Shown: positions 1 through 64,000 of the stretch, one piece after another | How positions within the stretch are numbered: position 1 is the stretch's first letter | Layout of the letters: the number at the start of each line of letters is the position of its first letter | Assembly: GCA_902826695.1 (NCBI GenBank) | Contig: CADEFU010000005.1 | Location: 1 to 64,000 of the forward strand | Direction of reading: 5' to 3' | DNA: 64,000 nt | DNA from: an uncultured Alphaproteobacteria bacterium | GTDB taxonomy: Bacteria > Pseudomonadota > Alphaproteobacteria > Micropepsales > Micropepsaceae | Program-made: the position numbers and the translations under genes | The notes under the pieces: model-generated | Seen by the model: only the letters and a program-made list of their open reading frames with translations | Told to the model about the DNA's origin: nothing | Database searches by the model: none

Positions 1-414
1 AAGAACTACGACGGCGACGTGCAGTCGGACTCGGTCGCGCAAGGCTTCGGCTCGCTGGGCCTGATGACGAGCGTGCTTCTCACCCCCGACGGCCAGATCA
101 TGGAAGCCGAAGCCGCCCACGGCACGGTCACGCGCCACTACCGCCAATGGCAGAAGGGCGAACAAACCTCGACGAACTCGATGGCCTCGATCTTCGCCTG
201 GACGCGCGGCCTCATCCACCGCGGCAAACTCGACGCGACACCCGACGTCACGCACTTCGGCGAAACCCTGGAGAAGGTCTGCATCGACACTGTCGAAGCG
301 GGCGACATGACGAAGGACTTGTCTCTGCTCGTCGGCCCCGACCAAAAGTGGCTCTCCACCGAAGGCTTCCTCGACAAGATCGACGAGAACCTGAAGAAAG
401 CGATGAAGATGTAA
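1..414 (+). CDS. icd: NADP-dependent isocitrate dehydrogenase, C-terminal part
   Basis: The gene enters from the left edge, so only the last 137 residues are present; base 1 is in frame. It would oxidise isocitrate to 2-oxoglutarate in the TCA cycle. The fragment shows the nucleotide-binding segment [13 protein letters not shown] and the conserved [16 protein letters not shown] stretch of the homodimeric, eukaryote-like NADP-IDH subfamily. Its end, [14 protein letters not shown], is a normal family C-terminus. In many alphaproteobacteria icd lies near alaS and recA, as here. No truncation is seen inside the visible part. Confidence 0.93.
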
Positions 415-515
415 GTCTGGGAGCGCGGGCGTCCCGCCCGCTCTTTGCAGAACTCGTCAACACCACAGCAAATGACACGTTGGGAAGAGCGGGCGGGACG
501 CCCGCGCTCCCAGAC
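415..515. repeat. 101-bp palindromic repeat element (MITE/REP-like)
   Basis: A perfect 31-bp inverted repeat: the left arm 415-445 reads GTCTGGGAGCGCGGGCGTCC and onward, and the right arm 485-515 is its exact reverse complement. The arms enclose a 39-bp centre. The element begins directly after the icd stop codon and ends 5 bp before the stop of the convergent CPBP gene. The core GGGCGGGACGCCCGCGCTCC resembles dispersed intergenic palindromes that I recall from several bacterial phyla, which leave translated traces such as AGGTPALP. As RNA it would fold into a very stable hairpin and could end transcription from both sides. No transposase or target duplication is visible. Confidence 0.75.
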
Positions 516-520
516 GGCAC

Positions 521-1363
521 TCAGCTGCGCTTGCGCATCGCCAGCATCATCAAAATCCCCAGCGTCGGCCCAATCAACCCCATCACACTGCCCTCAAACC
601 CGAACGACCCGCCGGTGATCGCCTCCGGCCCCGTCATCGTCACAGGCTGCCAGCCGGTATCGAAGTCGTTGCCGCTAACGTTGAACCCCATCAGAGGTCC
701 CTGCGTGATGTTCCACCCGGCATGCAACCCGATCGGCAGCCACAATGTCCGCGTGGCAAGATAGGCGAGCGACAGCATCACGCTCGCGAGGAAAATGTTG
801 AGTGCGCCGACAAGCGCCATGTTGCTTTGCGCCAACGCCCCACCATGCAACGCCGTAAAGATCAACGACGACACGATCACGGAAGCAGGCGTCGAGAACT
901 TGCTCATCAACTCCTGCATCACATACCCGCGCATCATCACTTCCTCACCGGCCGCGGCGAGCGTCATGCCGAGCGTGCTTGCCATCATCGCGCTCATGGA
1001 AAATGTCGCGAAGTCCGGATTGATCTGTGCGAACCCCGCAAAGAATGCAGCCGCGACCGCACTCAAGAAAATGAATCCGCCAGCCAGCCCGCCCGACAAG
1101 AAATCACCGACGGCATTCTTTGGCGCGAACCCCATCGCCATCGGCGACTTCCCGTCGAACACCATCATCAAGAGCATTGCAGGCACTGACATGCCGATGA
1201 AGTTGACGACGCCCAAGGTCACGATCTGCGGCAGGGACTGCGCCATACCCACCGCACTCGTCACCGCCGGCAGCACCACCTCCATGGTGCCGACAATCGT
1301 CAGGCCCATAAGCACGAAGTAGAGAAGGATCTTCCCCGTCGAAATCGCCGCGTTCTGCATCAT
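521..1363 (-). CDS. CPBP family intramembrane metalloprotease
   Basis: Multi-pass membrane protein of about 280 residues with the CPBP/CAAX-protease (Abi) signature: EEVMMRGY (EExxxR), FTALHG (FxxxH) and a final GLHAGWN (HxxxN). These motifs form the metal site of a membrane-embedded glutamic/metallo protease. Bacterial members are linked to protein maturation or bacteriocin self-immunity, but the substrate here is unknown. I chose the ATG pair at 1358-1363; a TTG at 1393 would add ten residues. The gene converges on icd across the palindromic element and has no obvious operon partner. Confidence 0.85.
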   Translation of the reverse strand: MMQNAAISTGKILLYFVLMGLTIVGTMEVVLPAVTSAVGMAQSLPQIVTLGVVNFIGMSVPAMLLMMVFDGKSPMAMGFAPKNAVGDFLSGGLAGGFIFLSAVAAAFFAGFAQINPDFATFSMSAMMASTLGMTLAAAGEEVMMRGYVMQELMSKFSTPASVIVSSLIFTALHGGALAQSNMALVGALNIFLASVMLSLAYLATRTLWLPIGLHAGWNITQGPLMGFNVSGNDFDTGWQPVTMTGPEAITGGSFGFEGSVMGLIGPTLGILMMLAMRKRS

Positions 1364-1463
1364 ATCCTTGAAGCCCTTAGGGCCAACCGGCAAAGCCTAC
1401 CCGCGAAAGCCGGACGGAACAAAACACCCATGAACATCAATTCGATGCACAAGCCCGGGAGGG

Positions 1464-2714
1464 CTACGTGATCAGGTCGCCGAGTGGCCGGCCGGAGGGC
1501 CGCTGATCCAGCTCGTCAGCCACGACATCGCTGGAAACGTCGGCCCACTCGCCCGCCAATCGCTCGTCCGCAATCTGCAGAATTCGTTCACGCAACGCCT
1601 GGTCGCGCTCAAGCAGGTTCTCGAAATCGAGAGCGTCGATGATCATCATGTGTGCGCGGGTCAGGGCCGTCACCGTTCCCATCCGCTTCACGCGCTTGAG
1701 CAGCGCAAGCTCGCCGAAGAACTCGCCCGCGCCCAGCTTGATCTGCCCACGCGGCAATTGGATCTTCACTTCGCCGTCGGCGATGAAGAACATCCCCTCC
1801 GCGTCCTCGCCGCGCGCAGCGATCACGGTGCCGGCGGAGACCGCGCGCGTGCGCATGATCTTCATCACTTCCGCGATTGCCGCCGCATCGAGCGCCGAGA
1901 ACAGCGGCACCCGCGCAACCATGCCCCACGTCACGACAAAGTCGCGCCGGTGAATCTCGTTTACGAAAGCGGTCGCAACGATACCGATCGGCAGCGCGAA
2001 CAAGCCGAGGCCGCAGATCATCACCACCGCGCCAAACATTTTCCCGAGCGGCGTCATCGGAACTGCGTCGCCGTACCCGATCGTGGTCAAGGTTGCGAGC
2101 GCCCACCACATCGCATCGGGGATCGTGCCAAAACGATCCGGTTGCGCCTCGGCTTCGATGACGTGCATGATCGTGCCCGAGAACACGGCCGTGCCCATCA
2201 TCAAGATCATCGCGCCGACAAGCGCGCGTCGCTCCTCGTAGAGCGCACGCCCGAGCGTCACCATCGCAGGCGAATACCGCACGAGCTTCAAGAACCGCAA
2301 CAGACGGAACATCCGCAAGACGCGCAGATCTAAGCCCGGCATGAAGAACGAAAGGTAGGACGGCGCGAACGCCAGAAAGTCGATGATCTGGGACGGCCGG
2401 CTCGCAAACGTCAGCCGCCCGTAGAATGCGCCCCGATGCTTGATGGCCGGTATCTCGATCGACGCCCAAAGTCGCACGACATACTCGATCGTGAAGATGA
2501 TGATGGAGACGAAGTCGAAGACGTAGAACTCCATCTCGAACGGCTTCTGGATGCTGGGCACACTCTCCAGGATCACGGCGAGCACGTTCAGAATGATCAG
2601 CCCGACCATGAAGTCGTCGAAGAAGCGGGCGCCGGCACTCGAACCGCCGGCCTCCACGACATTGTAGCACCAGCGCCGCCAGGTGGACTTGCTGTCGCCT
2701 ACGCGCACATTCAT
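1464..2714 (-). CDS. Six-TM potassium channel with cyclic-nucleotide-binding domain
   Basis: 416 residues. An N-terminal voltage-sensor-like region (S1-S4, with the Arg/Lys-rich S4 RVLRMFRLLRFLKLVR at about 131-146) is followed by a pore loop with the K+ filter TTIGYGD (210-216) and S6. A C-terminal cNMP-binding fold follows (about 270-390) with the phosphate cassette FGELALL near 333-339 and a downstream Arg. This matches the MlotiK1 class of prokaryotic cyclic-nucleotide-regulated K+ channels. It starts 13 bp beyond the stop of alaS, so it may be read from the alaS transcript. A CHASE2 adenylate cyclase is encoded near 60.4 kb and could supply its ligand (inference). Confidence 0.9.
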   Translation of the reverse strand: MNVRVGDSKSTWRRWCYNVVEAGGSSAGARFFDDFMVGLIILNVLAVILESVPSIQKPFEMEFYVFDFVSIIIFTIEYVVRLWASIEIPAIKHRGAFYGRLTFASRPSQIIDFLAFAPSYLSFFMPGLDLRVLRMFRLLRFLKLVRYSPAMVTLGRALYEERRALVGAMILMMGTAVFSGTIMHVIEAEAQPDRFGTIPDAMWWALATLTTIGYGDAVPMTPLGKMFGAVVMICGLGLFALPIGIVATAFVNEIHRRDFVVTWGMVARVPLFSALDAAAIAEVMKIMRTRAVSAGTVIAARGEDAEGMFFIADGEVKIQLPRGQIKLGAGEFFGELALLKRVKRMGTVTALTRAHMMIIDALDFENLLERDQALRERILQIADERLAGEWADVSSDVVADELDQRPSGRPLGDLIT

Positions 2715-2727
2715 GGCAGACGCCGCC

Positions 2728-5382
<2,655 letters not shown>

Positions 5383-5477
5383 CGGGTGGCTCAAATCAGC
5401 CTGTAATGTTGATGACCGGATGTATCGGCCCGCCCCCGCCCTGTCCAGGCGACGCGACGCGCACCCCAAAAAGGGAC

Positions 5478-5506
5478 GGCCCGGACCTTGGGGGAAGGTC
5501 CGGGCC
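5478..5506 (-). terminator. Hairpin terminator downstream of recA
   Basis: Perfect 12-bp stem GGCCCGGACCTT / AAGGTCCGGGCC with a 5-base loop. On the minus strand it is followed after five bases by TTTTT. It lies 67 bp past the recA stop and ahead of alaS, so it should end or attenuate recA transcription. The short, displaced U-tract makes read-through into alaS possible. Confidence 0.7.
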
Positions 5507-5509
5507 TAA

Positions 5510-5546
5510 TCTCTCCACTATGGGGGGCACTGAGGGGGTGGAGAGA
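5510..5546. repeat. Second inverted repeat between recA and alaS
   Basis: TCTCTCCAC (5510-5518) and GTGGAGAGA (5538-5546) form a 9-bp stem around a G-rich 19-base loop. It sits between the recA stop and the main terminator hairpin. It has no U-tract of its own and could protect the recA mRNA 3' end. Confidence 0.45.
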
Positions 5547-5572
5547 ATTCTAACCTTGTGTGGGCGAGGGCT

Positions 5573-6649
5573 CTATTCCTCGTCCTCGTCGTCGTCCTTC
5601 TCACCGGCCGTCGCGAGCGCCGTTCCCAGGATGCCGGCATTGGCACGCACCGCCGCCTCGATCTTGGCCGCCAGGTCCGGGTTCTCCGCCAAGAACGCCT
5701 TCGCGTTCTCACGGCCCTGCCCGATCCGCTGGTTGTCGTAGGAGAACCACGACCCTGACTTCTCGATGATGCCGGCCTTCGACCCGAGATCGACGAGTTC
5801 GCCCATCTTCGAAATGCCCGAACCGTACATGATGTCGAACTCGACCTGCCGGAACGGCGGCGCAACCTTGTTCTTGACGACCTTCACGCGGGTCTGGCTG
5901 CCGACCACGTCTTCCTTTTCCTTGATCGCGCCGATGCGGCGGATATCCAACCGGACGGACGAGTAGAACTTCAGCGCATTACCGCCCGTCGTCGTTTCCG
6001 GATTGCCGAACATGACGCCGATCTTCATGCGGATCTGGTTGATGAAGATGACCATCGTGTTCGAGCGCGAGATCGACGCGGTGAGCTTGCGCAACGCCTG
6101 GCTCATCAAACGCGCCTGCAAGCCCGGCAGAGAATCGCCCATCTCACCTTCGATTTCGGCCTTCGGCGTCAGCGCCGCGACCGAGTCGATAATCACGACA
6201 TCGACGGCACCCGAACGCACCAGCGTGTCGGTGATCTCCAGCGCCTGCTCGCCCGTATCCGGCTGCGAAACCAGCAATTCGGCAACATCGACGCCGAGCT
6301 TCTTCGCATAACCGATGTCGAGCGCATGCTCCGCGTCCACGAACGCGGCAACGCCGCCCGCCTTCTGCACCTCTGCAACGATATGCAGCGTCAACGTCGT
6401 CTTGCCCGACGACTCCGGCCCGTAGATCTCGATCACCCGTCCACGCGGCAGCCCGCCGATCCCGAGCGCAATGTCGAGCCCGAGCGAGCCCGTCGAAACG
6501 ACCTCAATCTCCTGCGGCTTGTGACCCGCGCCAAGCTTCATGACCGAGCCCTTGCCGAACTGGCGGTCGATCTGGCTCAACGCGGCTTCGAGTGCTTTCT
6601 TACGGTCCATACTGTCCTGCTGTTCGACGACGCGAAGTGCGCTGCTCAT
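5573..6649 (-). CDS. recA: RecA recombinase
   Basis: 358 residues, full length. RecA forms a filament on single-stranded DNA, drives strand exchange and triggers LexA self-cleavage. The Walker A motif GPESSGKTT is at 77-85, the conserved [20 protein letters not shown] block follows, and the tail is acidic (EKDDDEDEE). The start ATG follows an AGGA ribosome site by four bases. An SOS operator lies about 120 bp upstream. The arrangement recA-alaS on one strand is common in alphaproteobacteria. Confidence 0.98.
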
Positions 6650-6770
6650 TGGTCCTGGCTCCTTATTTCACCTTAGGGTCTGCGCCTGCAACGCAATGAG
6701 ATGTACGCTCTTCGTTCTCTTTTCGCAATGCATAGTTAAGATATTGAAATAAAACATATTTTGGCCTCAA

Positions 6771-6785
6771 GTTCGTTTTTAGTTC
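6771..6785 (-). promoter_or_regulatory. LexA box upstream of recA
   Basis: GTTC-GTTTTTA-GTTC (GAAC-N7-GAAC on the recA strand) is an exact match to the direct-repeat LexA operator known from alphaproteobacteria. On the recA strand a possible -35 element TTGAGG follows at once, so bound LexA would block polymerase. The region between box and gene is AT-rich, as expected for a promoter. Confidence 0.85.
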
Positions 6786-6878
6786 GCGCAGTTGACCTCA
6801 AAAAATATCCCCTTGGAAAACGTAGAACAATTAAGGCACATTGCGTCCGTCCGAAGCCTGCCCTGTGGAGCGAACCAA

Positions 6879-7040
6879 ATGAAGAAGAAGCCGCTCGCCC
6901 CCCACCGCCCGCAGGAAGCGATGGCCCGCTTTGACCGCCTCTTGGCGGCGATGGCGCCGAGAGCGGAGCCCCCGTCGAGCGTCACGCCGAAACGCGTACC
7001 GAAAAAGAAATCCCCGCCAACACGTCAAAGCGCGAAGTAG
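6879..7040 (+). CDS. Small basic hypothetical protein
   Basis: 53 residues starting MKKKPLAPHRPQEAMARFDR, rich in Lys, Pro and Ala, with a short amphipathic FDRLLAAMA segment and a basic tail. A GGAG lies nine bases before the ATG. It is divergent from recA and convergent with the MFS gene, ending 21 bp from it. Short proteins of this style (FDRLLxAM plus a Lys/Pro tail) occur in other alphaproteobacteria as far as I recall, but no function is known. It may be a chance ORF. Confidence 0.4.
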   Translation: MKKKPLAPHRPQEAMARFDRLLAAMAPRAEPPSSVTPKRVPKKKSPPTRQSAK

Positions 7041-7061
7041 CGGCACATGCGATGCGATCGC

Positions 7062-8201
7062 TCACACCGCCGCCGCATACTGTCGCCGTAACAGCACGCC
7101 GGTCAGCCCGACCGCAGGCAATGCAAGAAGCACCGCAGCCCCCGCCGGCACGCCATAGGCGATCATGCCGGCACCGATAATGAGCACGGTAAAGCACCCG
7201 ACATCCCACCCGGCCTCTGTCGCCATGTGAAACCTGAGCGGACACGGCGACGATTTCGCCAGATTGTAAACCGCGGTCATCAACGTCGGCACATAGAAGC
7301 ACATCGCAAAAACGCCGAAAGCGTTTGCAGCAATCGCGAACCAAGGCGCGTCCAAACTCAAAGCCCTGCACACGATCACCGCCGCCATCATGGCGAACAC
7401 GACGACGACCGCTCGCGCGCCGTGACCCGCGTCGATGCCCTTACCGAGCATGAGCCCACCCGCCGCGCCGACAAGCGCGGCCAGCGTCATCGCGCCGCCG
7501 AACGAGGCGTAGCTCTTCTCAAGCGCCACAAACAGCGCGATCCACCACAACAGAATGAACGAACCCGTGAACCATCCGTGCCCGACGAAGATCTGCGCAC
7601 CCGGCAATGCTTGGCCGAACGCGCCCGGCGCCTCCGAACGCACGGTAACATCCGGCAGCGCAAACAACGGCAGCACCGCGCACGCCTGCACCAGACCCGC
7701 TGCCGCAAACGTCGCCTCCGGCCCGAACGTGACAAGTCCCCACGTGCCAACGATTGGGGCAACGATTCCAATCAAGCCGACAATCGCCTCGCGCGCACTG
7801 ATCTGATGCCCGCGAAACTCGCTGTCACCCAGCGAGGCGAAATAGGCGTGATAACTCGTCCAGTAAAATGCATCGCCGAACGCCGAGAACACGCACCGCA
7901 GAACAAGTGCAAGCCCGATCCCGTCGATATAGCCCGACACAGGATACTGCGCGGCCATCATCAACGTTCCCGCAATCATCACGGCTTTGAGACCGAACCG
8001 CTTGGCAAACGGCAACACCAGCGGCCGCGTGACGAACCGCCCAGCCACGATCGCCGCCAGCGCCAGCAACGCCTGCGACAACGAAAGCCCCGCCTTCACG
8101 AAATAGACGAGAATGAACGCCCCCGCGCCCGCGGAAGCGAACGCCTGAATCGCATAGTGAACATTGACGCGGTTGACCGCGCTATTCGCCATGTAAGCCA
8201 T
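7062..8201 (-). CDS. MFS-type membrane transporter
   Basis: 379 residues with about twelve hydrophobic helices and almost no large soluble loop, consistent with a major facilitator permease. There are conserved-looking helix ends such as GRFVTRPLVLPFAKRFG after TM2, the position of the MFS cytoplasmic loop motif. The substrate cannot be read from sequence. MAYMANSAVNR gives two possible ATG starts (8201 and 8192); the first has GGCAGG a few bases upstream. It is a single gene. Confidence 0.75.
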   Translation of the reverse strand: MAYMANSAVNRVNVHYAIQAFASAGAGAFILVYFVKAGLSLSQALLALAAIVAGRFVTRPLVLPFAKRFGLKAVMIAGTLMMAAQYPVSGYIDGIGLALVLRCVFSAFGDAFYWTSYHAYFASLGDSEFRGHQISAREAIVGLIGIVAPIVGTWGLVTFGPEATFAAAGLVQACAVLPLFALPDVTVRSEAPGAFGQALPGAQIFVGHGWFTGSFILLWWIALFVALEKSYASFGGAMTLAALVGAAGGLMLGKGIDAGHGARAVVVVFAMMAAVIVCRALSLDAPWFAIAANAFGVFAMCFYVPTLMTAVYNLAKSSPCPLRFHMATEAGWDVGCFTVLIIGAGMIAYGVPAGAAVLLALPAVGLTGVLLRRQYAAAV

Positions 8202-8412
8202 GAACCTGCCATGAGAATGAGAAGAGGAATCGACCGCGCGCGAAGCCCTGTGCGGGGCTAAAGCGAGCTAAAGCTGAACATCAGCTACCGGATGCGAATC
8301 GAACCACACATGCGGAGGGAATCCCTCTGTCCTCAAGGCCACAACTATGGCCCCGAGTCCTGACGCCCGCAAGTGCAGGGAAGTCACATCACCATCGTGT
8401 ATGTTCAGGCGT

Positions 8413-9171
8413 ATGGCAGACGCTCACCGAAGCGCACACGAAGCCTTCACGGCGACCCTCACCCAGCCGGCCGGCCTGGCGCGCCTCACTGCGGGACTAC
8501 CCCGGATTACCTTTGCCGTTCTCTTTGCGCCAAAGTCCTTCTTCGGCGCCATCGGCACCGCAGATCGCGTGAGCATTCTGAACGCGCTCGGCTTCTTCGT
8601 TGTCGCGATGACTCTCTATGTCGTTGCGCTGGTCGTGTTCGACGAATGGCTAATCCGCATCGCCGGCTACACGCAGCAGCCACTCGTTTCATTCTATGCC
8701 GAACCATTCGCGCACGCAGGCATCCCGCTCGCGTATGCGCTCGGCTTTCTAGCTGTGCTTGGCAGCATGGCCGCCCAAGCGCTGTTCGCGCTCGCTGAAT
8801 CGACGGTGTCCATTTGGTTCATCGCGGCCGCGTTCATCCACACCGGCAAAATCGCTTCGCCGAAGGCGATGCTCGTGGCCGGCCTCTATGCGACGGGAGC
8901 CATCGCACTTGTGCTTGGCGTCATTAGCCTGCCCGCGAGCTACTTCGACGACACCTTCAATCCTAGCGCAAGCCTAGCCACACTGGACACGCTCCTCTAT
9001 GACATCACCCGTTTTGCAACCGCGGCGGGCCTCCAAACGAAATACGAGATCGCGTTCTACTACCTTTATCTCCGCTCCGTCTCATTCACGACGGATCTGC
9101 GCCTGCATTGGGGCCTCGTTTTCACGATCCTCCTTACCGCTGCAGTCGTATTCGTGACGCGCGCGCTCTAA
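8413..9171 (+). CDS. Hypothetical multi-pass membrane protein
   Basis: 252 residues from MADAHRSAHEAF, with an alternative ATG at 8401. After a soluble N-terminus with the segment LFAPKSFFGAIG there are about five hydrophobic helices, and the last residues form a TM helix (GLVFTILLTAAVVFVTRAL). The topology is reminiscent of Yip1-like bacterial membrane proteins, but I see no decisive motif. It converges with the zinc-ribbon gene with only seven bases between the two stop codons. Confidence 0.65.
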   Translation: MADAHRSAHEAFTATLTQPAGLARLTAGLPRITFAVLFAPKSFFGAIGTADRVSILNALGFFVVAMTLYVVALVVFDEWLIRIAGYTQQPLVSFYAEPFAHAGIPLAYALGFLAVLGSMAAQALFALAESTVSIWFIAAAFIHTGKIASPKAMLVAGLYATGAIALVLGVISLPASYFDDTFNPSASLATLDTLLYDITRFATAAGLQTKYEIAFYYLYLRSVSFTTDLRLHWGLVFTILLTAAVVFVTRAL

Positions 9172-9178
9172 GTCGCGC

Positions 9179-9568
9179 TCAATCTCCGCGGTTCAGTTGC
9201 CGCTTAATCGCATCCGCGATCCGCCAAGCGGTCTTGTACGTCACGGCGAGTTGCCGCTGCACCTCGCGCGCGGTCATCCGCTTGTGCCCGGCCGAGTAGA
9301 GAAACATCACGTAGAACCAATCCTGCAGCGGCGTCCGCGAGCGCGCAAAGGGCGTCCCCGCCTTGGGATGGATGTGATAGGCGCACCACTGGCAGACATA
9401 GGCGGGCGCCTTCTTCAGCCGGTGGAACGTCGTTACCCGCCCGCACTTCGGGCAAGCGCCCCGCCGCCCGTAGCGCACGGCAAGCAGATGGTCGAGGCAC
9501 GCGTCTTCCGTCGGAAATCGCTGCGAAAACACACGGTAGAGAACGGTTTCGGGGTCGGACGCGGTCAT
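9179..9568 (-). CDS. Stand-alone IS1595-type zinc-ribbon/HTH protein
   Basis: 129 residues that match only the N-terminal part of IS1595 (ISXO2-like) transposases. RFPTEDACLDHLLAVRYG leads into a zinc ribbon with C39/C42 and C59/C62 (CPKC...CQWC). Then come the GTPFARSRTPLQDWFYVMFL helix and the HTH-like EVQRQLAVTYKTAWRIADAI. The DDE catalytic domain that should follow is absent; the protein stops cleanly at KRQLNRGD. No terminal inverted repeats or target duplication are visible. It is either a remnant or a domesticated DNA-binding protein. Confidence 0.8.
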   Translation of the reverse strand: MTASDPETVLYRVFSQRFPTEDACLDHLLAVRYGRRGACPKCGRVTTFHRLKKAPAYVCQWCAYHIHPKAGTPFARSRTPLQDWFYVMFLYSAGHKRMTAREVQRQLAVTYKTAWRIADAIKRQLNRGD

Positions 9569-9621
9569 CGGAACGTGACGCTATAACGCGATTGGGAGCA
9601 GCGCAAACGCCGGAGCTAAGC

Positions 9622-9627
9622 TACAAT
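9622..9627 (+). promoter_or_regulatory. -10 element close to the rhomboid start codon
   Basis: TACAAT lies six bases before the ATG at 9634. Transcription from it would start at or next to the start codon and give a leaderless mRNA. I see no well-spaced -35 box and no Shine-Dalgarno. Confidence 0.4.
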
Positions 9628-9633
9628 CCCCGC

Positions 9634-10323
9634 ATGTCCCCCGTCACCTTCTTGTTCTTGATCATCAACGCCGTCGTGTTCGCGGCGTGGCTCTGGCTGG
9701 GCCAAAGCCCCTACATGGTCGAAAACTTCCTCATCAGCGCCGACGCAGTCAGCGCAGGCCGCACCTGGACGCTACTCACCGCCGCCTTCTCGCACATGCT
9801 GTTCATTCACTTCTTTCTGAACATGTACGTGCTCGCGACGTTCGGTTCGATCGTCGAACGAACGATTGGCTCCGCGCGCTTCTTCGGCTTCTACCTCGTC
9901 GCCGCGATCATGAGTTCCCTCGCCCACGCCGCCGTCTCGACGTTCCTGATGGACAAGCCCGATCTCCCCGCGCTGGGGGCCTCCGGCGCGATCTCGGGCA
10001 TCATCCTGCTGTTTTCGTTCCTCTACCGCGAAGCGCGGATCCTGTTGCTCGGCTTCATTCCGATGCCGGCCCTCGTGGGTGCAGCAGCATTCGTCGGCAT
10101 CGATCTGATAGGGCTGGCCTGGCAAACGGGCGGCGGCGGCCTGCCCATCGGTCACGGCGCACACCTCGGCGGCGCGCTCACAGGGACACTGTACTACCTG
10201 CTCGTCATCCGCCCCCTCGTCGTTCAGCACAGCCGCGGGCCGATCGACTTCGGCGACGTCGCCGCGTGGCGGCGGCGCATAGAGGAACAGCATCTCTTGG
10301 AAGTGAGAAAGAGGGGGCGATGA
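9634..10323 (+). CDS. Rhomboid family intramembrane serine protease
   Basis: 229 residues and about six TM helices. The catalytic Ser is S117 in GASGAISG (GxSG) and the His is H177 in HGAHLGG, the dyad of rhomboid proteases. The conserved HFFLNMY motif in TM2 is also present. It cleaves membrane-spanning substrates inside the bilayer; the substrate is unknown. The frame is open 14 codons upstream, but MSPVTFLF, directly at the first TM helix, is preferred because of the -10 element. It is followed 55 bp later by the NYN gene on the same strand. Confidence 0.9.
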   Translation: MSPVTFLFLIINAVVFAAWLWLGQSPYMVENFLISADAVSAGRTWTLLTAAFSHMLFIHFFLNMYVLATFGSIVERTIGSARFFGFYLVAAIMSSLAHAAVSTFLMDKPDLPALGASGAISGIILLFSFLYREARILLLGFIPMPALVGAAAFVGIDLIGLAWQTGGGGLPIGHGAHLGGALTGTLYYLLVIRPLVVQHSRGPIDFGDVAAWRRRIEEQHLLEVRKRGR

Positions 10324-10378
10324 TCGCCCGGTCCCAGAAAGGAAAAATGATGCGCCGCGTTCCGCTGAAGGAAGCCCC

Positions 10379-11044
10379 GTGAAACCCGCCTACATCCTCA
10401 TCGACTTCGAGAACGTGCAGCCCGACAAGATCGGCGCGCTCGACACCGGCGCGTTCAAGATCAAGGTCTTCGTAGGCGCCAAGCAATCGCGTGTGGCGCT
10501 GGGCCTGGCAAGCGCGCTGCAGCCGATGGGCAACGCCGTCGAGTACATTCAGATCGAGGGCAGCGGCCGCAACGCGCTGGATCTGCACATCGCCTATTAC
10601 ATCGGCCGCCTATCGGTCGAGGAGCCGGGCGCAGTCTTTCACATCGTCTCGAAAGACACGGACTACGACCCGCTGATCGACCACCTGAAAGGCAAGAACA
10701 TTCACTGCCACCGCTGGAGCGCGTTCGGCAGCATCCCCCACGCGCGCGCTCCCGCGCCGAAGCCGGCACCCGCACCGCGCTCGGCGGCAAAACCGAAACC
10801 CGCGCCGAAAACAACAGCGAAAGCCGCGCCGGCGACGGCATCCCAAGTCGACGAGGTCGTCGAGAACCTGCACAAGCGCGCCCGCGCGCGTCCCTCGACG
10901 CTGAAGGCGCTGACCAGCACGATCAAATCCCACTTCCGCGGTATCGCCATGACCGACGCCGCCGTCGACGCCATCGTCGAAGCGCTAAAGGCGCGCGGCC
11001 TGATCGCGGTGAAGGACGGCAAGGTGGCGTATCAGTTGACTTAG
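10379..11044 (+). CDS. NYN/PIN-like nuclease-fold protein with C-terminal winged-helix domain
   Basis: 221 residues from a GTG start with GAAGGAA upstream. The N-terminal 115 residues have a PIN-like NYN fold with acidic positions in ILIDFENVQP (D9, E11), NALDLHIAYY and FHIVSKDTDYDPLI, typical of a metal-dependent RNase site. A Pro/Ala/Lys linker (about 120-155) leads to a C-terminal region PSTLKALTSTIKSHF...IVEALKARGLIAVKDGKVAYQL that looks like a winged helix. It probably acts on RNA, but the target is unknown. Confidence 0.8.
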   Translation: MKPAYILIDFENVQPDKIGALDTGAFKIKVFVGAKQSRVALGLASALQPMGNAVEYIQIEGSGRNALDLHIAYYIGRLSVEEPGAVFHIVSKDTDYDPLIDHLKGKNIHCHRWSAFGSIPHARAPAPKPAPAPRSAAKPKPAPKTTAKAAPATASQVDEVVENLHKRARARPSTLKALTSTIKSHFRGIAMTDAAVDAIVEALKARGLIAVKDGKVAYQLT

Positions 11045-11517
11045 GTAGGTCTGAATTCCGGGGTCACGAGATGCCCGGAAAGACGTCACAACCCTCGCAC
11101 CCAAGATTTATGACCATCTCCGTGACAACTGGACTTGACTTCAACATCAGTAAAAATTATTGAATCATGCGCCCGATTTGCGCAGCGGCAATCGCCGCCA
11201 GGAGATGTCGCCACCGCTGAGAGCCATGCGACCCACCAATGCAACCGCGCACACGAACGCGCACTCCCAGTGGCGCTGGCACCCCAGGATCACGGTGCCT
11301 TTTCCGCCTAACTCTCGGGTACATGGGGTTGTTCGCTCGAATTTTGACCCCGGTCTCCCCCGCCCGCGATTTCGGCGCACGCGCGGCCAGGGGGAAGCGA
11401 GGACTTAAGACCGAAGGACAAGCACTGAACCGCCGCCGCTACTGCGGCCTATGTGGTTCTCGAATGGCTGATTTGCCGCCAAAAAGACGGGAGAACGACA
11501 TGCGCGTAAGCGCGAAC
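11045..11517. other. 473-bp intergenic region without a supported gene
   Basis: It lies between the NYN gene and the end of cckA. GAATTCCGGGGTCA near 11053 and GAATTTTGACCCCGG near 11339 look like loosely related inverted ends, such as often flank decayed mobile repeats, but they do not match exactly. Short ORFs on both strands show no family resemblance. A clear terminator for cckA is not visible. The region may be a decayed insertion. Confidence 0.4.
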
Positions 11518-13707
11518 CTACTCTTCGCCCAAGACTTCTTTCACCTTGCTCGTCAGCTGCTTGAGGCTGAACGGCTTGGGCAGGAAGAGGCAGTCGTCCG
11601 GCCGGTCGGGTGCGTTGCGGAACGACTCTTCCGCGTAGCCCGAGATAAAGATCACGCGCAGGCCCGGCATCACTTTACGCATCTCGTTGACGAGCTGCGG
11701 CCCTTCCATGCCGGGCATCACGACGTCGGAAATCAGAAGGTCGATCGGCCCATCGTGTCCGCTGACGAGTTCGAGCGCTTCCTCGCCGCCGCAGGCGTCG
11801 AGCACCTTGTAGCCGCGCATAGTGAGCGCACGAACCGCGAAATCGCGCACCGCATCTTCGTCCTCGACGAGCAGGATCGTACCCACACCGGTAAGATCGC
11901 GCGCCACGGACGGTTTCTCGGGTTCGGCAACGACCGGCGTCGCCGCCGGAACATGGCGCGGCAGATAGATGCGGAACGTCGTGCCCTTGCCCACTTCGGA
12001 TTCGGGGAAGATATAGCCGCCGGTTTGCTTCACGATGCCGTACACGGAGGCAAGCCCCAGCCCCGTGCCGTGCCCCTTCTCCTTCGTCGTGAAGAACGGT
12101 TCGAAGATCTTGCCGAGGTACTCCTTGGCGATCCCCATGCCGGTATCTTCGACTTCGAACGTCACATAGTCGCCCGACGGCATCAGCACTTGGCCGAGCG
12201 ACATCGTTTCGCCGATCGTGACGTTCGCGGTGCGAATGGAGAGCGTGCCGCCGTTCGGCATCGCATCGCGCGCATTGACCGACAGGTTCATCAGCGCATT
12301 GCCGACCTGCGTCGGATCGGCAAACACGGGCCACAGATCGCGCCCATGCTCGACCTTGAGCTTCACCCGGTCGCCGATCAGACGGCGCAGCGTCACCGAC
12401 CAGTCGGCGACGAGATCGGTGAGATTGACGACTTCCGGCTCAAGCGTTTGCCGGCGCGAGAACGCAAGCAGTTGCCGCACCAGCGACGCCGCGCGCAAAC
12501 CGGTATTGCGAATATCGTTCAAATCCGCGAACGAAGGATCGCCCGGCTGATGCCGCTGCAGCAGCAACTCCGCATACCCGTTGATGACCGTGAGCAGGTT
12601 GTTGAAGTCGTGCGCGATGCCGCCGGCGAGCTGCCCCACCGCCTGCATCTTTTGCGACTGCGCGAACTGCGTCTCAAGCGCCGTCTGCCCGGTCGTGTCG
12701 ATCAGATAAATTGCAAAGGCAGGGCCACCCGCCTCGGTGTTCAAGCGGCTGGCAAACAATTGCGCCGTGCGCTCGTTGCCGGACTTGAAGCGAACATCCA
12801 CCGGCGCCCGCGAAACCTCGCCCACGTCCAAAGACGACAACCGCGCCTTCATCTCCTGCACCGCTTGATCGCGCAGGAACTCGAATACCGGCCTGTCTTT
12901 GAGCTTCTTTGCGTCGGTCCCGATCAGCGCCGAGAACGCCGCGTTCCACTCCGCGATCACACCGTCATCGCCGATCAACGCAACGCCAACCGGCGCGTCG
13001 TGGATGAACTGGGGAATGCGCGCCGCCGCACCCGGCAACAGCGGCTGATCGAACGGTCGAAGCTGGACGACGACCGACTGCTTCTGCGCATCCACGCTCT
13101 GCAGCACCGGCCGCCGCGGCGACGCATCGGTGATCCGCCACACGGTGTGCCCCGCACCGCTGATCGGCGCGACCGCAACATGCACCCACTTGCCGGCCAC
13201 GTTCTTGAGCTTCAGCTCTTCCTCGTGGCTTTCCTTCAGACTCGCCGCCCGCACAAGCCGGTAAAGCCGTTGCGCGGTTTCCGCATCGCCCGAGAAGCCC
13301 GCAACCGGCAAAACTTCGCCGCCGGACGAGCTGAAACCAAACGTCTTGCGCCACGCGGGGTTTGCATAGGCAATCGACCCATCCGGCGCCGTGATCGAAC
13401 AAGCCCGCTGATCGGTATCAAGCGCCGCCCCAAACAACCGAGCCGGGGCCTCGGGCGGCACCAACCGCCCGGAGGAGATCGCAAACATCAAACTCGCGCC
13501 GCAGAGCGTGAGACCGACAAGGAAAGCAAGGCCCCCGAGACCCGCAGCTTCCGGAAACACGATGACCGCAATGCCGACGATGCACGCAATCGCAAACAGG
13601 CCAAGCGCCCATTGCCCAGCCGACAAACGCTGCGGCAACGTCCACGTCCACACGGCGGCGGACGGTTCGGAAGGAGTTTCGGTCGGAGGCTCAATCGCTG
13701 GCTTCAT
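11518..13707 (-). CDS. cckA: Hybrid histidine kinase CckA
   Basis: 729 residues. Two N-terminal TM helices (about 31-51 and 58-77) are followed by two PAS-like regions (about 95-195 and 225-345). HisKA follows with H366 in AGGIAHDFNN, then HATPase (N-box NARDAM at 478-483, G1 DTGMGI 521-526, GHGTGLGLASVYGIVKQ) and a receiver domain (E615-D616, phospho-acceptor D661 in SDVVMPG, K711). This is the layout of CckA, which phosphorylates CtrA and CpdR through ChpT and switches to phosphatase with c-di-GMP. The frame is open 72 codons upstream, but the ATG before KPAIEPPTE is the better start. Confidence 0.92.
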   Translation of the reverse strand: MKPAIEPPTETPSEPSAAVWTWTLPQRLSAGQWALGLFAIACIVGIAVIVFPEAAGLGGLAFLVGLTLCGASLMFAISSGRLVPPEAPARLFGAALDTDQRACSITAPDGSIAYANPAWRKTFGFSSSGGEVLPVAGFSGDAETAQRLYRLVRAASLKESHEEELKLKNVAGKWVHVAVAPISGAGHTVWRITDASPRRPVLQSVDAQKQSVVVQLRPFDQPLLPGAAARIPQFIHDAPVGVALIGDDGVIAEWNAAFSALIGTDAKKLKDRPVFEFLRDQAVQEMKARLSSLDVGEVSRAPVDVRFKSGNERTAQLFASRLNTEAGGPAFAIYLIDTTGQTALETQFAQSQKMQAVGQLAGGIAHDFNNLLTVINGYAELLLQRHQPGDPSFADLNDIRNTGLRAASLVRQLLAFSRRQTLEPEVVNLTDLVADWSVTLRRLIGDRVKLKVEHGRDLWPVFADPTQVGNALMNLSVNARDAMPNGGTLSIRTANVTIGETMSLGQVLMPSGDYVTFEVEDTGMGIAKEYLGKIFEPFFTTKEKGHGTGLGLASVYGIVKQTGGYIFPESEVGKGTTFRIYLPRHVPAATPVVAEPEKPSVARDLTGVGTILLVEDEDAVRDFAVRALTMRGYKVLDACGGEEALELVSGHDGPIDLLISDVVMPGMEGPQLVNEMRKVMPGLRVIFISGYAEESFRNAPDRPDDCLFLPKPFSLKQLTSKVKEVLGEE

Positions 13708-14053
13708 GGAACGCTCTGATACGCGCGAAATAAAGAGTGCCTTCAGACGGAACGAACGGACGGTGGATCGGACAGCACACGAGCCACGCCTGAGGCGCGG
13801 AATCTTAGCGATCGATTCATATTTCTCCCCCGCCGATCTCCCGAGGATCGGAGCGCGCATTCTGCCTGATTCGGGCAGTCGCGGTCGCGCCCTTCGCAAC
13901 CGGCCTGGGGACGGCCGTTGCATGCGCTTAGGTGGAAAATCTAATGTGACCTATCGACTTCGCGCGCTAACACATCGCAAACAAACGAGTACCGCCGCAG
14001 AATCGCTCCGCGGCGGCGTGTTATCGCAAGGCGACGGCGATGACGAAATCCGC
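13708..14053. other. 346-bp region upstream of cckA
   Basis: It should hold the cckA promoter. Two GANTC sites (13814-13818 and 13868-13872), the target of CcrM methylase in alphaproteobacteria, are the only recognisable elements. I see no ORF with family resemblance and no clear terminator for the upstream FlgC-like gene. Confidence 0.35.
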
Positions 14054-14407
14054 TTAGGCCGACTGCGCAACCGGCTCGTCGGCTTCCACGCACTGCTCGA
14101 GTTCGGCTGCGTGCTGCAGGCAGGCTTCGTAAGCAGCCTGCGCTTCCGGCGACGTGCCGGTCATCTGCATCGCGTCTTCCGCCCGCACATAGCCGCGCGC
14201 GTCCGCCTCCGGATGACCCGGCATATAGAGCTCACGAAAGTCATACCCAAGATCGACATCGACGAGCGACAACGGCTGGCCATAACTCGGCCCGAACGCG
14301 GCGTGCAGACGCGCGCCATGGGCCAGGTCTTCACAAACGTCTCGCATATAGGCGGTCTGAGCGCGCAGCTCCGACACCGCAAGCAACATCGACTTCAACG
14401 GATCCAT
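14054..14407 (-). CDS. Divergent FlgC-like flagellar rod protein
   Basis: 117 residues beginning MDPLKSMLLAVSELRAQ, very like the start of the flagellar proximal rod protein FlgC. The later segment FRELYMPGHPEADARGYVR...EAQAAYEACLQHAAEL parallels the FlgC stretch PxHPAADExGYV...EAxRSYEANL. The usual rod signature VVSENIANA is altered to DVCEDLAHG, and the hydrophobic C-terminal rod helix is replaced by an acidic tail. No flgB or fliE is adjacent. I read it as a second, specialised or decaying FlgC paralogue. A GTG at 14422 would add five residues. Confidence 0.65.
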   Translation of the reverse strand: MDPLKSMLLAVSELRAQTAYMRDVCEDLAHGARLHAAFGPSYGQPLSLVDVDLGYDFRELYMPGHPEADARGYVRAEDAMQMTGTSPEAQAAYEACLQHAAELEQCVEADEPVAQSA

Positions 14408-14464
14408 TTTTCTCGTTCCCACCGCACTAAGGCGCGTTTGGAACAGACAATGCCCCGGGAACGT

Positions 14465-14479
14465 TTAAGGCCACGTTGA
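14465..14479. promoter_or_regulatory. CtrA-like box upstream of the FlgC-like gene
   Basis: TTAA-GGCCACG-TTGA, one mismatch from the CtrA consensus TTAA-N7-TTAA, 58 bp before the start codon. A second site, TTAA-CGGAGTC-CTAA, lies at 14492-14506. TTAA is rare in this GC-rich DNA, but each match alone is weak. Confidence 0.35.
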
Positions 14480-14502
14480 GAGTGCGCGAAGTTAACGGAG
14501 TC

Positions 14503-16296
14503 CTAACTCGCCGCAGCAACCCGCACAGCCGGCACCTCGCTGAGCGCCTCGGCGCGAGCCTCGACAAGAAGTTTCAGCCGCGCGGCGATGCGTTCGGCCC
14601 CGCGCCCGTCGAGGTTCATACGCCCCGCCGCACTCATCGCCCGGCGATGCGCCGCGTCGTTGAGCAGATCGGTGACCGCCCCTGCGATCTTGCTCTCAGC
14701 CGCCGCCGTCATGCCGACAAGCGAGTAACCCATACCGGCCCTCTCGAACGCCGACGCCGACAGCGCCTGCTCATCGCGCGTACAGACATAAAGCGCCGGC
14801 ACGCCAAGCGCCGCCAACTCATAGGCCGCGCCGCCGAACCCGATCAGCGCAAGATCCGCGCCGGTCATCAGCTTCGGCAAATCCTCGCCGCTGCGCACGA
14901 TCGTGAAACGTGGCGCGTACCGGGCAACCTGTCCTTCAAGCTCTCGCGGTGCACCAAGTCCAATCACGACCGTCGCATCGAACGACGGCTCAAGCCGGGC
15001 GAGCGCCCGCACACAAGGCACCGTCATTGCATCGCTATCTGGCCCCATCGACACCAACACGTGCGGCCGCTCACGCGGCCCAAGCGGCGCGCGGTCGCTG
15101 TGCGCAAGAGAGACCCATTCCCACCCAACATAGGGTTCGGCTTCCGCACCTTCCCAGTTGAGCCCAAATACCTGCGGCAGCGGCGTGTAGAACGAAGCAT
15201 CCGCCGCAAGCCGCCGCGCACTCATATCTTCAACGGTAGCCACGATTGCATCGGCGCCACGCAACCGCATCACCGATGTCGCCGACAATGCCGTACAAAC
15301 GTCGAGCACGATCGCCGCAGGCCGCTGCACCTCGGCAAGCGACAAAAGCCAGTCGATCTCGCGCACGCCCGCAGGCATCACGTCGGCCGCAAAGCCGGCG
15401 TCCGCAACAACCTCGGCCGCGTCTGCATGCGTAACCGCAAAGCGCACCGCGAACCCTTCGCGATCGCGCAACGCCTGCGCAATCGTAAGCGACCGCCGTA
15501 CGCGCAACAGGCCGAACAGCGGATCCTCGTCGCACCGCATGATGACCGCGCCGCCGCTCGCGCGCGCTGCCGGTTCCGCGTTCAAATCGAGCAGCGCCGG
15601 TTCGCGATTGAGCAACTGCACCAGATCCGTCAGCGTCGCCTCGCCGGCTTGCGCATGCAGCCGCGCATAGATCGCCTCGATGAACGTCAGATCGGCCGGT
15701 GTATCGACCGACAACCGCGCACCCTTGAACTGCCACTGCGCCGGCACGTCGATCTGAGCGACACGCACGAAATCCGGATGCATCTTGAAATAGGCGGTAA
15801 CGTACTGGCGTGCGATCGGATCGTCATGCGCCTTCACGATGAGCTTATCGACCGCCCAGCGGCTCATAACCTCCGCACTGTCATGGACCGCGGCTACGCC
15901 CGCCCGCGGCATCACGAAATCCGCCTGCTGCCGCATCATCTCGCCGATCAGGTGATCGACATAGGCCGCATCGACCAACGGCGCATCCGCATTGACGCGT
16001 ACAATGACGTCGGGATCGATTGCATACATCGCAAGCGCCAACCGGCCGAGCACATCGTCCTCCGGCCCGCGCACGACCTTCACACCCTGCGCTTCTGCAT
16101 AAGCGGCAAGCTCGTCGTCGGCCGGATCGCGCGTCGTCGCCACGCAGATCGTCTCGATCAACTGCGACTTACGCAACCGATGCAGAATGTGCCAAAGCAG
16201 CGGCTCACCGGCGATCGGCTTCAACACCTTGCCGGGCAACCGCGTGGAACGCATTCGCGCCTGCACGACAGCCGCGATGTGAGGTTTCTTCGTCAT
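14503..16296 (-). CDS. SpsF-type cytidylyltransferase fused to PseG-like domain
   Basis: 597 residues. Residues 1-235 are a CTP-dependent nucleotidyltransferase (VVQARMRSTRLPGKVLKPI, then RVNADAPLVD and the end of an SpsF/NeuA-type fold). Residues about 255-590 are a GT-B-like domain related to PseG/FlmD, the UDP-sugar hydrolase or glycosyltransferase-fold enzyme of pseudaminic acid synthesis (ADLALIGFGGAAYELAALGVPALYV). In nonulosonic acid pathways these steps are normally separate proteins. The product is probably a CMP-activated surface sugar or a precursor. It is divergent from the sulfotransferase; a start at 16311 is possible but less likely. Confidence 0.8.
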   Translation of the reverse strand: MTKKPHIAAVVQARMRSTRLPGKVLKPIAGEPLLWHILHRLRKSQLIETICVATTRDPADDELAAYAEAQGVKVVRGPEDDVLGRLALAMYAIDPDVIVRVNADAPLVDAAYVDHLIGEMMRQQADFVMPRAGVAAVHDSAEVMSRWAVDKLIVKAHDDPIARQYVTAYFKMHPDFVRVAQIDVPAQWQFKGARLSVDTPADLTFIEAIYARLHAQAGEATLTDLVQLLNREPALLDLNAEPAARASGGAVIMRCDEDPLFGLLRVRRSLTIAQALRDREGFAVRFAVTHADAAEVVADAGFAADVMPAGVREIDWLLSLAEVQRPAAIVLDVCTALSATSVMRLRGADAIVATVEDMSARRLAADASFYTPLPQVFGLNWEGAEAEPYVGWEWVSLAHSDRAPLGPRERPHVLVSMGPDSDAMTVPCVRALARLEPSFDATVVIGLGAPRELEGQVARYAPRFTIVRSGEDLPKLMTGADLALIGFGGAAYELAALGVPALYVCTRDEQALSASAFERAGMGYSLVGMTAAAESKIAGAVTDLLNDAAHRRAMSAAGRMNLDGRGAERIAARLKLLVEARAEALSEVPAVRVAAAS

Positions 16297-16326
16297 GGCG
16301 CCCCGCCCCAAAAGCGTAAATTCGCG

Positions 16327-16341
16327 TTAACGAATTCTAAA
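16327..16341. promoter_or_regulatory. CtrA-like box in the SpsF-PseG/sulfotransferase divergent region
   Basis: TTAA-CGAATTC-TAAA, one mismatch from TTAA-N7-TTAA. It is placed 31 bp before the minus-strand start and 97 bp before the plus-strand start, so it could serve both genes. Confidence 0.4.
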
Positions 16342-16437
16342 GGCTCAACCGTTACCAAGTTCATAACAATCACACCCTGCGCCGGTGCGTGGCCGACGGC
16401 ACGCACCGTTACACGCTCGACCGCTTCTCGGATTGCG

Positions 16438-17274
16438 ATGACCTCTGAAACAAAACCGTTCTTCGTTGTGTCGTCTGGACGTTCGGGCACCGCGATGATG
16501 GAGCGTCTGTTCTCTTGCTTCCCGCAAGTCGAGATGCATCACGAATACATGGTGCATCACGTTCAACCGGCCGCCGTGAAGTACCACATGGGCATGATCG
16601 GCCTCGGCGAAGCGCTGCACACGCTGCGCGCCACCCATGCCGCCGCCATCCACTATTCCGATGCGCCGCTTTGGGGCGACTCGTCGAGCAAGCTGTCGTG
16701 GCTGATCCCGGCACTCGATCATTTGTTCCCGAACGCGCACTACATCCACCTCGTGCGCGATGGCCGCAAGGTCGCAAGCTCCTACCTGCACAAGCACGGC
16801 GCCGAGTGTTACGACGGTCACGCGACCGGCATCATGCAGCGCTACTACGACAGCCGCGGCGAGCTGCCCGCGCCGCCGCCGGACAAGAAGTACTGGTGGC
16901 CGCTGCCGCCGCGCGGTCACGCGCAAGAGCTTGAGTTCCTGACCTACGACCAGTTCCAACGCATCGCGTTCCATTGGGGCGAAATCAATCGCACCATCAT
17001 GCACAACCTCGACAACATCCCCGTCGAGCGCCGCCACACCGTACGCCTCGAAGACCTGGCGACGCGCGGCGACACGCGGCAAGGATTGCTAAACTTCTTA
17101 GGGCTCCCCTGGGACGACCGCATCATGGGGCTGCTCAACCGCCCGCACAACGTTACGCGGCCGGAGGACTACCCGCTTACGCCTGAGCAGACGCAGCAAT
17201 TCAATTTGATCGCCGGCGACGTGATGCAGACGTTGGGCTACGACCGCCGCGCCGAATACCGCGTCGCTTACTAG
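16438..17274 (+). CDS. PAPS-dependent sulfotransferase
   Basis: 278 residues. FFVVSSGRSGTAMMERLF (about 8-25) is the 5'-phosphosulfate loop of the sulfotransferase fold, and YIHLVRDGRKVASSYLH carries the 3'-phosphate-binding Arg and Ser. The domain continues to LEDLATRGDTRQGLLNFLG, as in Sulfotransfer_1/3 proteins. It would move sulfate from PAPS to a hydroxyl, most likely on a carbohydrate in this sugar-enzyme setting. The start is set by ATG after CGGATTGCG; the much longer open frame upstream is antisense to the fusion gene. A methyltransferase follows on the same strand. Confidence 0.85.
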   Translation: MTSETKPFFVVSSGRSGTAMMERLFSCFPQVEMHHEYMVHHVQPAAVKYHMGMIGLGEALHTLRATHAAAIHYSDAPLWGDSSSKLSWLIPALDHLFPNAHYIHLVRDGRKVASSYLHKHGAECYDGHATGIMQRYYDSRGELPAPPPDKKYWWPLPPRGHAQELEFLTYDQFQRIAFHWGEINRTIMHNLDNIPVERRHTVRLEDLATRGDTRQGLLNFLGLPWDDRIMGLLNRPHNVTRPEDYPLTPEQTQQFNLIAGDVMQTLGYDRRAEYRVAY

Positions 17275-17302
17275 ACACAATCTGCAAAGCACGGCGCGGC
17301 TC

Positions 17303-17317
17303 TAAACCCGTCTTTAA
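17303..17317. promoter_or_regulatory. CtrA-like box upstream of the methyltransferase
   Basis: TAAA-CCCGTCT-TTAA, one mismatch from the CtrA consensus, located between the sulfotransferase stop and the palindrome in front of the methyltransferase. Confidence 0.35.
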
Positions 17318-17326
17318 CCGCAAGCC

Positions 17327-17353
17327 CTCAACGTTCGATCATCGAACGTTGAG
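17327..17353. promoter_or_regulatory. 27-bp perfect palindrome before the methyltransferase start
   Basis: CTCAACGTTCGAT (17327-17339), a central C, and ATCGAACGTTGAG (17341-17353): 13-bp arms with no mismatch. It ends seven bases before the ATG. It could be an operator, or a hairpin in the mRNA leader that hides the ribosome site. It has no U-tract, so a simple terminator role is less likely. Confidence 0.6.
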
Positions 17354-17360
17354 TTGACCG

Positions 17361-18503
17361 ATGTCCCATGCCTGCGACCTCTGCCGCGCCGCCTCGCTAG
17401 AACCGGTCTACACGCCCGAGAAGACCGCGCAGAAGCAATCGGTCTTCCTCTGCACGCACTGCGGCCTCATGCAGAGCAACCCCCGCGCCGCCAAGAGCGC
17501 ACCCAAAAGCGCCAAGCAGCGCCTCGGCAAGAGCATCCGCGCAGAAGCAAACCTCGCCACCCTTCGTCCGTTCCTAAGCAAGCACAAGACACTGCGCGTG
17601 CTGGACGTCGGCGCCCATCGCGGCACGTTCGCGCTTGAGCTCAAAGCCGCCTACCCGCACGCAAAGATCATCGGCATCGAACCCGACGCAAGAATCGTAA
17701 GCCCCTGGGCCGGCAAGGCGGGCATCTGGCTGCACGCCCGTTTCGAAGACACGCGCATAGAAGACGAAGGCTTCGACCTTGTCTACTCGTGCCACACGCT
17801 CGGCCGCCTTGAGAGCGCCCGCGAAGCGCTTCTGGCCCACCGCGCGGCGCTCGCGCCGGGTGGTTACATCCTGATAGAAGTGCCCAACGTCGCGCAGATC
17901 GGCTCGACTGACATCGTTCACGAGTTCTTCGCCGACAAGCACCTTTACCACTTCTCGCGCCGCACGCTCGTACGCATGCTGAAAGTGTGCGGTCTGCGCG
18001 CGGTCGCGATCGCCGACAGCCGCGACACGGCGAACCTGACCGTCATCGCCGTGAAGGGCGACGAGCCGCACCTCGCGGTCGAAGCCGACCCGCAGGAAGT
18101 CGAGGCCTCGGCCGCGCTCATCTCCGCCTACACAGCCGCGCGCCGTCAGAACCTGAACGCGCTTTCACAAGTCGCCCGCACCATCGACGCGATGGCGCCG
18201 CGCACAGTCGCTGTCTGGGGCGCGGGCCGGCTGCTGGGCAACTTGATCGAAAACGGCGGCCTCAAGCCCCAATCGCTCGCCGCAGTCGTAGACAAGAACT
18301 TGATCCGCTACACGAATGAAGCACACGGCGTGCGCCTCTCGCCGCCGGACCTCCTCGCGCGCCTAAAGCCCGACATCATCGTCGTGCTCTCGCGCAGCCT
18401 GACCAGCGATATCTGTCGCGAAGCCGAGGCACACGTTCCGGGCGCCGAAGTCATCGCCTATACGGAACTCCTCGCGCGCGCCAAGGAACACGCCGCCGCT
18501 TGA
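17361..18503 (+). CDS. SAM-dependent methyltransferase, sugar C-methyltransferase type
   Basis: 380 residues with three parts. An N-terminal zinc ribbon has CDLC near the start and CTHC about 25 residues later. A class I SAM-binding domain has VLDVGAHRGTFALEL (about 75-90) and acidic GIEPDA. A C-terminal domain has AVWGAGRLLGNLIENG, a Rossmann-like motif. This order (Methyltransf_13, _11, _14) is that of TylCIII/NovU-like enzymes that methylate carbon or oxygen of nucleotide sugars. It follows the sulfotransferase by 86 bp and probably acts on the same glycan. Confidence 0.85.
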   Translation: MSHACDLCRAASLEPVYTPEKTAQKQSVFLCTHCGLMQSNPRAAKSAPKSAKQRLGKSIRAEANLATLRPFLSKHKTLRVLDVGAHRGTFALELKAAYPHAKIIGIEPDARIVSPWAGKAGIWLHARFEDTRIEDEGFDLVYSCHTLGRLESAREALLAHRAALAPGGYILIEVPNVAQIGSTDIVHEFFADKHLYHFSRRTLVRMLKVCGLRAVAIADSRDTANLTVIAVKGDEPHLAVEADPQEVEASAALISAYTAARRQNLNALSQVARTIDAMAPRTVAVWGAGRLLGNLIENGGLKPQSLAAVVDKNLIRYTNEAHGVRLSPPDLLARLKPDIIVVLSRSLTSDICREAEAHVPGAEVIAYTELLARAKEHAAA

Positions 18504-18607
18504 GCGGCGAACGCACAAGCGACACCACATCCTAAAGGCGAACGGCGCCCGCGCCATTGCCAAGCCCCCGCGCGTACTTCTAACTAGCGCGCATATCGGG
18601 GGGATAA

Positions 18608-19879
18608 GTGAGCGGCAATCAAGACCAGCTGGCGGAAGCACGCGCGAATACTTATGTCATTATCCTGGCCGTCCTTATCGGCCTAAGCATGATGGATCGC
18701 CAATTGCTGGCAGTCGTCGCCGAACCCGTCAAACACGAGTTCAAACTCAGCGACACGGATCTGGGCTTACTCACCGGCACGCTCTTTGCCGTTATCTTCT
18801 CGATCGCCTCGATCCCGGTCTCCTGGGCCGCCGACCGCATCAGCCGCACCGGCATTTTGACCGTCTGCGCAACGTTCTGGGCGCTCTGCACCGGCATCGT
18901 CGGCGCGAGCACCGCCTACGTGCATCTTGCAGCTGCGCGCATCGGGCTCCCAGTCGGCCAAGCGGGCTGCAACCCATGCGGCCAATCGCTGATTGCCGAC
19001 TACGTACCGCCTGAACGCCGCGGCCGCGCGATGGCTATCTACGTCATGGGCGGCCCAGCGGGCCTGATCGCGGCGGGCACTTTGGGCGGCCTCTTGAACG
19101 ATCAGTTCGGTTGGCGCACGGCGTTCTATGTCTTGGGGGGGATCAGCCTGCTGGCGGCGTTTATTGCCGCCATTGTGCTTCCAGAACCGAAGCGCAAGCG
19201 CGGCGAGATACCTGTCACGATCCACGCCGCGGCAACCGCCGTTCCAGGCGCCTACCGTGCGCTCACATTGAAACCGGCGTTCCGCTATTTCCTCGCCGGC
19301 AACGCATTCGTCTCGATCGCGATTTACGGCAGCCTGGTTTGGGGCACGACATATGTCGTGCGCTTCTTCAATTGGACGCCGGGTGAAGCAGGTGCGGTCG
19401 TCGGCACGCTTGGCGCCGTCGTGAGCCTTGGCGGCGTGTGGCTCGGCGGCCGCATGTCGGACTACCTCTCGACGCGCGATGCACGCTGGCTGCTGTGGCT
19501 GCCGGCACTGGGCCTTGTTCTCGCAAGCCCCTGCACTCTAACCGCGGCCTTCGCGCCGACCGTCCTTATCCTGTTCAGCGCTTCCTCCGCAGAAGCCTTC
19601 TTTCGCACCATCACGCTCGCGCCAGCCGCAGCCGCGCTCCAACGCCTAGCGCCGAATGACGCGCGCGCCCGCGCCGCCGCGACCGCAGGCGTTGTCGGCA
19701 CCCTGGTCGGATTAGGGCTCGGGCCACCGCTCGTCGGCGCCATCAGCGACGGTCTAGCACCGCTGATGGGTCACGACAGTCTCCAATACGGCCTCGCCGC
19801 GCTCGTGATTCCGCAAGCGCTCGCCGCCTATTGCTTCTGGCGCGCAGCGCAATCGCTGCGCGAAGATATGGAGGAATAA
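18608..19879 (+). CDS. Spinster-type MFS transporter
   Basis: 423 residues, twelve predicted TM helices. The N-terminus YVIILAVLIGLSMMDRQLLAVVAEPVKHEFKLSDTDLGLLTG is typical of spinster-like MFS permeases of proteobacteria, with the loop motif WAADRISRTGIL after TM2. The GTG start is supported by GGGGGGAT just upstream. The substrate is unknown; export or uptake of a small organic compound is likely. It sits between the sugar-modification genes and flbT, but I cannot tie it to them. Confidence 0.85.
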   Translation: MSGNQDQLAEARANTYVIILAVLIGLSMMDRQLLAVVAEPVKHEFKLSDTDLGLLTGTLFAVIFSIASIPVSWAADRISRTGILTVCATFWALCTGIVGASTAYVHLAAARIGLPVGQAGCNPCGQSLIADYVPPERRGRAMAIYVMGGPAGLIAAGTLGGLLNDQFGWRTAFYVLGGISLLAAFIAAIVLPEPKRKRGEIPVTIHAAATAVPGAYRALTLKPAFRYFLAGNAFVSIAIYGSLVWGTTYVVRFFNWTPGEAGAVVGTLGAVVSLGGVWLGGRMSDYLSTRDARWLLWLPALGLVLASPCTLTAAFAPTVLILFSASSAEAFFRTITLAPAAAALQRLAPNDARARAAATAGVVGTLVGLGLGPPLVGAISDGLAPLMGHDSLQYGLAALVIPQALAAYCFWRAAQSLREDMEE

Positions 19880-19884
19880 AAAAA

Positions 19885-19913
19885 CGGGGTCGGCAAATAC
19901 GCTGCCGACCCCG
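19885..19913 (-). terminator. Rho-independent terminator of flbT
   Basis: 11-bp perfect stem CGGGGTCGGCA / TGCCGACCCCG with a 7-base loop, followed on the minus strand by TTTTTTTATT. Orientation and U-tract fit the end of the flbT transcript. The T-tract overlaps the stop codon of the convergent MFS gene. A second, weaker 8-bp hairpin (GGTTGAGC / GCTCAACC) lies at 19947-19976. Confidence 0.88.
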
Positions 19914-20009
19914 CCCCTCGACTAACCCCCACCGCTGCCGAAGCTTGGTTGAGCTTGTTTTTCTTATTGCTCAACCGATGCGAACAACCCGGTGTCGTGG
20001 TCCCGCTTG

Positions 20010-20414
20010 TTAGGCCGCGTTTTCCACGAGTTCCCGACCCGATTGTTCGAAGTCGAAGAGTTGACGGCACTTGATCAGTGCCTTGTAGTATTGCCGCGCC
20101 AGCATATCGCGCGAGATCGCGACACACAGGCGAAGCGTTTCCCCATCCGTGATGTCTTGCATGTACGCCGACATCTGCGTCACGAATTCGTCGTACAGCC
20201 CTTCGCCCTGCCCCTCGCCCATATAAAGGTTCAAGATCGCGAGATAGATGCGCTTCGCCGGCGTGTCGGCGTCGGCCGCTTGCAGAATGTCGCGATCGCG
20301 CAGCACCGTCACTTGGTTCTCGACGAGAAAGCTCGTGGGCCGGTCGCCATTGATCAGCACTGCGCCGTTCAAAACGAACTTTTCACCAGGCTTAAGAGAA
20401 AGTTTCAGCGTCAT
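20010..20414 (-). CDS. flbT: Flagellin regulator FlbT
   Basis: 134 residues that match FlbT over the full length: MTLKLSLKPGEKFVLNGAVL, then the conserved LVENQVTVLRDRDILQ and the helical AKRIYLAILNLYMG block. In Caulobacter FlbT binds the 5' leader of flagellin mRNA and lowers its stability, so that flagellin is made only after hook assembly, with FlaF acting oppositely. No flaF or flagellin gene lies within the window. It is divergent from the FlmG-like gene and ends at a strong terminator. Confidence 0.93.
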   Translation of the reverse strand: MTLKLSLKPGEKFVLNGAVLINGDRPTSFLVENQVTVLRDRDILQAADADTPAKRIYLAILNLYMGEGQGEGLYDEFVTQMSAYMQDITDGETLRLCVAISRDMLARQYYKALIKCRQLFDFEQSGRELVENAA

Positions 20415-20602
20415 GCGCGTCAGGCCTTCGTGTCTGTCTACGCAACCGACACTAGGCCGTCAGGGTTAACACCGCACTTCCGCCGCAAATCTTTTTAGTC
20501 AACAAAGCGTTGAGATCGCGCACGCCCGCCACCCGCACACTTAGCGCCGCATTAAAGTGTCCCCACGATAATAAGCGTGCAAACAGAGCGGACAAGAAGA
20601 AG

Positions 20603-22273
20603 ATGGCCCAAGCCGCGCGCACCGCAAACAGCCCAGAAGCGCTGCCACCCGAAGCATCGGGAGCACTGCGCGAAGCGCTTGCGCACTACAAAAAGGGCGA
20701 GTGGGCGAACGCAGCCGTTGCCGCCGCAAAAGCCGCCGAAGCTCACGCACGTTGCACAACGGCCTATCACCTCTTGGCGCTCGCGCTCGGCAACCTCGGT
20801 CAGCGCACCAAAGCGTTCGAGATGTTCGAGCGCGCTCTTGCGCTCGATCCGACGAATGCCGCGATTTATCTGGATGTCGGCAACGCAGCGTGGAACGCGC
20901 GCTGGCTCGATGACTCCGAGAAGGCACTCCGCGCCTATCTCGAACTGCGCCCGCACTGCCCAATAGGCTCAAGCAGTCTCGCCGGTTGCCTGCGCGACGC
21001 CGGCCGCTTCGACGACGCCCTCGCCGTGGTGACAAGCGCTCTCGCGCACACGCCAAACGCTGCAGATTTGTGGAACGCGCGCGGCACGATCCTCTGCGAG
21101 CAGCTCGACTTCGCCGGCGCCATAGCGTGCCACGCCAAAGCCCAACGCCTCGGCCCAAACGCACCGCAGGCATTCCACAACGCCGGCCTTGCGCACACAA
21201 ACGCCGGAAACTTCCGGGAAGCCGCAGTCAACTTCACCCGCGCGCTCGATCTCGGCACCAGCGACCGCGAACGCGCCGAGATCCGTCACGCACGCGCTCT
21301 TTGCCTGGCTGCCGCAGGAAAACTCAGCGAGGCGTGGCCCGACTACGAAGAGCGCCACAACCCGAGCTTCGCCCAAGCGACCGCGTTCGCGATCGCGGCG
21401 CCACGCTGGCAGGGCGAAGAGCTGACCGGCCGCAATCTCCTCGTCATCGGCGAACAAGGCCTCGGCGACGAGATCATGTTCGCAAGCATGATAGACGACC
21501 TCATCGGGCGCACCGGCCCCGGCGGCAAGGTGATGCTGGCGGTCGATCAGCGCCTCGTGCCGCTGTTCCGGCGTTCGTTCCCAGCCGCCCATGTCGGCGC
21601 AGAGCTCTATAAAAAGGACAACACCCGCCCAACCCGCATCGTGCCCTGGGCGACAGGCGATCTCGCACCCGATGCCTTCACCGCGATGGGAAGCCCGCTG
21701 CAGCACCTGCGTCCCAGCATCGACACGTTCCCCGCACGCGCTTACCTGAAGCCCGATGCCGCCCGCGTGCGCTACTGGCTCAACCGTCTGGCCGCGCTGG
21801 GCCCCGGCCCCTATGTCGGCATCAGCTGGAAATCGATGCTGGTCACGCCGCAACGCGCAAAGTTCTTCAGCACGCTCGAACAGTGGGCCCCCGTCCTCGA
21901 CAAGACCTCCGTCAAGTTCATCAACCTGCAATACGGCGACTGCCAAGCCGAACGCGACGCCGTGTGTGCGAAGCTCGGCGTTACAATCCACAACCTATCG
22001 GGGCTCGATCTCACAAACGATATCGATGACAAAGCCGCCCTCTGCGACGCGCTCGACCTCGTCATCTCAGCGCCGACCGCGCCCGCGATGCTCGCCGCCG
22101 CCGTCGGCACCGAAACCTGGCTCGTCACCGCGACCCGACTCTGGCAGCAACTCGGCACCGATCGCTATCCCTGGTACGCGAACACCCGCGTTCTGACCCC
22201 GGACAGGTTCGCCGACTGGCCCGCGCTCATGACGCGCCTCGCTTGCGAACTCGAGGAATTCGCGTCACGCTGA
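20603..22273 (+). CDS. TPR glycosyltransferase, FlmG-like flagellin modifier
   Basis: 556 residues. Residues 1-240 hold about five TPR units (for example AKAFEMFERALALDPTNAAIYLDVGNA-type repeats). Residues about 270-550 form a GT-B-like region opening with LLVIGEQGLGDEIMFASMI, the motif of TPR-linked glycosyltransferases, and ending with a GT9-like nucleotide-binding region (VISAPTAPAMLAAAVGTETWLV). This is the architecture of Caulobacter FlmG, in which the TPR part binds flagellin and the GT part attaches a nonulosonic acid. Position beside flbT supports it. The start is the ATG after AAGAAGAAG; earlier in-frame codons lack support. Confidence 0.75.
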   Translation: MAQAARTANSPEALPPEASGALREALAHYKKGEWANAAVAAAKAAEAHARCTTAYHLLALALGNLGQRTKAFEMFERALALDPTNAAIYLDVGNAAWNARWLDDSEKALRAYLELRPHCPIGSSSLAGCLRDAGRFDDALAVVTSALAHTPNAADLWNARGTILCEQLDFAGAIACHAKAQRLGPNAPQAFHNAGLAHTNAGNFREAAVNFTRALDLGTSDRERAEIRHARALCLAAAGKLSEAWPDYEERHNPSFAQATAFAIAAPRWQGEELTGRNLLVIGEQGLGDEIMFASMIDDLIGRTGPGGKVMLAVDQRLVPLFRRSFPAAHVGAELYKKDNTRPTRIVPWATGDLAPDAFTAMGSPLQHLRPSIDTFPARAYLKPDAARVRYWLNRLAALGPGPYVGISWKSMLVTPQRAKFFSTLEQWAPVLDKTSVKFINLQYGDCQAERDAVCAKLGVTIHNLSGLDLTNDIDDKAALCDALDLVISAPTAPAMLAAAVGTETWLVTATRLWQQLGTDRYPWYANTRVLTPDRFADWPALMTRLACELEEFASR

Positions 22274-22278
22274 CGCGT

Positions 22279-22638
22279 ATGACACCGGCCGACATTGAAA
22301 AATTGCTTCTCGCCCTCCCCGGCGCCACGCTCTCGATCCAGTGGGGCAATGACCGCGTCTTCAAAGTCGGCGGCAAGATGTTCGCGGTCATTGGTTTCCA
22401 CAACGACAAAAGCTTTGGCGGCATGTCGTTCAAAGCCTCAAGCGAAAGCTTCCGCATCCTGACGGAGCTTCCCGGCATCAAACCCGCCCCCTACCTCGCC
22501 CGCGCCGAGTGGGTCTATCTCGACAAACCCACCCGCCTGCCCGCGAAGGACCTCAAAGCCTACCTCACCCGCGCCCACGCCATCGTAGCGTCAGGTCTGC
22601 CGAAGAAAACGCAGAAGCAGCTGGGGATCGCGCCTTAA
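22279..22638 (+). CDS. MmcQ/YjbR family protein
   Basis: 119 residues starting MTPADIEKLLLALPGA. The pattern LPGATLSIQWGNDRVFKVGGKMFAVIGF, then YLARAEWVYLD and a helical C-terminus, is that of the YjbR/MmcQ fold, a double-wing DNA-binding-like family of unknown role. It begins five bases after the glycosyltransferase stop and is probably co-transcribed with it. Confidence 0.82.
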   Translation: MTPADIEKLLLALPGATLSIQWGNDRVFKVGGKMFAVIGFHNDKSFGGMSFKASSESFRILTELPGIKPAPYLARAEWVYLDKPTRLPAKDLKAYLTRAHAIVASGLPKKTQKQLGIAP

Positions 22639-22706
22639 ACTTGCGAGCGGGCTTCCGACCCCCTAGGTTTGGCCCAACACCTATTCACCAACACCTAGGA
22701 TGACCG

Positions 22707-23555
22707 ATGAAGAAGTTCGAAGGCACCAGCAACTACGTCGCGACCGATGATCTGCGCATTGCGGTGAACGCCGCGATCACGCTCGAGCGCCCGTTGCTCA
22801 TCAAAGGCGAACCCGGCACCGGCAAGACCGTGCTCGCGTTCGAGGTGGCGAAGGCAATCGGCGTGCCGATCATCCAATGGCACATCAAGTCGACGACGAA
22901 GGCTCAACAGGGCCTCTACGAATACGACGCGGTCAGCCGCCTGCGCGACAGCCAGCTCGGCGACGCGCGCGTGAAGGACATCAAGAACTACATCTCGAAG
23001 GGCAAACTCTGGGAAGCGTTCACGAACGACCAGCGGCCGGTCCTCCTGATCGATGAAATCGACAAGGCCGACATCGAGTTCCCGAACGACCTTCTGCTCG
23101 AACTCGACCGTATGGAATTCTTCGTCTACGAGACCGGCGAGACGATCAAGGCCAAGCAACGCCCGATCGTGATGATCACCTCGAACAACGAGAAGGAACT
23201 GCCGGACGCCTTCCTGCGCCGCTGCTTCTTCCACTACATCAAGTTCCCCGACCGCGACACGATGACGAAGATCATCGACGTCCACTACCCGAAGATCATG
23301 GACAAGCTGGTCGGCGAAGCGCTGAACATCTTCTACCAAATCCGCGAAGTGCCCGGCCTCAAGAAGAAGCCGTCAACGTCGGAGTTGCTCGACTGGCTCA
23401 AGCTGCTCATGGCCGACGACATCAGCGCCGAAACCCTGCGCGAACGCGACCCGTCGAAACTGATCCCGCCGCTCCACGGCGCACTGCTGAAGAACGAACA
23501 GGACGTACACCTGTTCGAGCGCCTGGCATTCCTCGCGCGGAGAGAAAGGAACTGA
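22707..23555 (+). CDS. MoxR-type AAA+ ATPase
   Basis: 282 residues. Walker A GEPGTGKT (34-41), Walker B LLIDEIDKAD, sensor-1 IVMITSNNEKELPDAFLRRC with the arginine finger. The sequence is close to the MoxR/CbbQ/NorQ group, which work with a VWA protein as a chaperone pair to insert metals or activate enzymes. The VWA partner is at 24803-25978, separated by two unrelated genes. AGGA is seven bases before the ATG. Confidence 0.93.
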   Translation: MKKFEGTSNYVATDDLRIAVNAAITLERPLLIKGEPGTGKTVLAFEVAKAIGVPIIQWHIKSTTKAQQGLYEYDAVSRLRDSQLGDARVKDIKNYISKGKLWEAFTNDQRPVLLIDEIDKADIEFPNDLLLELDRMEFFVYETGETIKAKQRPIVMITSNNEKELPDAFLRRCFFHYIKFPDRDTMTKIIDVHYPKIMDKLVGEALNIFYQIREVPGLKKKPSTSELLDWLKLLMADDISAETLRERDPSKLIPPLHGALLKNEQDVHLFERLAFLARRERN

Positions 23556-23557
23556 AC

Positions 23558-24079
23558 GTGACAAAGCAGCTGCTCGGTGCGTTGGCGTTCCTCGTGACAC
23601 TCGGGTTCGCTGCGACAGGCGCTGCTGACACGATTCCGTCCGATTGGGCGGTGCGCGATGACAGCACGCTTGTTCACGCACCGAGTGGCGCACTTTGTCC
23701 TCTCGAAATCGCTAGCTTCAAGAGAGTCGGCATCGAGAGCAAAGGCCCGCCTGATCTCGGCATCTGCACCTATGCCGGCGAGCAGGATCTCGGGGGGCTG
23801 ATCCGCGTTCGCCAATACGTGCGCGGCGCCGGTGAGACGCCGCTTGCCGCGCAGAATGACCAGATGCTCATCGAACCGCCAGCCGGCTCGCCGAAAATTG
23901 TCATGGGTCTGCGCGCCGGCCCCGGTCCCGACAAAAACGGCGCGCCGACGCAGCAGTCCGTAATCACGGTGGCGCGCAAGGGGCTCCTCATTGATTGCAT
24001 CGGCCGCCAACTGCAGCGCGATCGGAGCAACGGCGCATTTGACTTCGCGCTCGCCTGCAAGAAGCAGCAAACGGAATGA
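23558..24079 (+). CDS. Hypothetical secreted protein
   Basis: 173 residues. GTG start two bases after the moxR stop, with AGAAAGGA upstream. The signal peptide MTKQLLGALAFLVTLGFAATGAA is probably cut after AADT or close by. The mature part is about 150 residues with cysteines (LCPLEIASF, LGICTYAG, DCIGRQLQ, LACKK). I do not recognise the fold. Tight coupling to moxR suggests joint expression. Confidence 0.72.
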   Translation: MTKQLLGALAFLVTLGFAATGAADTIPSDWAVRDDSTLVHAPSGALCPLEIASFKRVGIESKGPPDLGICTYAGEQDLGGLIRVRQYVRGAGETPLAAQNDQMLIEPPAGSPKIVMGLRAGPGPDKNGAPTQQSVITVARKGLLIDCIGRQLQRDRSNGAFDFALACKKQQTE

Positions 24080-24150
24080 CGGCGGCGCGAGACGCCGCGA
24101 CACTAACATTCTACGCGGGTGAGGCAGCTGCCTACGAAGTGCTACTACTG

Positions 24151-24642
24151 CTAAGGCTTCAGCTCCATGCACTCTTTCACCGAGTGCCCGCACAAACGGT
24201 ATGGCTCATTGTAACGCCTCTTAAGGTATTCGTTCTCCGCCGGAAGAATATTTGAGCGATCGTACTCCGCCGTATCGACGCCATCCCTCTTTTCTTCCAC
24301 CCACCACAGATATGCCTTTCGCGTTTCCCGGTAGACCGCCCGCGCCCATGAATACGGATAGACTGACGGCTGGCCGGGCTGTGGGACGGTCCTGTAAAGA
24401 TACTTCGTTGGATCGCCCGCAATGGTGATCGTATTGCTCGGCCCGTCGTAGCAAGTCGGCATCCCGTCATTACATGTACCTTTGTCTGTAACGCGAATTC
24501 GCCCATCGTCAGCTCCTGTGGCTTTTCGGCGGGCCGCAATCTGGTCAAGCAGTTGGGGATCCATTCCATCACCAATGCCCGCCGCGGCGCTCGGCCAAGC
24601 AAGAGCAACCGCCAACAGGGCAAGCGCGATACGAACTGTCAT
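24151..24642 (-). CDS. Hypothetical secreted cysteine-containing protein
   Basis: 163 residues with a signal peptide MTVRIALALLAVALAWPSAAAG preceded by GGGAGCCGG. The mature part has CNDGMPTC and a final LCGHSVKEC, so two disulfides are possible, and is rich in Tyr and Trp in the middle. No known family is evident. It runs against its neighbours, between moxR and the VWA gene, and is less GC-biased than they are, hinting at later insertion. Confidence 0.6.
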   Translation of the reverse strand: MTVRIALALLAVALAWPSAAAGIGDGMDPQLLDQIAARRKATGADDGRIRVTDKGTCNDGMPTCYDGPSNTITIAGDPTKYLYRTVPQPGQPSVYPYSWARAVYRETRKAYLWWVEEKRDGVDTAEYDRSNILPAENEYLKRRYNEPYRLCGHSVKECMELKP

Positions 24643-24802
24643 TTTCCGGCTCCCGACACTTCCTGGCCAGGCTAACGCTAAGGAGGCCTCGATTCCAGCT
24701 CTGACCGTACGGCAACACGACAGTTTCGATGCAATCTCCCGATAGCGGGCGATCAAACCTGACGCTAGACTAAACCCAACTCGCCACTTCGGACGTCCGC
24801 CC

Positions 24803-25978
24803 ATGTTCCTGAACTTCTTCCACGACCTGCGCCAGGCCAAGATCCCGGTGACCTTGAAGGAATACCTCGCCCTCATGGAGGGCTTGGACAAGAAGGTCAT
24901 CGATATGAAGGTCGATGAGTTCTACTACCTCTCGCGCACCGCGTTGGTGAAGGACGAGCGCAACCTCGACAAATTCGACCGCGTCTTCGCCCACGCGTTC
25001 AAGGGTCTGGAAAATCTCGACCCCACCGACCTCGCGCAAATCCCGGAAGACTGGCTGAAGGCCCTCACCGAAAAATTCCTGACCGAGGAAGAGAAGAAGC
25101 AGATCGAGGCGCTCGGCGGCTGGGAAAAACTGATGGAGGAGCTGAAGAAGCGCCTCGAAGAACAAAAGAAGCGCCACGAAGGCGGCAACAAGATGATCGG
25201 CACCGGCGGCACCTCGCCGTTCGGCGCCTACGGTTACAATCCCGAAGGCATCCGCATGGGCCAAGACAAAGGCCGCCACGGCAAGGCGGTCAAAGTCTGG
25301 GACAAGCGCGAATACAAGAACCTCGACGACAGCGTCGAACTCGGCACGCGCAACATCAAGATCGCGCTACGCCGCCTGCGCAAATGGGCGCGCGAGGGCG
25401 CGCTCACCGAACTCGACCTGCCGGAAACGATCCGTCACACCGCACACCAAGGCTATCTCGATCTCGTCATGCGGGCCGAGCGCCACAACAAGGTAAAGGT
25501 GCTGATCTTCTTCGACATCGGCGGCTCGATGGATGCGCACATCAAACTCTGCGAGGAGCTGTTCTCCGCCGCGCGCACCGAATTCAAGCACATGGACTTC
25601 TTCTACTTCCACAATTGCCTGTACGAGAGCGTGTGGAAAGACAACCGCCGCCGCCACAACGAGAAACAGCCGACCTGGGACGTGCTGCACAAATATCCGC
25701 ACGACTATAAAGTCGTGATCGTCGGCGACGCAACGATGAGCCCCTACGAAATCACCTACCCCGGCGGCAGCGTCGAACACTGGAACGAAGAGCCGGGCGC
25801 CGTCTGGCTCGAACGCCTGACCCGCATCTACGAACACGCGATCTGGCTGAACCCCGTCCCCGAGCGCCACTGGGAATACACGCCCTCGATCCAGATCATG
25901 AAGCAAATCATGAGCGATCGCATGTATCCCCTGACACTCGAAGGTCTCGACAAGGCGATGCGGGAATTGAACCGCTAG
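24803..25978 (+). CDS. VWA-domain protein, CoxE-like, MoxR partner
   Basis: 391 residues. A charged helical N-terminus (residues 1-130, KEYLALMEGLDKKVIDMKVDEFYYLSR) is followed by a VWA domain with the MIDAS-like motif FFDIGGSMDAH. FYFHNCLYE and VIVGDATMSPYEI follow. The first MIDAS Ser is replaced by Gly, as I recall for this subfamily. It is normally encoded directly after the MoxR ATPase, with which it forms a chaperone pair. It converges on the citrate synthase gene with a four-base overlap. Confidence 0.88.
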   Translation: MFLNFFHDLRQAKIPVTLKEYLALMEGLDKKVIDMKVDEFYYLSRTALVKDERNLDKFDRVFAHAFKGLENLDPTDLAQIPEDWLKALTEKFLTEEEKKQIEALGGWEKLMEELKKRLEEQKKRHEGGNKMIGTGGTSPFGAYGYNPEGIRMGQDKGRHGKAVKVWDKREYKNLDDSVELGTRNIKIALRRLRKWAREGALTELDLPETIRHTAHQGYLDLVMRAERHNKVKVLIFFDIGGSMDAHIKLCEELFSAARTEFKHMDFFYFHNCLYESVWKDNRRRHNEKQPTWDVLHKYPHDYKVVIVGDATMSPYEITYPGGSVEHWNEEPGAVWLERLTRIYEHAIWLNPVPERHWEYTPSIQIMKQIMSDRMYPLTLEGLDKAMRELNR

Positions 25979-27186
25979 CGTCTTACGCCAACTGTAAACT
26001 CCGCGCGCGGGCGTATTAGCGTGCCCGTCGCGCGCTGTTCGAATGCGTGCGCGATCCAACCGGCCGATCGTCCAATCGCAAACAGTGCGAGTGCCGCCCC
26101 GCGCGGCAGGTCGAATGCGCGCTCCAGCGCCAGCAAACCGAAATCGACGTTGGGCTCCAAGGCGGCCATCGATCGCGCGGCCTTGAGCGTCGCGGCCAAA
26201 GTGACATCGAGCTTCACTATCGACACCAGTTCCGCCCCGCGCGGATCAACCTCGCGATAGACGGAGTTGCCAAAACCAGGAATGGTCTCGCCGCGGGCGA
26301 GCCGTGCCGCCAAGATCTCAGCAGCGTCGCCGGACGCGTCAGCCTCTAACAGCATAGCGCGCAGGCGCTCCGTCGCCCCACCATGCTTCGGCCCGCTCAT
26401 CGCGGTAAGTCCGGCGACCACACAGTTCGTGAGACTTGCCCCCGTCGACGCGACAACCCTGACCGCGAACGTGGAAGCGTTGAGTTCGTGATCGGCAAGC
26501 AGCACAAGCGCGCGCCGGATCGCGTCGGCCGCCTTCGGGCGCTTCCACGCGACCGCAACGGCACGGTGGATCGGGCCTTTGTACGCGCCGTCGATCGCGG
26601 CAATCGCGGCAACCAACGCCGATACAAGTCGCGCAGCCTCCTTGAAATCGTGCGAAGCCGTCGTTTCCTTCTCAGGCAGAAGCGAGAGCAAGCAGCTTGC
26701 GCGGCTCGTCGCGCTGGACGGCCGGGAAGCCTTCGCCGTCGCCACCCAACCGGCGATCTCGCGCGGATCGAAGCGAACGCCCGCAAACGGATCGGCATCG
26801 CCGCTGTTCCACAGCAGTCGCGCGGCCTCTTCCAACGTCGCGTGACGCGAAAACGCGACCGCTTCCCGATCCCGATAGAAGCAGCGATCGTCCTCGAAAT
26901 GCGTGATCGCCGACTTCAGCACCGGCAAACCGTAGTCGAGCGCGGTCGCCGCCGCAGCACGCGGCTGGCGCATGCGCGTCCGGCGGTCGATCAACGTCAT
27001 GATGTCGGCGGCGGCGTAGAGACGCGCCTTCGCCGCCTTCGGATGCGGCACGGAGCGGATCAAGCCTCGGCTGACATAAACGTAGAGCGTTGCGCGCGTA
27101 ATACCGAGCGCGCGCATCGCTGCCGCCGAATCGAGCAAGGCTCCGCGGCGAACATGGCTCAAACGGCCGGTCTTTCTCGTTCTCAT
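25975..27186 (-). CDS. HTH-domain citrate synthase-like protein
   Basis: 403 residues. Residues 1-80 hold a MerR-like helix-turn-helix (SAAAMRALGITRATLYVYVSRGLIRSVPHPKAAKARLYAAADI). The rest is a citrate synthase fold with DHELNASTFAVRVVASTGASL and GPKHGGATERLRAML, where His and substrate-binding residues lie; PGFGNSVYREVDPRGAEL is the next conserved block. HTH plus citrate synthase proteins are known in proteobacteria and are not the main TCA enzyme; a regulatory or 2-methylcitrate-like activity is possible. The frame is open 76 codons upstream, which I judge non-coding. Confidence 0.83.
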   Translation of the reverse strand: MRTRKTGRLSHVRRGALLDSAAAMRALGITRATLYVYVSRGLIRSVPHPKAAKARLYAAADIMTLIDRRTRMRQPRAAAATALDYGLPVLKSAITHFEDDRCFYRDREAVAFSRHATLEEAARLLWNSGDADPFAGVRFDPREIAGWVATAKASRPSSATSRASCLLSLLPEKETTASHDFKEAARLVSALVAAIAAIDGAYKGPIHRAVAVAWKRPKAADAIRRALVLLADHELNASTFAVRVVASTGASLTNCVVAGLTAMSGPKHGGATERLRAMLLEADASGDAAEILAARLARGETIPGFGNSVYREVDPRGAELVSIVKLDVTLAATLKAARSMAALEPNVDFGLLALERAFDLPRGAALALFAIGRSAGWIAHAFEQRATGTLIRPRAEFTVGVRR

Positions 27187-27195
27187 GTTAACATG
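27184..27195. promoter_or_regulatory. Palindrome covering the citrate synthase-like start codon
   Basis: CATGTTAACATG, a perfect 12-bp palindrome whose left CAT is the start codon on the minus strand. It is in the 74-bp gap to the divergent serine hydrolase. Binding by the gene's own HTH domain is conceivable. Confidence 0.45.
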
Positions 27196-27260
27196 TTGAT
27201 ATAAGATTGACGTGAACCCCGCCAGCCTCCCATGCTGCCGCGCCTCAACAACGGTACCCG

Positions 27261-28520
27261 ATGATCCGAATAATCCTGCTGACAATGCTGGCGCTTGTGG
27301 CCTGGACGACGCTCGTGATCGCCGGAACGATCGAAGGTTGGTGGCGCCAACCGCTCGCACCATTCGGGGACACAGCCGCGTTCCAAGCCGCAGCCATCGC
27401 AGACCTCGGCACAAAGCACAAAGGCAATGCCGCGCTCGTGTTGCTCGCCAAGGGCAAGATCGCGGCCTCCCATTTCGTCTCGACCGGTAAACCGGTGGAC
27501 GGTGACAGCCGCTTCCAAGTCGCCTCCATGAGCAAGTGGGTGACCGCCTGGGGCATCATGACCCTCGTCGAAGCCGGCAAGCTCGATCTGGACAAGCCGG
27601 TTTCTGCCTACCTCAAGCGCTGGCAGTTGCCGCCGAGCAAGTTCGACAACAACGCGGTCACGGTCCGCCGCCTCTTGAGCCACAACGCAGGCCTGACCGA
27701 CGGCTTGGGTTACGCCGGCTTCGCCCCCGGCACGCCCGTGCAGGATCTCGTGGCATCGCTCACCCGCGCGTCGGACGCGTCGCCAGGTCGCGACGGCGTT
27801 GTGCGCGTCGGTGTTCAGCCGGGCACGGAGTTCCGCTACTCCGGCGGAGGCTACACGCTGATGCAGCTCCTGATCGAGGAGATCACCGGCCAATCGTTCA
27901 ACGACTACATGCAAGCCGCCGTCTTCGACCCGCTCGGCATGAACCGTTCGACGTTCACACTCAACGATGCCGAAGGAGATGACGTCGCGGACTTCTTCGA
28001 CCAGCGCGGAAAACCCGCAACGCACTACCGCTTCGCGGCGCTGGCGGCGGCATCGCTCTACACCTCAGCAAACGACATGGCGCGCTTTCTACAAGCCCAC
28101 GTCCCCGGCGCCAATGGCGAGCCGCGGGGACGCGATGTCCTGCGCCCACAAACGCTGCTCGAGATGCGCCGTCCGCACGCGTCGCAATTTGGCGCGGAAA
28201 TCTGGGGCTTGGGTACGATGCTCTATGCGCCCAACAACGCCGGCAGCTTCGTCATCGGCCACGACGGCAACAACGAGCCCGCGATCAACACCGCAGCCCG
28301 CGTCGATCCCGCGACGGGCGACGGCATCGTGATCCTGGAAACCGGAAACAAGCTGCTCGCGACCCAGCTCGCCGGCGAATGGGTCTTTTGGCAAACCGGC
28401 AAGGTCGACTTCCTAACCGTCACGATGGAAGCCGAAACGATGCTCAAAATACTGAGCATCGGGTGGGCGGCGATAGTCGTCGCTGCCTTAGTATTCGGTT
28501 GGCGGAGGCGGCGCCACTAA
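27261..28520 (+). CDS. Serine hydrolase of the beta-lactamase (class C/PBP) family
   Basis: 419 residues. An N-terminal TM or signal-anchor helix is followed by a serine beta-lactamase-like domain with SMSK (SxxK nucleophile), YSGGG (YxG) and HDGNN in the place of the KTG motif. A C-terminal TM helix precedes a WRRRRH tail. Such proteins are esterases or D-aminopeptidases rather than true lactamases. Two membrane anchors suggest the active domain is in the periplasm. It is divergent from the HTH-citrate synthase. Confidence 0.87.
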   Translation: MIRIILLTMLALVAWTTLVIAGTIEGWWRQPLAPFGDTAAFQAAAIADLGTKHKGNAALVLLAKGKIAASHFVSTGKPVDGDSRFQVASMSKWVTAWGIMTLVEAGKLDLDKPVSAYLKRWQLPPSKFDNNAVTVRRLLSHNAGLTDGLGYAGFAPGTPVQDLVASLTRASDASPGRDGVVRVGVQPGTEFRYSGGGYTLMQLLIEEITGQSFNDYMQAAVFDPLGMNRSTFTLNDAEGDDVADFFDQRGKPATHYRFAALAAASLYTSANDMARFLQAHVPGANGEPRGRDVLRPQTLLEMRRPHASQFGAEIWGLGTMLYAPNNAGSFVIGHDGNNEPAINTAARVDPATGDGIVILETGNKLLATQLAGEWVFWQTGKVDFLTVTMEAETMLKILSIGWAAIVVAALVFGWRRRRH

Positions 28521-28852
28521 TCCGCCGACTTGCTCCCGAACAACGCGCCATAAATCAGCCCGCCGAGCCACAAGATCAGCGTCAGCACGACGACACGCGT
28601 GAACAGCGTCATCAAGGCGAGCGCGATCGCCGTGTCGCCCACGAGTACCGCGAACAGCGCCGACGGTTGGCCGTAGCCGATCACCTCTTCGGCGCCACCC
28701 ATGATCATGTACTTGAGGCCGCCCGCCGCTTCGATGAATCCCTGCACCCAATCGGGCGTGAACCAAACCATGAGCCCCAGGACCACGAACGACATGAAGA
28801 ACGAGACGATGCTGCGCCATGTCTGCCAAAGAAAATGACCAAAGCTGCCCAT
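28517..28852 (-). CDS. Small hypothetical membrane protein
   Basis: 111 residues from MGSFGHFLWQTWRSI. Three hydrophobic stretches (SFFMSFVVLGLMVWF; SALFAVLVGDTAIALALM; VVVLTLILWLGGLIYGALF). No motif is recognised. The longer frame upstream (to 29041) reads through a promoter-like gap and is not preferred. It ends four bases inside the serine hydrolase gene's tail on the other strand. Confidence 0.6.
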   Translation of the reverse strand: MGSFGHFLWQTWRSIVSFFMSFVVLGLMVWFTPDWVQGFIEAAGGLKYMIMGGAEEVIGYGQPSALFAVLVGDTAIALALMTLFTRVVVLTLILWLGGLIYGALFGSKSAD

Positions 28853-29024
28853 AGTTAACCCCGAAGTGCGACCAGTGACGGCAATCGTCAGCGCGGGCAC
28901 CAAGCGAGTCAAGCTGGCCCTTGGGCGCACAGCCGATTTGGCACCCGCGTGCCGCGCAAATGCAAGCCCGACCGTGTGTTCGCCAAAGCACGCAAGACGG
29001 CTCATCGCATGAACGCGGCCGCCC

Positions 29025-29690
29025 TTATTCCGCTGCCGCACTATGGCGCCTGGCGGCAGCCGACACCTTGCCGGTGAGGAATCCCAAAAGCATTCGCGTC
29101 AACTCGTCGGCGAGCGCACCCGAAGCAAGCGCCTTCGGCTGCTCGCGCATCGCGTTGTGCACCACGGCCTCCACGGTTCGTGTGACGATGTAGGCGGCCA
29201 GTCCGGTGTCCGCGATCGCTGTCTCGCTCCGCCGGGCCTCCAACATTCCGCGCACGCGATCTTCCATGCGCGCGACAAACGCGACCTTCCAATCGAGCGA
29301 GCCGAGTCGTGGCACCTCTTCCGACAAGACGCGATGCAATTCCGGATCGATCAAATGCGACCGCACGTTCTCCTGGATGCCCGTGCGAATGACCTCGGCG
29401 AGCGGCGCAGTGCGCGCCAACGCCGCCATTTCCTCGACGCCGCGTTCGATCTGCGCAACGTGGCGGCGCATCAGTTCGGAGAGCAGCGCGTCCTTGTTCG
29501 GAAAGTACTGATAGAGCGAGCCGATACTGACGCCCGCGCGCTCCGCGACGCGATTGGTCGTAAACGCGTCGTACCCGTACTTGACCAGAATGTGAGCCGC
29601 CGCCTCCACGATCGCCTCGACCGTCGCGCGCGATCGATCTTGCTCCGGCGTTTTGCGCGGGTTTGCAGTCTTCTTGGCCCGCTTGGCCAT
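29025..29690 (-). CDS. TetR family transcriptional regulator
   Basis: 221 residues. The N-terminal HTH ATVEAIVEAAAHILVKYGYDAFTTNRVAERAGVSIGSLYQYFPNKDALL is a textbook TetR domain. The C-terminal region is helical and should bind a small ligand. GAGGTGA precedes the ATG. It is divergent from the ferredoxin-methyltransferase genes, with two dyads in the 83-bp gap, so it very likely represses itself and that cluster. Confidence 0.95.
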   Translation of the reverse strand: MAKRAKKTANPRKTPEQDRSRATVEAIVEAAAHILVKYGYDAFTTNRVAERAGVSIGSLYQYFPNKDALLSELMRRHVAQIERGVEEMAALARTAPLAEVIRTGIQENVRSHLIDPELHRVLSEEVPRLGSLDWKVAFVARMEDRVRGMLEARRSETAIADTGLAAYIVTRTVEAVVHNAMREQPKALASGALADELTRMLLGFLTGKVSAAARRHSAAAE

Positions 29691-29716
29691 CGCTCACCTC
29701 ATGCGAGTAAGAAATC

Positions 29717-29751
29717 TGAGCAAACGCTCGTATAACATGAGCAATAGCTCA
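29717..29751. promoter_or_regulatory. Paired TetR operators
   Basis: Two similar dyads, TGAGC-AAAC-GCTCG (29717-29730) and TGAGC-AATA-GCTCA (29738-29751), with centres 21 bp apart, two helical turns. The outer flanks also form AATCTGAGC / GCTCAGATT. They fill the space between tetR and the divergent ferredoxin gene. Confidence 0.75.
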
Positions 29752-29773
29752 GATTGACCTCAAGGACAAGCCG

Positions 29774-30076
29774 ATGACCGCAGTCTCAGTCGAGTGCAAG
29801 CAACCGCCCAAAATCGTGGCGCCGGTCATCGACGCACACAAATGCGAAGGCGCCGGCGACTGCGCCGACGTGTGTCCCTACGCCGTCTTCGAAGTCCGCA
29901 AACTCACGAAAGCAGAGCTCAAAGCCCTACCCTTCGTTCCGTGGCTTAAGGTACTTGTACACGGCGGAAATCAAGGTTTTGTGACGGCCCCCGACGTGTG
30001 CCACGCGTGCGGCCTCTGCGTGGCCGCCTGCCCCGAGAAAGCCATTCGCCTCGTCCGGTTGGAGCAACGCCCATGA
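29774..30076 (+). CDS. Ferredoxin with two Fe-S cluster motifs
   Basis: 100 residues. The second cluster motif is complete: CHACGLCVAACP (CxxCxxCxxxCP). The first is CEGAGDCADVCP, with Ala where the second Cys is usual, so it may hold a 3Fe-4S cluster or use another ligand; such CEGxGDC forms are common in this family. It probably passes electrons to an oxidoreductase encoded elsewhere. Its stop overlaps the next gene's ATG. Confidence 0.87.
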   Translation: MTAVSVECKQPPKIVAPVIDAHKCEGAGDCADVCPYAVFEVRKLTKAELKALPFVPWLKVLVHGGNQGFVTAPDVCHACGLCVAACPEKAIRLVRLEQRP

Positions 30077-30744
30077 ACGCCGATCTCGGTCTCGATAGCC
30101 CGCGCGTTGCAGCAACGCTGAACCAACTGCATCGCCGCGCGAAAGGCGACCGGTGGATACTCCTGCGCGCGTCGCCCGCTGCGCTCGGCGCGATGCTCAC
30201 CGGCCGCAGCATTTTCAAAGCGGCAGAGCCGTACTCGAAAAACGCCTACATTCCCGTCGATCCCGATCAAGGCCGCATGCTCTACATCACCGCACGCGCG
30301 ATTCGCGCGAAGACGATCGTCGAGTTCGGCACCTCATTCGGTATTTCGACGATTTACCTGGCCGCTGCGGCGCGTGCGAACAATGGTCGCGTCATCGGCA
30401 GCGAACGCGAACCAACAAAGGTAAAAGCCGCGCGCGAAAACGTCGCGGACGCGGGTCTGCAACAATTCGTCGATATTCGTGAAGGCGACGCGATGAAAAC
30501 ACTCCGCGAAATCGACGCACCGATCGATTTCCTGCTGCTCGACGGCTGGAAAGACCTTTACGTACCGATGATCGACATGCTTGCACCAAAATTGAGCAGC
30601 GGTGCCGTCGTGTTGGCTGACAATATATTCACTTTCAAAAAAACGCTGCGTCCTTACGTTCACCGCATGCAGGACCGCAGTAACGGATTCGCTTCGGTGA
30701 CGTTACCGCTCGGTCATGGGATGGAGTACTCGGTCAAATTATGA
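30073..30744 (+). CDS. O-methyltransferase family protein
   Basis: 223 residues with a class I SAM fold: TIVEFGTSFGISTIYLAAAA (motif I), IGSEREPTKVKAARENVADAG (acidic loop) and IDFLLLDGWKDLYVPMIDML, the metal-binding Asp region of catechol O-methyltransferase-like enzymes. It overlaps the ferredoxin stop by four bases (ATGA), so translation is coupled. The substrate is unknown. Confidence 0.85.
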   Translation: MNADLGLDSPRVAATLNQLHRRAKGDRWILLRASPAALGAMLTGRSIFKAAEPYSKNAYIPVDPDQGRMLYITARAIRAKTIVEFGTSFGISTIYLAAAARANNGRVIGSEREPTKVKAARENVADAGLQQFVDIREGDAMKTLREIDAPIDFLLLDGWKDLYVPMIDMLAPKLSSGAVVLADNIFTFKKTLRPYVHRMQDRSNGFASVTLPLGHGMEYSVKL

Positions 30745-30852
30745 CCGCTGTCACACGACGCCTTCACATGCGTCATCTATCCCGAAACGTTGAATAAGAT
30801 GAAGTTCACCACTACATCCGGGAGCACTATTCCCGGCTGGGGAGAACCCGCC

Positions 30853-31503
30853 ATGTATGATCGTGACTACGTACCCGCACTGGGCGACCGCCGCTTGTCG
30901 CCTTTCTATGACGCGACCGTCTCGCTGATGACATGCGAGCGCACGTGGCGCCGCGCCTTCATCAAGCAAATCAACCCGACCCCGCGCGACGTCATTCTCG
31001 ACGTCGGCTGTGGCACCGGCACGCTCGCCGTCATGCTGGCGCAGATTTGCCCCGGCGCCTCGATCTACGGCATCGACCCTGATCCCGACATCCTATCGCG
31101 CGCCGAAGTTAAAGCGCGCAACGCGGGCGTTCTTGTCCACTTCGCCAAGGGATATGCGCAAGAAACGGCGGCAGCCGGCGTGCGCCCGAACAAGATCGTC
31201 TCAAGCCTCGTGCTGCACCAAGTCCCACTGACCGCAAAACGCTCGGCACTGCTGAGCGCCTTCGCCGCACTGCGCGCCGGCGGCGAACTCCACATGGCCG
31301 ATTACGGCGAGCAAAAGTCGCCGCTGATGCGCCTCGCATTCCGACAGGTACAGGCGTTGGATGGCTTCCAAAACACGCAGCCGAACGCCGACGGCGTCTT
31401 GCCGGCGCTGATGCTCGAAGCGGGCTTCGCCGACGTGCGCGAGACGGCGGTGATCCCGACCCCTACCGGCGCGATCTCACTCTATGCCGCCGTGAGGCAG
31501 TAG
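30853..31503 (+). CDS. Class I SAM-dependent methyltransferase
   Basis: 216 residues. DVILDVGCGTGTLAVMLAQICPGASIYGIDPDPD is motif I plus the acidic loop, and SSLVLHQVPLTAKRSALLSAFAALRAGGELHMADYG holds the later motifs of UbiE/Methyltransf_25 enzymes. I chose the ATG after GGGGAGAACCCGCC; in-frame codons back to 30790 are possible. It follows the O-methyltransferase by 108 bp and may be in the same TetR-controlled unit. Confidence 0.85.
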   Translation: MYDRDYVPALGDRRLSPFYDATVSLMTCERTWRRAFIKQINPTPRDVILDVGCGTGTLAVMLAQICPGASIYGIDPDPDILSRAEVKARNAGVLVHFAKGYAQETAAAGVRPNKIVSSLVLHQVPLTAKRSALLSAFAALRAGGELHMADYGEQKSPLMRLAFRQVQALDGFQNTQPNADGVLPALMLEAGFADVRETAVIPTPTGAISLYAAVRQ

Positions 31504-31510
31504 GCGGCAG

Positions 31511-32245
31511 CTACCGCGGGCTGCCCTTCTCCTGCGACGACGAGTAACTCGTCAGCGTCACCGTGCTCTCCGGCGCTTTGAGTTCATACACCTTCGTCAC
31601 GTGCGCGTCGGCGACGATGCTCGCCGGTGTGATGACGTCTTGCTTGGTGAGCATCGTCCAACACTGGTTCATGTCGAGGTTGCGCCGGCGGCAATCATCA
31701 TTACCGGGCCATGTGCGCACGAACTGAGAGCGCATCATGTTCAGATCGCCGACTTTGCCGAGTTTCACAAGCCGCCCCAAATCGAACCCGATATCCGTAT
31801 AGGCGAGCCGCACGAGTTCGCTCGAGTAAAGCTGATCCCAACTCTTGCGGAAGAAGTAGTCGCTGGGCTTTCCGATCTGCCGCCGTGCCGCCTCGACCAC
31901 CGCCTTGCGTTGCTGCTCGTTCAACGACTCAATCCGGTAGACCGTGTAAGCGGCCCCCTTGCCGCGCGCCAAGAACTCGCGCACCGGCGTCTCAACGACC
32001 GCCTTGACGGACTCGATCACGACCGCACCACCATCGCCCACGGCAACCATGCCGATGTGCGTGAAGCCGCTACCGTCGGCCGCAAACAGCGGCAACGTCT
32101 CAGCGAGCTTCGCGTTTTGCACGATCAGGTCGCCATCTTTCCATTCGACCGGATCTTTTACCGTCGTCGCATAAGCGATGAGATAGGCGGCTAGAAGCAC
32201 CGCAAACAGCGACGCTCCAAGCGTAATGGTGACCGAAGACTTCAT
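31511..32245 (-). CDS. YiiX/YebB-like NlpC/P60 protein with Cys-to-Ser change
   Basis: 244 residues with an N-terminal TM anchor (SVTITLGASLFAVLLAAYLIAYA). The YiiX-type papain-like domain has WKDGDLIVQ and FTHIGMV with the catalytic His at H63. At the position of the usual YCSELV motif the sequence reads YSSELVRLAY (S141), so the expected nucleophilic Cys is Ser. Family members are thought to be lipid or peptide hydrolases of the envelope. This one may use Ser or be a non-catalytic binder. Confidence 0.75.
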   Translation of the reverse strand: MKSSVTITLGASLFAVLLAAYLIAYATTVKDPVEWKDGDLIVQNAKLAETLPLFAADGSGFTHIGMVAVGDGGAVVIESVKAVVETPVREFLARGKGAAYTVYRIESLNEQQRKAVVEAARRQIGKPSDYFFRKSWDQLYSSELVRLAYTDIGFDLGRLVKLGKVGDLNMMRSQFVRTWPGNDDCRRRNLDMNQCWTMLTKQDVITPASIVADAHVTKVYELKAPESTVTLTSYSSSQEKGSPR

Positions 32246-32395
32246 GACAAACGCCCCACTCCATTCGACGCCAACTTCGCATGGCGCACGTAAACGCGCG
32301 GGTAACCGTCACGCTTAACAAGGTGTAACCGAGATCGCCGCAATTGAACGGATTGTGCTGATCCGATGGAAGGGAGCCCACGCTACGATCGACCG

Positions 32396-32980
32396 ATGTT
32401 CGCAACCGTGAAAATGCTGGCCGCCGGTATCGCCGGCCTTGTCGCCTTCAATCTGCTGGCGTTGACGCTGACCCGCGACGTGGCGTCGGACTCGACGAGC
32501 GCGCAGGCCCCTCGGCACAACACCCCAAACCTGAAGCCTGCCCCAATATCCGTTCACACCTTGGCGGACGAAAAGATCGCGACCGCCACGACCGAACGCG
32601 ACAAGGCAAAGATCGCGGCCGGCGTGTTCGCCGGCTTTTGGATGTTGCAGGGCCGCGGCAGAGCTGAACTGTGTGAAGAAGCCGGTGTTGATCTGACGCC
32701 GTTCCGGCTGCGCTTCGAAGACCAGCATGCCGCATTGCACACCAAGGCAACGATGCTGCTCGCCGAAGACGGCGTCGACATCGAATATCTCTACAGCGTT
32801 CAGCGCGACGCGATCCAAAGCCGCTTGAGCTATGAGATGCTCTATCTCGACGGCGCGCCGACAGACCTTAAGGACGCCTGCGAACGCTTCCTTGAGCGCG
32901 CCGATTCCAATCTCGCCAAGCGGCGCTTTCGCCAAGCCGAGCCAGGGTTTGCCAAGCGGATTCTTGGAGCGCCGACCTAA
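32396..32980 (+). CDS. Hypothetical membrane-anchored protein
   Basis: 194 residues. An N-terminal TM helix (MLAAGIAGLVAFNLLALTL) and a Ser/Pro-rich linker lead to a helical domain (KIAAGVFAGFWMLQGRGRAELCEEAGVDLTPF, then YLDGAPTDLKDACERFLERA) with paired cysteines. No family is recognised. The in-frame ATG at 32366 would add ten residues. It converges with the methyltransferase gene with three bases between. Confidence 0.6.
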   Translation: MFATVKMLAAGIAGLVAFNLLALTLTRDVASDSTSAQAPRHNTPNLKPAPISVHTLADEKIATATTERDKAKIAAGVFAGFWMLQGRGRAELCEEAGVDLTPFRLRFEDQHAALHTKATMLLAEDGVDIEYLYSVQRDAIQSRLSYEMLYLDGAPTDLKDACERFLERADSNLAKRRFRQAEPGFAKRILGAPT

Positions 32981-32983
32981 ACG

Positions 32984-33598
32984 CTATTTGGCGCTGCCCC
33001 AATAATTGTAGCCCGCAAATTTCGGCGTCGCCGGCAAATACATCGTCTCCATCTTTTCAATCTCAAACCCGCCTTCGCGAATGAGATCGGGGATCGGCCG
33101 CCCGACATGACACCCGCCACCGATCGCTTTCCAAATCGGCGTGATACGCGTCTGCCACTTCTGAACGTTGAGGTCGGGAGCCTTGCCATGCTCGCAGAAG
33201 ACCAGCCGGCCACCGGGCTTGAGCACCCGCCGCATACCCTTCAGTGCCCGCACGACCTCAGGAATAGTGCACAGCGTATAGGTTACCAGCACCGTATCGG
33301 CCGTCTTGTCGTCGAGTGGGATCTCCTCGGCTTTTAAGTCCAAGAACTCGAGCTTGAACCTCAAGTCCTTGGCCCGCTTCAGCGCCCGCTCCCGCATTTC
33401 CGCAGACGGCTCCAGCCCCCACACGTGACTGACCTTCGCCGGATCGTAAAATGCCAAGTTTTGTCCCGCGCCAAGGCCAATCTCGAGCACGCGCCCCTCT
33501 GCCAACGGCACGACTTTCTTGCGCTGATAGGTAATCGGCTTGGCGCTCATCGCGCTGTCAAGCAGCCAAGGAAGGATGCGGCGTTCGTAAAATCCCAT
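32984..33598 (-). CDS. Class I SAM-dependent methyltransferase
   Basis: 204 residues. MGFYERRILPWLLDSAMSAKP is the start typical of a METTL7-like bacterial methyltransferase group. RVLEIGLGAGQNLAFYDP is motif I, and ALKGMRRVLKPGGRLVFCEHG is the UbiE-like motif. The conserved end GYNYWGSA also fits. The substrate is not evident; phospholipid- or quinone-like molecules are typical. Confidence 0.88.
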   Translation of the reverse strand: MGFYERRILPWLLDSAMSAKPITYQRKKVVPLAEGRVLEIGLGAGQNLAFYDPAKVSHVWGLEPSAEMRERALKRAKDLRFKLEFLDLKAEEIPLDDKTADTVLVTYTLCTIPEVVRALKGMRRVLKPGGRLVFCEHGKAPDLNVQKWQTRITPIWKAIGGGCHVGRPIPDLIREGGFEIEKMETMYLPATPKFAGYNYWGSAK

Positions 33599-33649
33599 GG
33601 CACTGGCTCCAAAAGCTGATCGCCGCTTTCATAGCACGCCAAAGAAAAC

Positions 33650-33688
33650 GGCCGCCAGCGACCTTGGGGGGAGCGGTCACCGACGGCC
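33650..33688 (-). terminator. Rho-independent terminator of the EAL gene
   Basis: On the minus strand GGCCGTCGGTGACC and GGTCGCTGGCGGCC pair over 14 positions (three G-U) around an 11-base loop, followed by GTTTTCTTT. It lies 27 bp past the EAL stop codon. Confidence 0.85.
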
Positions 33689-33715
33689 AAGTTTGACCCA
33701 ACTTATTCGGGAGTG

Positions 33716-34891
33716 TCACCCGTTGGCGCGGCGCTGAACCAGACTATCCATCTTCGGACAAGGCGCGCCCGGCACACCCAATCCCTCGTGCTTGCCCGCG
33801 GGCGGAAGCGCCTCTTCATCCTCGACAACATCAAGCAGATCCGTCGCATCGAGCACCGGTAACGTCGGCGGCTCTTTGCGCTCAGGCTTGGGCTGGAGCG
33901 TCGGCGCCTGCGCGCGTCGCGCCCGCACGGCATCGAGGGCCCGCTGCATTTCTTCCTTGCTGACCACGGGAGCTGACCCAGGCTTTGCGAACGTCGCCTT
34001 CGCCGGCTGTGGCTGCATTGCGGGAGCCGCGTCGTTTGTCGAGGACTGCTGCGGCTGTATCACCGCACGCGGCGCCACCGGCGGCGTATCCATCACGACT
34101 TGGCCACGCGCCCAGGCGCCGTCCCACTCAAGGAGCTCGTTCAGCGTCAGCGGCTTTTGGATCCACACGCCCTGCGCCGCTGTAAAGCCGATCGCTGCCA
34201 GCCCCGCCATCGTCGCTTCGTCTTCGGCACCGACCGCAACCGCTTCCAGCTCGTACTGATGGGCAAAGCGCAGACGTCCCGCGATTGCACCCTTGCCCTT
34301 CAACCCCAGTCGCTGCGCCAAGCGAATGCTCGCAGGGCCGCCAACCTTGATCGACGTAAACGGCATGGGGACGAATTGTGACAGGTCGACCGGTACGATA
34401 CCGCCACCGTCGAGCGCCACGTGGCACCCGATATGGCGCACCTCAAGCAAGCTCTCGCACAGCATTTCGGGCTCTTGCGCGACCGCGCGCTCAGGCACTT
34501 CGACGATGACCCGTTCCGGCTCCAGGCCGTACTCGTTGATCAGCATCTGCAGACCATGCGCGAACCCCGGTGCCGTTACGGTTCCCGGCGCGACGTTGAT
34601 CGAGACCGCCCAATCGTGCCCCTTCTCCTTCCACTTCTTCGCGCCCTGAAGCGCGGCATGGAAAACGAAGGCCGTCATATCGGCCATCCGCCCCTGCGCC
34701 TCGATAAAGTCGAGAAAAAGGCCTGGCGGCAGCAGCCCGTATTGCGGATGGTTCCAGCGTACGAACACCTCGGCACCCGTCATGCGTTCGCTCGCCAAAT
34801 CGACTTTCGGCTGGAACACGATCAGGAATTCATTGCGTTCGAAGGCCGCATCGATATCAGATGGGGCAAGCCTGAATGACTTGTCGCTCAT
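33716..34891 (-). CDS. Degenerate EAL-domain protein
   Basis: 391 residues. Residues about 10-250 follow the EAL fold (FLIVFQPKVDL; SINVAPGTV; EVPERAV; ALDGGGIVPVDLS; SIKVGGPAS). The signature EALxRW is EVFVRW (41-46), the DDFG pair is DGGG, and the catalytic Lys-Ile-Asp has lost its Asp. Metal binding and c-di-GMP hydrolysis are therefore unlikely. Residues 270-391 are Pro/Gln-rich and end in an acidic stretch, probably disordered. A c-di-GMP- or protein-binding role is more likely than catalysis. Confidence 0.85.
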   Translation of the reverse strand: MSDKSFRLAPSDIDAAFERNEFLIVFQPKVDLASERMTGAEVFVRWNHPQYGLLPPGLFLDFIEAQGRMADMTAFVFHAALQGAKKWKEKGHDWAVSINVAPGTVTAPGFAHGLQMLINEYGLEPERVIVEVPERAVAQEPEMLCESLLEVRHIGCHVALDGGGIVPVDLSQFVPMPFTSIKVGGPASIRLAQRLGLKGKGAIAGRLRFAHQYELEAVAVGAEDEATMAGLAAIGFTAAQGVWIQKPLTLNELLEWDGAWARGQVVMDTPPVAPRAVIQPQQSSTNDAAPAMQPQPAKATFAKPGSAPVVSKEEMQRALDAVRARRAQAPTLQPKPERKEPPTLPVLDATDLLDVVEDEEALPPAGKHEGLGVPGAPCPKMDSLVQRRANG

Positions 34892-35025
34892 GGGCGTCGT
34901 ACCTCTGTCTTACGTCCGGCACCTATGCCGTTCGTCGCAAGGTTTACCCCACCACCCTTTAAGGCGGCCTCCAGAGGCTGCACTGCATTTGAATTGCTAA
35001 ATTTTGAACTAACTTTGGAGCACCG

Positions 35026-35817
35026 ATGTCCGACGCCAAAAAACCCAGCAATCCCTTACCTTCCGCGACGATTCTGCTGCTACGCGACGGGGCGTCCGGT
35101 CTCGAAGTATTCATGGTAAAGCGACATCATCAGATTGATTTCGCTTCCGGTGCCTTGGTTTTCCCCGGCGGCAAGGTCGATCCGCACGACAACGATCCCG
35201 CCCTGCGCAATCACGCCGAGGGCGCAGAAACGTTGGATAATTTACGCCTAAGCCTCGCCGCCTGTGCGATCCGGGAGGGCTTCGAGGAATCGGGAATTCT
35301 CCTCGCCCGCCAGCCCGGCGCGTCGGACTACATCGATGCCGCCGCCTCAAGCGCCCTCGCACCTTGGCGTCCCAAGCTCAACAATAGCGAAGTCGGCCTC
35401 GTCGAATTTTTGACCCGCGAGAACCTGCGCATCGCCTGCGATGCGCTTGTTCCTTTCGCGCATTGGGTGACGCCAGTCTTCATGCCGAAACGCTTCGACA
35501 CGTTCTTTTATCTGGCGGCAACGCCGGCCGGCCAACTCGGCCGTCACGACGGTTCCGAATCCGTGGACTCCGTGTGGGTCAATCCGAACGACGCGATCGA
35601 AGACAAGCGCTGGACAATCATCTTCCCGACGAAGATGAACCTGGTAAAGCTGGGCAGAGCCAAAACCGTGGCCGAAGCGATCGCCAACGCCAAAGCCGAC
35701 CGGATCGTCACCGTAGAACCAACCGTTATCCAAAGGGATGGCAAACAATTGCTCACCATCCCCGAAGAAGCGGGCTACGGAAAGATCGAAGCCCCAATCG
35801 ACATGCTGCGCGGTTGA
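35026..35817 (+). CDS. NUDIX hydrolase, NUDT19-like
   Basis: 263 residues. The NUDIX box is split by an insertion: GALVFPGGKVD is followed about 30 residues later by AACAIREGFEESGILL, the layout of the NUDT19/RP2 group that cleaves CoA and acyl-CoA. The N-terminal LLRDGASGLEVFMVKRHHQIDFASG also fits. It converges with the porin gene, with stop codons abutting. Confidence 0.88.
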   Translation: MSDAKKPSNPLPSATILLLRDGASGLEVFMVKRHHQIDFASGALVFPGGKVDPHDNDPALRNHAEGAETLDNLRLSLAACAIREGFEESGILLARQPGASDYIDAAASSALAPWRPKLNNSEVGLVEFLTRENLRIACDALVPFAHWVTPVFMPKRFDTFFYLAATPAGQLGRHDGSESVDSVWVNPNDAIEDKRWTIIFPTKMNLVKLGRAKTVAEAIANAKADRIVTVEPTVIQRDGKQLLTIPEEAGYGKIEAPIDMLRG

Positions 35818-36504
35818 TTAATCCGTCAGCTTGAACGAGAGCCGCGCACGAACGACATCCATATCGAATGCGATGTCGCGCCGGTTGCCCGCGGCGTACA
35901 CATCGCCGTGGCGCTGCTCGCCAAGGTCGACGTGCACATACTCAAACCCAAGCGACCAATCCGGCGTCATCGCATATTCAACACCGACGCCGGCATACCA
36001 ACCGTTGTGCCACACACTGTCGGGAACGGATGAAAGCCCGGTCGCGACGATAACGGCGTCGCTTGAGATGTCGGCGCCGGCAAAGCCACCGGTCGCCGTA
36101 AACAACCACTGTTCCGACGCGAAGCCGAGCCGCGCACCGGCCATTGTCAACGACTCGACATCCGTGACCCGGCAAACGACAACGCCATCGCGACAGCTGA
36201 CAAAGGTTGGCGCAACGCTACCGGCGCCCTCGGCGGTCGTGTCACCGAACGACACCTCGAAGCCGACAACCATCGAACCGCGCTGAAGTTGATAGCCCGC
36301 ATGCCCGCCGTAGACGGCACCATCCACATCGATGGCGATCGGGGTACCACCGGCGCCAAACGGGTAAAACTCATCCGCCTCGCCCCAAGCCCCGCCAACG
36401 TTGGCGCCCAAATAGAGACCAGACCAGTCGTTGCCGGCGAATGCAGCCGATGCGCTACCGGCCGCGATAACAAACAAGAACGAACGCACACTTAGCCGAG
36501 ACAT
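35818..36504 (-). CDS. Outer-membrane beta-barrel protein
   Basis: 228 residues. The signal peptide MSRLSVRSFLFVIAAGSASAAFA is probably cut before GNDWSG. NDWSGLYLGANVGGAWG opens an eight-strand OmpA-like/Omp25 barrel, continuing with alternating strands (YGGHAGYQLQRGSMVVGFEV, GWYAGVGVEYAMTPDWSLGFEYVHVDLG) and ending in a strand (RARLSFKLTD). GGGGAGGG lies before the ATG. It has a structural or adhesive role in the outer membrane. Confidence 0.87.
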   Translation of the reverse strand: MSRLSVRSFLFVIAAGSASAAFAGNDWSGLYLGANVGGAWGEADEFYPFGAGGTPIAIDVDGAVYGGHAGYQLQRGSMVVGFEVSFGDTTAEGAGSVAPTFVSCRDGVVVCRVTDVESLTMAGARLGFASEQWLFTATGGFAGADISSDAVIVATGLSSVPDSVWHNGWYAGVGVEYAMTPDWSLGFEYVHVDLGEQRHGDVYAAGNRRDIAFDMDVVRARLSFKLTD

Positions 36505-36582
36505 GAATACCCTCCCCGAGAATCACACTCAAAGCAAGGTGCCATCGCGCGATACGTGCTCGCGCTCCCCAAACGGGTAGGA

Positions 36583-37698
36583 TCAGCCCAACGGAACGTC
36601 CTTAACCAGAGAGACGAGCTGCGCTTGGCTTTCGGCGCCCGTCTTGCGGAACGCACCCTTCAATAGATATCGCGCCGCGTCGACCGTGACGCCGCGCTCC
36701 ATCGCATAGTCCTGTAACGACTTGCCGGTAGCCAATGCGGCCGCAAGCCTTGCCTCGGTCGCTGTCAGATTGAACCAAGCGCGCAAGCGATCGACTTCAA
36801 TCAGGGGCGCGGGATGCGGCTGCGATATCGACAACAGGATCGACGCCCCTTCTGCCCATCCCCCGAGCGTCTGCTCGCGGTGCGGCTGCATCGTCATCGC
36901 CAGCAGCGCAAACGAATGGCCGGCACCATCTTCGATCCGCAGCGCCAAGCTAGCGGGCTTCGGTTCCCGCGCCAGATCCGCAACCTGCCGCTGGACGCTA
37001 GGATCTGCAAACAGCAAGCGCCCGCGCTCAGTTGTGAACACTTTCTGGGCTTCGAGCGCATGACCACGCGTATTGCAATTGACCACCGAAAGATCGCCGC
37101 GAAGTGCGAGCATTGCGACGTGCCCAAGATTCAAAATCGCTTCTGCCCCCGCGGCGCGCAGCTTGGCGTCGGCAAGCCCATGGCTAAGCCGCATCGCGCG
37201 CTGAACGTGCGGTGCAATCAACCGAATCCCGCGCTTCAGGGGTTCAAGATCGTATCCGTCCGGCCCCGGCATCGCGATAGCGAGCTGCTCATCGGCCGCG
37301 CGGTCAAACACGACGAAGAGCGCAAGCTCTATGTTCCAGGTCTTTAGGAATTTTTGATAGAGCTCGCTCGCAAGAAACTCATTGCGCGGCAACAGCTGAT
37401 CGGTGTCGATGACTTCGCCCAGCGGCACTGCAATCGCACGCCGGCTCCACACATTCGTACCTGCAAAAACGTGTTCGTAACCGCGCAACGCGTGCTCGAC
37501 GAGCCCCGTGGTCCCGACCCAACGCACGCCGGGTGTGTTCATGCCTTCCCACATTAGAGCCGCAACATCCCAATTCGGCGGACTGAACTCCGACACAAAC
37601 CGGGTGAGTGTTTGGTTCCAATGCGCAGGCGTCAGAACGCACTCATAGATATCGCCTATGAGACCGCTCAAGCCTTCCGGAGTAATGCGTTTCTTCAA
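36583..37698 (-). CDS. LuxR-type HTH transcriptional regulator
   Basis: 371 residues. A long N-terminal sensor region (about 1-300, possibly PAS-like) is followed by a C-terminal HTH: LTATEARLAAALATGKSLQDYAMERGVTVDAARYLLKGAFRKTG, the LuxR/GerE pattern in which the usual Ser/Gln positions are changed. The ligand is not evident. It starts three bases from the stop of NAD kinase, so it belongs to the moaA-nadK-luxR run on the minus strand. Confidence 0.85.
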   Translation of the reverse strand: MKKRITPEGLSGLIGDIYECVLTPAHWNQTLTRFVSEFSPPNWDVAALMWEGMNTPGVRWVGTTGLVEHALRGYEHVFAGTNVWSRRAIAVPLGEVIDTDQLLPRNEFLASELYQKFLKTWNIELALFVVFDRAADEQLAIAMPGPDGYDLEPLKRGIRLIAPHVQRAMRLSHGLADAKLRAAGAEAILNLGHVAMLALRGDLSVVNCNTRGHALEAQKVFTTERGRLLFADPSVQRQVADLAREPKPASLALRIEDGAGHSFALLAMTMQPHREQTLGGWAEGASILLSISQPHPAPLIEVDRLRAWFNLTATEARLAAALATGKSLQDYAMERGVTVDAARYLLKGAFRKTGAESQAQLVSLVKDVPLG

Positions 37699-37701
37699 GC
37701 G

Positions 37702-38469
37702 TCAGCCCGTAACGAATTGCTCAGCCAACATCCGCTCCTGCAATGAGCGGTCTGGATCGAACAGAATCGTTACCGAAACACTGGCATCTTCGGCAACGGA
37801 AACTTCCGTCACCTCGCGGACCTCAATGTGGTCTGCAACAGCGCTCACAGGACGCTTATCGGCTTCGAGAATCTCGAAGCCAACTTTTGCCGAATGTGGC
37901 AGCAGCGCACCGCGCCAACGCCGCGGCCGGAACGCACTGATTGGCGTGAGTGCCAAAAGCCCGGCATCGATTGGTAGAATCGGTCCGTTGACCGAGAGAT
38001 TGTACGCCGTCGATCCCGCGGGCGTCGAAAGCAGTATGCCATCGCAGATCAACTCTTCCAGCCGCACGATCCCGTCGATCGAAATCCTGAGCTTTGCCGC
38101 TTGCCGCGTCTCGCGGAGCATCGACACTTCGTTGAAGGCGAGCGCCGTATGCGATTTGCCCGACGCCGTCTTCACTTTCATTTTCAACGGGCGGATCGCC
38201 TGAGCCTCGGTGATGTCGAGCCGCTCCAGCAGCTGGTTCGGCGAATACTCGTTCATCAAAAAGCCGACCGACCCGCAATTCATCCCAAAAATCGGCAAGT
38301 CTCGCTTCGTGTTTTTGTGAACGGTCTGCAGCATCAACCCATCGCCGCCAAGCGCGACGATGACATCCGCGTCCGCCTTCGCGTTGCCGTAACGCTTCGT
38401 AAGCTCCTTCAGCGCGGCCTGCGCTTCGGGAGCATTCGATGCCGCAAAAGCTGGTTTCTTGAATCGCAT
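37702..38469 (-). CDS. nadK: NAD kinase
   Basis: 255 residues. GGDG (41-44) is the ATP/NAD-kinase signature, with [12 protein letters not shown] and [24 protein letters not shown] forming the NAD site. It makes NADP from NAD and ATP or polyphosphate. Its start codon overlaps the moaA stop (TGATG), so the two are translationally coupled. The protein is at the short end for the family. Confidence 0.95.
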
Positions 38470-39458
38470 CAGCCGCCGGTCACAGACATATGCCGCGCGA
38501 CAGCGGGCGAATTTTTCCGGCGATCAATCACAAAATCATGCCCCTTCGGCTTGCGCCCAATTGCCTCGTCGATTGCAGCGTCAAGGGCCGCATCATCCGC
38601 ACTCGCGCGCAACGGTTTACGCAAGTCCGCCGCATCGTCCTGCCCCAGACACATATAGAGCATCCCCGTGCACGTCAGCCGCACCCGGTTGCAGCTCTCA
38701 CAAAAGTTATGCGTCAGCGGTGTGATGAACCCCAGCCGCCCGCCGGTTTCCGCAACGCGCACGTAGCGCGCCGGCCCGCCGGTGCGATAGTCGCTCTCGT
38801 CCAACGTATACTTCTGCGCCAGACGCGAGCGAACCAACGACAATGGCAAATACTGATCCGTCCGGTCCGCGTCGATCTCGCCCATCGGCATGGTCTCGAT
38901 CAGCGTAAAGTCCATACCCTTGCCGTGCGCCCACGTCATCAGATCGGCGATCTCGTCCTCATTGATCCCACGCAGCGCCACCGTGTTGATCTTGACCTTC
39001 AACCCCGCCGCCAACGCCGCATCGACCCCCTGCAGCACAGGCTCGATCTTTCCCCACCGCGTAATGTCGCGAAACCGCTCCGCGCTGAGCGTATCGAGCG
39101 ACACGTTCACCCGCCGCACACCCGCCGCCTTCAGCTCTCCCGCAAACCGCGCCAACTGACTGCCGTTCGTTGTGACTGTGAGTTCGTCCAAGGCCCCCGA
39201 CTCCAGGTGCCGAGCGAGGCTCTGGACCAGGCTCATCACATTCCGCCGGACCAGCGGCTCGCCGCCCGTCAGCCGCAGCTTCCGCACGCCCTTCGCGACG
39301 AAGGCCGAGCACAACCGGTCGAGCTCTTCCAGCGTCAACAGCTCAGCCTTCGGCAGGAACGTCATGTCCTCCGCCATGCAATACGTGCAGCGGAAGTCAC
39401 AGCGGTCCGTCACCGACACGCGGAGATAGGTGATCTGACGGCCAAACGGGTCGAGCAT
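38469..39458 (-). CDS. moaA: GTP 3',8-cyclase MoaA
   Basis: 329 residues. Radical-SAM cluster C20-x3-C24-x2-C27 (CDFRCTYC), [14 protein letters not shown], and a C-terminal second cluster ([20 protein letters not shown]). It carries out the first step of molybdopterin synthesis, making the 3',8-cyclo intermediate from GTP. The molybdopterin hydroxylase at 41.9 kb would use this cofactor. No other moa genes are near. Confidence 0.96.
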
Positions 39459-39568
39459 GTGGGCAACTTAGCAGCAGGAGCCCAGAGGTCCAGTGGGAGA
39501 CAGTCGCACTTTCCGCGGAATCGTGGCTAACATCGCCCCGCCGCTACGATACTCACCGGACCAACCCA

Positions 39569-41059
39569 ATGACCCGTTACATCCTCAGCATCGACCAGGG
39601 AACAACGTCCAGCCGCGCCATTTTGTTCGACACGCGCGGCACGCCGGTCAAAGTCGCACAAGCCGAGCACAAGCAATTCTACCCGCAAGACGGCTGGGTC
39701 GAGCACGACGCCGAGGAAATCTGGAACGCAACGCTGAAAGTGTCCCGCGAGGCGGTTGCGGGACATGCGAATGCCGTCGCCGCCATCGGCATCACGAACC
39801 AGCGCGAAACGACGGTCCTCTGGGACCGCAAAACCGGCGCCCCCATCCACAAAGCCATCGTCTGGCAAGACCGCCGCACCGCAGCGACCTGCGCGCGCAT
39901 GAAAGACGAAGGCAAAGAGAGCACGATCGCGGCCAAGACCGGCCTCCTGCTCGACCCCTACTTCTCCGGAACAAAACTCGCCTGGCTGCTCGATAATGTG
40001 CCGGGCGCCCGGGCACGAGCCGAAAAGGGCGAACTCGCGTTCGGCACGATCGACAGTTGGCTCGTCTATCGCCTGACCGGCGGCAAAGTCCACGCGACCG
40101 ACGCGACGAACGCTTCCCGCACGATGCTCTACGACATCGTCAAAGGCCGCTGGGACGGCGAGATCTTGGACTGGCTCAACATCCCGAACGCCGTGCTCCC
40201 CACCGTCCACGACTCCGCCGCCGCCTACGGCACGACCGATGAGAAGCTTTTCGGCGCCTCGATCCCGATCGCCGGCATTGCCGGCGATCAACAAGCCGCT
40301 ACAGTCGGCCAAGCATGCCTCAAACAGGGTCTAATGAAGTCAACCTACGGCACCGGCTGCTTCGCGCTCGTCAACACCGGCGCTGCAATGGCTCCGTCGC
40401 GCAACAAACTCCTTTCAACGATTGCCTACGCAACGAACGGCAAGCGCACCTACGCTCTCGAAGGCTCGATCTTCATGGCCGGCGCCACGATCCAATGGCT
40501 GCGCGACGGCTTGAAGCTGTTCAAGGACTCCGCCGACAGCGCCGCGCTCGCCAAACAAGCCGACCAACGCTCGCGCGTCTATCTCGTGCCCGCCTTTGTC
40601 GGCCTTGGCGCTCCGTACTGGGACGCTGAAGCGCGCGGCGCCATCGTCGGCCTTACCCGCGACAGCGGCCAACCCGAAATCGCCAAGGCCGGACTCGAGT
40701 CCGTCTGCTTCCAAACCCGCGACCTGCTCGAGGCGATGGCCGCCGACATGTCCGACGCAGGCCTTGGCAGCCCAGCCGCTCTCCGCGTTGACGGCGGCAT
40801 GGTAGTGAACGACCTCTTCTGCCAATGGCTCGCCGACCTCACCGGCCGCCCGATTGAACGCCCCGAAGTCGTAGAAACAACCGCGCTCGGTGCCGCCTAC
40901 CTGGCGGGCCTCGGCAGCGGCATCTATTCGTCGCTCGACGAAGTGGCCTCAAGCTGGCGCTGCGAACGCCGTTTCGACCCAAAAATCAGTGCCGACGAAC
41001 GCGACGCCAAGTATGCCGGCTGGAAGGAAGCCGTCGGACGCGTCCTTAGCCAGCGCTGA
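39569..41059 (+). CDS. glpK: Glycerol kinase
   Basis: 496 residues, full length. [15 protein letters not shown] is the N-terminal ATP loop of FGGY kinases, and [21 protein letters not shown] and IVWQDRRT contact glycerol. [14 protein letters not shown] is the FGGY signature, and [17 protein letters not shown] lies near the C-terminus. It phosphorylates glycerol to glycerol-3-phosphate. No glpF or glpD is adjacent; an aldolase gene follows by 59 bp. Confidence 0.96.
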
Positions 41060-41118
41060 TTTGACAGGCTGAAGCCTGAAGGGCCACTCTCATCCCGAAC
41101 CCGCATTGGAGACACCGC

Positions 41119-41898
41119 ATGTCCGCAGCCCTGCACGCCGTCCCCTCCGTCCGCGACAAAGTCTCGAAAGAGGAATGGCAAATCCGCACCGATCTCGCGG
41201 CGACCTATCGCCTGGTCGCGCACCACGGCTGGTCGGACATGATTTTCACCCACATCTCCGCGCGCATACCCGGACCCGAACACCACTTCCTGATCAACCC
41301 TTACGGCATGACGTTCGACGAGATCACGGCGTCGAGCCTCGTCAAGATCGACGTCGATGGCAACAAGGTGATGGAGAGCCCCCACCCGGTGAACCCGGCC
41401 GGCTTCACGATTCACTCGGCGATCCACATGGCGCGCGAAGACGCGCAGGCTGTGATCCACGTCCACACGGCCGACGGCGTCGCCGTCTCGTGCCAGGCGC
41501 ACGGCCTCCTTCCGATCAGCCAGCACGCGATGCTCGTCCACGCCGACATCGCCTATCACGACTATGAGGGCGTCGCGCTCAATCACGACGAACGCCCGCG
41601 CCTGGTGAACGATCTCGGCACGAAGAACATCTTCATCCTGCGCAATCACGGCACGCTGACGGTCGGCCAAACCTGCGCCGACGCCTTCCTGCGCCTCTAC
41701 AATCTGGAGCGCGCCTGCACCATCCAAGTAAAGGCGCTGGCAGGAGGCACAAAGATCAACCAGCCGAACGACGGCGTTCCGGACGTTGTCACCGGCCAGG
41801 TTACGGGCATGAACACCAGCAGCGCCTTCGCCGACAAGTTGGTTTGGCCGGCAATGCTGCGCCTGCTCGACCGCAAAGACCCCAGCTATCGCAACTAA
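41119..41898 (+). CDS. Class II aldolase/adducin family protein
   Basis: 259 residues. The fold of L-fuculose-phosphate aldolase-like proteins: GWSDMIFTHISARIPGPEHHFLINPYG, then the zinc histidines in AVIHVHTADG and the later His in LRNHGTLTVGQT. Many close relatives are annotated only as class II aldolase/adducin and have no tested substrate. GGAGAC precedes the ATG. The molybdopterin hydroxylase follows by 21 bp and may be in the same operon. Confidence 0.9.
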   Translation: MSAALHAVPSVRDKVSKEEWQIRTDLAATYRLVAHHGWSDMIFTHISARIPGPEHHFLINPYGMTFDEITASSLVKIDVDGNKVMESPHPVNPAGFTIHSAIHMAREDAQAVIHVHTADGVAVSCQAHGLLPISQHAMLVHADIAYHDYEGVALNHDERPRLVNDLGTKNIFILRNHGTLTVGQTCADAFLRLYNLERACTIQVKALAGGTKINQPNDGVPDVVTGQVTGMNTSSAFADKLVWPAMLRLLDRKDPSYRN

Positions 41899-41919
41899 GC
41901 TCATAAGGGCTCTTCAAAC

Positions 41920-44232
41920 ATGAAGTTCGGCGCAGGCCAGCCGGTTCCCCGGCTTGAGGACAATCGTCTCATCACGGGCAAGGGTCAGTTCACCGACGAC
42001 CTCACCCTTCCCGGCGCAGTGCACATGGTGCTGCTGCGCTCGCCGCACGCGCACGCGAAGCTGAAAGAGGTCGACACGCTGCATGCGCGCAGCGCGCCCG
42101 GCGTTATCGGCGTCTTCACGCACAAGGACATCGAAGCCGCCGGCATTAAGCCGCTTCCCTGCGTCGCCGTGATGCCGAACCGGGACGGCAGCCCGATGGT
42201 GATCCCGCCGCGCTACGCGTTGGCGAAAGATCGCGTCAGCCACCTTGGCGAACCGGTCGCCATGGTCGTCGCCGAGACCGCGATCCAAGCCCGCGACGCG
42301 GCCGAAATGATCAACGCCTACTACGAAGAACTCCCCGCGGTCGTCGACACGGTCGCGGCCCTCACCGCACCGCCCATCCACCCCGGCATGAAGTCGAATG
42401 TCGCGCTCGACCACGAACTCGGCGACAAGGCCGCGACCGATGCGGCGTTCGCCAAAGCGGCCCACGTCACGACGCTCAATCTCGTAAACCAGCGCGTCGT
42501 CGTGAACGCGATGGAACCCCGCGCGTGCATGGGCGACTACGACAAGACGAAGGACAAATACACGCTCTACACCGGCAGCCAAGGCGTGCACGGCATGCGC
42601 GGCGGCATGTCGAAGTTCGTCCTCGGCATCGAGGAATCGAAGCTGCGTATCGTCACAAAGGATGTCGGCGGCGGCTTCGGCATGAAGTCGTTCATCTATC
42701 ACGAGTATCCGCTTGTACTCTTTGCAGCGAAGAAGCTGGGCCGCCCCGTCAAATGGGTGTCGGAACGCGCCGAGGCCTTCTTGTCGGACACGCAGGGCCG
42801 CGATCATGTAACCGAGTCCTCGATCGCGCTCGACAAAGACCACAGGATCCTGGCGATCCGCACGACGACGACCGCCGCGATGGGCGCCCTGCTCTCCTAC
42901 TTCGCGCCGTTCGTGCCCACGATGGCCGCCCCCGGCATGCAAGTCGGCGTCTACGCGATCCCCGCGTTCTACACCGCCACGAAGTGTGTGTTCACAAACA
43001 CCGTGCCTGTCGATGCCTATCGCGGCGCGGGCCGCCCGGAAGCCGCTTACGTGATCGAGCGTCTGATCGACAAGGCGGCAGGCGAACTTAAGATCGACGC
43101 GGCCGAGTTGCGCCGGAAGAACTTCATCCAGCCCGCGCAAATGCCCTATGCGTTCCCCTCGAAGAACGTGCTCGACAGCGGCGAGTTCGCCCGCAACATG
43201 GACGACGCAACCAAGCTCGCCGATTGGCAGGGCTTCGCCGCGCGCGCCGCCGCCGCCAAGACGCGCGGCAAACTCGCCGGCATCGGCATGTCCTACTACG
43301 TCGAGAAGACAGCCGGCGGCTTCGAAATGGCGCATATCGAAGTGCGCGCCGACGGCGAAGTCCACGTCATCGCGGGCACCCAATCGAACGGCCAAGGCCA
43401 CGAAACCGCCTACGCGCAACTCGTCGCCGAACGCCTGAACGTTCCGATCGAGATCGTGAAGGTCACCTCCGGCGACAGCGACGCGATCAAGGCGGGCGGC
43501 GGCACCGGCGGCTCGCGCTCGCTCACCATGGCGGGCGGCGCGATCGGCGTTGCAGTCAAGGACGTCGTGGAGAAAGGCAAAGCCATCGCTTCGAACGAAC
43601 TGGAAGCGGCGGCCGCCGACATCGAATACGCCGACGCGAAGTTCCGCATCGCCGGCACCGACCGCTCGATCGGCCTGTTCGAAGTTGCGCGCATCGCAAA
43701 GACGCAAGCCAACATCGAAGGCGTCGAGGGCATCGCTGCCGATGGCGAGTTCAAGAACGCGTCGAACACCTGGCCGAACGGCTGCCACATCTGCGAAGTC
43801 GAAATCGACCCCGAAACCGGCGTCACCGACATCACCCGCTACACGATCGTCGACGACTTCGGAAAGATCGTGAACCCGCTTCTCGTTGCGGGCCAAGTCC
43901 ACGGCGGCGTCGTCCAGGGCCTCGGCCAAGCGATGGGCGAAGTCGCGGTCTACGACAACGACAGCGGCCAGCTCGTCACCGGCTCGTTCATGGACTACTG
44001 GATGCCGCGCGCCGACAACTTCCCGATGATGACGTTCAAGACGAACGAGATTCCCTGCAAGACGAATCCGCTCGGCGTCAAAGGTTGCGGCGAAGCGGGC
44101 ACCGTGGGCGCCGCCCCCGCGCTCGTCAACGCCGTCGTCAATGCGCTGAAAGCCTACGGCGTGACGCACGTAGACATGCCGCTGACGCCGTTGAAGCTGT
44201 GGCAAATCACGAAGGGCAAAGCGGCCGCATAG
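41920..44232 (+). CDS. Molybdopterin-binding hydroxylase large subunit (xanthine dehydrogenase/CoxL family)
   Basis: 770 residues. PRLEDNRLITGKGQFTDDL is the usual start of CoxL-like subunits. GGGFGMKSFIYHEYPL and GQGHETAYAQLVAERL bind the cofactor. AYRGAGRPEAAYVIERLID is the loop of form II (non-CO) enzymes. KGCGEAGTVGAAPALVNAV carries the active Glu near residue 725. It would hydroxylate an aldehyde or heterocycle. The FAD and 2Fe-2S subunits are not in the window, so partners must come from elsewhere. Confidence 0.93.
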   Translation: MKFGAGQPVPRLEDNRLITGKGQFTDDLTLPGAVHMVLLRSPHAHAKLKEVDTLHARSAPGVIGVFTHKDIEAAGIKPLPCVAVMPNRDGSPMVIPPRYALAKDRVSHLGEPVAMVVAETAIQARDAAEMINAYYEELPAVVDTVAALTAPPIHPGMKSNVALDHELGDKAATDAAFAKAAHVTTLNLVNQRVVVNAMEPRACMGDYDKTKDKYTLYTGSQGVHGMRGGMSKFVLGIEESKLRIVTKDVGGGFGMKSFIYHEYPLVLFAAKKLGRPVKWVSERAEAFLSDTQGRDHVTESSIALDKDHRILAIRTTTTAAMGALLSYFAPFVPTMAAPGMQVGVYAIPAFYTATKCVFTNTVPVDAYRGAGRPEAAYVIERLIDKAAGELKIDAAELRRKNFIQPAQMPYAFPSKNVLDSGEFARNMDDATKLADWQGFAARAAAAKTRGKLAGIGMSYYVEKTAGGFEMAHIEVRADGEVHVIAGTQSNGQGHETAYAQLVAERLNVPIEIVKVTSGDSDAIKAGGGTGGSRSLTMAGGAIGVAVKDVVEKGKAIASNELEAAAADIEYADAKFRIAGTDRSIGLFEVARIAKTQANIEGVEGIAADGEFKNASNTWPNGCHICEVEIDPETGVTDITRYTIVDDFGKIVNPLLVAGQVHGGVVQGLGQAMGEVAVYDNDSGQLVTGSFMDYWMPRADNFPMMTFKTNEIPCKTNPLGVKGCGEAGTVGAAPALVNAVVNALKAYGVTHVDMPLTPLKLWQITKGKAAA

Positions 44233-44346
44233 TCGACGCGCGCCGATGGCAAAACGTGCACCGGCGGCGAAAATCCCTCAGCGCGTGCGTGAACTTTCGA
44301 ACTGGCCTGCATATGGTGAGCCCCTGACTCACGAGAAGGAGCCCAC

Positions 44347-45264
44347 ATGCTTCGCCACCTGACAGTTGCCACGCTTTCTTTAGCTTTATTGGCACCCGCT
44401 TACGCAGATACCTACAAGGATCCGGATGGGCGTTTCCAAATGATGATCCCAAGCGGATGGGCTTCTGTCGATGTTCCTGACCGCAAAGCACTAACGTTCG
44501 TTCTCGGCAACCGGCAAACGGATATCCCGGCGTACTGCCTTGGCCTTTTCATGGACACACCCCCGTCCCGCAATCGTAGCCAAGCCGATATCAACGAAGA
44601 GGTGAACGGTCAGATGACGCCGGAGTTCTGGCGCGAAGCGATGAAATCGGCGAGCGACAGTAAGCTCGCGATGAAAATCGAAACGAGCGGCTCGCGTACG
44701 CAATCCGGCCGTTCAATTCACCATGCCGTCTACACGGCCAGCAGTCCCGGCGATGCGAACGGCCCAGTCCTGAAGGGCAAGATGGAAATGCATTTTGTGC
44801 CGGGCGCGATGCACACAGTCACGTGCTCGACCAAGGACGTGGACTATCCCACCGTGAGCACGGATTTCGAGACCATCCTCACCTCGTACGATCCGCGTGC
44901 TGATGTTCTCGTGTCGAGCCTCGAACGGCCTGCGCCGTCGGTTCTTACAATGTACGAGAAAGTGAACTACACGGGCGCGGCCCGCGTGCTGTCGCAGGAC
45001 ACGCCAAACTTGGCGGCGGCCGGGTGGCCGACGCTAAGCGCAAGCCTTTCGGTCGATGGCGCCGAGCCTTGGCAAGTCTGCGTCGGCGCAGGCTTCACCG
45101 GCGCCTGCCGCACGGTGGTCGGCGCGCAGAGCGCAGGCCGCGGGCCGCTTGCAATCGGCTCCGCCCGCCGCCTCTCGGGCAAGATCGGGTTCGGGAACTT
45201 CGCAACAACCGCCATCCGTCGCACGTTCCATAATCCGGCGATGAACAAAGCGCTCCAACGCTAG
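44347..45264 (+). CDS. Secreted protein with C-terminal beta-gamma-crystallin-like domain
   Basis: 305 residues with a signal peptide MLRHLTVATLSLALLAPAYA and AAGGAG before the ATG. Residues 22-190 are of unknown fold (YKDPDGRFQMMIPSGW opening). Residues about 198-290 contain two Greek-key-like motifs, TMYEKVNYTGAARVL (201-215) and WQVCVGAGFTGACRTV (242-257), with the aromatic and Gly spacing of beta-gamma-crystallins. Such domains often bind calcium, but I see no clear N/D-N/D-x-x-S site. Confidence 0.75.
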   Translation: MLRHLTVATLSLALLAPAYADTYKDPDGRFQMMIPSGWASVDVPDRKALTFVLGNRQTDIPAYCLGLFMDTPPSRNRSQADINEEVNGQMTPEFWREAMKSASDSKLAMKIETSGSRTQSGRSIHHAVYTASSPGDANGPVLKGKMEMHFVPGAMHTVTCSTKDVDYPTVSTDFETILTSYDPRADVLVSSLERPAPSVLTMYEKVNYTGAARVLSQDTPNLAAAGWPTLSASLSVDGAEPWQVCVGAGFTGACRTVVGAQSAGRGPLAIGSARRLSGKIGFGNFATTAIRRTFHNPAMNKALQR

Positions 45265-45277
45265 AACGAAGTCGGCT

Positions 45278-45304
45278 GCCGGAGAGCCTCAAAGGCTCTC
45301 CGGC
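45278..45304. terminator. Hairpin between convergent genes
   Basis: GCCGGAGAGCCT and AGGCTCTCCGGC form a perfect 12-bp stem with a three-base loop. It lies across the last codons of the ferredoxin and just past the secreted-protein stop. There is no U-tract on either side, so termination would be weak or bidirectional. Confidence 0.5.
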
Positions 45305-45602
45305 GCAAGCGTAACCTGAAGCCCGTCGAGCTCGGCATTCATCTTGATCTGGCACGAGAGCCGCGAATTCTCCTGCACCGCGACGCCGAAGTCGAGCATA
45401 TCGACTTCCTGCTGCTGCGCCGCCGGGATCCGGTCGACCCAAGCCTCGTCCACATAGACGTGACACGTCGCGCACGCGCACGCGCCGCCGCATTCGGCGG
45501 AAAGCGGCAGGTTCGCGTCGCGGATGACCTCCATCGCGCTCCAGTCGTCGCGTGCTTGCAGTTCGTGCACCTTGCCGGTTCGGTCTGTAACGATCAGTTT
45601 CA

Positions 45603-45603
<1 letters not shown>
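45289..45603 (-). CDS. 2Fe-2S ferredoxin, adrenodoxin type
   Basis: 104 residues from MKLIVTDRTG. The cluster ligands are in CGGACACATCHVYV with the fourth Cys in SRLSCQIKM, the pattern of vertebrate-type ferredoxins. The ATG overlaps the reductase stop (ATGA), so the two are coupled and probably an electron-transfer pair. A longer in-frame start (45681) lies inside the reductase gene and is rejected. Confidence 0.93.
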
Positions 45604-46827
<1,224 letters not shown>

Positions 46828-47178
46828 ATGCCAGCCCCCTGGCCTGACCTGCAAGGCGTACCCGCCGAAGACTGCCAAAACATGGCCGACGTCCGCCGCG
46901 AGATCGACCGCATCGACAGCGCGCTGGTGCGCATCTTGGCCGAGCGCCTGACCTACATCGAGCGCGCCGGTCACATCAAGCAAGAGCGCGGCGCGGTGCG
47001 CGACGAAGCGCGCATCAACGACGTGCTCGCGAAGGTGAAAGCGGCTTGCGCCAAAGAAGGCTTCCCCTTCACGATCGCCGAACCGGTCTGGCGCAAGCTG
47101 ATGGACGGCTGCATCGAACATGAGTTCGAGGTGTTCGACGAGGTGAGCGCGCAGTCACGCGTTCGCGCACTAGGTTAG
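46828..47178 (+). CDS. Chorismate mutase, AroQ class
   Basis: 116 residues, all helical. MADVRREIDRIDSALVRILAERLTYIERAGHIKQERGAV is the AroQ H1 region with Arg and Lys of the active site; DEARINDVLAKVKAACAKEG and WRKLMDGCIEHE complete the fold. It converts chorismate to prephenate for Phe/Tyr synthesis; PchB-like lyase activity cannot be ruled out. GAGGAA lies seven bases before the ATG. Confidence 0.92.
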   Translation: MPAPWPDLQGVPAEDCQNMADVRREIDRIDSALVRILAERLTYIERAGHIKQERGAVRDEARINDVLAKVKAACAKEGFPFTIAEPVWRKLMDGCIEHEFEVFDEVSAQSRVRALG

Positions 47179-47189
47179 CGTCCTTTAGC

Positions 47190-47567
47190 ATGAGAGAGGA
47201 TGGCAAACCGGCGCTCAGTATCATGCGGCGGGTCTCAGATGTGTTGTCCGTCTTCTTCGCTGTCGCGTTGCTTTGTGGCTCCGCGTACATGTTGTGGACG
47301 GGAAGTTATGTTGCAGGAGCGCACATTGGCCTGCTTGCATCTGCGACGATCGTGGCTGAGTTTATCTTCAGGCTGCAGACCAAGTCCAAGGCAATACTCA
47401 TTTGCGGCCTATTGGCGGTTTGGCTTCAGCCTGTCATGCTGTTTTCACTTGTTGCGTGGAACGTCTTCGGACCGTATCCGCCGGTTACATTCTATGCAGC
47501 AGTCGTCGCAGTGTGGATCGTTCCGATACTCCTGCTGTTCGCAATGCCGAAAGGGACGCCACGCTAA
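47190..47567 (+). CDS. Hypothetical four-TM membrane protein
   Basis: 125 residues with four hydrophobic helices (VLSVFFAVALLCGSAYMLW; AHIGLLASATIVAEFIF; AILICGLLAVWLQPVMLFSLVAW; YAAVVAVWIVPILLLFAM). No motif is recognised. Codon use is less GC-biased than in neighbouring genes, as for the 50.3 kb gene, which suggests lower expression or acquisition. It follows chorismate mutase by 11 bp. Confidence 0.55.
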   Translation: MREDGKPALSIMRRVSDVLSVFFAVALLCGSAYMLWTGSYVAGAHIGLLASATIVAEFIFRLQTKSKAILICGLLAVWLQPVMLFSLVAWNVFGPYPPVTFYAAVVAVWIVPILLLFAMPKGTPR

Positions 47568-47578
47568 CTTTCGAACGG

Positions 47579-47746
47579 TCACAGATCACGAAACACGACT
47601 TCATCCAGTGCGCTGTTCCAGTCCGAAAATGCTTCCGCGGCCAATGCGCACCAAAATTGTACGTCTTCAGCTACTTGCTCATTGAGACTATCGCGGCGAG
47701 CCGAGGGTGTCGCACGCCGAACCTTTTTCGATCGGGTACGTCGCAT
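47579..47746 (-). CDS. Small orphan antitoxin-like protein
   Basis: 55 residues (56 from the adjacent ATG at 47749). A perfect AGGAG lies seven bases before the ATG, better than most genes here. The basic N-terminus (MRRTRSKKVRRATPSARR) precedes an acidic helical tail (EDVQFWCALAAEAFSDWNSALDEVVFRDL) that resembles the end of VapB/MazE-type antitoxins. No toxin gene is adjacent. It is divergent from the phosphonate monoesterase, 63 bp away. Confidence 0.55.
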   Translation of the reverse strand: MRRTRSKKVRRATPSARRDSLNEQVAEDVQFWCALAAEAFSDWNSALDEVVFRDL

Positions 47747-47773
47747 CATACAACTCCTGTCCTCAAGAAATGT

Positions 47774-47797
47774 GTGTACTATTCTATCGCGGTACAC
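47774..47797. promoter_or_regulatory. Inverted repeat in the divergent gap
   Basis: GTGTAC (47774-47779) and GTACAC (47792-47797) with a 12-bp spacer, lying between the small ORF and the phosphonate monoesterase. Spacing and position suit a dimeric repressor operator. Confidence 0.35.
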
Positions 47798-47809
47798 TGC
47801 AAATAGATC

Positions 47810-49339
47810 ATGCACCAGCGACGCAACATCCTCTTCATCACCGCCGACCAGTGGCGCGGCGAATGCCTGTCGGCGCTGAACCACCCGGTCGTGAAGACCC
47901 CGAACCTCGACGCGCTCGCCCGCGAAGGCACATTGTTCGCGCGGCACTTCTCGAACACCTCGCCGTGCTCGCCGTCGCGCGCGACGCTGCACACCGGTCT
48001 CTACCAGCACAATCATCGCGTGACGATGAACGGCACGCCGCTCGACCGGCGCCACGCGAACTGGGCACTGGAGGCGCGCAAGCGCGGCTACGACCCCGCG
48101 CTCATCGGCTACACCGATCAAACCGCCGACCCGCGCGATCTCGCACCGAACGATCCGCGCCGCAACACCTACGAAGGCATCCTACCCGGTCTGACCGCGA
48201 TCGCCGACACCGGCATGGATCATCCGGGGCCTTGGGCCGAGTTCCTGCGCGCCCGCGGTTACGAACTCCCGCACGAGGAGCGCTTCATCATTTGGATGCG
48301 CGAGAGCGGCCCCGACTACGAAGACGGCGCCGAGCACCCGAAGCCGTGGTTCGTGAAAGCGGAGCACAACGACACGACCTGGCACGTCGACCAAGCGATC
48401 GACTATGTCAGCGAACGCCGCAACGATTCCTGGATCCTTCACCTCTCGCTGCTGCGTCCGCACCCGCCATGGGTCGCGTCCGAACCGTGGAACCGGCTCT
48501 ACGACCCTGAAACTCTGTCGCCGCCCCAACGCCGCGCCACGCCGGACGACGAAGCGAACCAGCACCCCTGGCTCGCTTACCAACTGAAGCACCCGCTCTA
48601 TCAAGCGCCGGACGACATCCGCAAACTGAACCGCATGCGCGCCGTGTATCTCGCGATGATGAGCGAGGTCGACGAAAATCTGGGCCGCCTGTTCGCGCAC
48701 CTGAAACTCGAGGGGCTCTGGGACGACACGCTGATCGTCTTCACCAGCGATCACGGCGAACAGCTTGGCGACCACTGGCTGCTCGGCAAGTCGAGCTACT
48801 TCAACGAGTCGTTCGCCGTGCCGCTGATCGTGCGCGACCCGCGCCCGGCCGCCGACCTGACGCGCGGCGCAAGGGTGCGCGAATTCACCGAGCACGTCGA
48901 CATCATGCCCACCTTGCTCGATTTCATCGGCACGGACATCCCGCCGCAATGCGACGGTCGCTCGCTCATGCCGCTGATCGAGAAGGGCGCGGCCCCGTCC
49001 TGGCGCAAGCACGCGCACTTCGAGTTCGACTTCCGCGACGCAAGCTTCGACGGCGCCGAACACGCGCTCGGCCTCAAACTGCACCAGTGCAACTTCAGCG
49101 CCATCCAGGACGAACGCTTCAAATACGTGCACTTCGCGAACCTGGCCCCGCTGTTGTTCGATCTTCAGCGCGACCCGTATGAGTTCACGAACTTGGCGGG
49201 AGCGGCCGACTACGCCAAAGTCACGCTCGCCTATGCGCAGAAATTGCTCTCCTGGCGCCTCACACACGAAGACCAGACGCTGACCCACCTGATGGCAACC
49301 GACAAAGGCACGATCGCCCGCCCGAGCCCTCGCTTCTGA
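47810..49339 (+). CDS. Phosphonate monoester hydrolase/sulfatase family protein
   Basis: 509 residues. NILFITADQWRGE has the metal Asp (D13). The formylglycine motif is C53-S-P-S-R57, so the Cys must be converted by a maturation enzyme not in the window. TSDHGEQLGDHWLLGK (D314, H315) completes the metal site. The close likeness to rhizobial phosphonate monoester hydrolase runs to the C-terminus (LSWRLTHEDQTLTH). It likely cleaves phosphonate monoesters or phosphodiesters. Its stop overlaps the cupin start. Confidence 0.9.
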   Translation: MHQRRNILFITADQWRGECLSALNHPVVKTPNLDALAREGTLFARHFSNTSPCSPSRATLHTGLYQHNHRVTMNGTPLDRRHANWALEARKRGYDPALIGYTDQTADPRDLAPNDPRRNTYEGILPGLTAIADTGMDHPGPWAEFLRARGYELPHEERFIIWMRESGPDYEDGAEHPKPWFVKAEHNDTTWHVDQAIDYVSERRNDSWILHLSLLRPHPPWVASEPWNRLYDPETLSPPQRRATPDDEANQHPWLAYQLKHPLYQAPDDIRKLNRMRAVYLAMMSEVDENLGRLFAHLKLEGLWDDTLIVFTSDHGEQLGDHWLLGKSSYFNESFAVPLIVRDPRPAADLTRGARVREFTEHVDIMPTLLDFIGTDIPPQCDGRSLMPLIEKGAAPSWRKHAHFEFDFRDASFDGAEHALGLKLHQCNFSAIQDERFKYVHFANLAPLLFDLQRDPYEFTNLAGAADYAKVTLAYAQKLLSWRLTHEDQTLTHLMATDKGTIARPSPRF

Positions 49340-50262
49340 TGGACCTCGAAGCCGCCATCGCCGACCACGAGCGCCGCGGTTTCCGCCTCGACATGATCAT
49401 GCCGGCCGACAACCCGCGCATCGCCATCGTCTCGAAGGGCGGCGAGATGCTGCGCCTCACCGCGACCGAAAGCGGCGTACAAGCCGAACCGTTCACTGGC
49501 CTCGGCCATCCCGTCCTTCCACCGAGCACGCAAGACTTCGTCATCACCCGCGCCGACGACGGCGCATGGCAAGCCGGCCGCGCCGGCATGCAGTACCGCG
49601 ACCTGATCCCCGGGCGTCTCGGCGGGCGCTACATCGCCTCGCACATCCGCATTCCCGATGGCGGCCCGGTGAACGACTACGTCCACCACCACCGCATCCG
49701 CTTCCAGATGATCTTCGTGCGCAAAGGCTGGGTACGCGTCGTCTACGAAGATCAAGGCGAGCCGTTCGTCATGCACGAAGGCGACTGCGTCCTGCAGCCA
49801 CCGGGCATCCGCCACCGCGTGCTCGAAGCATCGACCGGTCTCGAAGTCATCGAAATCGGCTGCCCCGCCGAACACGAAACCTTCCGCGATCACGACCTCA
49901 CACTACCGACATCGACGCTGAACCCGGCGCGCGACTTCAGTGGCCAGCGTTTCGTGCACCACATCGCCGCATCCGCAGCGTGGCACGACGGTGACGGCTA
50001 CGCGTTTCGCGACACGGGCGTCACCACCGCAACGAAAAACCTTGCCAGCGTTCGCGTCCTCAAGCTCACTGCGTCAACCAAGCGAACGACCTCCAGTGAC
50101 TTTCTCTTCCTATTTGTCCTAGACGGCTCTCTGCAGATCGCGATAGCGGCCGCGGCGGAACAAACAATCCACCGCAACGAATCGTGCGCAATTCCAATGG
50201 GCTCGGACCTCACGCTGATTAGCGCTGGCGGCTGCTCGTTACTTGAGGTGACGGTGTCATGA
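49339..50262 (+). CDS. Cupin domain protein
   Basis: 307 residues. A central cupin fold with DYVHHHRIRFQMIFVRKGWVRVVYEDQGEPFVMHEGDCVLQPPGIRHRVLEAS has the metal-binding His/Glu of cupin motifs 1 and 2. A second, degenerate cupin follows (about 225-305), so this is a bicupin. The start overlaps the monoesterase stop by one base (TGATG), indicating coupling. The substrate is unknown; possibly it handles the product of the hydrolase. Confidence 0.85.
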   Translation: MDLEAAIADHERRGFRLDMIMPADNPRIAIVSKGGEMLRLTATESGVQAEPFTGLGHPVLPPSTQDFVITRADDGAWQAGRAGMQYRDLIPGRLGGRYIASHIRIPDGGPVNDYVHHHRIRFQMIFVRKGWVRVVYEDQGEPFVMHEGDCVLQPPGIRHRVLEASTGLEVIEIGCPAEHETFRDHDLTLPTSTLNPARDFSGQRFVHHIAASAAWHDGDGYAFRDTGVTTATKNLASVRVLKLTASTKRTTSSDFLFLFVLDGSLQIAIAAAAEQTIHRNESCAIPMGSDLTLISAGGCSLLEVTVS

Positions 50263-50786
50263 CCCACTGGGCCAACGCCTACGCACCAACAATTGGCGCA
50301 CGCCTGGAGGGAATGGCATTTCAGTGCATCACGGCTGACACACCGGAAGTATTGGCAAACCTCAAGCAGCCTCACCTATGGTTCTCCGGATCCGTATGCA
50401 TAGGTTTCCGAAACGGCCACCAGATACTTTTGACCTGGCACACGAAGAGACTTTGCCTCGCGCTGGGACAGGAAGCGGACGCGAGATCACTCTCGCTCGA
50501 TCGAATAAACATGAGATGGGAAGACCCATGGGGTGCGCTAGGTGCGTCAACCCTCAGATCGGTTCGGCTTTACGACGCTGAGATCGACTTAGGATTCGAC
50601 AAGTTTCGCGACATCGTCGCAGCACGACACGACTTTGTGGGCCCCGAGCGAACCGTCAGTCTTTGGATTTGCACAGGCTACTACCCCCGCAGCAGAGTCG
50701 GCGAGGGGGACGACCTCTACGTTGGCCTTGAGCCCCCGGCTAACGCTGGCGAACTCACGCTGTCGATGGCTTTCGGGCAAACCTAG
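50259..50786 (+). CDS. Hypothetical protein
   Basis: 175 residues, overlapping the cupin stop by four bases (ATGA). No signal peptide or TM helix; many aromatic residues (HLWFSG, WHTKRLC, MRWEDPWGAL, SLWICTGYYP) and a mixed beta-like pattern. I do not recognise a family. Base composition is lower in GC than the cupin gene. It converges with the MBL hydrolase, overlapping by four bases. Confidence 0.6.
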   Translation: MTHWANAYAPTIGARLEGMAFQCITADTPEVLANLKQPHLWFSGSVCIGFRNGHQILLTWHTKRLCLALGQEADARSLSLDRINMRWEDPWGALGASTLRSVRLYDAEIDLGFDKFRDIVAARHDFVGPERTVSLWICTGYYPRSRVGEGDDLYVGLEPPANAGELTLSMAFGQT

Positions 50787-51607
50787 ATCAAATTGATCCG
50801 CATGTTGTCGCGCGCCACGAAGCAGCCCGGCCACGCGGCCAACGCAGACGCCTCGACCTCTTCCATGAAATGATCCTCGTGGTCGGGATCGTGATGGAAG
50901 ATCGCGAGCCGCTTCACCTTCGCAGCCTTCGCCAACCGCACGCCTTCCTGCCATGTCGAATGCCCCCATCCGCGCTTCGACTGGAACTCGTGGTCGGTGT
51001 AGGTGCAGTCGTAGATCATCAGATCCGCACCCTCGACGAGGCCGAGGATGTTTTGGTCGGGCTTGCCCGGCGTGTGTTCAGTGTCGGTGACGTAGCAGAG
51101 CGAGCGGCCCTGATAGTCGAGCCGGTACCCCGTCGCGCCGTCCGGATGATTGAGCGGCGCCGTGCGCACCTTGATGTCGTTCTCGAGCATGAACGTGTCG
51201 CCCGCGCGAAAATCCTGGAACTCGATCTTCGCCTTCATAATGTCGATCGGCACCGGAAAGAACGGATGCGTCATCTGACCCGCCAGCACCGTCTGAATGG
51301 GCAAACCCGTGTCCAAGTGCCCCGCCATGATGCGGAAGTGGTGGCCGTCTGCGAACGCCGGCTGAAAAAAGGGAAAGCCCTGAATATGATCCCAATGCGT
51401 GTGCGACATGAGCACGGTCGCCTCGCGCAACTGTTTGCGCATGAACCACTTGCCGAGGTTGCGCACGCCGGTGCCGAGATCGAAAATCACGCGCCGTCCA
51501 CCCATCGCGACTTCGACGCAACTTGTGTTGCCGCCGAACGCAAGATGGTTGGGACCGGGACAAGCAACGGTCCCGCGTGTACCCCAAAACTTGACCTTGA
51601 ACGCCAT
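50783..51607 (-). CDS. MBL-fold metallo-hydrolase
   Basis: 274 residues. GNTSCVEV and VIFDLGTGVRNLG are followed by the zinc motif HTHWDH, then DCTYTDHE and IFHHDPDHED. This is the phosphodiesterase-like MBL group (with GTRGTVACPGP start) often annotated as PhnP-like or cyclic nucleotide phosphodiesterase. Proximity to the phosphonate esterase operon is suggestive but no link is proved. Confidence 0.9.
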   Translation of the reverse strand: MAFKVKFWGTRGTVACPGPNHLAFGGNTSCVEVAMGGRRVIFDLGTGVRNLGKWFMRKQLREATVLMSHTHWDHIQGFPFFQPAFADGHHFRIMAGHLDTGLPIQTVLAGQMTHPFFPVPIDIMKAKIEFQDFRAGDTFMLENDIKVRTAPLNHPDGATGYRLDYQGRSLCYVTDTEHTPGKPDQNILGLVEGADLMIYDCTYTDHEFQSKRGWGHSTWQEGVRLAKAAKVKRLAIFHHDPDHEDHFMEEVEASALAAWPGCFVARDNMRINLI

Positions 51608-51696
51608 CGCTTCTTCGAAACCCTCAGCCCGCCGATAAGTTTATCTGTTGCAATCGGCCCGCGAAGCAACTTCACAGGCTGTGGCCGTGACAGGTG

Positions 51697-52017
51697 TCAC
51701 AACGGATGCTGTCTGATAAAGGCACGCGCCTCTTCAAAGGCAGCCCTGACCGGCGCAATCTTGCTCTTGTCCATGGCGTGTTTCTCGGCGTCTGCTGCCG
51801 CATCTGCCACGGCAAAAGCGCCAACGCCTCGCGCTGAGCCCTTAAGCGTATGGGTCCATAGTTTCCAAGATTTCGCGTCACTGGCGCGTTCAAGCTCGCC
51901 GATCACCTGTTCGGTGTGTACGACGAACAAATCCAGTACCTCGCGCATCACGGGAAGGTTCCCCGCCGCTTGGTTCTTCAGGTGCTCATAGTCAACAGCC
52001 TTCGCCACAGCGCTCAC
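51697..52017 (-). CDS. Hpt phosphotransfer protein
   Basis: 106 residues from a GTG preceded by GAGGGGAG. VDYEHLKNQAAGNLPVMREVLDLFV leads to the Hpt motif WTHTLKGSARGVGA, in which the first His receives phosphate; the other residues form a four-helix bundle. No kinase or regulator is adjacent, so its partner is unknown. The longer open frame upstream (to 52188) lacks support. Confidence 0.85.
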   Translation of the reverse strand: MSAVAKAVDYEHLKNQAAGNLPVMREVLDLFVVHTEQVIGELERASDAKSWKLWTHTLKGSARGVGAFAVADAAADAEKHAMDKSKIAPVRAAFEEARAFIRQHPL

Positions 52018-52099
52018 AGGCACACTCCCCTCCGCCGGAACTCGCAAGTTTAGGCTGCGAGACCCAACCAGATCGTTAACGGCGATTAGGAAATTTTGC

Positions 52100-52801
52100 T
52101 TAGAACGGCACCCACCCGCCCGGAAATGGCGATGCGCTGAACAGCCAGGCGTGCCCAAACAAGAAGGCAAGGAAAACGGCCAGTGCAATCAACTGGCGAT
52201 AGGTCAAAAGCTCGCCCAGATGTAGCGAGTTGCGACCCGCCAAGATGGCTGCAAACGGCACATTCGACGTTCGCCCCGCGAACTCGATCCAGCCATCCGC
52301 CATCTTGCGCGCCCGTTTCGCATCGATCGAGTAAGTTCCGGCGACGGCAAGCACCAGAAACGTTCCGAAGAACACCACCGACGCTGCATCGCCGTTGGCA
52401 GCTAAATGAAACGCCGCCCACAGCGCCGCCCCCCATAGAAACGGATGCCGGGTAACGCGAAGGATGCCCGTCGCCTCCTGCTTCGCTGCTGCATCCATAC
52501 CGACCGAGGTCGGATTGGGTGTGAGCAAACCCGAGACGATCAGAAAGAATGCGATCGCAATCACGATGATCCCGCTGTGCCGCACGCCCGGTCCCAAATC
52601 CCAGAGGACACTGGAGCCTTCACCCGACGCCACGTTGTAGCTCATCGCCATCCAAACGATGCCGCCCACGCTCGCGAGCGAGAAGGCACCGAGGTAGGCC
52701 TGCTCCCCGATCGCACCCACGATGACATCGCGCAGCCGCGTACCGGCGACCAACAAGTGCAAAACAAGGAAGAACAGCGAAGACGCGATGAGCATCGTCA
52801 T
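52100..52801 (-). CDS. NnrU family membrane protein
   Basis: 233 residues from MTMLIASSLFFLVLHLLVAG, with six or so TM helices. LRVTRHPFLWGAALWAAFHLAANGD is the conserved NnrU/isoprenylcysteine methyltransferase-like segment. NnrU is linked to nitrite/nitric oxide reduction in denitrifiers, and relatives such as this are often outside nitrogen clusters. Function here is unknown. Confidence 0.85.
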   Translation of the reverse strand: MTMLIASSLFFLVLHLLVAGTRLRDVIVGAIGEQAYLGAFSLASVGGIVWMAMSYNVASGEGSSVLWDLGPGVRHSGIIVIAIAFFLIVSGLLTPNPTSVGMDAAAKQEATGILRVTRHPFLWGAALWAAFHLAANGDAASVVFFGTFLVLAVAGTYSIDAKRARKMADGWIEFAGRTSNVPFAAILAGRNSLHLGELLTYRQLIALAVFLAFLFGHAWLFSASPFPGGWVPF

Positions 52802-53067
52802 GAGCAATCTCCAATTCCGAATCAGCTGAGAACCAGTGTGGGCTGTCGGCACAAACTTCAAAGCAACACGATGCGCTCACATCGATGCGCATGAGTCACA
52901 CCATTGCAGCACGCACCGATCACAAACCTGTCGAAAAGACCAAGTTGCCGCAACTCACACGTTCAGCGTCGCCGATCCACAGCCCGCTTGTACTGTGGCG
53001 AATCTTCTTCAGTGTCAGCCGTCACAAGAAATGGTAGCTTTATAGTAAATGTGATCACGGAAAGCGC
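52802..53067. promoter_or_regulatory. 266-bp divergent region upstream of the TipN-like gene
   Basis: No gene is supported. The part from about 53000 to 53067 has TTGTAC near 52988 and an AT-rich TTTATAGTAAATG near 53039, so a promoter for the plus-strand gene is likely. No operator or terminator is clear. Confidence 0.35.
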
Positions 53068-55368
53068 ATGCAGCGCGTCGAGCCATCAAAGATACAGGAG
53101 TTCGAAGAGGCCACGCTGGGTGAGCATCAGGTGCTCCCGCGCGCGCCCCTGCCTGCGTTCGACGAACCACTAACGGTTGAGGCACGGCCTGCCCACTTAC
53201 CCCAGGAGTCTGGCGGTTCTTTGTTCTGGGGAACATGCTTCTTCTGCTTTTTCTGGCTTGGCGGAATCGGTGCATACCTCACCGGCCTCATCGGTTGGGC
53301 GCAGCTCTTCACTCTTCCCGTAGCGTGGTACGGCTTGATCGTCGCAGTTCTCCTTGTCCCGGTTGTCTTGGCGATTTTCATCGCCCTGCTTGCACGCGAA
53401 GCAAAGATTCTGCGCGGCCAATCGTCGGCGCTTGCCATCGTCGCAGCCGAACTCAGCGAACCCGAGGAACATGCAGCCCGTGGCATGACGCGCCTCGGTC
53501 ACGCCATTCGCCGCGAACTCGATGTCTTCAACGCCGCGGTTGAAACAGCAACCTCGCGCATGGCGGCCCTCGATGCGGCAACCGCCGAACGCATGCAGAT
53601 GATTGAGCGCACCTCCGTCGCCGCACAGGAGCGCGTCGATCGTGCGACGGCAAAGTTGGGCGCTGAGCGCGACAAGCTCGCGCAATTCACACAAGCCTTG
53701 GACACCGCCGTGTTGGCGGCATCCGACACACTGACGTCGCGTCTGCAAGAAGCGCGCACCGCGGCCCGCACCGCCAGCGAAAATCTGCATAGCGAGCACA
53801 ACGCGATCGCAGGGCTGATCTCGACGCTCCAAACGGCATCCGCCACGGTCTCGAACCGCGCCGTCGAATCCGCAAAAGAGATTGAGCGCCAAGCGCAACG
53901 TTTGGATGCGGCCAGTGAAGCCGTCGCCGCGCGCTCCGAGCAAGTCGTCGTGCGCCACGAACGCCAACGCGCGGCACTTGCAGAAACGATCGACCGCTTG
54001 AAGCAAGAAAACGACCACATGGCGCGCGCACTCGACTTCCAGCGCGAAGGCTTGAGCAAGCTGGTCGGTGTGATGGTCGATGAGTCGAAGAAGATCGGCA
54101 CCTTCACGATCGAAGGCACGCGCCGTCTCGACGAAACCGCAGCGATCATGGCCCAGCGTATCGTGGAGACGACACAACTCTTCACGCGTGAGTCCGAGAA
54201 ACTTCGCACCTCAACCGAGCTCACCACGTCCGGTCTTGAACAAGCGATGCAAACGATCCGCACCGCCGGTGACTCCTCGTTCGATGCAGCAGGCCGCTTG
54301 GGCTCCGTCTTGATCAGCCTGCGCGAGACCGCGGCGACCGCCTCGCAGCAGATTGAGGCAAGCGTCGATCGCTTGGGAAAACTAACAAACCAAATGCCCG
54401 CAGCAGCAGCCGACCAGGCGCAGCGTGTGCGGGTTGCCCTCGATCAGCAAGCCGGTGCCGTCAACGATTTCAACACGCGCGTCAGCGGCGCTTTCGAACG
54501 TGTCCGTCAAGCCGAGCCGCCGAAGGCTCCACCGCTGCCCGCACCTGCGCAGCAGCAGGCCGCGCCTTCGTTCAATGTGCCGCCGGCCGCGAACCTGGCG
54601 CCGCCACCGCGCCACCAAGTGGCGTCAGCCGCCGACCAAAGACCACTACCGCTGCAGCAACAGGACATTGCGCCCGACCAACAGCAACGCGGCTGGTTCG
54701 GCCTCGGCAAGCGCTTTGGCCGCCCCGCCGATACGCCCGACACAGCCGACGACCGCGGCTCCTGGGACATGAAATCGTTGCTGGCCGCAGCTGAGACAGA
54801 AACCCAAAAGCCTGCAATCCAGCACACCGCCCATCAGGCTCCACCACCCGCGCGTCCGCCCCAGCAGCCCGCTCCGGCGCAACCGCGCATGGTCGAGTTG
54901 CGCCCGGATCAAATGGTGCCTGAGTCCACGGTTACGCGCGCACCGCACCCCGCGACGCCCCCACCCAGCCCGCAACAGCAACGGGGGGCAAAGCCCGCCG
55001 AGCAACCCGGCACGTCATCGCGCCATATGATCGAAACGCTGCAAGCGATGGCGATCGACCTAGACCGCTTCCTCGAAGACGACCCGCCGATGGATCTGCT
55101 GCGCCGCTACCGCAGCGGCGAGCGCAACGTCTTCGCCCGCCGCCTGGTCCAAGTCCTGGGTCGCGAGCAAGCCGAACAAATCGGCCGCAAGTACCGCGAA
55201 GACGGCGAATTCCGCGATACCGTCGATCGCTACGTCCTTCAGTTCGAAGCACTGATGGAACAAACCGCGCGCACAGACCGCGACAACGTTCTGGTCGAAA
55301 CGTACCTGACCTCGCAAACCGGCAAGGTCTACGTCGCGCTCGCCTCCGCGATCGGCCGCCTGTCTTAA
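53068..55368 (+). CDS. TipN-like membrane coiled-coil protein
   Basis: 766 residues. Two TM helices (about 52-75 and 84-110) follow a short soluble N-terminus. Residues about 130-480 form a long Ala-rich coiled coil. Residues 485-640 are Pro/Gln-rich and probably disordered. The last 110 residues form a helical domain (LQAMAIDLDRFLEDDPPMDLLRRYRSGERNVFARRLV). This layout recalls TipN, the Caulobacter pole marker that positions flagella and the cytokinesis site. The identity is inferred from architecture; a chemoreceptor-like scaffold is an alternative. Confidence 0.6.
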   Translation: MQRVEPSKIQEFEEATLGEHQVLPRAPLPAFDEPLTVEARPAHLPQESGGSLFWGTCFFCFFWLGGIGAYLTGLIGWAQLFTLPVAWYGLIVAVLLVPVVLAIFIALLAREAKILRGQSSALAIVAAELSEPEEHAARGMTRLGHAIRRELDVFNAAVETATSRMAALDAATAERMQMIERTSVAAQERVDRATAKLGAERDKLAQFTQALDTAVLAASDTLTSRLQEARTAARTASENLHSEHNAIAGLISTLQTASATVSNRAVESAKEIERQAQRLDAASEAVAARSEQVVVRHERQRAALAETIDRLKQENDHMARALDFQREGLSKLVGVMVDESKKIGTFTIEGTRRLDETAAIMAQRIVETTQLFTRESEKLRTSTELTTSGLEQAMQTIRTAGDSSFDAAGRLGSVLISLRETAATASQQIEASVDRLGKLTNQMPAAAADQAQRVRVALDQQAGAVNDFNTRVSGAFERVRQAEPPKAPPLPAPAQQQAAPSFNVPPAANLAPPPRHQVASAADQRPLPLQQQDIAPDQQQRGWFGLGKRFGRPADTPDTADDRGSWDMKSLLAAAETETQKPAIQHTAHQAPPPARPPQQPAPAQPRMVELRPDQMVPESTVTRAPHPATPPPSPQQQRGAKPAEQPGTSSRHMIETLQAMAIDLDRFLEDDPPMDLLRRYRSGERNVFARRLVQVLGREQAEQIGRKYREDGEFRDTVDRYVLQFEALMEQTARTDRDNVLVETYLTSQTGKVYVALASAIGRLS

Positions 55369-55371
55369 GGC

Positions 55372-56019
55372 CTATTTCCAGTCCCGAGGCTTCTTGTCCT
55401 TCGACTCCTCGCCGGCTTTGAGGGTCCAGGCAACGGCGCGCTTCAACACCGCACCGACGGCGTCGTCGAACGCCTGCACGATGTCGGGCACGCTCTCGCT
55501 GTTCGCAGGCTTCAAGATATCGAAGCTTTCCGACCCCACGATTTGTCCGAGCGCCACACGCACCAGCTTCAGATTTACGCGCACATGGGCGACCGTGCCG
55601 CCCTCAGCGGTCTTCTCCGCCTGAAACTCGCGTAGTTCCACCTTCAACACATAGTCCGAGCGAAGCCCGATCGATTGCCGCCCCACCGACACGATCTTCT
55701 TCGAATTCTCGAACGACTGGATCAGAAGCTGCTGCACCATCCGCGGCGCCCGATCCGCCCAGCGCGACCCGGCAAGGTACTTCACTTCCAGCGCCGACGG
55801 CGCGATCGCGATGCGGTCGGTGTCGATGCCCTTGGCCGTAGACGGTTCCTCGACCACAAGCTGCCATTCGACCGTCGGCAGGTCTTCCGGAAACGTGCTC
55901 TTCGGCGAAAGCACATAGAGGTCCGGCGGCGGCCCGCTGCCCAGATCAGGCAGACTGCACCCGGCCAACGCGACCGCACTCAACGTCGCAATCGCCACTC
56001 CACGCAATGACCCGCGCAT
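55372..56019 (-). CDS. PqiC-like ABC transport auxiliary lipoprotein
   Basis: 215 residues with a lipobox: SAVALAGCSLPDLG, Cys becoming the acylated residue. PDLYVLSPKSTFPEDLP and VGRQSIGLRSDYVLKVELREFQAE match the ABC_trans_aux/PqiC family that sits in the outer membrane and joins MCE complexes. The start overlaps the mlaD stop (TGATG), so this is the last gene of the lipid-transport operon. Confidence 0.88.
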   Translation of the reverse strand: MRGSLRGVAIATLSAVALAGCSLPDLGSGPPPDLYVLSPKSTFPEDLPTVEWQLVVEEPSTAKGIDTDRIAIAPSALEVKYLAGSRWADRAPRMVQQLLIQSFENSKKIVSVGRQSIGLRSDYVLKVELREFQAEKTAEGGTVAHVRVNLKLVRVALGQIVGSESFDILKPANSESVPDIVQAFDDAVGAVLKRAVAWTLKAGEESKDKKPRDWK

Positions 56020-56891
56020 CAGCGCCCTCCCCCGGACTTGTACTCAACCGCTTTGTCGCCAAACAGCAGCGACGACGGGCTGCTCTCAAGCCGCTGTGCC
56101 GCCCGATCGATCGACCCAATCATCTGCCGCGCATCGCCGATCGCAAGCAGCAACTCTGGCAGACCTTGCCGTGCAAAATCGCGCAACGGCCCGCGTGCCT
56201 CGTTCATGATCGCGCGAATGTCGCCCGCAACCCCACGAATATCGGCGAGTGTCGTCTTCGCGTCGCCCGCGACGATCTTGTCGATGTTCGTTACTATCGA
56301 GTCGAACTTGTCCGATGCCTTCGCGATGTTACCCGTCAACCTCTCGAGGTTCGCAACCATTGCGGTGAACTTTTTCTCGTTCTCGGGATTCAAGAAGGCT
56401 CCCGCCCGCTCCAAGACCAAGTTGCCGCGATCGACAAACTTCGGTGCGCTGGTGAACAGCTCTGATATCGCGGACGGCTTTGTCTTAATGACCGGATAAC
56501 GCTGCTTCTCCTCAGCCACAAGCGGGTTCGCGTTCGGATCCTCGCCGCCACCGATCTGAATCGCGGCAACGCCCGTCAACCCCATCGTCTCCAACTGCGC
56601 AAACGAATCTTCCTTCACCGGCGTCGTGCGCTCGACCTGAATTCGCACCAGCACGTTCTTCGGATCGTCCTTGTCGATCTCGATCTGGATCACTTCGCCG
56701 ACCTTGATGCCGTTGTAGAGAACGTCCGCCGCCTTGCTCAGGCCCGAAACCGACCCCACGAACTTCAGATCGTAAAGCTGATACTGCCGGTCGAACTCGA
56801 ACCGTCCGATCCAGAACATAAATGCGATCGTTGCCAACGTGATGCCGATCGCGAAGCTCCCGATCAGCAGGTGATGTGCGCGCGTTTCCAT
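56019..56891 (-). CDS. mlaD: MlaD-family (MCE) substrate-binding protein
   Basis: 290 residues. N-terminal TM helix (HLLIGSFAIGITLATIAFMFWI), then the MCE domain (YDLKFVGSVSGLSKAADVLYNGIKVGEV; LMGLTGVAAIQIGGG-like segment), and a long helical C-terminus that would form the hexamer's central tunnel. It carries phospholipids across the periplasm with MlaE and MlaF, whose genes lie upstream on the same strand. Confidence 0.92.
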   Translation of the reverse strand: METRAHHLLIGSFAIGITLATIAFMFWIGRFEFDRQYQLYDLKFVGSVSGLSKAADVLYNGIKVGEVIQIEIDKDDPKNVLVRIQVERTTPVKEDSFAQLETMGLTGVAAIQIGGGEDPNANPLVAEEKQRYPVIKTKPSAISELFTSAPKFVDRGNLVLERAGAFLNPENEKKFTAMVANLERLTGNIAKASDKFDSIVTNIDKIVAGDAKTTLADIRGVAGDIRAIMNEARGPLRDFARQGLPELLLAIGDARQMIGSIDRAAQRLESSPSSLLFGDKAVEYKSGGGR

Positions 56892-56911
56892 CGACTAACG
56901 CTCCCTCAAAC

Positions 56912-57697
56912 TCAAGATTTCGGTGGCGCGGACTTGGCGGCCATTGCCGCCCGTCCGCGCGGACCATGAAAGTACTCTCGGATCCAGGGATGCTCCTGGG
57001 TCATCATTTCCTGGATTGTACCTGTGACCAGAACTTTTTTCTCGGCCAACACGGCGATCCGGTCGCAAATGGCGTAAAGGCTGTCCAAATCGTGGGTCAC
57101 CATGAAGACGGTGAGGCCCAAGGTCGCCTGCAAATTCTTGATCAACTCGTCGAAAGCCGAGGCACCGATCGGGTCCAAACCCGCCGTCGGCTCGTCCAAA
57201 AACACGATCTCGGGATCGAGCGCGAGTGCCCGTGCAAGTCCCGCACGCTTGCGCATGCCCCCGGACAATTCCGAAGGGTGCTTCGGCCCCGCTTCGGGTG
57301 GCAGGCCGACCAGTCCGATCTTCACCGCCGCAATTTCATCCATCAGTTTCTGCGGCATGCGCAGGTGCTCTTTGAGAGCCACCTGAATGTTCTGCGCGAC
57401 AGTAAGCGAGGAAAACAGAGCGCCATCCTGAAAGAGCACGCCCCAGCGCCGCTCGACCGATTGCTCTTCCGCGCGCGTCATCTCCCCGCGCGCCTTGCCG
57501 AAGATTTCAACTCGCCCCGCCGCCGGCCGGTTAATGCCGAGGATCGTACGCAGCAACACCGACTTGCCTGTCCCCGACCCGCCGACGATGCCAAGCACTT
57601 CACCGCGAAAAATGTCGAGGTCCAAATGATCGTGGATCACCTGAGGCCCGAACTGATTGCGCAAACCGCGCACCGTAATGATGGTGTCGCGTGTCAT
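56912..57697 (-). CDS. mlaF: Lipid-transport ABC ATPase
   Basis: 261 residues. Walker A GGSGTGKS, Q-loop FQDGALFSSLTV, signature SGGMRKRAGLARALALDPEIVFLDEP with Walker B, and H-loop VTHDLDS, as in MlaF/Ttg2A. It powers the MlaE permease. The start overlaps the mlaE stop (ATGA). Confidence 0.95.
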   Translation of the reverse strand: MTRDTIITVRGLRNQFGPQVIHDHLDLDIFRGEVLGIVGGSGTGKSVLLRTILGINRPAAGRVEIFGKARGEMTRAEEQSVERRWGVLFQDGALFSSLTVAQNIQVALKEHLRMPQKLMDEIAAVKIGLVGLPPEAGPKHPSELSGGMRKRAGLARALALDPEIVFLDEPTAGLDPIGASAFDELIKNLQATLGLTVFMVTHDLDSLYAICDRIAVLAEKKVLVTGTIQEMMTQEHPWIREYFHGPRGRAAMAAKSAPPKS

Positions 57698-58830
57698 ATG
57701 CCGAGCTTCACGAACATGATGGAGAAGAACGCGTCCACGACAATGACGGTGAAGATACCTTCAACCACCGACACCGTCGTCCGCTGACCGACCGACTCGG
57801 CACTGCCCTCGACTTTCAGCCCCTCGAAACACCCGATCATCGCGATCAGAAGTCCGAACACTGGCGCCTTGATGAAGGCAACGCCCGCGTCCCAGACATC
57901 GATCGCATCCTTGACGCGCTCGACATACATCGCAGGTGACATCCCAAGCTCAAGCCAAACAACCAAACCGCCACCCAAGAGGCCCATCATCGCCGATATG
58001 AAGCCCAGTATCGGCATCATCACGAGCAGCGCGAGAACCCGCGGCAGCACAAGCACTTCCATCGGGTCGAGCCCGAGCGTGCGCATTGCGTCGATTTCTT
58101 CGCGCAGCTTCATCGAACCGATCTGCGCTGTGAACGCGCTGCCGGATCTGCCCGCAACGATGATCGCCGTGAGCAGAATGCCGATCTCACGTAAAAACGA
58201 CACGGCGACCAAGTTCACCGTGAAAACCTCGCCGCCGAACCTGCGAAGCTGCTCCGCCCCTTGATAGGCCAGCACCGCCCCGATCAGGAACGATATCAAA
58301 CTCACGATCGGAACCGCGTTAAGTCCCGTCTGTTCCATGTGATAGACGGTCGATGTCGTCCGCATTCTGAACGGATTGGCAATCGTCTTGGCGAGCGTCT
58401 CGAGTACCAGTCCGAAGAAGCCGACCAAATCGCGCCCGGTACGCGCGCCCTCATCCAACGACGATCCCATCCGCACAAGGAGGTTCGTAAAGATGTTTCC
58501 CGACGGCGGTTCGGCCCTCAGCGGCCGATCGGCCTTTGCGACGGCATTGAGCAGCGTTGATTGCGGCACGGTCGCGCCCGCGATCGTAACCTTGGCACCT
58601 GCCCGCTCGAGCGAGCGTCTTGTGCGGTAAATAAGCCAAGCGCCCGCGGTATCGAGCCTGCTCAGGTGGGACAGATCGAACGTCGCTGTCTTGCGATCGA
58701 AAGTGTGAATGTCGCTGAGCGCCTTGTCGATTGTGTCGGCATGAACCACGACCCAGTCGCCCTGAGGCCGCAGCATCAGAGACGACGCGTCCTCCGACAC
58801 GTCCAGCCAAGCCTCAGCAACCCCAGTCAT
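57694..58830 (-). CDS. mlaE: MlaE permease with N-terminal STAS domain
   Basis: 378 residues. An N-terminal STAS-like domain (1-110; DLSHLSRLDTAGAWLIYRTRRSLERAG) is fused to an MlaE permease (about 135-378; SLISFLIGAVLAYQGAEQLRRFGGEVF and REIGILLTAIIVAGRSGSAFTAQIGSMKLREEIDAM). In Escherichia coli the STAS protein MlaB is a separate subunit; the fused form is common in alphaproteobacteria. It takes part in phospholipid asymmetry of the outer membrane. The frame is open 40 codons upstream, but ATG before TGVAEAWL is preferred. Confidence 0.93.
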   Translation of the reverse strand: MTGVAEAWLDVSEDASSLMLRPQGDWVVVHADTIDKALSDIHTFDRKTATFDLSHLSRLDTAGAWLIYRTRRSLERAGAKVTIAGATVPQSTLLNAVAKADRPLRAEPPSGNIFTNLLVRMGSSLDEGARTGRDLVGFFGLVLETLAKTIANPFRMRTTSTVYHMEQTGLNAVPIVSLISFLIGAVLAYQGAEQLRRFGGEVFTVNLVAVSFLREIGILLTAIIVAGRSGSAFTAQIGSMKLREEIDAMRTLGLDPMEVLVLPRVLALLVMMPILGFISAMMGLLGGGLVVWLELGMSPAMYVERVKDAIDVWDAGVAFIKAPVFGLLIAMIGCFEGLKVEGSAESVGQRTTVSVVEGIFTVIVVDAFFSIMFVKLGI

Positions 58831-59098
58831 TACGTAAGGCCCCACACGCAAACCACCGGCGCACCCGCTTTGCGCCAGGGAACAAACTCGAATCAAGAGT
58901 GTGCCCGCGCGATCAATGCCCAGCAAGTTCGTGTGCAAGTTGCGAGCCATACCGTCTTGCTGAGTTAACCGGTGGTGATTGCCGCCACACCGGGGCGCTT
59001 GCGTTGTGCCGCAACTCAGCCAAAAATCGATTCGACAACGGGGACTTAGCCCGCGCTTCTATCCTAGCGGATGCGCCGGCTTCAGAGGCGCCTTAGCC
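58831..59098. promoter_or_regulatory. 268-bp divergent region, mla operon and DUF3754 gene
   Basis: It lies between mlaE and the DUF3754 gene. TATCCT near 59060 may be a -10 for the plus-strand gene. No other operator is evident and no ORF here is supported. Confidence 0.35.
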
Positions 59099-60409
59099 AT
59101 GACTGCCGAAAGCCACACCGCGGGGAATTCGCCCGCGCCACAGAAGCTGCACTTCATCCCGGTGCTGCGGGCGGACTTGATCAGCGCCATGAAGGAGCAG
59201 GGCTTCGCAAGCGATCAAGTCAACGATTTCCAGACGCTCGCGACTTTCCTTGGCGCATATTTTCACCATGATTTCTACGACGAGCTGACGGAACTGAAGG
59301 AGACCTACGCCTGGTTTTCGCCCTCAGGTCCGCACCCCGTGCGCCGCGAAACGCGCGACGCCGATACCGCCTTTGCGAAATTGATGGCGACCTTCGAGAG
59401 CGTTATGGCGCGCGCAAACTTCATGGAGTTGCCGCAAGCTGAGGTCGCGAACTTGGGCGGCGACCATCCGCAGTTTGACGTGAAGACGCGAACTCCGCTG
59501 GAAACTTACGAGGTCATCCGCATCTTCTACCGCGGCGAGCGGACGAAGACAGTAACACAAGCAACTGCCTTGGGCTTCAAGTCGAAGGAGATCGCGCTCG
59601 ATACGCTCGACGACGTCATCGTCTTCGTCCGTTTCAAACAACCATCCGGCATGCCGCGCAAGCGATTCATGCGCCGCAACAGCAAACTCCCCGGCGGCGC
59701 TGAACCCGGCAGCGTGATGGTAAAGTCGTTCCGCAGCATCGCCCGTATCGAACTGCCGATGCTGCTCCCTGACGTGCAGATCGTCATGAGCCGCTTGGAT
59801 GCAATGCTCTTGGGCGGCCCGGCATTGCTCGGCGCCGTCCCAATCGCGCTGAACTTGCTGCCGGCGCTCTCCGTTATTCTAGTCGTCGTTGGCGCCTATC
59901 TCGGCTTCTCTGGCGCGGTGACACACGACCAACTGATGAAAGCCGTCGGCGCGCTCTCCGTCGTCATCGGCGCGGGCGCCTTCATGTGGCGCCAGTACTC
60001 GAACTATTCGTTCCGCAAACTGAAGTACCAACGCAAAGTCGCCGACAACATCTACTTCAAGAACGTGAACAATGACGTGGGCGTCTTCGAGACGCTTATC
60101 AGCGCCGCCGAAGATCAAGAAGTGAAGGAAGTGATCCTCGCTTACCACTCGCTCCTGACCGCAGGGCCTGTGGCCCATTCCGGCGACCTCGATCGGCGAA
60201 TCGAAGCCTGGCTCAAGAAGACCTTCCAAATAGACGTCGACTTCGAGGTCGGCGACGCCCTCACAAAACTCGAAGGTCTCGGCTTCTTAACCCAAAAAGA
60301 CGGAAAAATGGCAGCCGTCGCCCTGCCGGACGCGCTCGCCCGCCTCGACACGCTCTGGGATCGGCTCTACGACTTCACCCGTGCGCCGGGAACGCACGCG
60401 GCCGCATGA
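59099..60409 (+). CDS. DUF3754 (TMEM143-like) membrane protein
   Basis: 436 residues. The N-terminal region has FHHDFYDELTELKETYAWFSP, then TYEVIRIFYRGERTKTVTQ. Two TM helices follow (about 245-265 and 275-300), then a C-terminal cytosolic helical domain (SRFRKLKYQRKVADNIYFKNVNNDVGVFETLISAAEDQEVKEVILAYH). This is the DUF3754 family shared with mitochondrial TMEM143, of unknown function. It is followed by the cyclase gene 18 bp on. Confidence 0.88.
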   Translation: MTAESHTAGNSPAPQKLHFIPVLRADLISAMKEQGFASDQVNDFQTLATFLGAYFHHDFYDELTELKETYAWFSPSGPHPVRRETRDADTAFAKLMATFESVMARANFMELPQAEVANLGGDHPQFDVKTRTPLETYEVIRIFYRGERTKTVTQATALGFKSKEIALDTLDDVIVFVRFKQPSGMPRKRFMRRNSKLPGGAEPGSVMVKSFRSIARIELPMLLPDVQIVMSRLDAMLLGGPALLGAVPIALNLLPALSVILVVVGAYLGFSGAVTHDQLMKAVGALSVVIGAGAFMWRQYSNYSFRKLKYQRKVADNIYFKNVNNDVGVFETLISAAEDQEVKEVILAYHSLLTAGPVAHSGDLDRRIEAWLKKTFQIDVDFEVGDALTKLEGLGFLTQKDGKMAAVALPDALARLDTLWDRLYDFTRAPGTHAAA

Positions 60410-60426
60410 AGGACTGAACGGGGGAC

Positions 60427-62754
60427 ATGGCACAACGCGACGGCACCACCCGCGATAGCGCGCTCGCAATGGCGGGAATCGCGGGCCTGTTGCGCTGGCT
60501 CGGCGTCGTGCCGTGGGTGGTGTGGATTCTAGCCGTCCTGTTTCATCTGCTCGACCCAGGAAACATCGTCGACTCGCTACGAACACAGGTTTTCGACTTT
60601 TATCAGAGGACGAGTCCGCGTGCCTACGTAAACCCCAAGGACACAATCGGCCTCCAGGTCCGCTACGTCGATATCGACGAAGAGAGCATCAAGCGCATCG
60701 GTCAGTGGCCGTGGCCTCGGACAACAGTAGCAAAGCTGGTTCGAAATCTTGGGGAGATGGGCACCGCCGTTGTTGCGTTCGACATTGTTTTCGCGGAGCC
60801 GGACAACACATCGCCCGATCAAGTCGCAAAACAACTACCCGCGGGAACGGATTGGGATGCGACACGCACGCAGCTAACGACCTTGCCGCGCAATGACGCA
60901 ATTCTAGCCGATGCGCTAAAGGGCGTATCGACGGTAACAGGCTTTGCATTCAACAATGAGCGCGGCGGACGGCCACCCAAGCGAGTGGGTGACGAGTCCA
61001 TCCTCGGCGACGGAAAACCCCTCCTGGCGCTCCCGCACCAGTACGGCGTAACCACGACCATGCCGGAGTTGGAGAACGCAGCCGCCGGAAACGGCTCGTT
61101 TAACGTTGTGATCTCGGCCAATGACGACCTGGTCGTGCGCAAAGTTCCGCTTCTCTTCAACTATCAGGACAAGATCTACCCAAGCCTCACACTCGAAGTG
61201 CTGCGCGTACTAACCGAAAAGATCGGACAGCGCGGAACGCTGCTCATCAGCACGCCGGGCGCAGGTATGGAAATGGCCGCCGGCTATGCGAACCGCGTTG
61301 TCTCGCTTCGGATCGGCGAAATCGTGGTGCCAACGACTCAGAACGCCGAACTCTGGTTGCACTACACCGACGATAAGCAGAAACAAGCCTACAAGCGATC
61401 AATACCGGCTTGGCGAATCCTCGACGGTTCGGCCGACAGATCGCTGCTGGAAAGTTCGGCCGTCTTCGTTGGCACCAGCGCACCCGGCCTTCTCGATTTG
61501 CGCCCGACGCCGACCAACCCAGCAATGCCGGGTGTGGAGGTACACGTTCAAGCTCTGGAGCAAATGCTACTTGGAGCACATCTAGAGCGGCCGGACACTG
61601 CGTTGGGATTCGAACTAATTTTCGCCGCTATCATCGGTCTGATCGTGCTGATCCTTATCGCGCGCGTTTCGGTCTTTTGGATCGCAGCGGTCGCCATCGG
61701 TGCCGTTCTATTCGCCATAGGCTACTCGTGGTATTCCTTCACAGCCCTGCATCAGCTTGTGGATCCGGTCGCCGCATCGGTGAGTATCGCCCTCGTCTTC
61801 GCCTCTGCCAGCCTCGTCAAATTCATGCGCACCGAGGCCGAGCGCCGCACCGTCCGCAGCGCCTTCGCCCAGTACCTGCCGCCCGACGTCGTCGAGAGCA
61901 TCGCCAAAGATCCCTCGCAGCTGAAACTCGGCGGTCAGACCCGCGAGCTCTCGATCATGTTCTGCGACATCCGCGGCTTTACACCGATCGCCGAGAGCTT
62001 CCGCGCCGACCCGCAAGGCCTGACCCGCCTCATCAACCGCGCGCTGACACCGTTGTCGCGCCAGGTGCTGAACCACCGCGGCACGATCGACAAGTACATC
62101 GGCGACTGCGTCATGGCGTTCTGGAACGCACCCCTCGACGATACGGAGCACGCAACCCACGCCTGCGAATGCGCGCTCGGCATGATGGACGCGCTCGTTG
62201 ACCTCAATCAGGAACTGACCGCTGAGGGTTTCTACAAGTCGCACAAAGTGAACCCGATCGACGTCTCTATCGGCATCAACACCGGCACTTGCGTCGTCGG
62301 CAATATGGGCTCCGAATTGCGCTTCGACTATTCCGCGCTCGGCGACGCGGTAAACGTGTCCGCACGGATCCAGTCGTTCTGTGGCAACTACGGCTTCGCC
62401 ATAGCCATCGGCGAAGACACCGAATCCGTCATCGCCGACAAGTTCGCCTTCCTCGAACTCGACTATATCGCCGTGAAGGGCCGCGCGACGCCAACCCACA
62501 TCTACGCGCTCTTGGGCCACGCGCACGTCCGCGAGACGAAGACGTTCCAAGATCTCGAAACCACCTTCCAAGCCCTTTTCAAAGCCTTCCGCTCCAAAGA
62601 CTGGGCAGGCGCGCGCGAGGCAATCAAAGTCGGCCGAACGCTCGAACACGCGCCCGAGGAAATCTTCGACACCTACGAATCCCGCATCGCCCACTACGAG
62701 CTCGAGCCACCCCCGGCGGACTGGGACGGCGCATGGTCCGCCAAGGAAAAGTGA
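60427..62754 (+). CDS. CHASE2-domain adenylate cyclase
   Basis: 775 residues. An N-terminal TM helix and a periplasmic CHASE2 sensor (about 45-390) are followed by TM helices (about 395-460) and a class III cyclase domain. SIMFCDIRGFT and DKYIGDCVMAFWNAP supply metal-binding Asp residues (near 513 and 560) and the purine-selecting Lys, and FDYSALGD supplies the adenine-selecting Asp, so the product is probably cAMP. VGNMGSELRFD and NVSARI complete the core. A C-terminal tail of about 80 residues follows. It starts after GGGGGAC. Confidence 0.93.
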   Translation: MAQRDGTTRDSALAMAGIAGLLRWLGVVPWVVWILAVLFHLLDPGNIVDSLRTQVFDFYQRTSPRAYVNPKDTIGLQVRYVDIDEESIKRIGQWPWPRTTVAKLVRNLGEMGTAVVAFDIVFAEPDNTSPDQVAKQLPAGTDWDATRTQLTTLPRNDAILADALKGVSTVTGFAFNNERGGRPPKRVGDESILGDGKPLLALPHQYGVTTTMPELENAAAGNGSFNVVISANDDLVVRKVPLLFNYQDKIYPSLTLEVLRVLTEKIGQRGTLLISTPGAGMEMAAGYANRVVSLRIGEIVVPTTQNAELWLHYTDDKQKQAYKRSIPAWRILDGSADRSLLESSAVFVGTSAPGLLDLRPTPTNPAMPGVEVHVQALEQMLLGAHLERPDTALGFELIFAAIIGLIVLILIARVSVFWIAAVAIGAVLFAIGYSWYSFTALHQLVDPVAASVSIALVFASASLVKFMRTEAERRTVRSAFAQYLPPDVVESIAKDPSQLKLGGQTRELSIMFCDIRGFTPIAESFRADPQGLTRLINRALTPLSRQVLNHRGTIDKYIGDCVMAFWNAPLDDTEHATHACECALGMMDALVDLNQELTAEGFYKSHKVNPIDVSIGINTGTCVVGNMGSELRFDYSALGDAVNVSARIQSFCGNYGFAIAIGEDTESVIADKFAFLELDYIAVKGRATPTHIYALLGHAHVRETKTFQDLETTFQALFKAFRSKDWAGAREAIKVGRTLEHAPEEIFDTYESRIAHYELEPPPADWDGAWSAKEK

Positions 62755-62808
62755 GCGCCTCGCCGCTGCAAATGCGCTATGAAGGCCGGCGAATCTGAAG
62801 CGGCCGAC

Positions 62809-63900
62809 ATGACCAATCCGCAAGCCTTTTTCTCCGCCGACTACACCGAGGCCCGCGAAAAGTTCTTGGGGCACGCACGTCGCCGCCATTGCGAACTGAC
62901 CGCCCATCTTCACCCGCACGCAAAGGGCCCGCGCGGCGAAGACCTGTTCATCGACGTGGCTGTCTCCGGACCCGCGCGCGCCGCTGCGGGCCTGCTCCTG
63001 ATCTCGGGCACCCACGGCGTCGAAGCCTATGCCGGCTCCGCCTGCCAAATCGGCTGGCTCGCCACGAACGGTGACTCAGCCTGGCCTCCCGAGCTGCGCG
63101 TGGTGATGATCCACGCGCTGAACCCCTACGGCTTTGCCTGGAACCGCCGCGTCACCGAAGACAACGTGGACCTCAACCGCAATTTCGTCAGCCACAACGC
63201 GCCCTACCCCGCAAACGACGGCTACGAGCAACTGAAATCGGCGATCGCCCCGAAAGACTTGGACCCTGAAACGCTGCGCCAAGGCAGCGAATTGTTCCGC
63301 GACTTCATCAAGGAGTACGGCCCCTTCACGATGCAAGAAGCGGTGAGCAAGGGCCAATACGCGCATCCCGACGGCATGTATTTCGGCGGCACGCGCGAAC
63401 AATGGTCGGCCGGCGTCCTGAAACACGTGGTGCGCCGCGAACTCGCCCACTGCCACCGCGTCGGCGTGATCGACTTCCACACCGGCCTCGGTCCCTTTGG
63501 CCACGGCGAACTGATCAGCGAAGACGCCACCGGAACCCCAGCCTATGAGCGCGCGAAGAGCTGGTGGCCGGACGTCTGCTCGACCCAATCGGGCGACTCA
63601 GTTTCGGCCGCCGTCATGGGTAGCATCGATTCATGCCTGCCCGGCCTCCTACCTCGCACCGATGTCACCGTCGGCTGCCTCGAATTCGGCACCGTCTCCA
63701 CATTCGAAGTCTTCATGGCCCTGCGCGCCGACAACTGGCTCCACACCCGCGGCAACCCGCAAGGTAACGAAGCCCCGGCGATCAAAGCCCAAATCCGCGC
63801 CGCCTTCTTCCCCGACCAGGACGACTGGAAAGAGATGATCTGGAAGCGCGGCGAGGAAGTCATGACGCAAGCGGTTCACGGCCTGACGGCGCGCGCGTAG
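62809..63900 (+). CDS. DUF2817/M14-like metallopeptidase
   Basis: 363 residues. GTHGVEAYAGS gives the zinc His/Glu; PYGFAWNRRVTEDNVDLNRNF and IDFHTGLGPFG are the carboxypeptidase-like motifs of DUF2817, with a C-terminal Glu in VGCLEFGTVS. It probably cleaves a small peptide or amide. An ATG at 62779 would add ten residues. It follows the cyclase by 54 bp. Confidence 0.85.
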   Translation: MTNPQAFFSADYTEAREKFLGHARRRHCELTAHLHPHAKGPRGEDLFIDVAVSGPARAAAGLLLISGTHGVEAYAGSACQIGWLATNGDSAWPPELRVVMIHALNPYGFAWNRRVTEDNVDLNRNFVSHNAPYPANDGYEQLKSAIAPKDLDPETLRQGSELFRDFIKEYGPFTMQEAVSKGQYAHPDGMYFGGTREQWSAGVLKHVVRRELAHCHRVGVIDFHTGLGPFGHGELISEDATGTPAYERAKSWWPDVCSTQSGDSVSAAVMGSIDSCLPGLLPRTDVTVGCLEFGTVSTFEVFMALRADNWLHTRGNPQGNEAPAIKAQIRAAFFPDQDDWKEMIWKRGEEVMTQAVHGLTARA

Positions 63901-63903
63901 TCG

Positions 63904-64000
63904 CTACGCCGTCAAATCGATCGCGATCTTCCCGAAGTGGCCTTGCCCCGCCATGTGGCCGAGCGCTTCCTTGGCTTGGGCAAACCCGAACGTCTTGTCG
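63904..64000 (-). CDS. MDR family oxidoreductase, C-terminal end
   Basis: Only the last 31 codons are present on the minus strand: DKTFGFAQAKEALGHMAGQGHFGKIAIDLTA. The pattern FxxAxEALxHMxxxxxxGKI is the normal end of zinc-binding or quinone-oxidoreductase-type alcohol dehydrogenases. The rest lies beyond the window. Confidence 0.78.
   Translation of the reverse strand, partial: DKTFGFAQAKEALGHMAGQGHFGKIAIDLTA

Follow-up and report, generated by a model that had tools for sequence, protein, structure and literature searches.

The proteins FlmG, FlbT and FlgC are commonly counted as flagellar components. FlmG of Caulobacter binds flagellins through its TPR domain and transfers pseudaminic acid with its GT domain, and transcription of flmG, flmAB and neuB is promoted by CtrA (PMC7591256). 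The locus described here lies in a window of 64 kb, the whole stretch of DNA analyzed, which is part of contig 5 of an alphaproteobacterial genome (G000; 4.3 Mb, 30 contigs, 99.7% complete). An earlier note on this DNA had named six gene families within 8 kb. All six proved to be well named and to be real ORFs at that place, with an MFS gene in addition. The note had interpreted them as a flagellin sulfo-/methyl-glycan system. The gene families and their clustering with flagellins in relatives were borne out, but not a working system in this organism, which is excluded in G000 because flagellin, the export apparatus and NeuB are all missing. Comparison with relatives shows that, as read from the DNA, the locus is a reduced flagellar-export and FlmG-type flagellin-glycan cluster and that this reduction is common to two species.

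The absence of genes in G000 is based on family searches, which were also applied to its congener G007, a draft assembly of 94% completeness. In neither genome was a match found for FlhA (PF00771), for the N-terminal (Flg_bb_rod, PF00460) or C-terminal (Flg_bbr_C, PF06429) domain of rod/hook proteins, or for a flagellin above threshold. The NeuB family (PF03102) was likewise missing from both and found in the flagellate G002. FlhA was present in 8 of the 10 remaining genus members, and among 96 genomes of the family FlbT was detected in 72 and FlhA in 65. FlbT without an FlhA match was also seen in further family genomes, several of them poor bins. Five of the better ones (G104, G109, G101, G069 and G064) were checked and each retains at least one rod/hook protein, so that G000 and G007 stand out among the FlbT-positive, FlhA-negative genomes checked. 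Two of the five, G109 and G101 (loci L074 and L076; 99% and 93% complete), carry a canonical FlbT, no FlhA match and a single rod/hook match, possibly as a result of further flagellar loss or of incomplete bins.

The sole flagellin match in G000 was one sub-threshold Flagellin_N hit to a protein of 219 amino acids that lacks the N-terminal flagellin part (L001:1252-1908, minus strand; G000:C2:477958-478614). It is 91% identical to its counterpart in G007 and about 80% to those of flagellate congeners, and almost every genome examined has its gene beside a Nudix gene; one of these genomes, G027, gave no FlhA match. The protein is apparently a non-flagellar flagellin homologue. It was considered as a partner of FlmG/FlbT and is conserved, but the same Nudix neighbourhood occurs in flagellates and in G027, so that a specific tie to this system was rejected.

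Co-occurrence of the families in relatives, also raised in the earlier note, was found as well: in flagellates a single cluster unites the genes for the sulfotransferase, two methyltransferases, NeuB, PseB/PseC, SpsF-PseG, FlmG, FlbT and flagellins. Locus comparison placed this intact cluster in the flagellate congeners at the same site, between cckA and yjbR/moxR. Allowing for differences in gene content, its order is cckA, flhB, fliR, fliQ, fliE, flgC, flgB, fliO, fliP, SpsF-PseG, NeuB, methyltransferase 2, sulfotransferase and methyltransferase, and then transketolase halves, SDR, ATP-grasp, GH57-like, PseB, PseC, MFS, FlaG-like, flagellins, FlaF, FlbT and FlmG; the fli/flg names derive partly from position and length, and fliO is uncertain. 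The intact cluster was located at L025 and L026 in G002, L023 and L024 in G001, and L027 and L028 in G003. MFS is part of it only in G002, where yjbR and moxR follow FlmG. With its sulfotransferase, two methyltransferases and split transketolase, the extended cluster of the flagellate relatives is a candidate source of a flagellin sugar not described so far. In these relatives, which carry flagellins, NeuB, the sulfotransferase and both methyltransferases, the sulfo-/methyl-modified flagellin sugar suggested in the earlier note may exist.

The gene order in the window equals that of the intact cluster minus blocks, with only a truncated flgC, SpsF-PseG, the sulfotransferase, the methyltransferase, MFS, flbT and flmG retained. 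PseB and PseC are not at the locus and had no credible match within the window. The left border of the ancestral cluster is a cckA-like hybrid histidine kinase gene (11518-13707, minus strand; Pfam HATPase_c, HisKA, PAS and Response_reg) whose position is conserved in relatives and which is directly followed by flhB in the flagellates; the right border is formed by the yjbR and MoxR-type AAA genes (22270-23555, plus strand). Beyond the left border, a gene for a PIN7/NYN-domain protein (10379-11044) lies between a rhomboid-like gene and cckA. G007 has the identical retained gene set in identical order on a single contig, and gene trees joined the two genomes as sisters with 99-100% support. The shared collapsed layout implies that the loss is older than their split, and a 17-residue gap in FlgC and a lost PseG histidine, common to both, make a single ancestral reduction the simplest reading.

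The deletions were clean at the two junctions tested, namely the end of flbT and the spacer between SpsF-PseG and the sulfotransferase gene, and no pseudogene traces of deleted genes could be detected in the locus gaps. This spacer (16297-16437), a divergent promoter region, is homologous to the neuB upstream region of flagellate relatives, including a conserved GTTAAC at 16326; neuB and methyltransferase 2 have been excised around this promoter region, and SpsF-PseG and the sulfotransferase gene now share the former neuB promoter. At its 3' end, flbT is now closed by an intrinsic terminator (19877-19914, minus strand) homologous to the one behind a flagellin gene of G002. Its stem reads GTCGG/CCGAC here and GCCGG/CCGGC in G007, so that pairing is conserved through a compensatory change of both arms. 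GTTAAC occurs seven times in the 64 kb, and three of the copies fall in the three upstream regions of the locus, about 420 bases in total. Besides the copy at 16326, these are at 14491, in the intergenic region between the FlgC-like gene and the 3' end of SpsF-PseG (14408-14502), and at 20465, in the flbT/flmG divergent promoter region (20415-20602) that is conserved with G007. Within the locus as it stands in the window there is no full CtrA box (TTAA-N7-TTAA); only the GTTAAC half-sites, putative sites of CtrA binding, are shared. Rfam gave no match, and the sole PADLOC match was a similarity to a methyltransferase domain.

The retained proteins differ widely in their state of preservation. 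The truncated FlgC-like protein (14054-14407, minus strand) has no Pfam match and only weak NCBIfam FlgC matches (E 8e-6 and 5e-5; 26.2 bits against a cut-off of 170 and 23.6 against 102.1). Besides the central gap, its N- and C-terminal parts have diverged, and of the 68 positions that do not vary among flagellates, 37 are altered in both aflagellate genomes, while the middle motif FRE.YMPGHP.AD.RGYV is retained. An equivalog match together with conserved terminal rod segments was not found, and the remnant can hardly act as a rod subunit any longer. Its structure model (pTM 0.27) was too poor for use.

The SpsF-PseG fusion (14503-16296, minus strand) combines an SpsF-type cytidylyltransferase domain (PF02348, E 5.5e-27), which is conserved and keeps its CTP-binding motif, with a PseG-type domain (TIGR03590, E 2.9e-18, below cut-off) that appears damaged. 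Its motif GLGHVRR has become GLLRVRR in the protein from the window, and GLLRVRR/GLGRVRR across the aflagellate pair, while GGSDP is lost. The histidine, invariant in aligned relatives, is arginine in both G000 and G007; we take this residue of GxGHxxR to be catalytic. A sequence search of the PDB gave no relative for the PseG domain. The PAPS-type sulfotransferase (16438-17274, plus strand; Sulfotransfer_3, PF13469, E 5.4e-15) keeps 111 of 113 flagellate-invariant residues and is 89% identical to its G007 counterpart and 86% identical to those of flagellate relatives; its 5'-PSB-like SSGRSGT and 3'-PB-like RDGR...S motifs are present and conserved. A sulfatase-like ORF with a CSPSR motif lies in the same window (47810-49339). 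The SAM methyltransferase (17361-18503, plus strand; Methyltransf_23) has a CxxC...CxxC N-terminus and a Methyltransf_14-like, C-methyltransferase-like C-terminus; its conserved LEH is changed to LGR/LER in the two aflagellate genomes. The MFS transporter (18608-19879, plus strand) has a counterpart in G002 at the same relative position, between pseC and flaG.

FlbT (20010-20414, minus strand; Pfam E 9.2e-37) scored 126.3 bits in Pfam, above the cut-off of 27, and 122.2 bits against the NCBIfam equivalog, slightly below the cut-off of 125. In the comparison across the family, the proteins of G000 (125.7 bits) and G007 (123.9 bits) are the lowest-scoring full-length FlbT, the next one reaching 140.4. 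The FlmG-like protein (20603-22273, plus strand) consists of TPR and GT-B glycosyltransferase parts, as indicated by Pfam TPR matches and a structure model (mean pLDDT 85) with a TPR superhelix. The top Foldseek matches of the model were SPINDLY and OGT, with low TM-scores. In the GT domain 86 of 111 conserved residues are kept.

Selection after flagellum loss was estimated with a codon model on six genomes, with branch lengths common to seven genes and one omega per gene and branch class; MFS was left out. On the terminal branches of G000 and G007, omega was 0.034 for the sulfotransferase (background 0.074), 0.092 for the methyltransferase (0.058), 0.100 for FlbT (0.067), 0.128 for SpsF-PseG (0.078), 0.133 for FlmG (0.094) and 0.226 for the FlgC-like protein (0.025). 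These values are model-dependent because synonymous divergence is high, each terminal branch carrying about 0.85 neutral substitutions per site. An omega of 1 was rejected for all six genes tested (2dlnL 103 to 1335), and likewise when FlgC, FlbT, the sulfotransferase and the flagellin-like protein were each fitted alone with branch lengths left free. All seven retained genes are free of premature stops in both G000 and G007, against a neutral expectation of roughly 9-41 per gene per branch. The six retained genes tested have been under purifying selection since the two genomes split.

Within FlmG, the GT domain showed no relaxation (0.090, background 0.087) and the TPR domain had an omega of 0.188 against 0.102. 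The corresponding values were 0.078 against 0.038 for the SpsF domain and 0.171 against 0.111 for the PseG domain. In the FlgC-like protein the middle motif gave 0.032 and the C-terminus a near-neutral 0.54. Omegas on the stem branch were high (FlgC 4.5, FlbT 1.4, methyltransferase and FlmG about 1, control gene 0.68). This fits a burst of change at flagellum loss, but the stem values are given little weight, since this branch is short, its estimate is poor and the value of the control gene is likewise elevated.

The reading that we favour, at a probability of roughly 0.55, is that a glycosylation/sulfation module with its regulator has been repurposed from the remnant of a lost-flagellum cluster. 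The comparison shows that an ancestor of G000 and G007 lost flagellum, flagellins, NeuB and the PseB and PseC of the cluster, and that the deletions were clean, with promoters and a terminator staying behind. The FlmG catalytic domain, the CMP-sugar synthetase domain, the sulfotransferase, the methyltransferase and the MFS protein would now synthesize a modified sugar and transfer it to an acceptor other than flagellin, perhaps a protein or a surface polymer, and FlbT would be retained as a putative post-transcriptional regulator. Since NeuB is missing, the activated sugar cannot be a nonulosonic acid made de novo by NeuB. CbMaf, a different flagellin glycosyltransferase, takes Kdo instead of the sugar native to it (PMC11339370). 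A CMP-Kdo-like donor is therefore conceivable here, but is no more than one guess. An unrelaxed GT domain beside a shifted TPR domain is the trace that we infer would be left by retargeting of FlmG to another acceptor. The more specific proposal, that FlmG after the loss, with its catalytic domain kept and its acceptor-binding TPR changed, forms with the CMP-sugar synthetase, sulfotransferase, methyltransferase and FlbT a non-flagellar system, controlled by FlbT, for protein glycosylation and sulfation, is tentative and has perhaps one chance in three. A single module is opposed by the PseG domain and the methyltransferase motif, which look damaged in both genomes, as expected if it were partly decaying, and the collapsed form is carried by these two genomes only.

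Among the other readings, a doubtful one, at about half the weight of repurposing, is that each gene serves a purpose of its own, with the sulfotransferase acting, for instance, on another surface polymer and FlbT on other mRNAs, and that they are neighbours only because the deletions spared them. Constraint does differ strongly from gene to gene, from an unrelaxed sulfotransferase to a much changed FlgC-like protein and a PseG domain without its invariant histidine; against this, the functions of the FlmG GT domain, cytidylyltransferase domain, sulfotransferase and methyltransferase fit together, and the divergent promoters that they share have been kept. It is unlikely that all are slowly decaying, non-functional relics with reading frames open by chance. 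Raised omega in several genes, the near-neutral FlgC C-terminus and the lost PseG and methyltransferase motifs would agree with decay, but not one of the roughly 9-41 stops expected per gene per branch was seen, and the six genes tested lie far under an omega of 1, with the FlmG GT domain and sulfotransferase unrelaxed. Flagellar genes that are present in the organism but missing from the assembly are very improbable. G000 is in 30 contigs, and elsewhere in the family there are genomes in which FlbT and rod/hook proteins occur with no FlhA match, but completeness is 99.7%, four independent flagellar families are missing together, the locus is contiguous with genes visibly excised, and G007 repeats both absence and layout. 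Least credible, at next to no chance, is a working flagellin sulfo-/methyl-glycan system; the clustering with flagellin genes in flagellate relatives speaks for it, and the lack of flagellin, FlhA, rod/hook proteins and NeuB in G000 speaks against it.

Two related species without a flagellum, in which selection still maintains FlbT and the catalytic domain of FlmG, amount to a natural experiment on the function of these proteins without flagellin. If FlmG was indeed retargeted through its TPR domain, this would show how the acceptor specificity of a TPR-type O-glycosyltransferase evolves. No description of a flagellar-sugar gene remnant kept without a flagellum was found in the literature.

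Compared with FlmG/pseudaminic-acid flagellin O-glycosylation in Caulobacter crescentus (PMC7591256), the window likewise encodes an FlmG with N-terminal TPR and C-terminal GT-B-like parts, with flbT beside flmG, and homologues of NeuB, PseB and PseC are also found in the clusters of its flagellate relatives. The genome differs from that system in having no flagellin, NeuB or flagellum, in the disappearance of PseB/PseC from the cluster, in the loss of the invariant PseG histidine, and in the presence of a sulfotransferase and a methyltransferase. In Caulobacter, FlbT and FljJ control the translation of flagellins (PMC7591256). An FlbT is encoded and conserved here too, but full-length flagellins, structural or FljJ-like, are gone, which leaves FlbT no flagellin gene as a target and only the 219-residue protein in its non-flagellar neighbourhood. 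The FlgC-like protein is homologous to the proximal rod protein FlgC and keeps the FRE.YMPGHP.AD.RGYV segment, but its centre is shortened, its C-terminal helix is unconserved, the rod motifs are lost and partner rod proteins are missing. Domain similarity to the SpsF/PseG nonulosonic acid enzymes extends to the SpsF-type CTP-binding motif, whereas the PseG-type catalytic motif is lost and the genome has no NeuB-family synthase.
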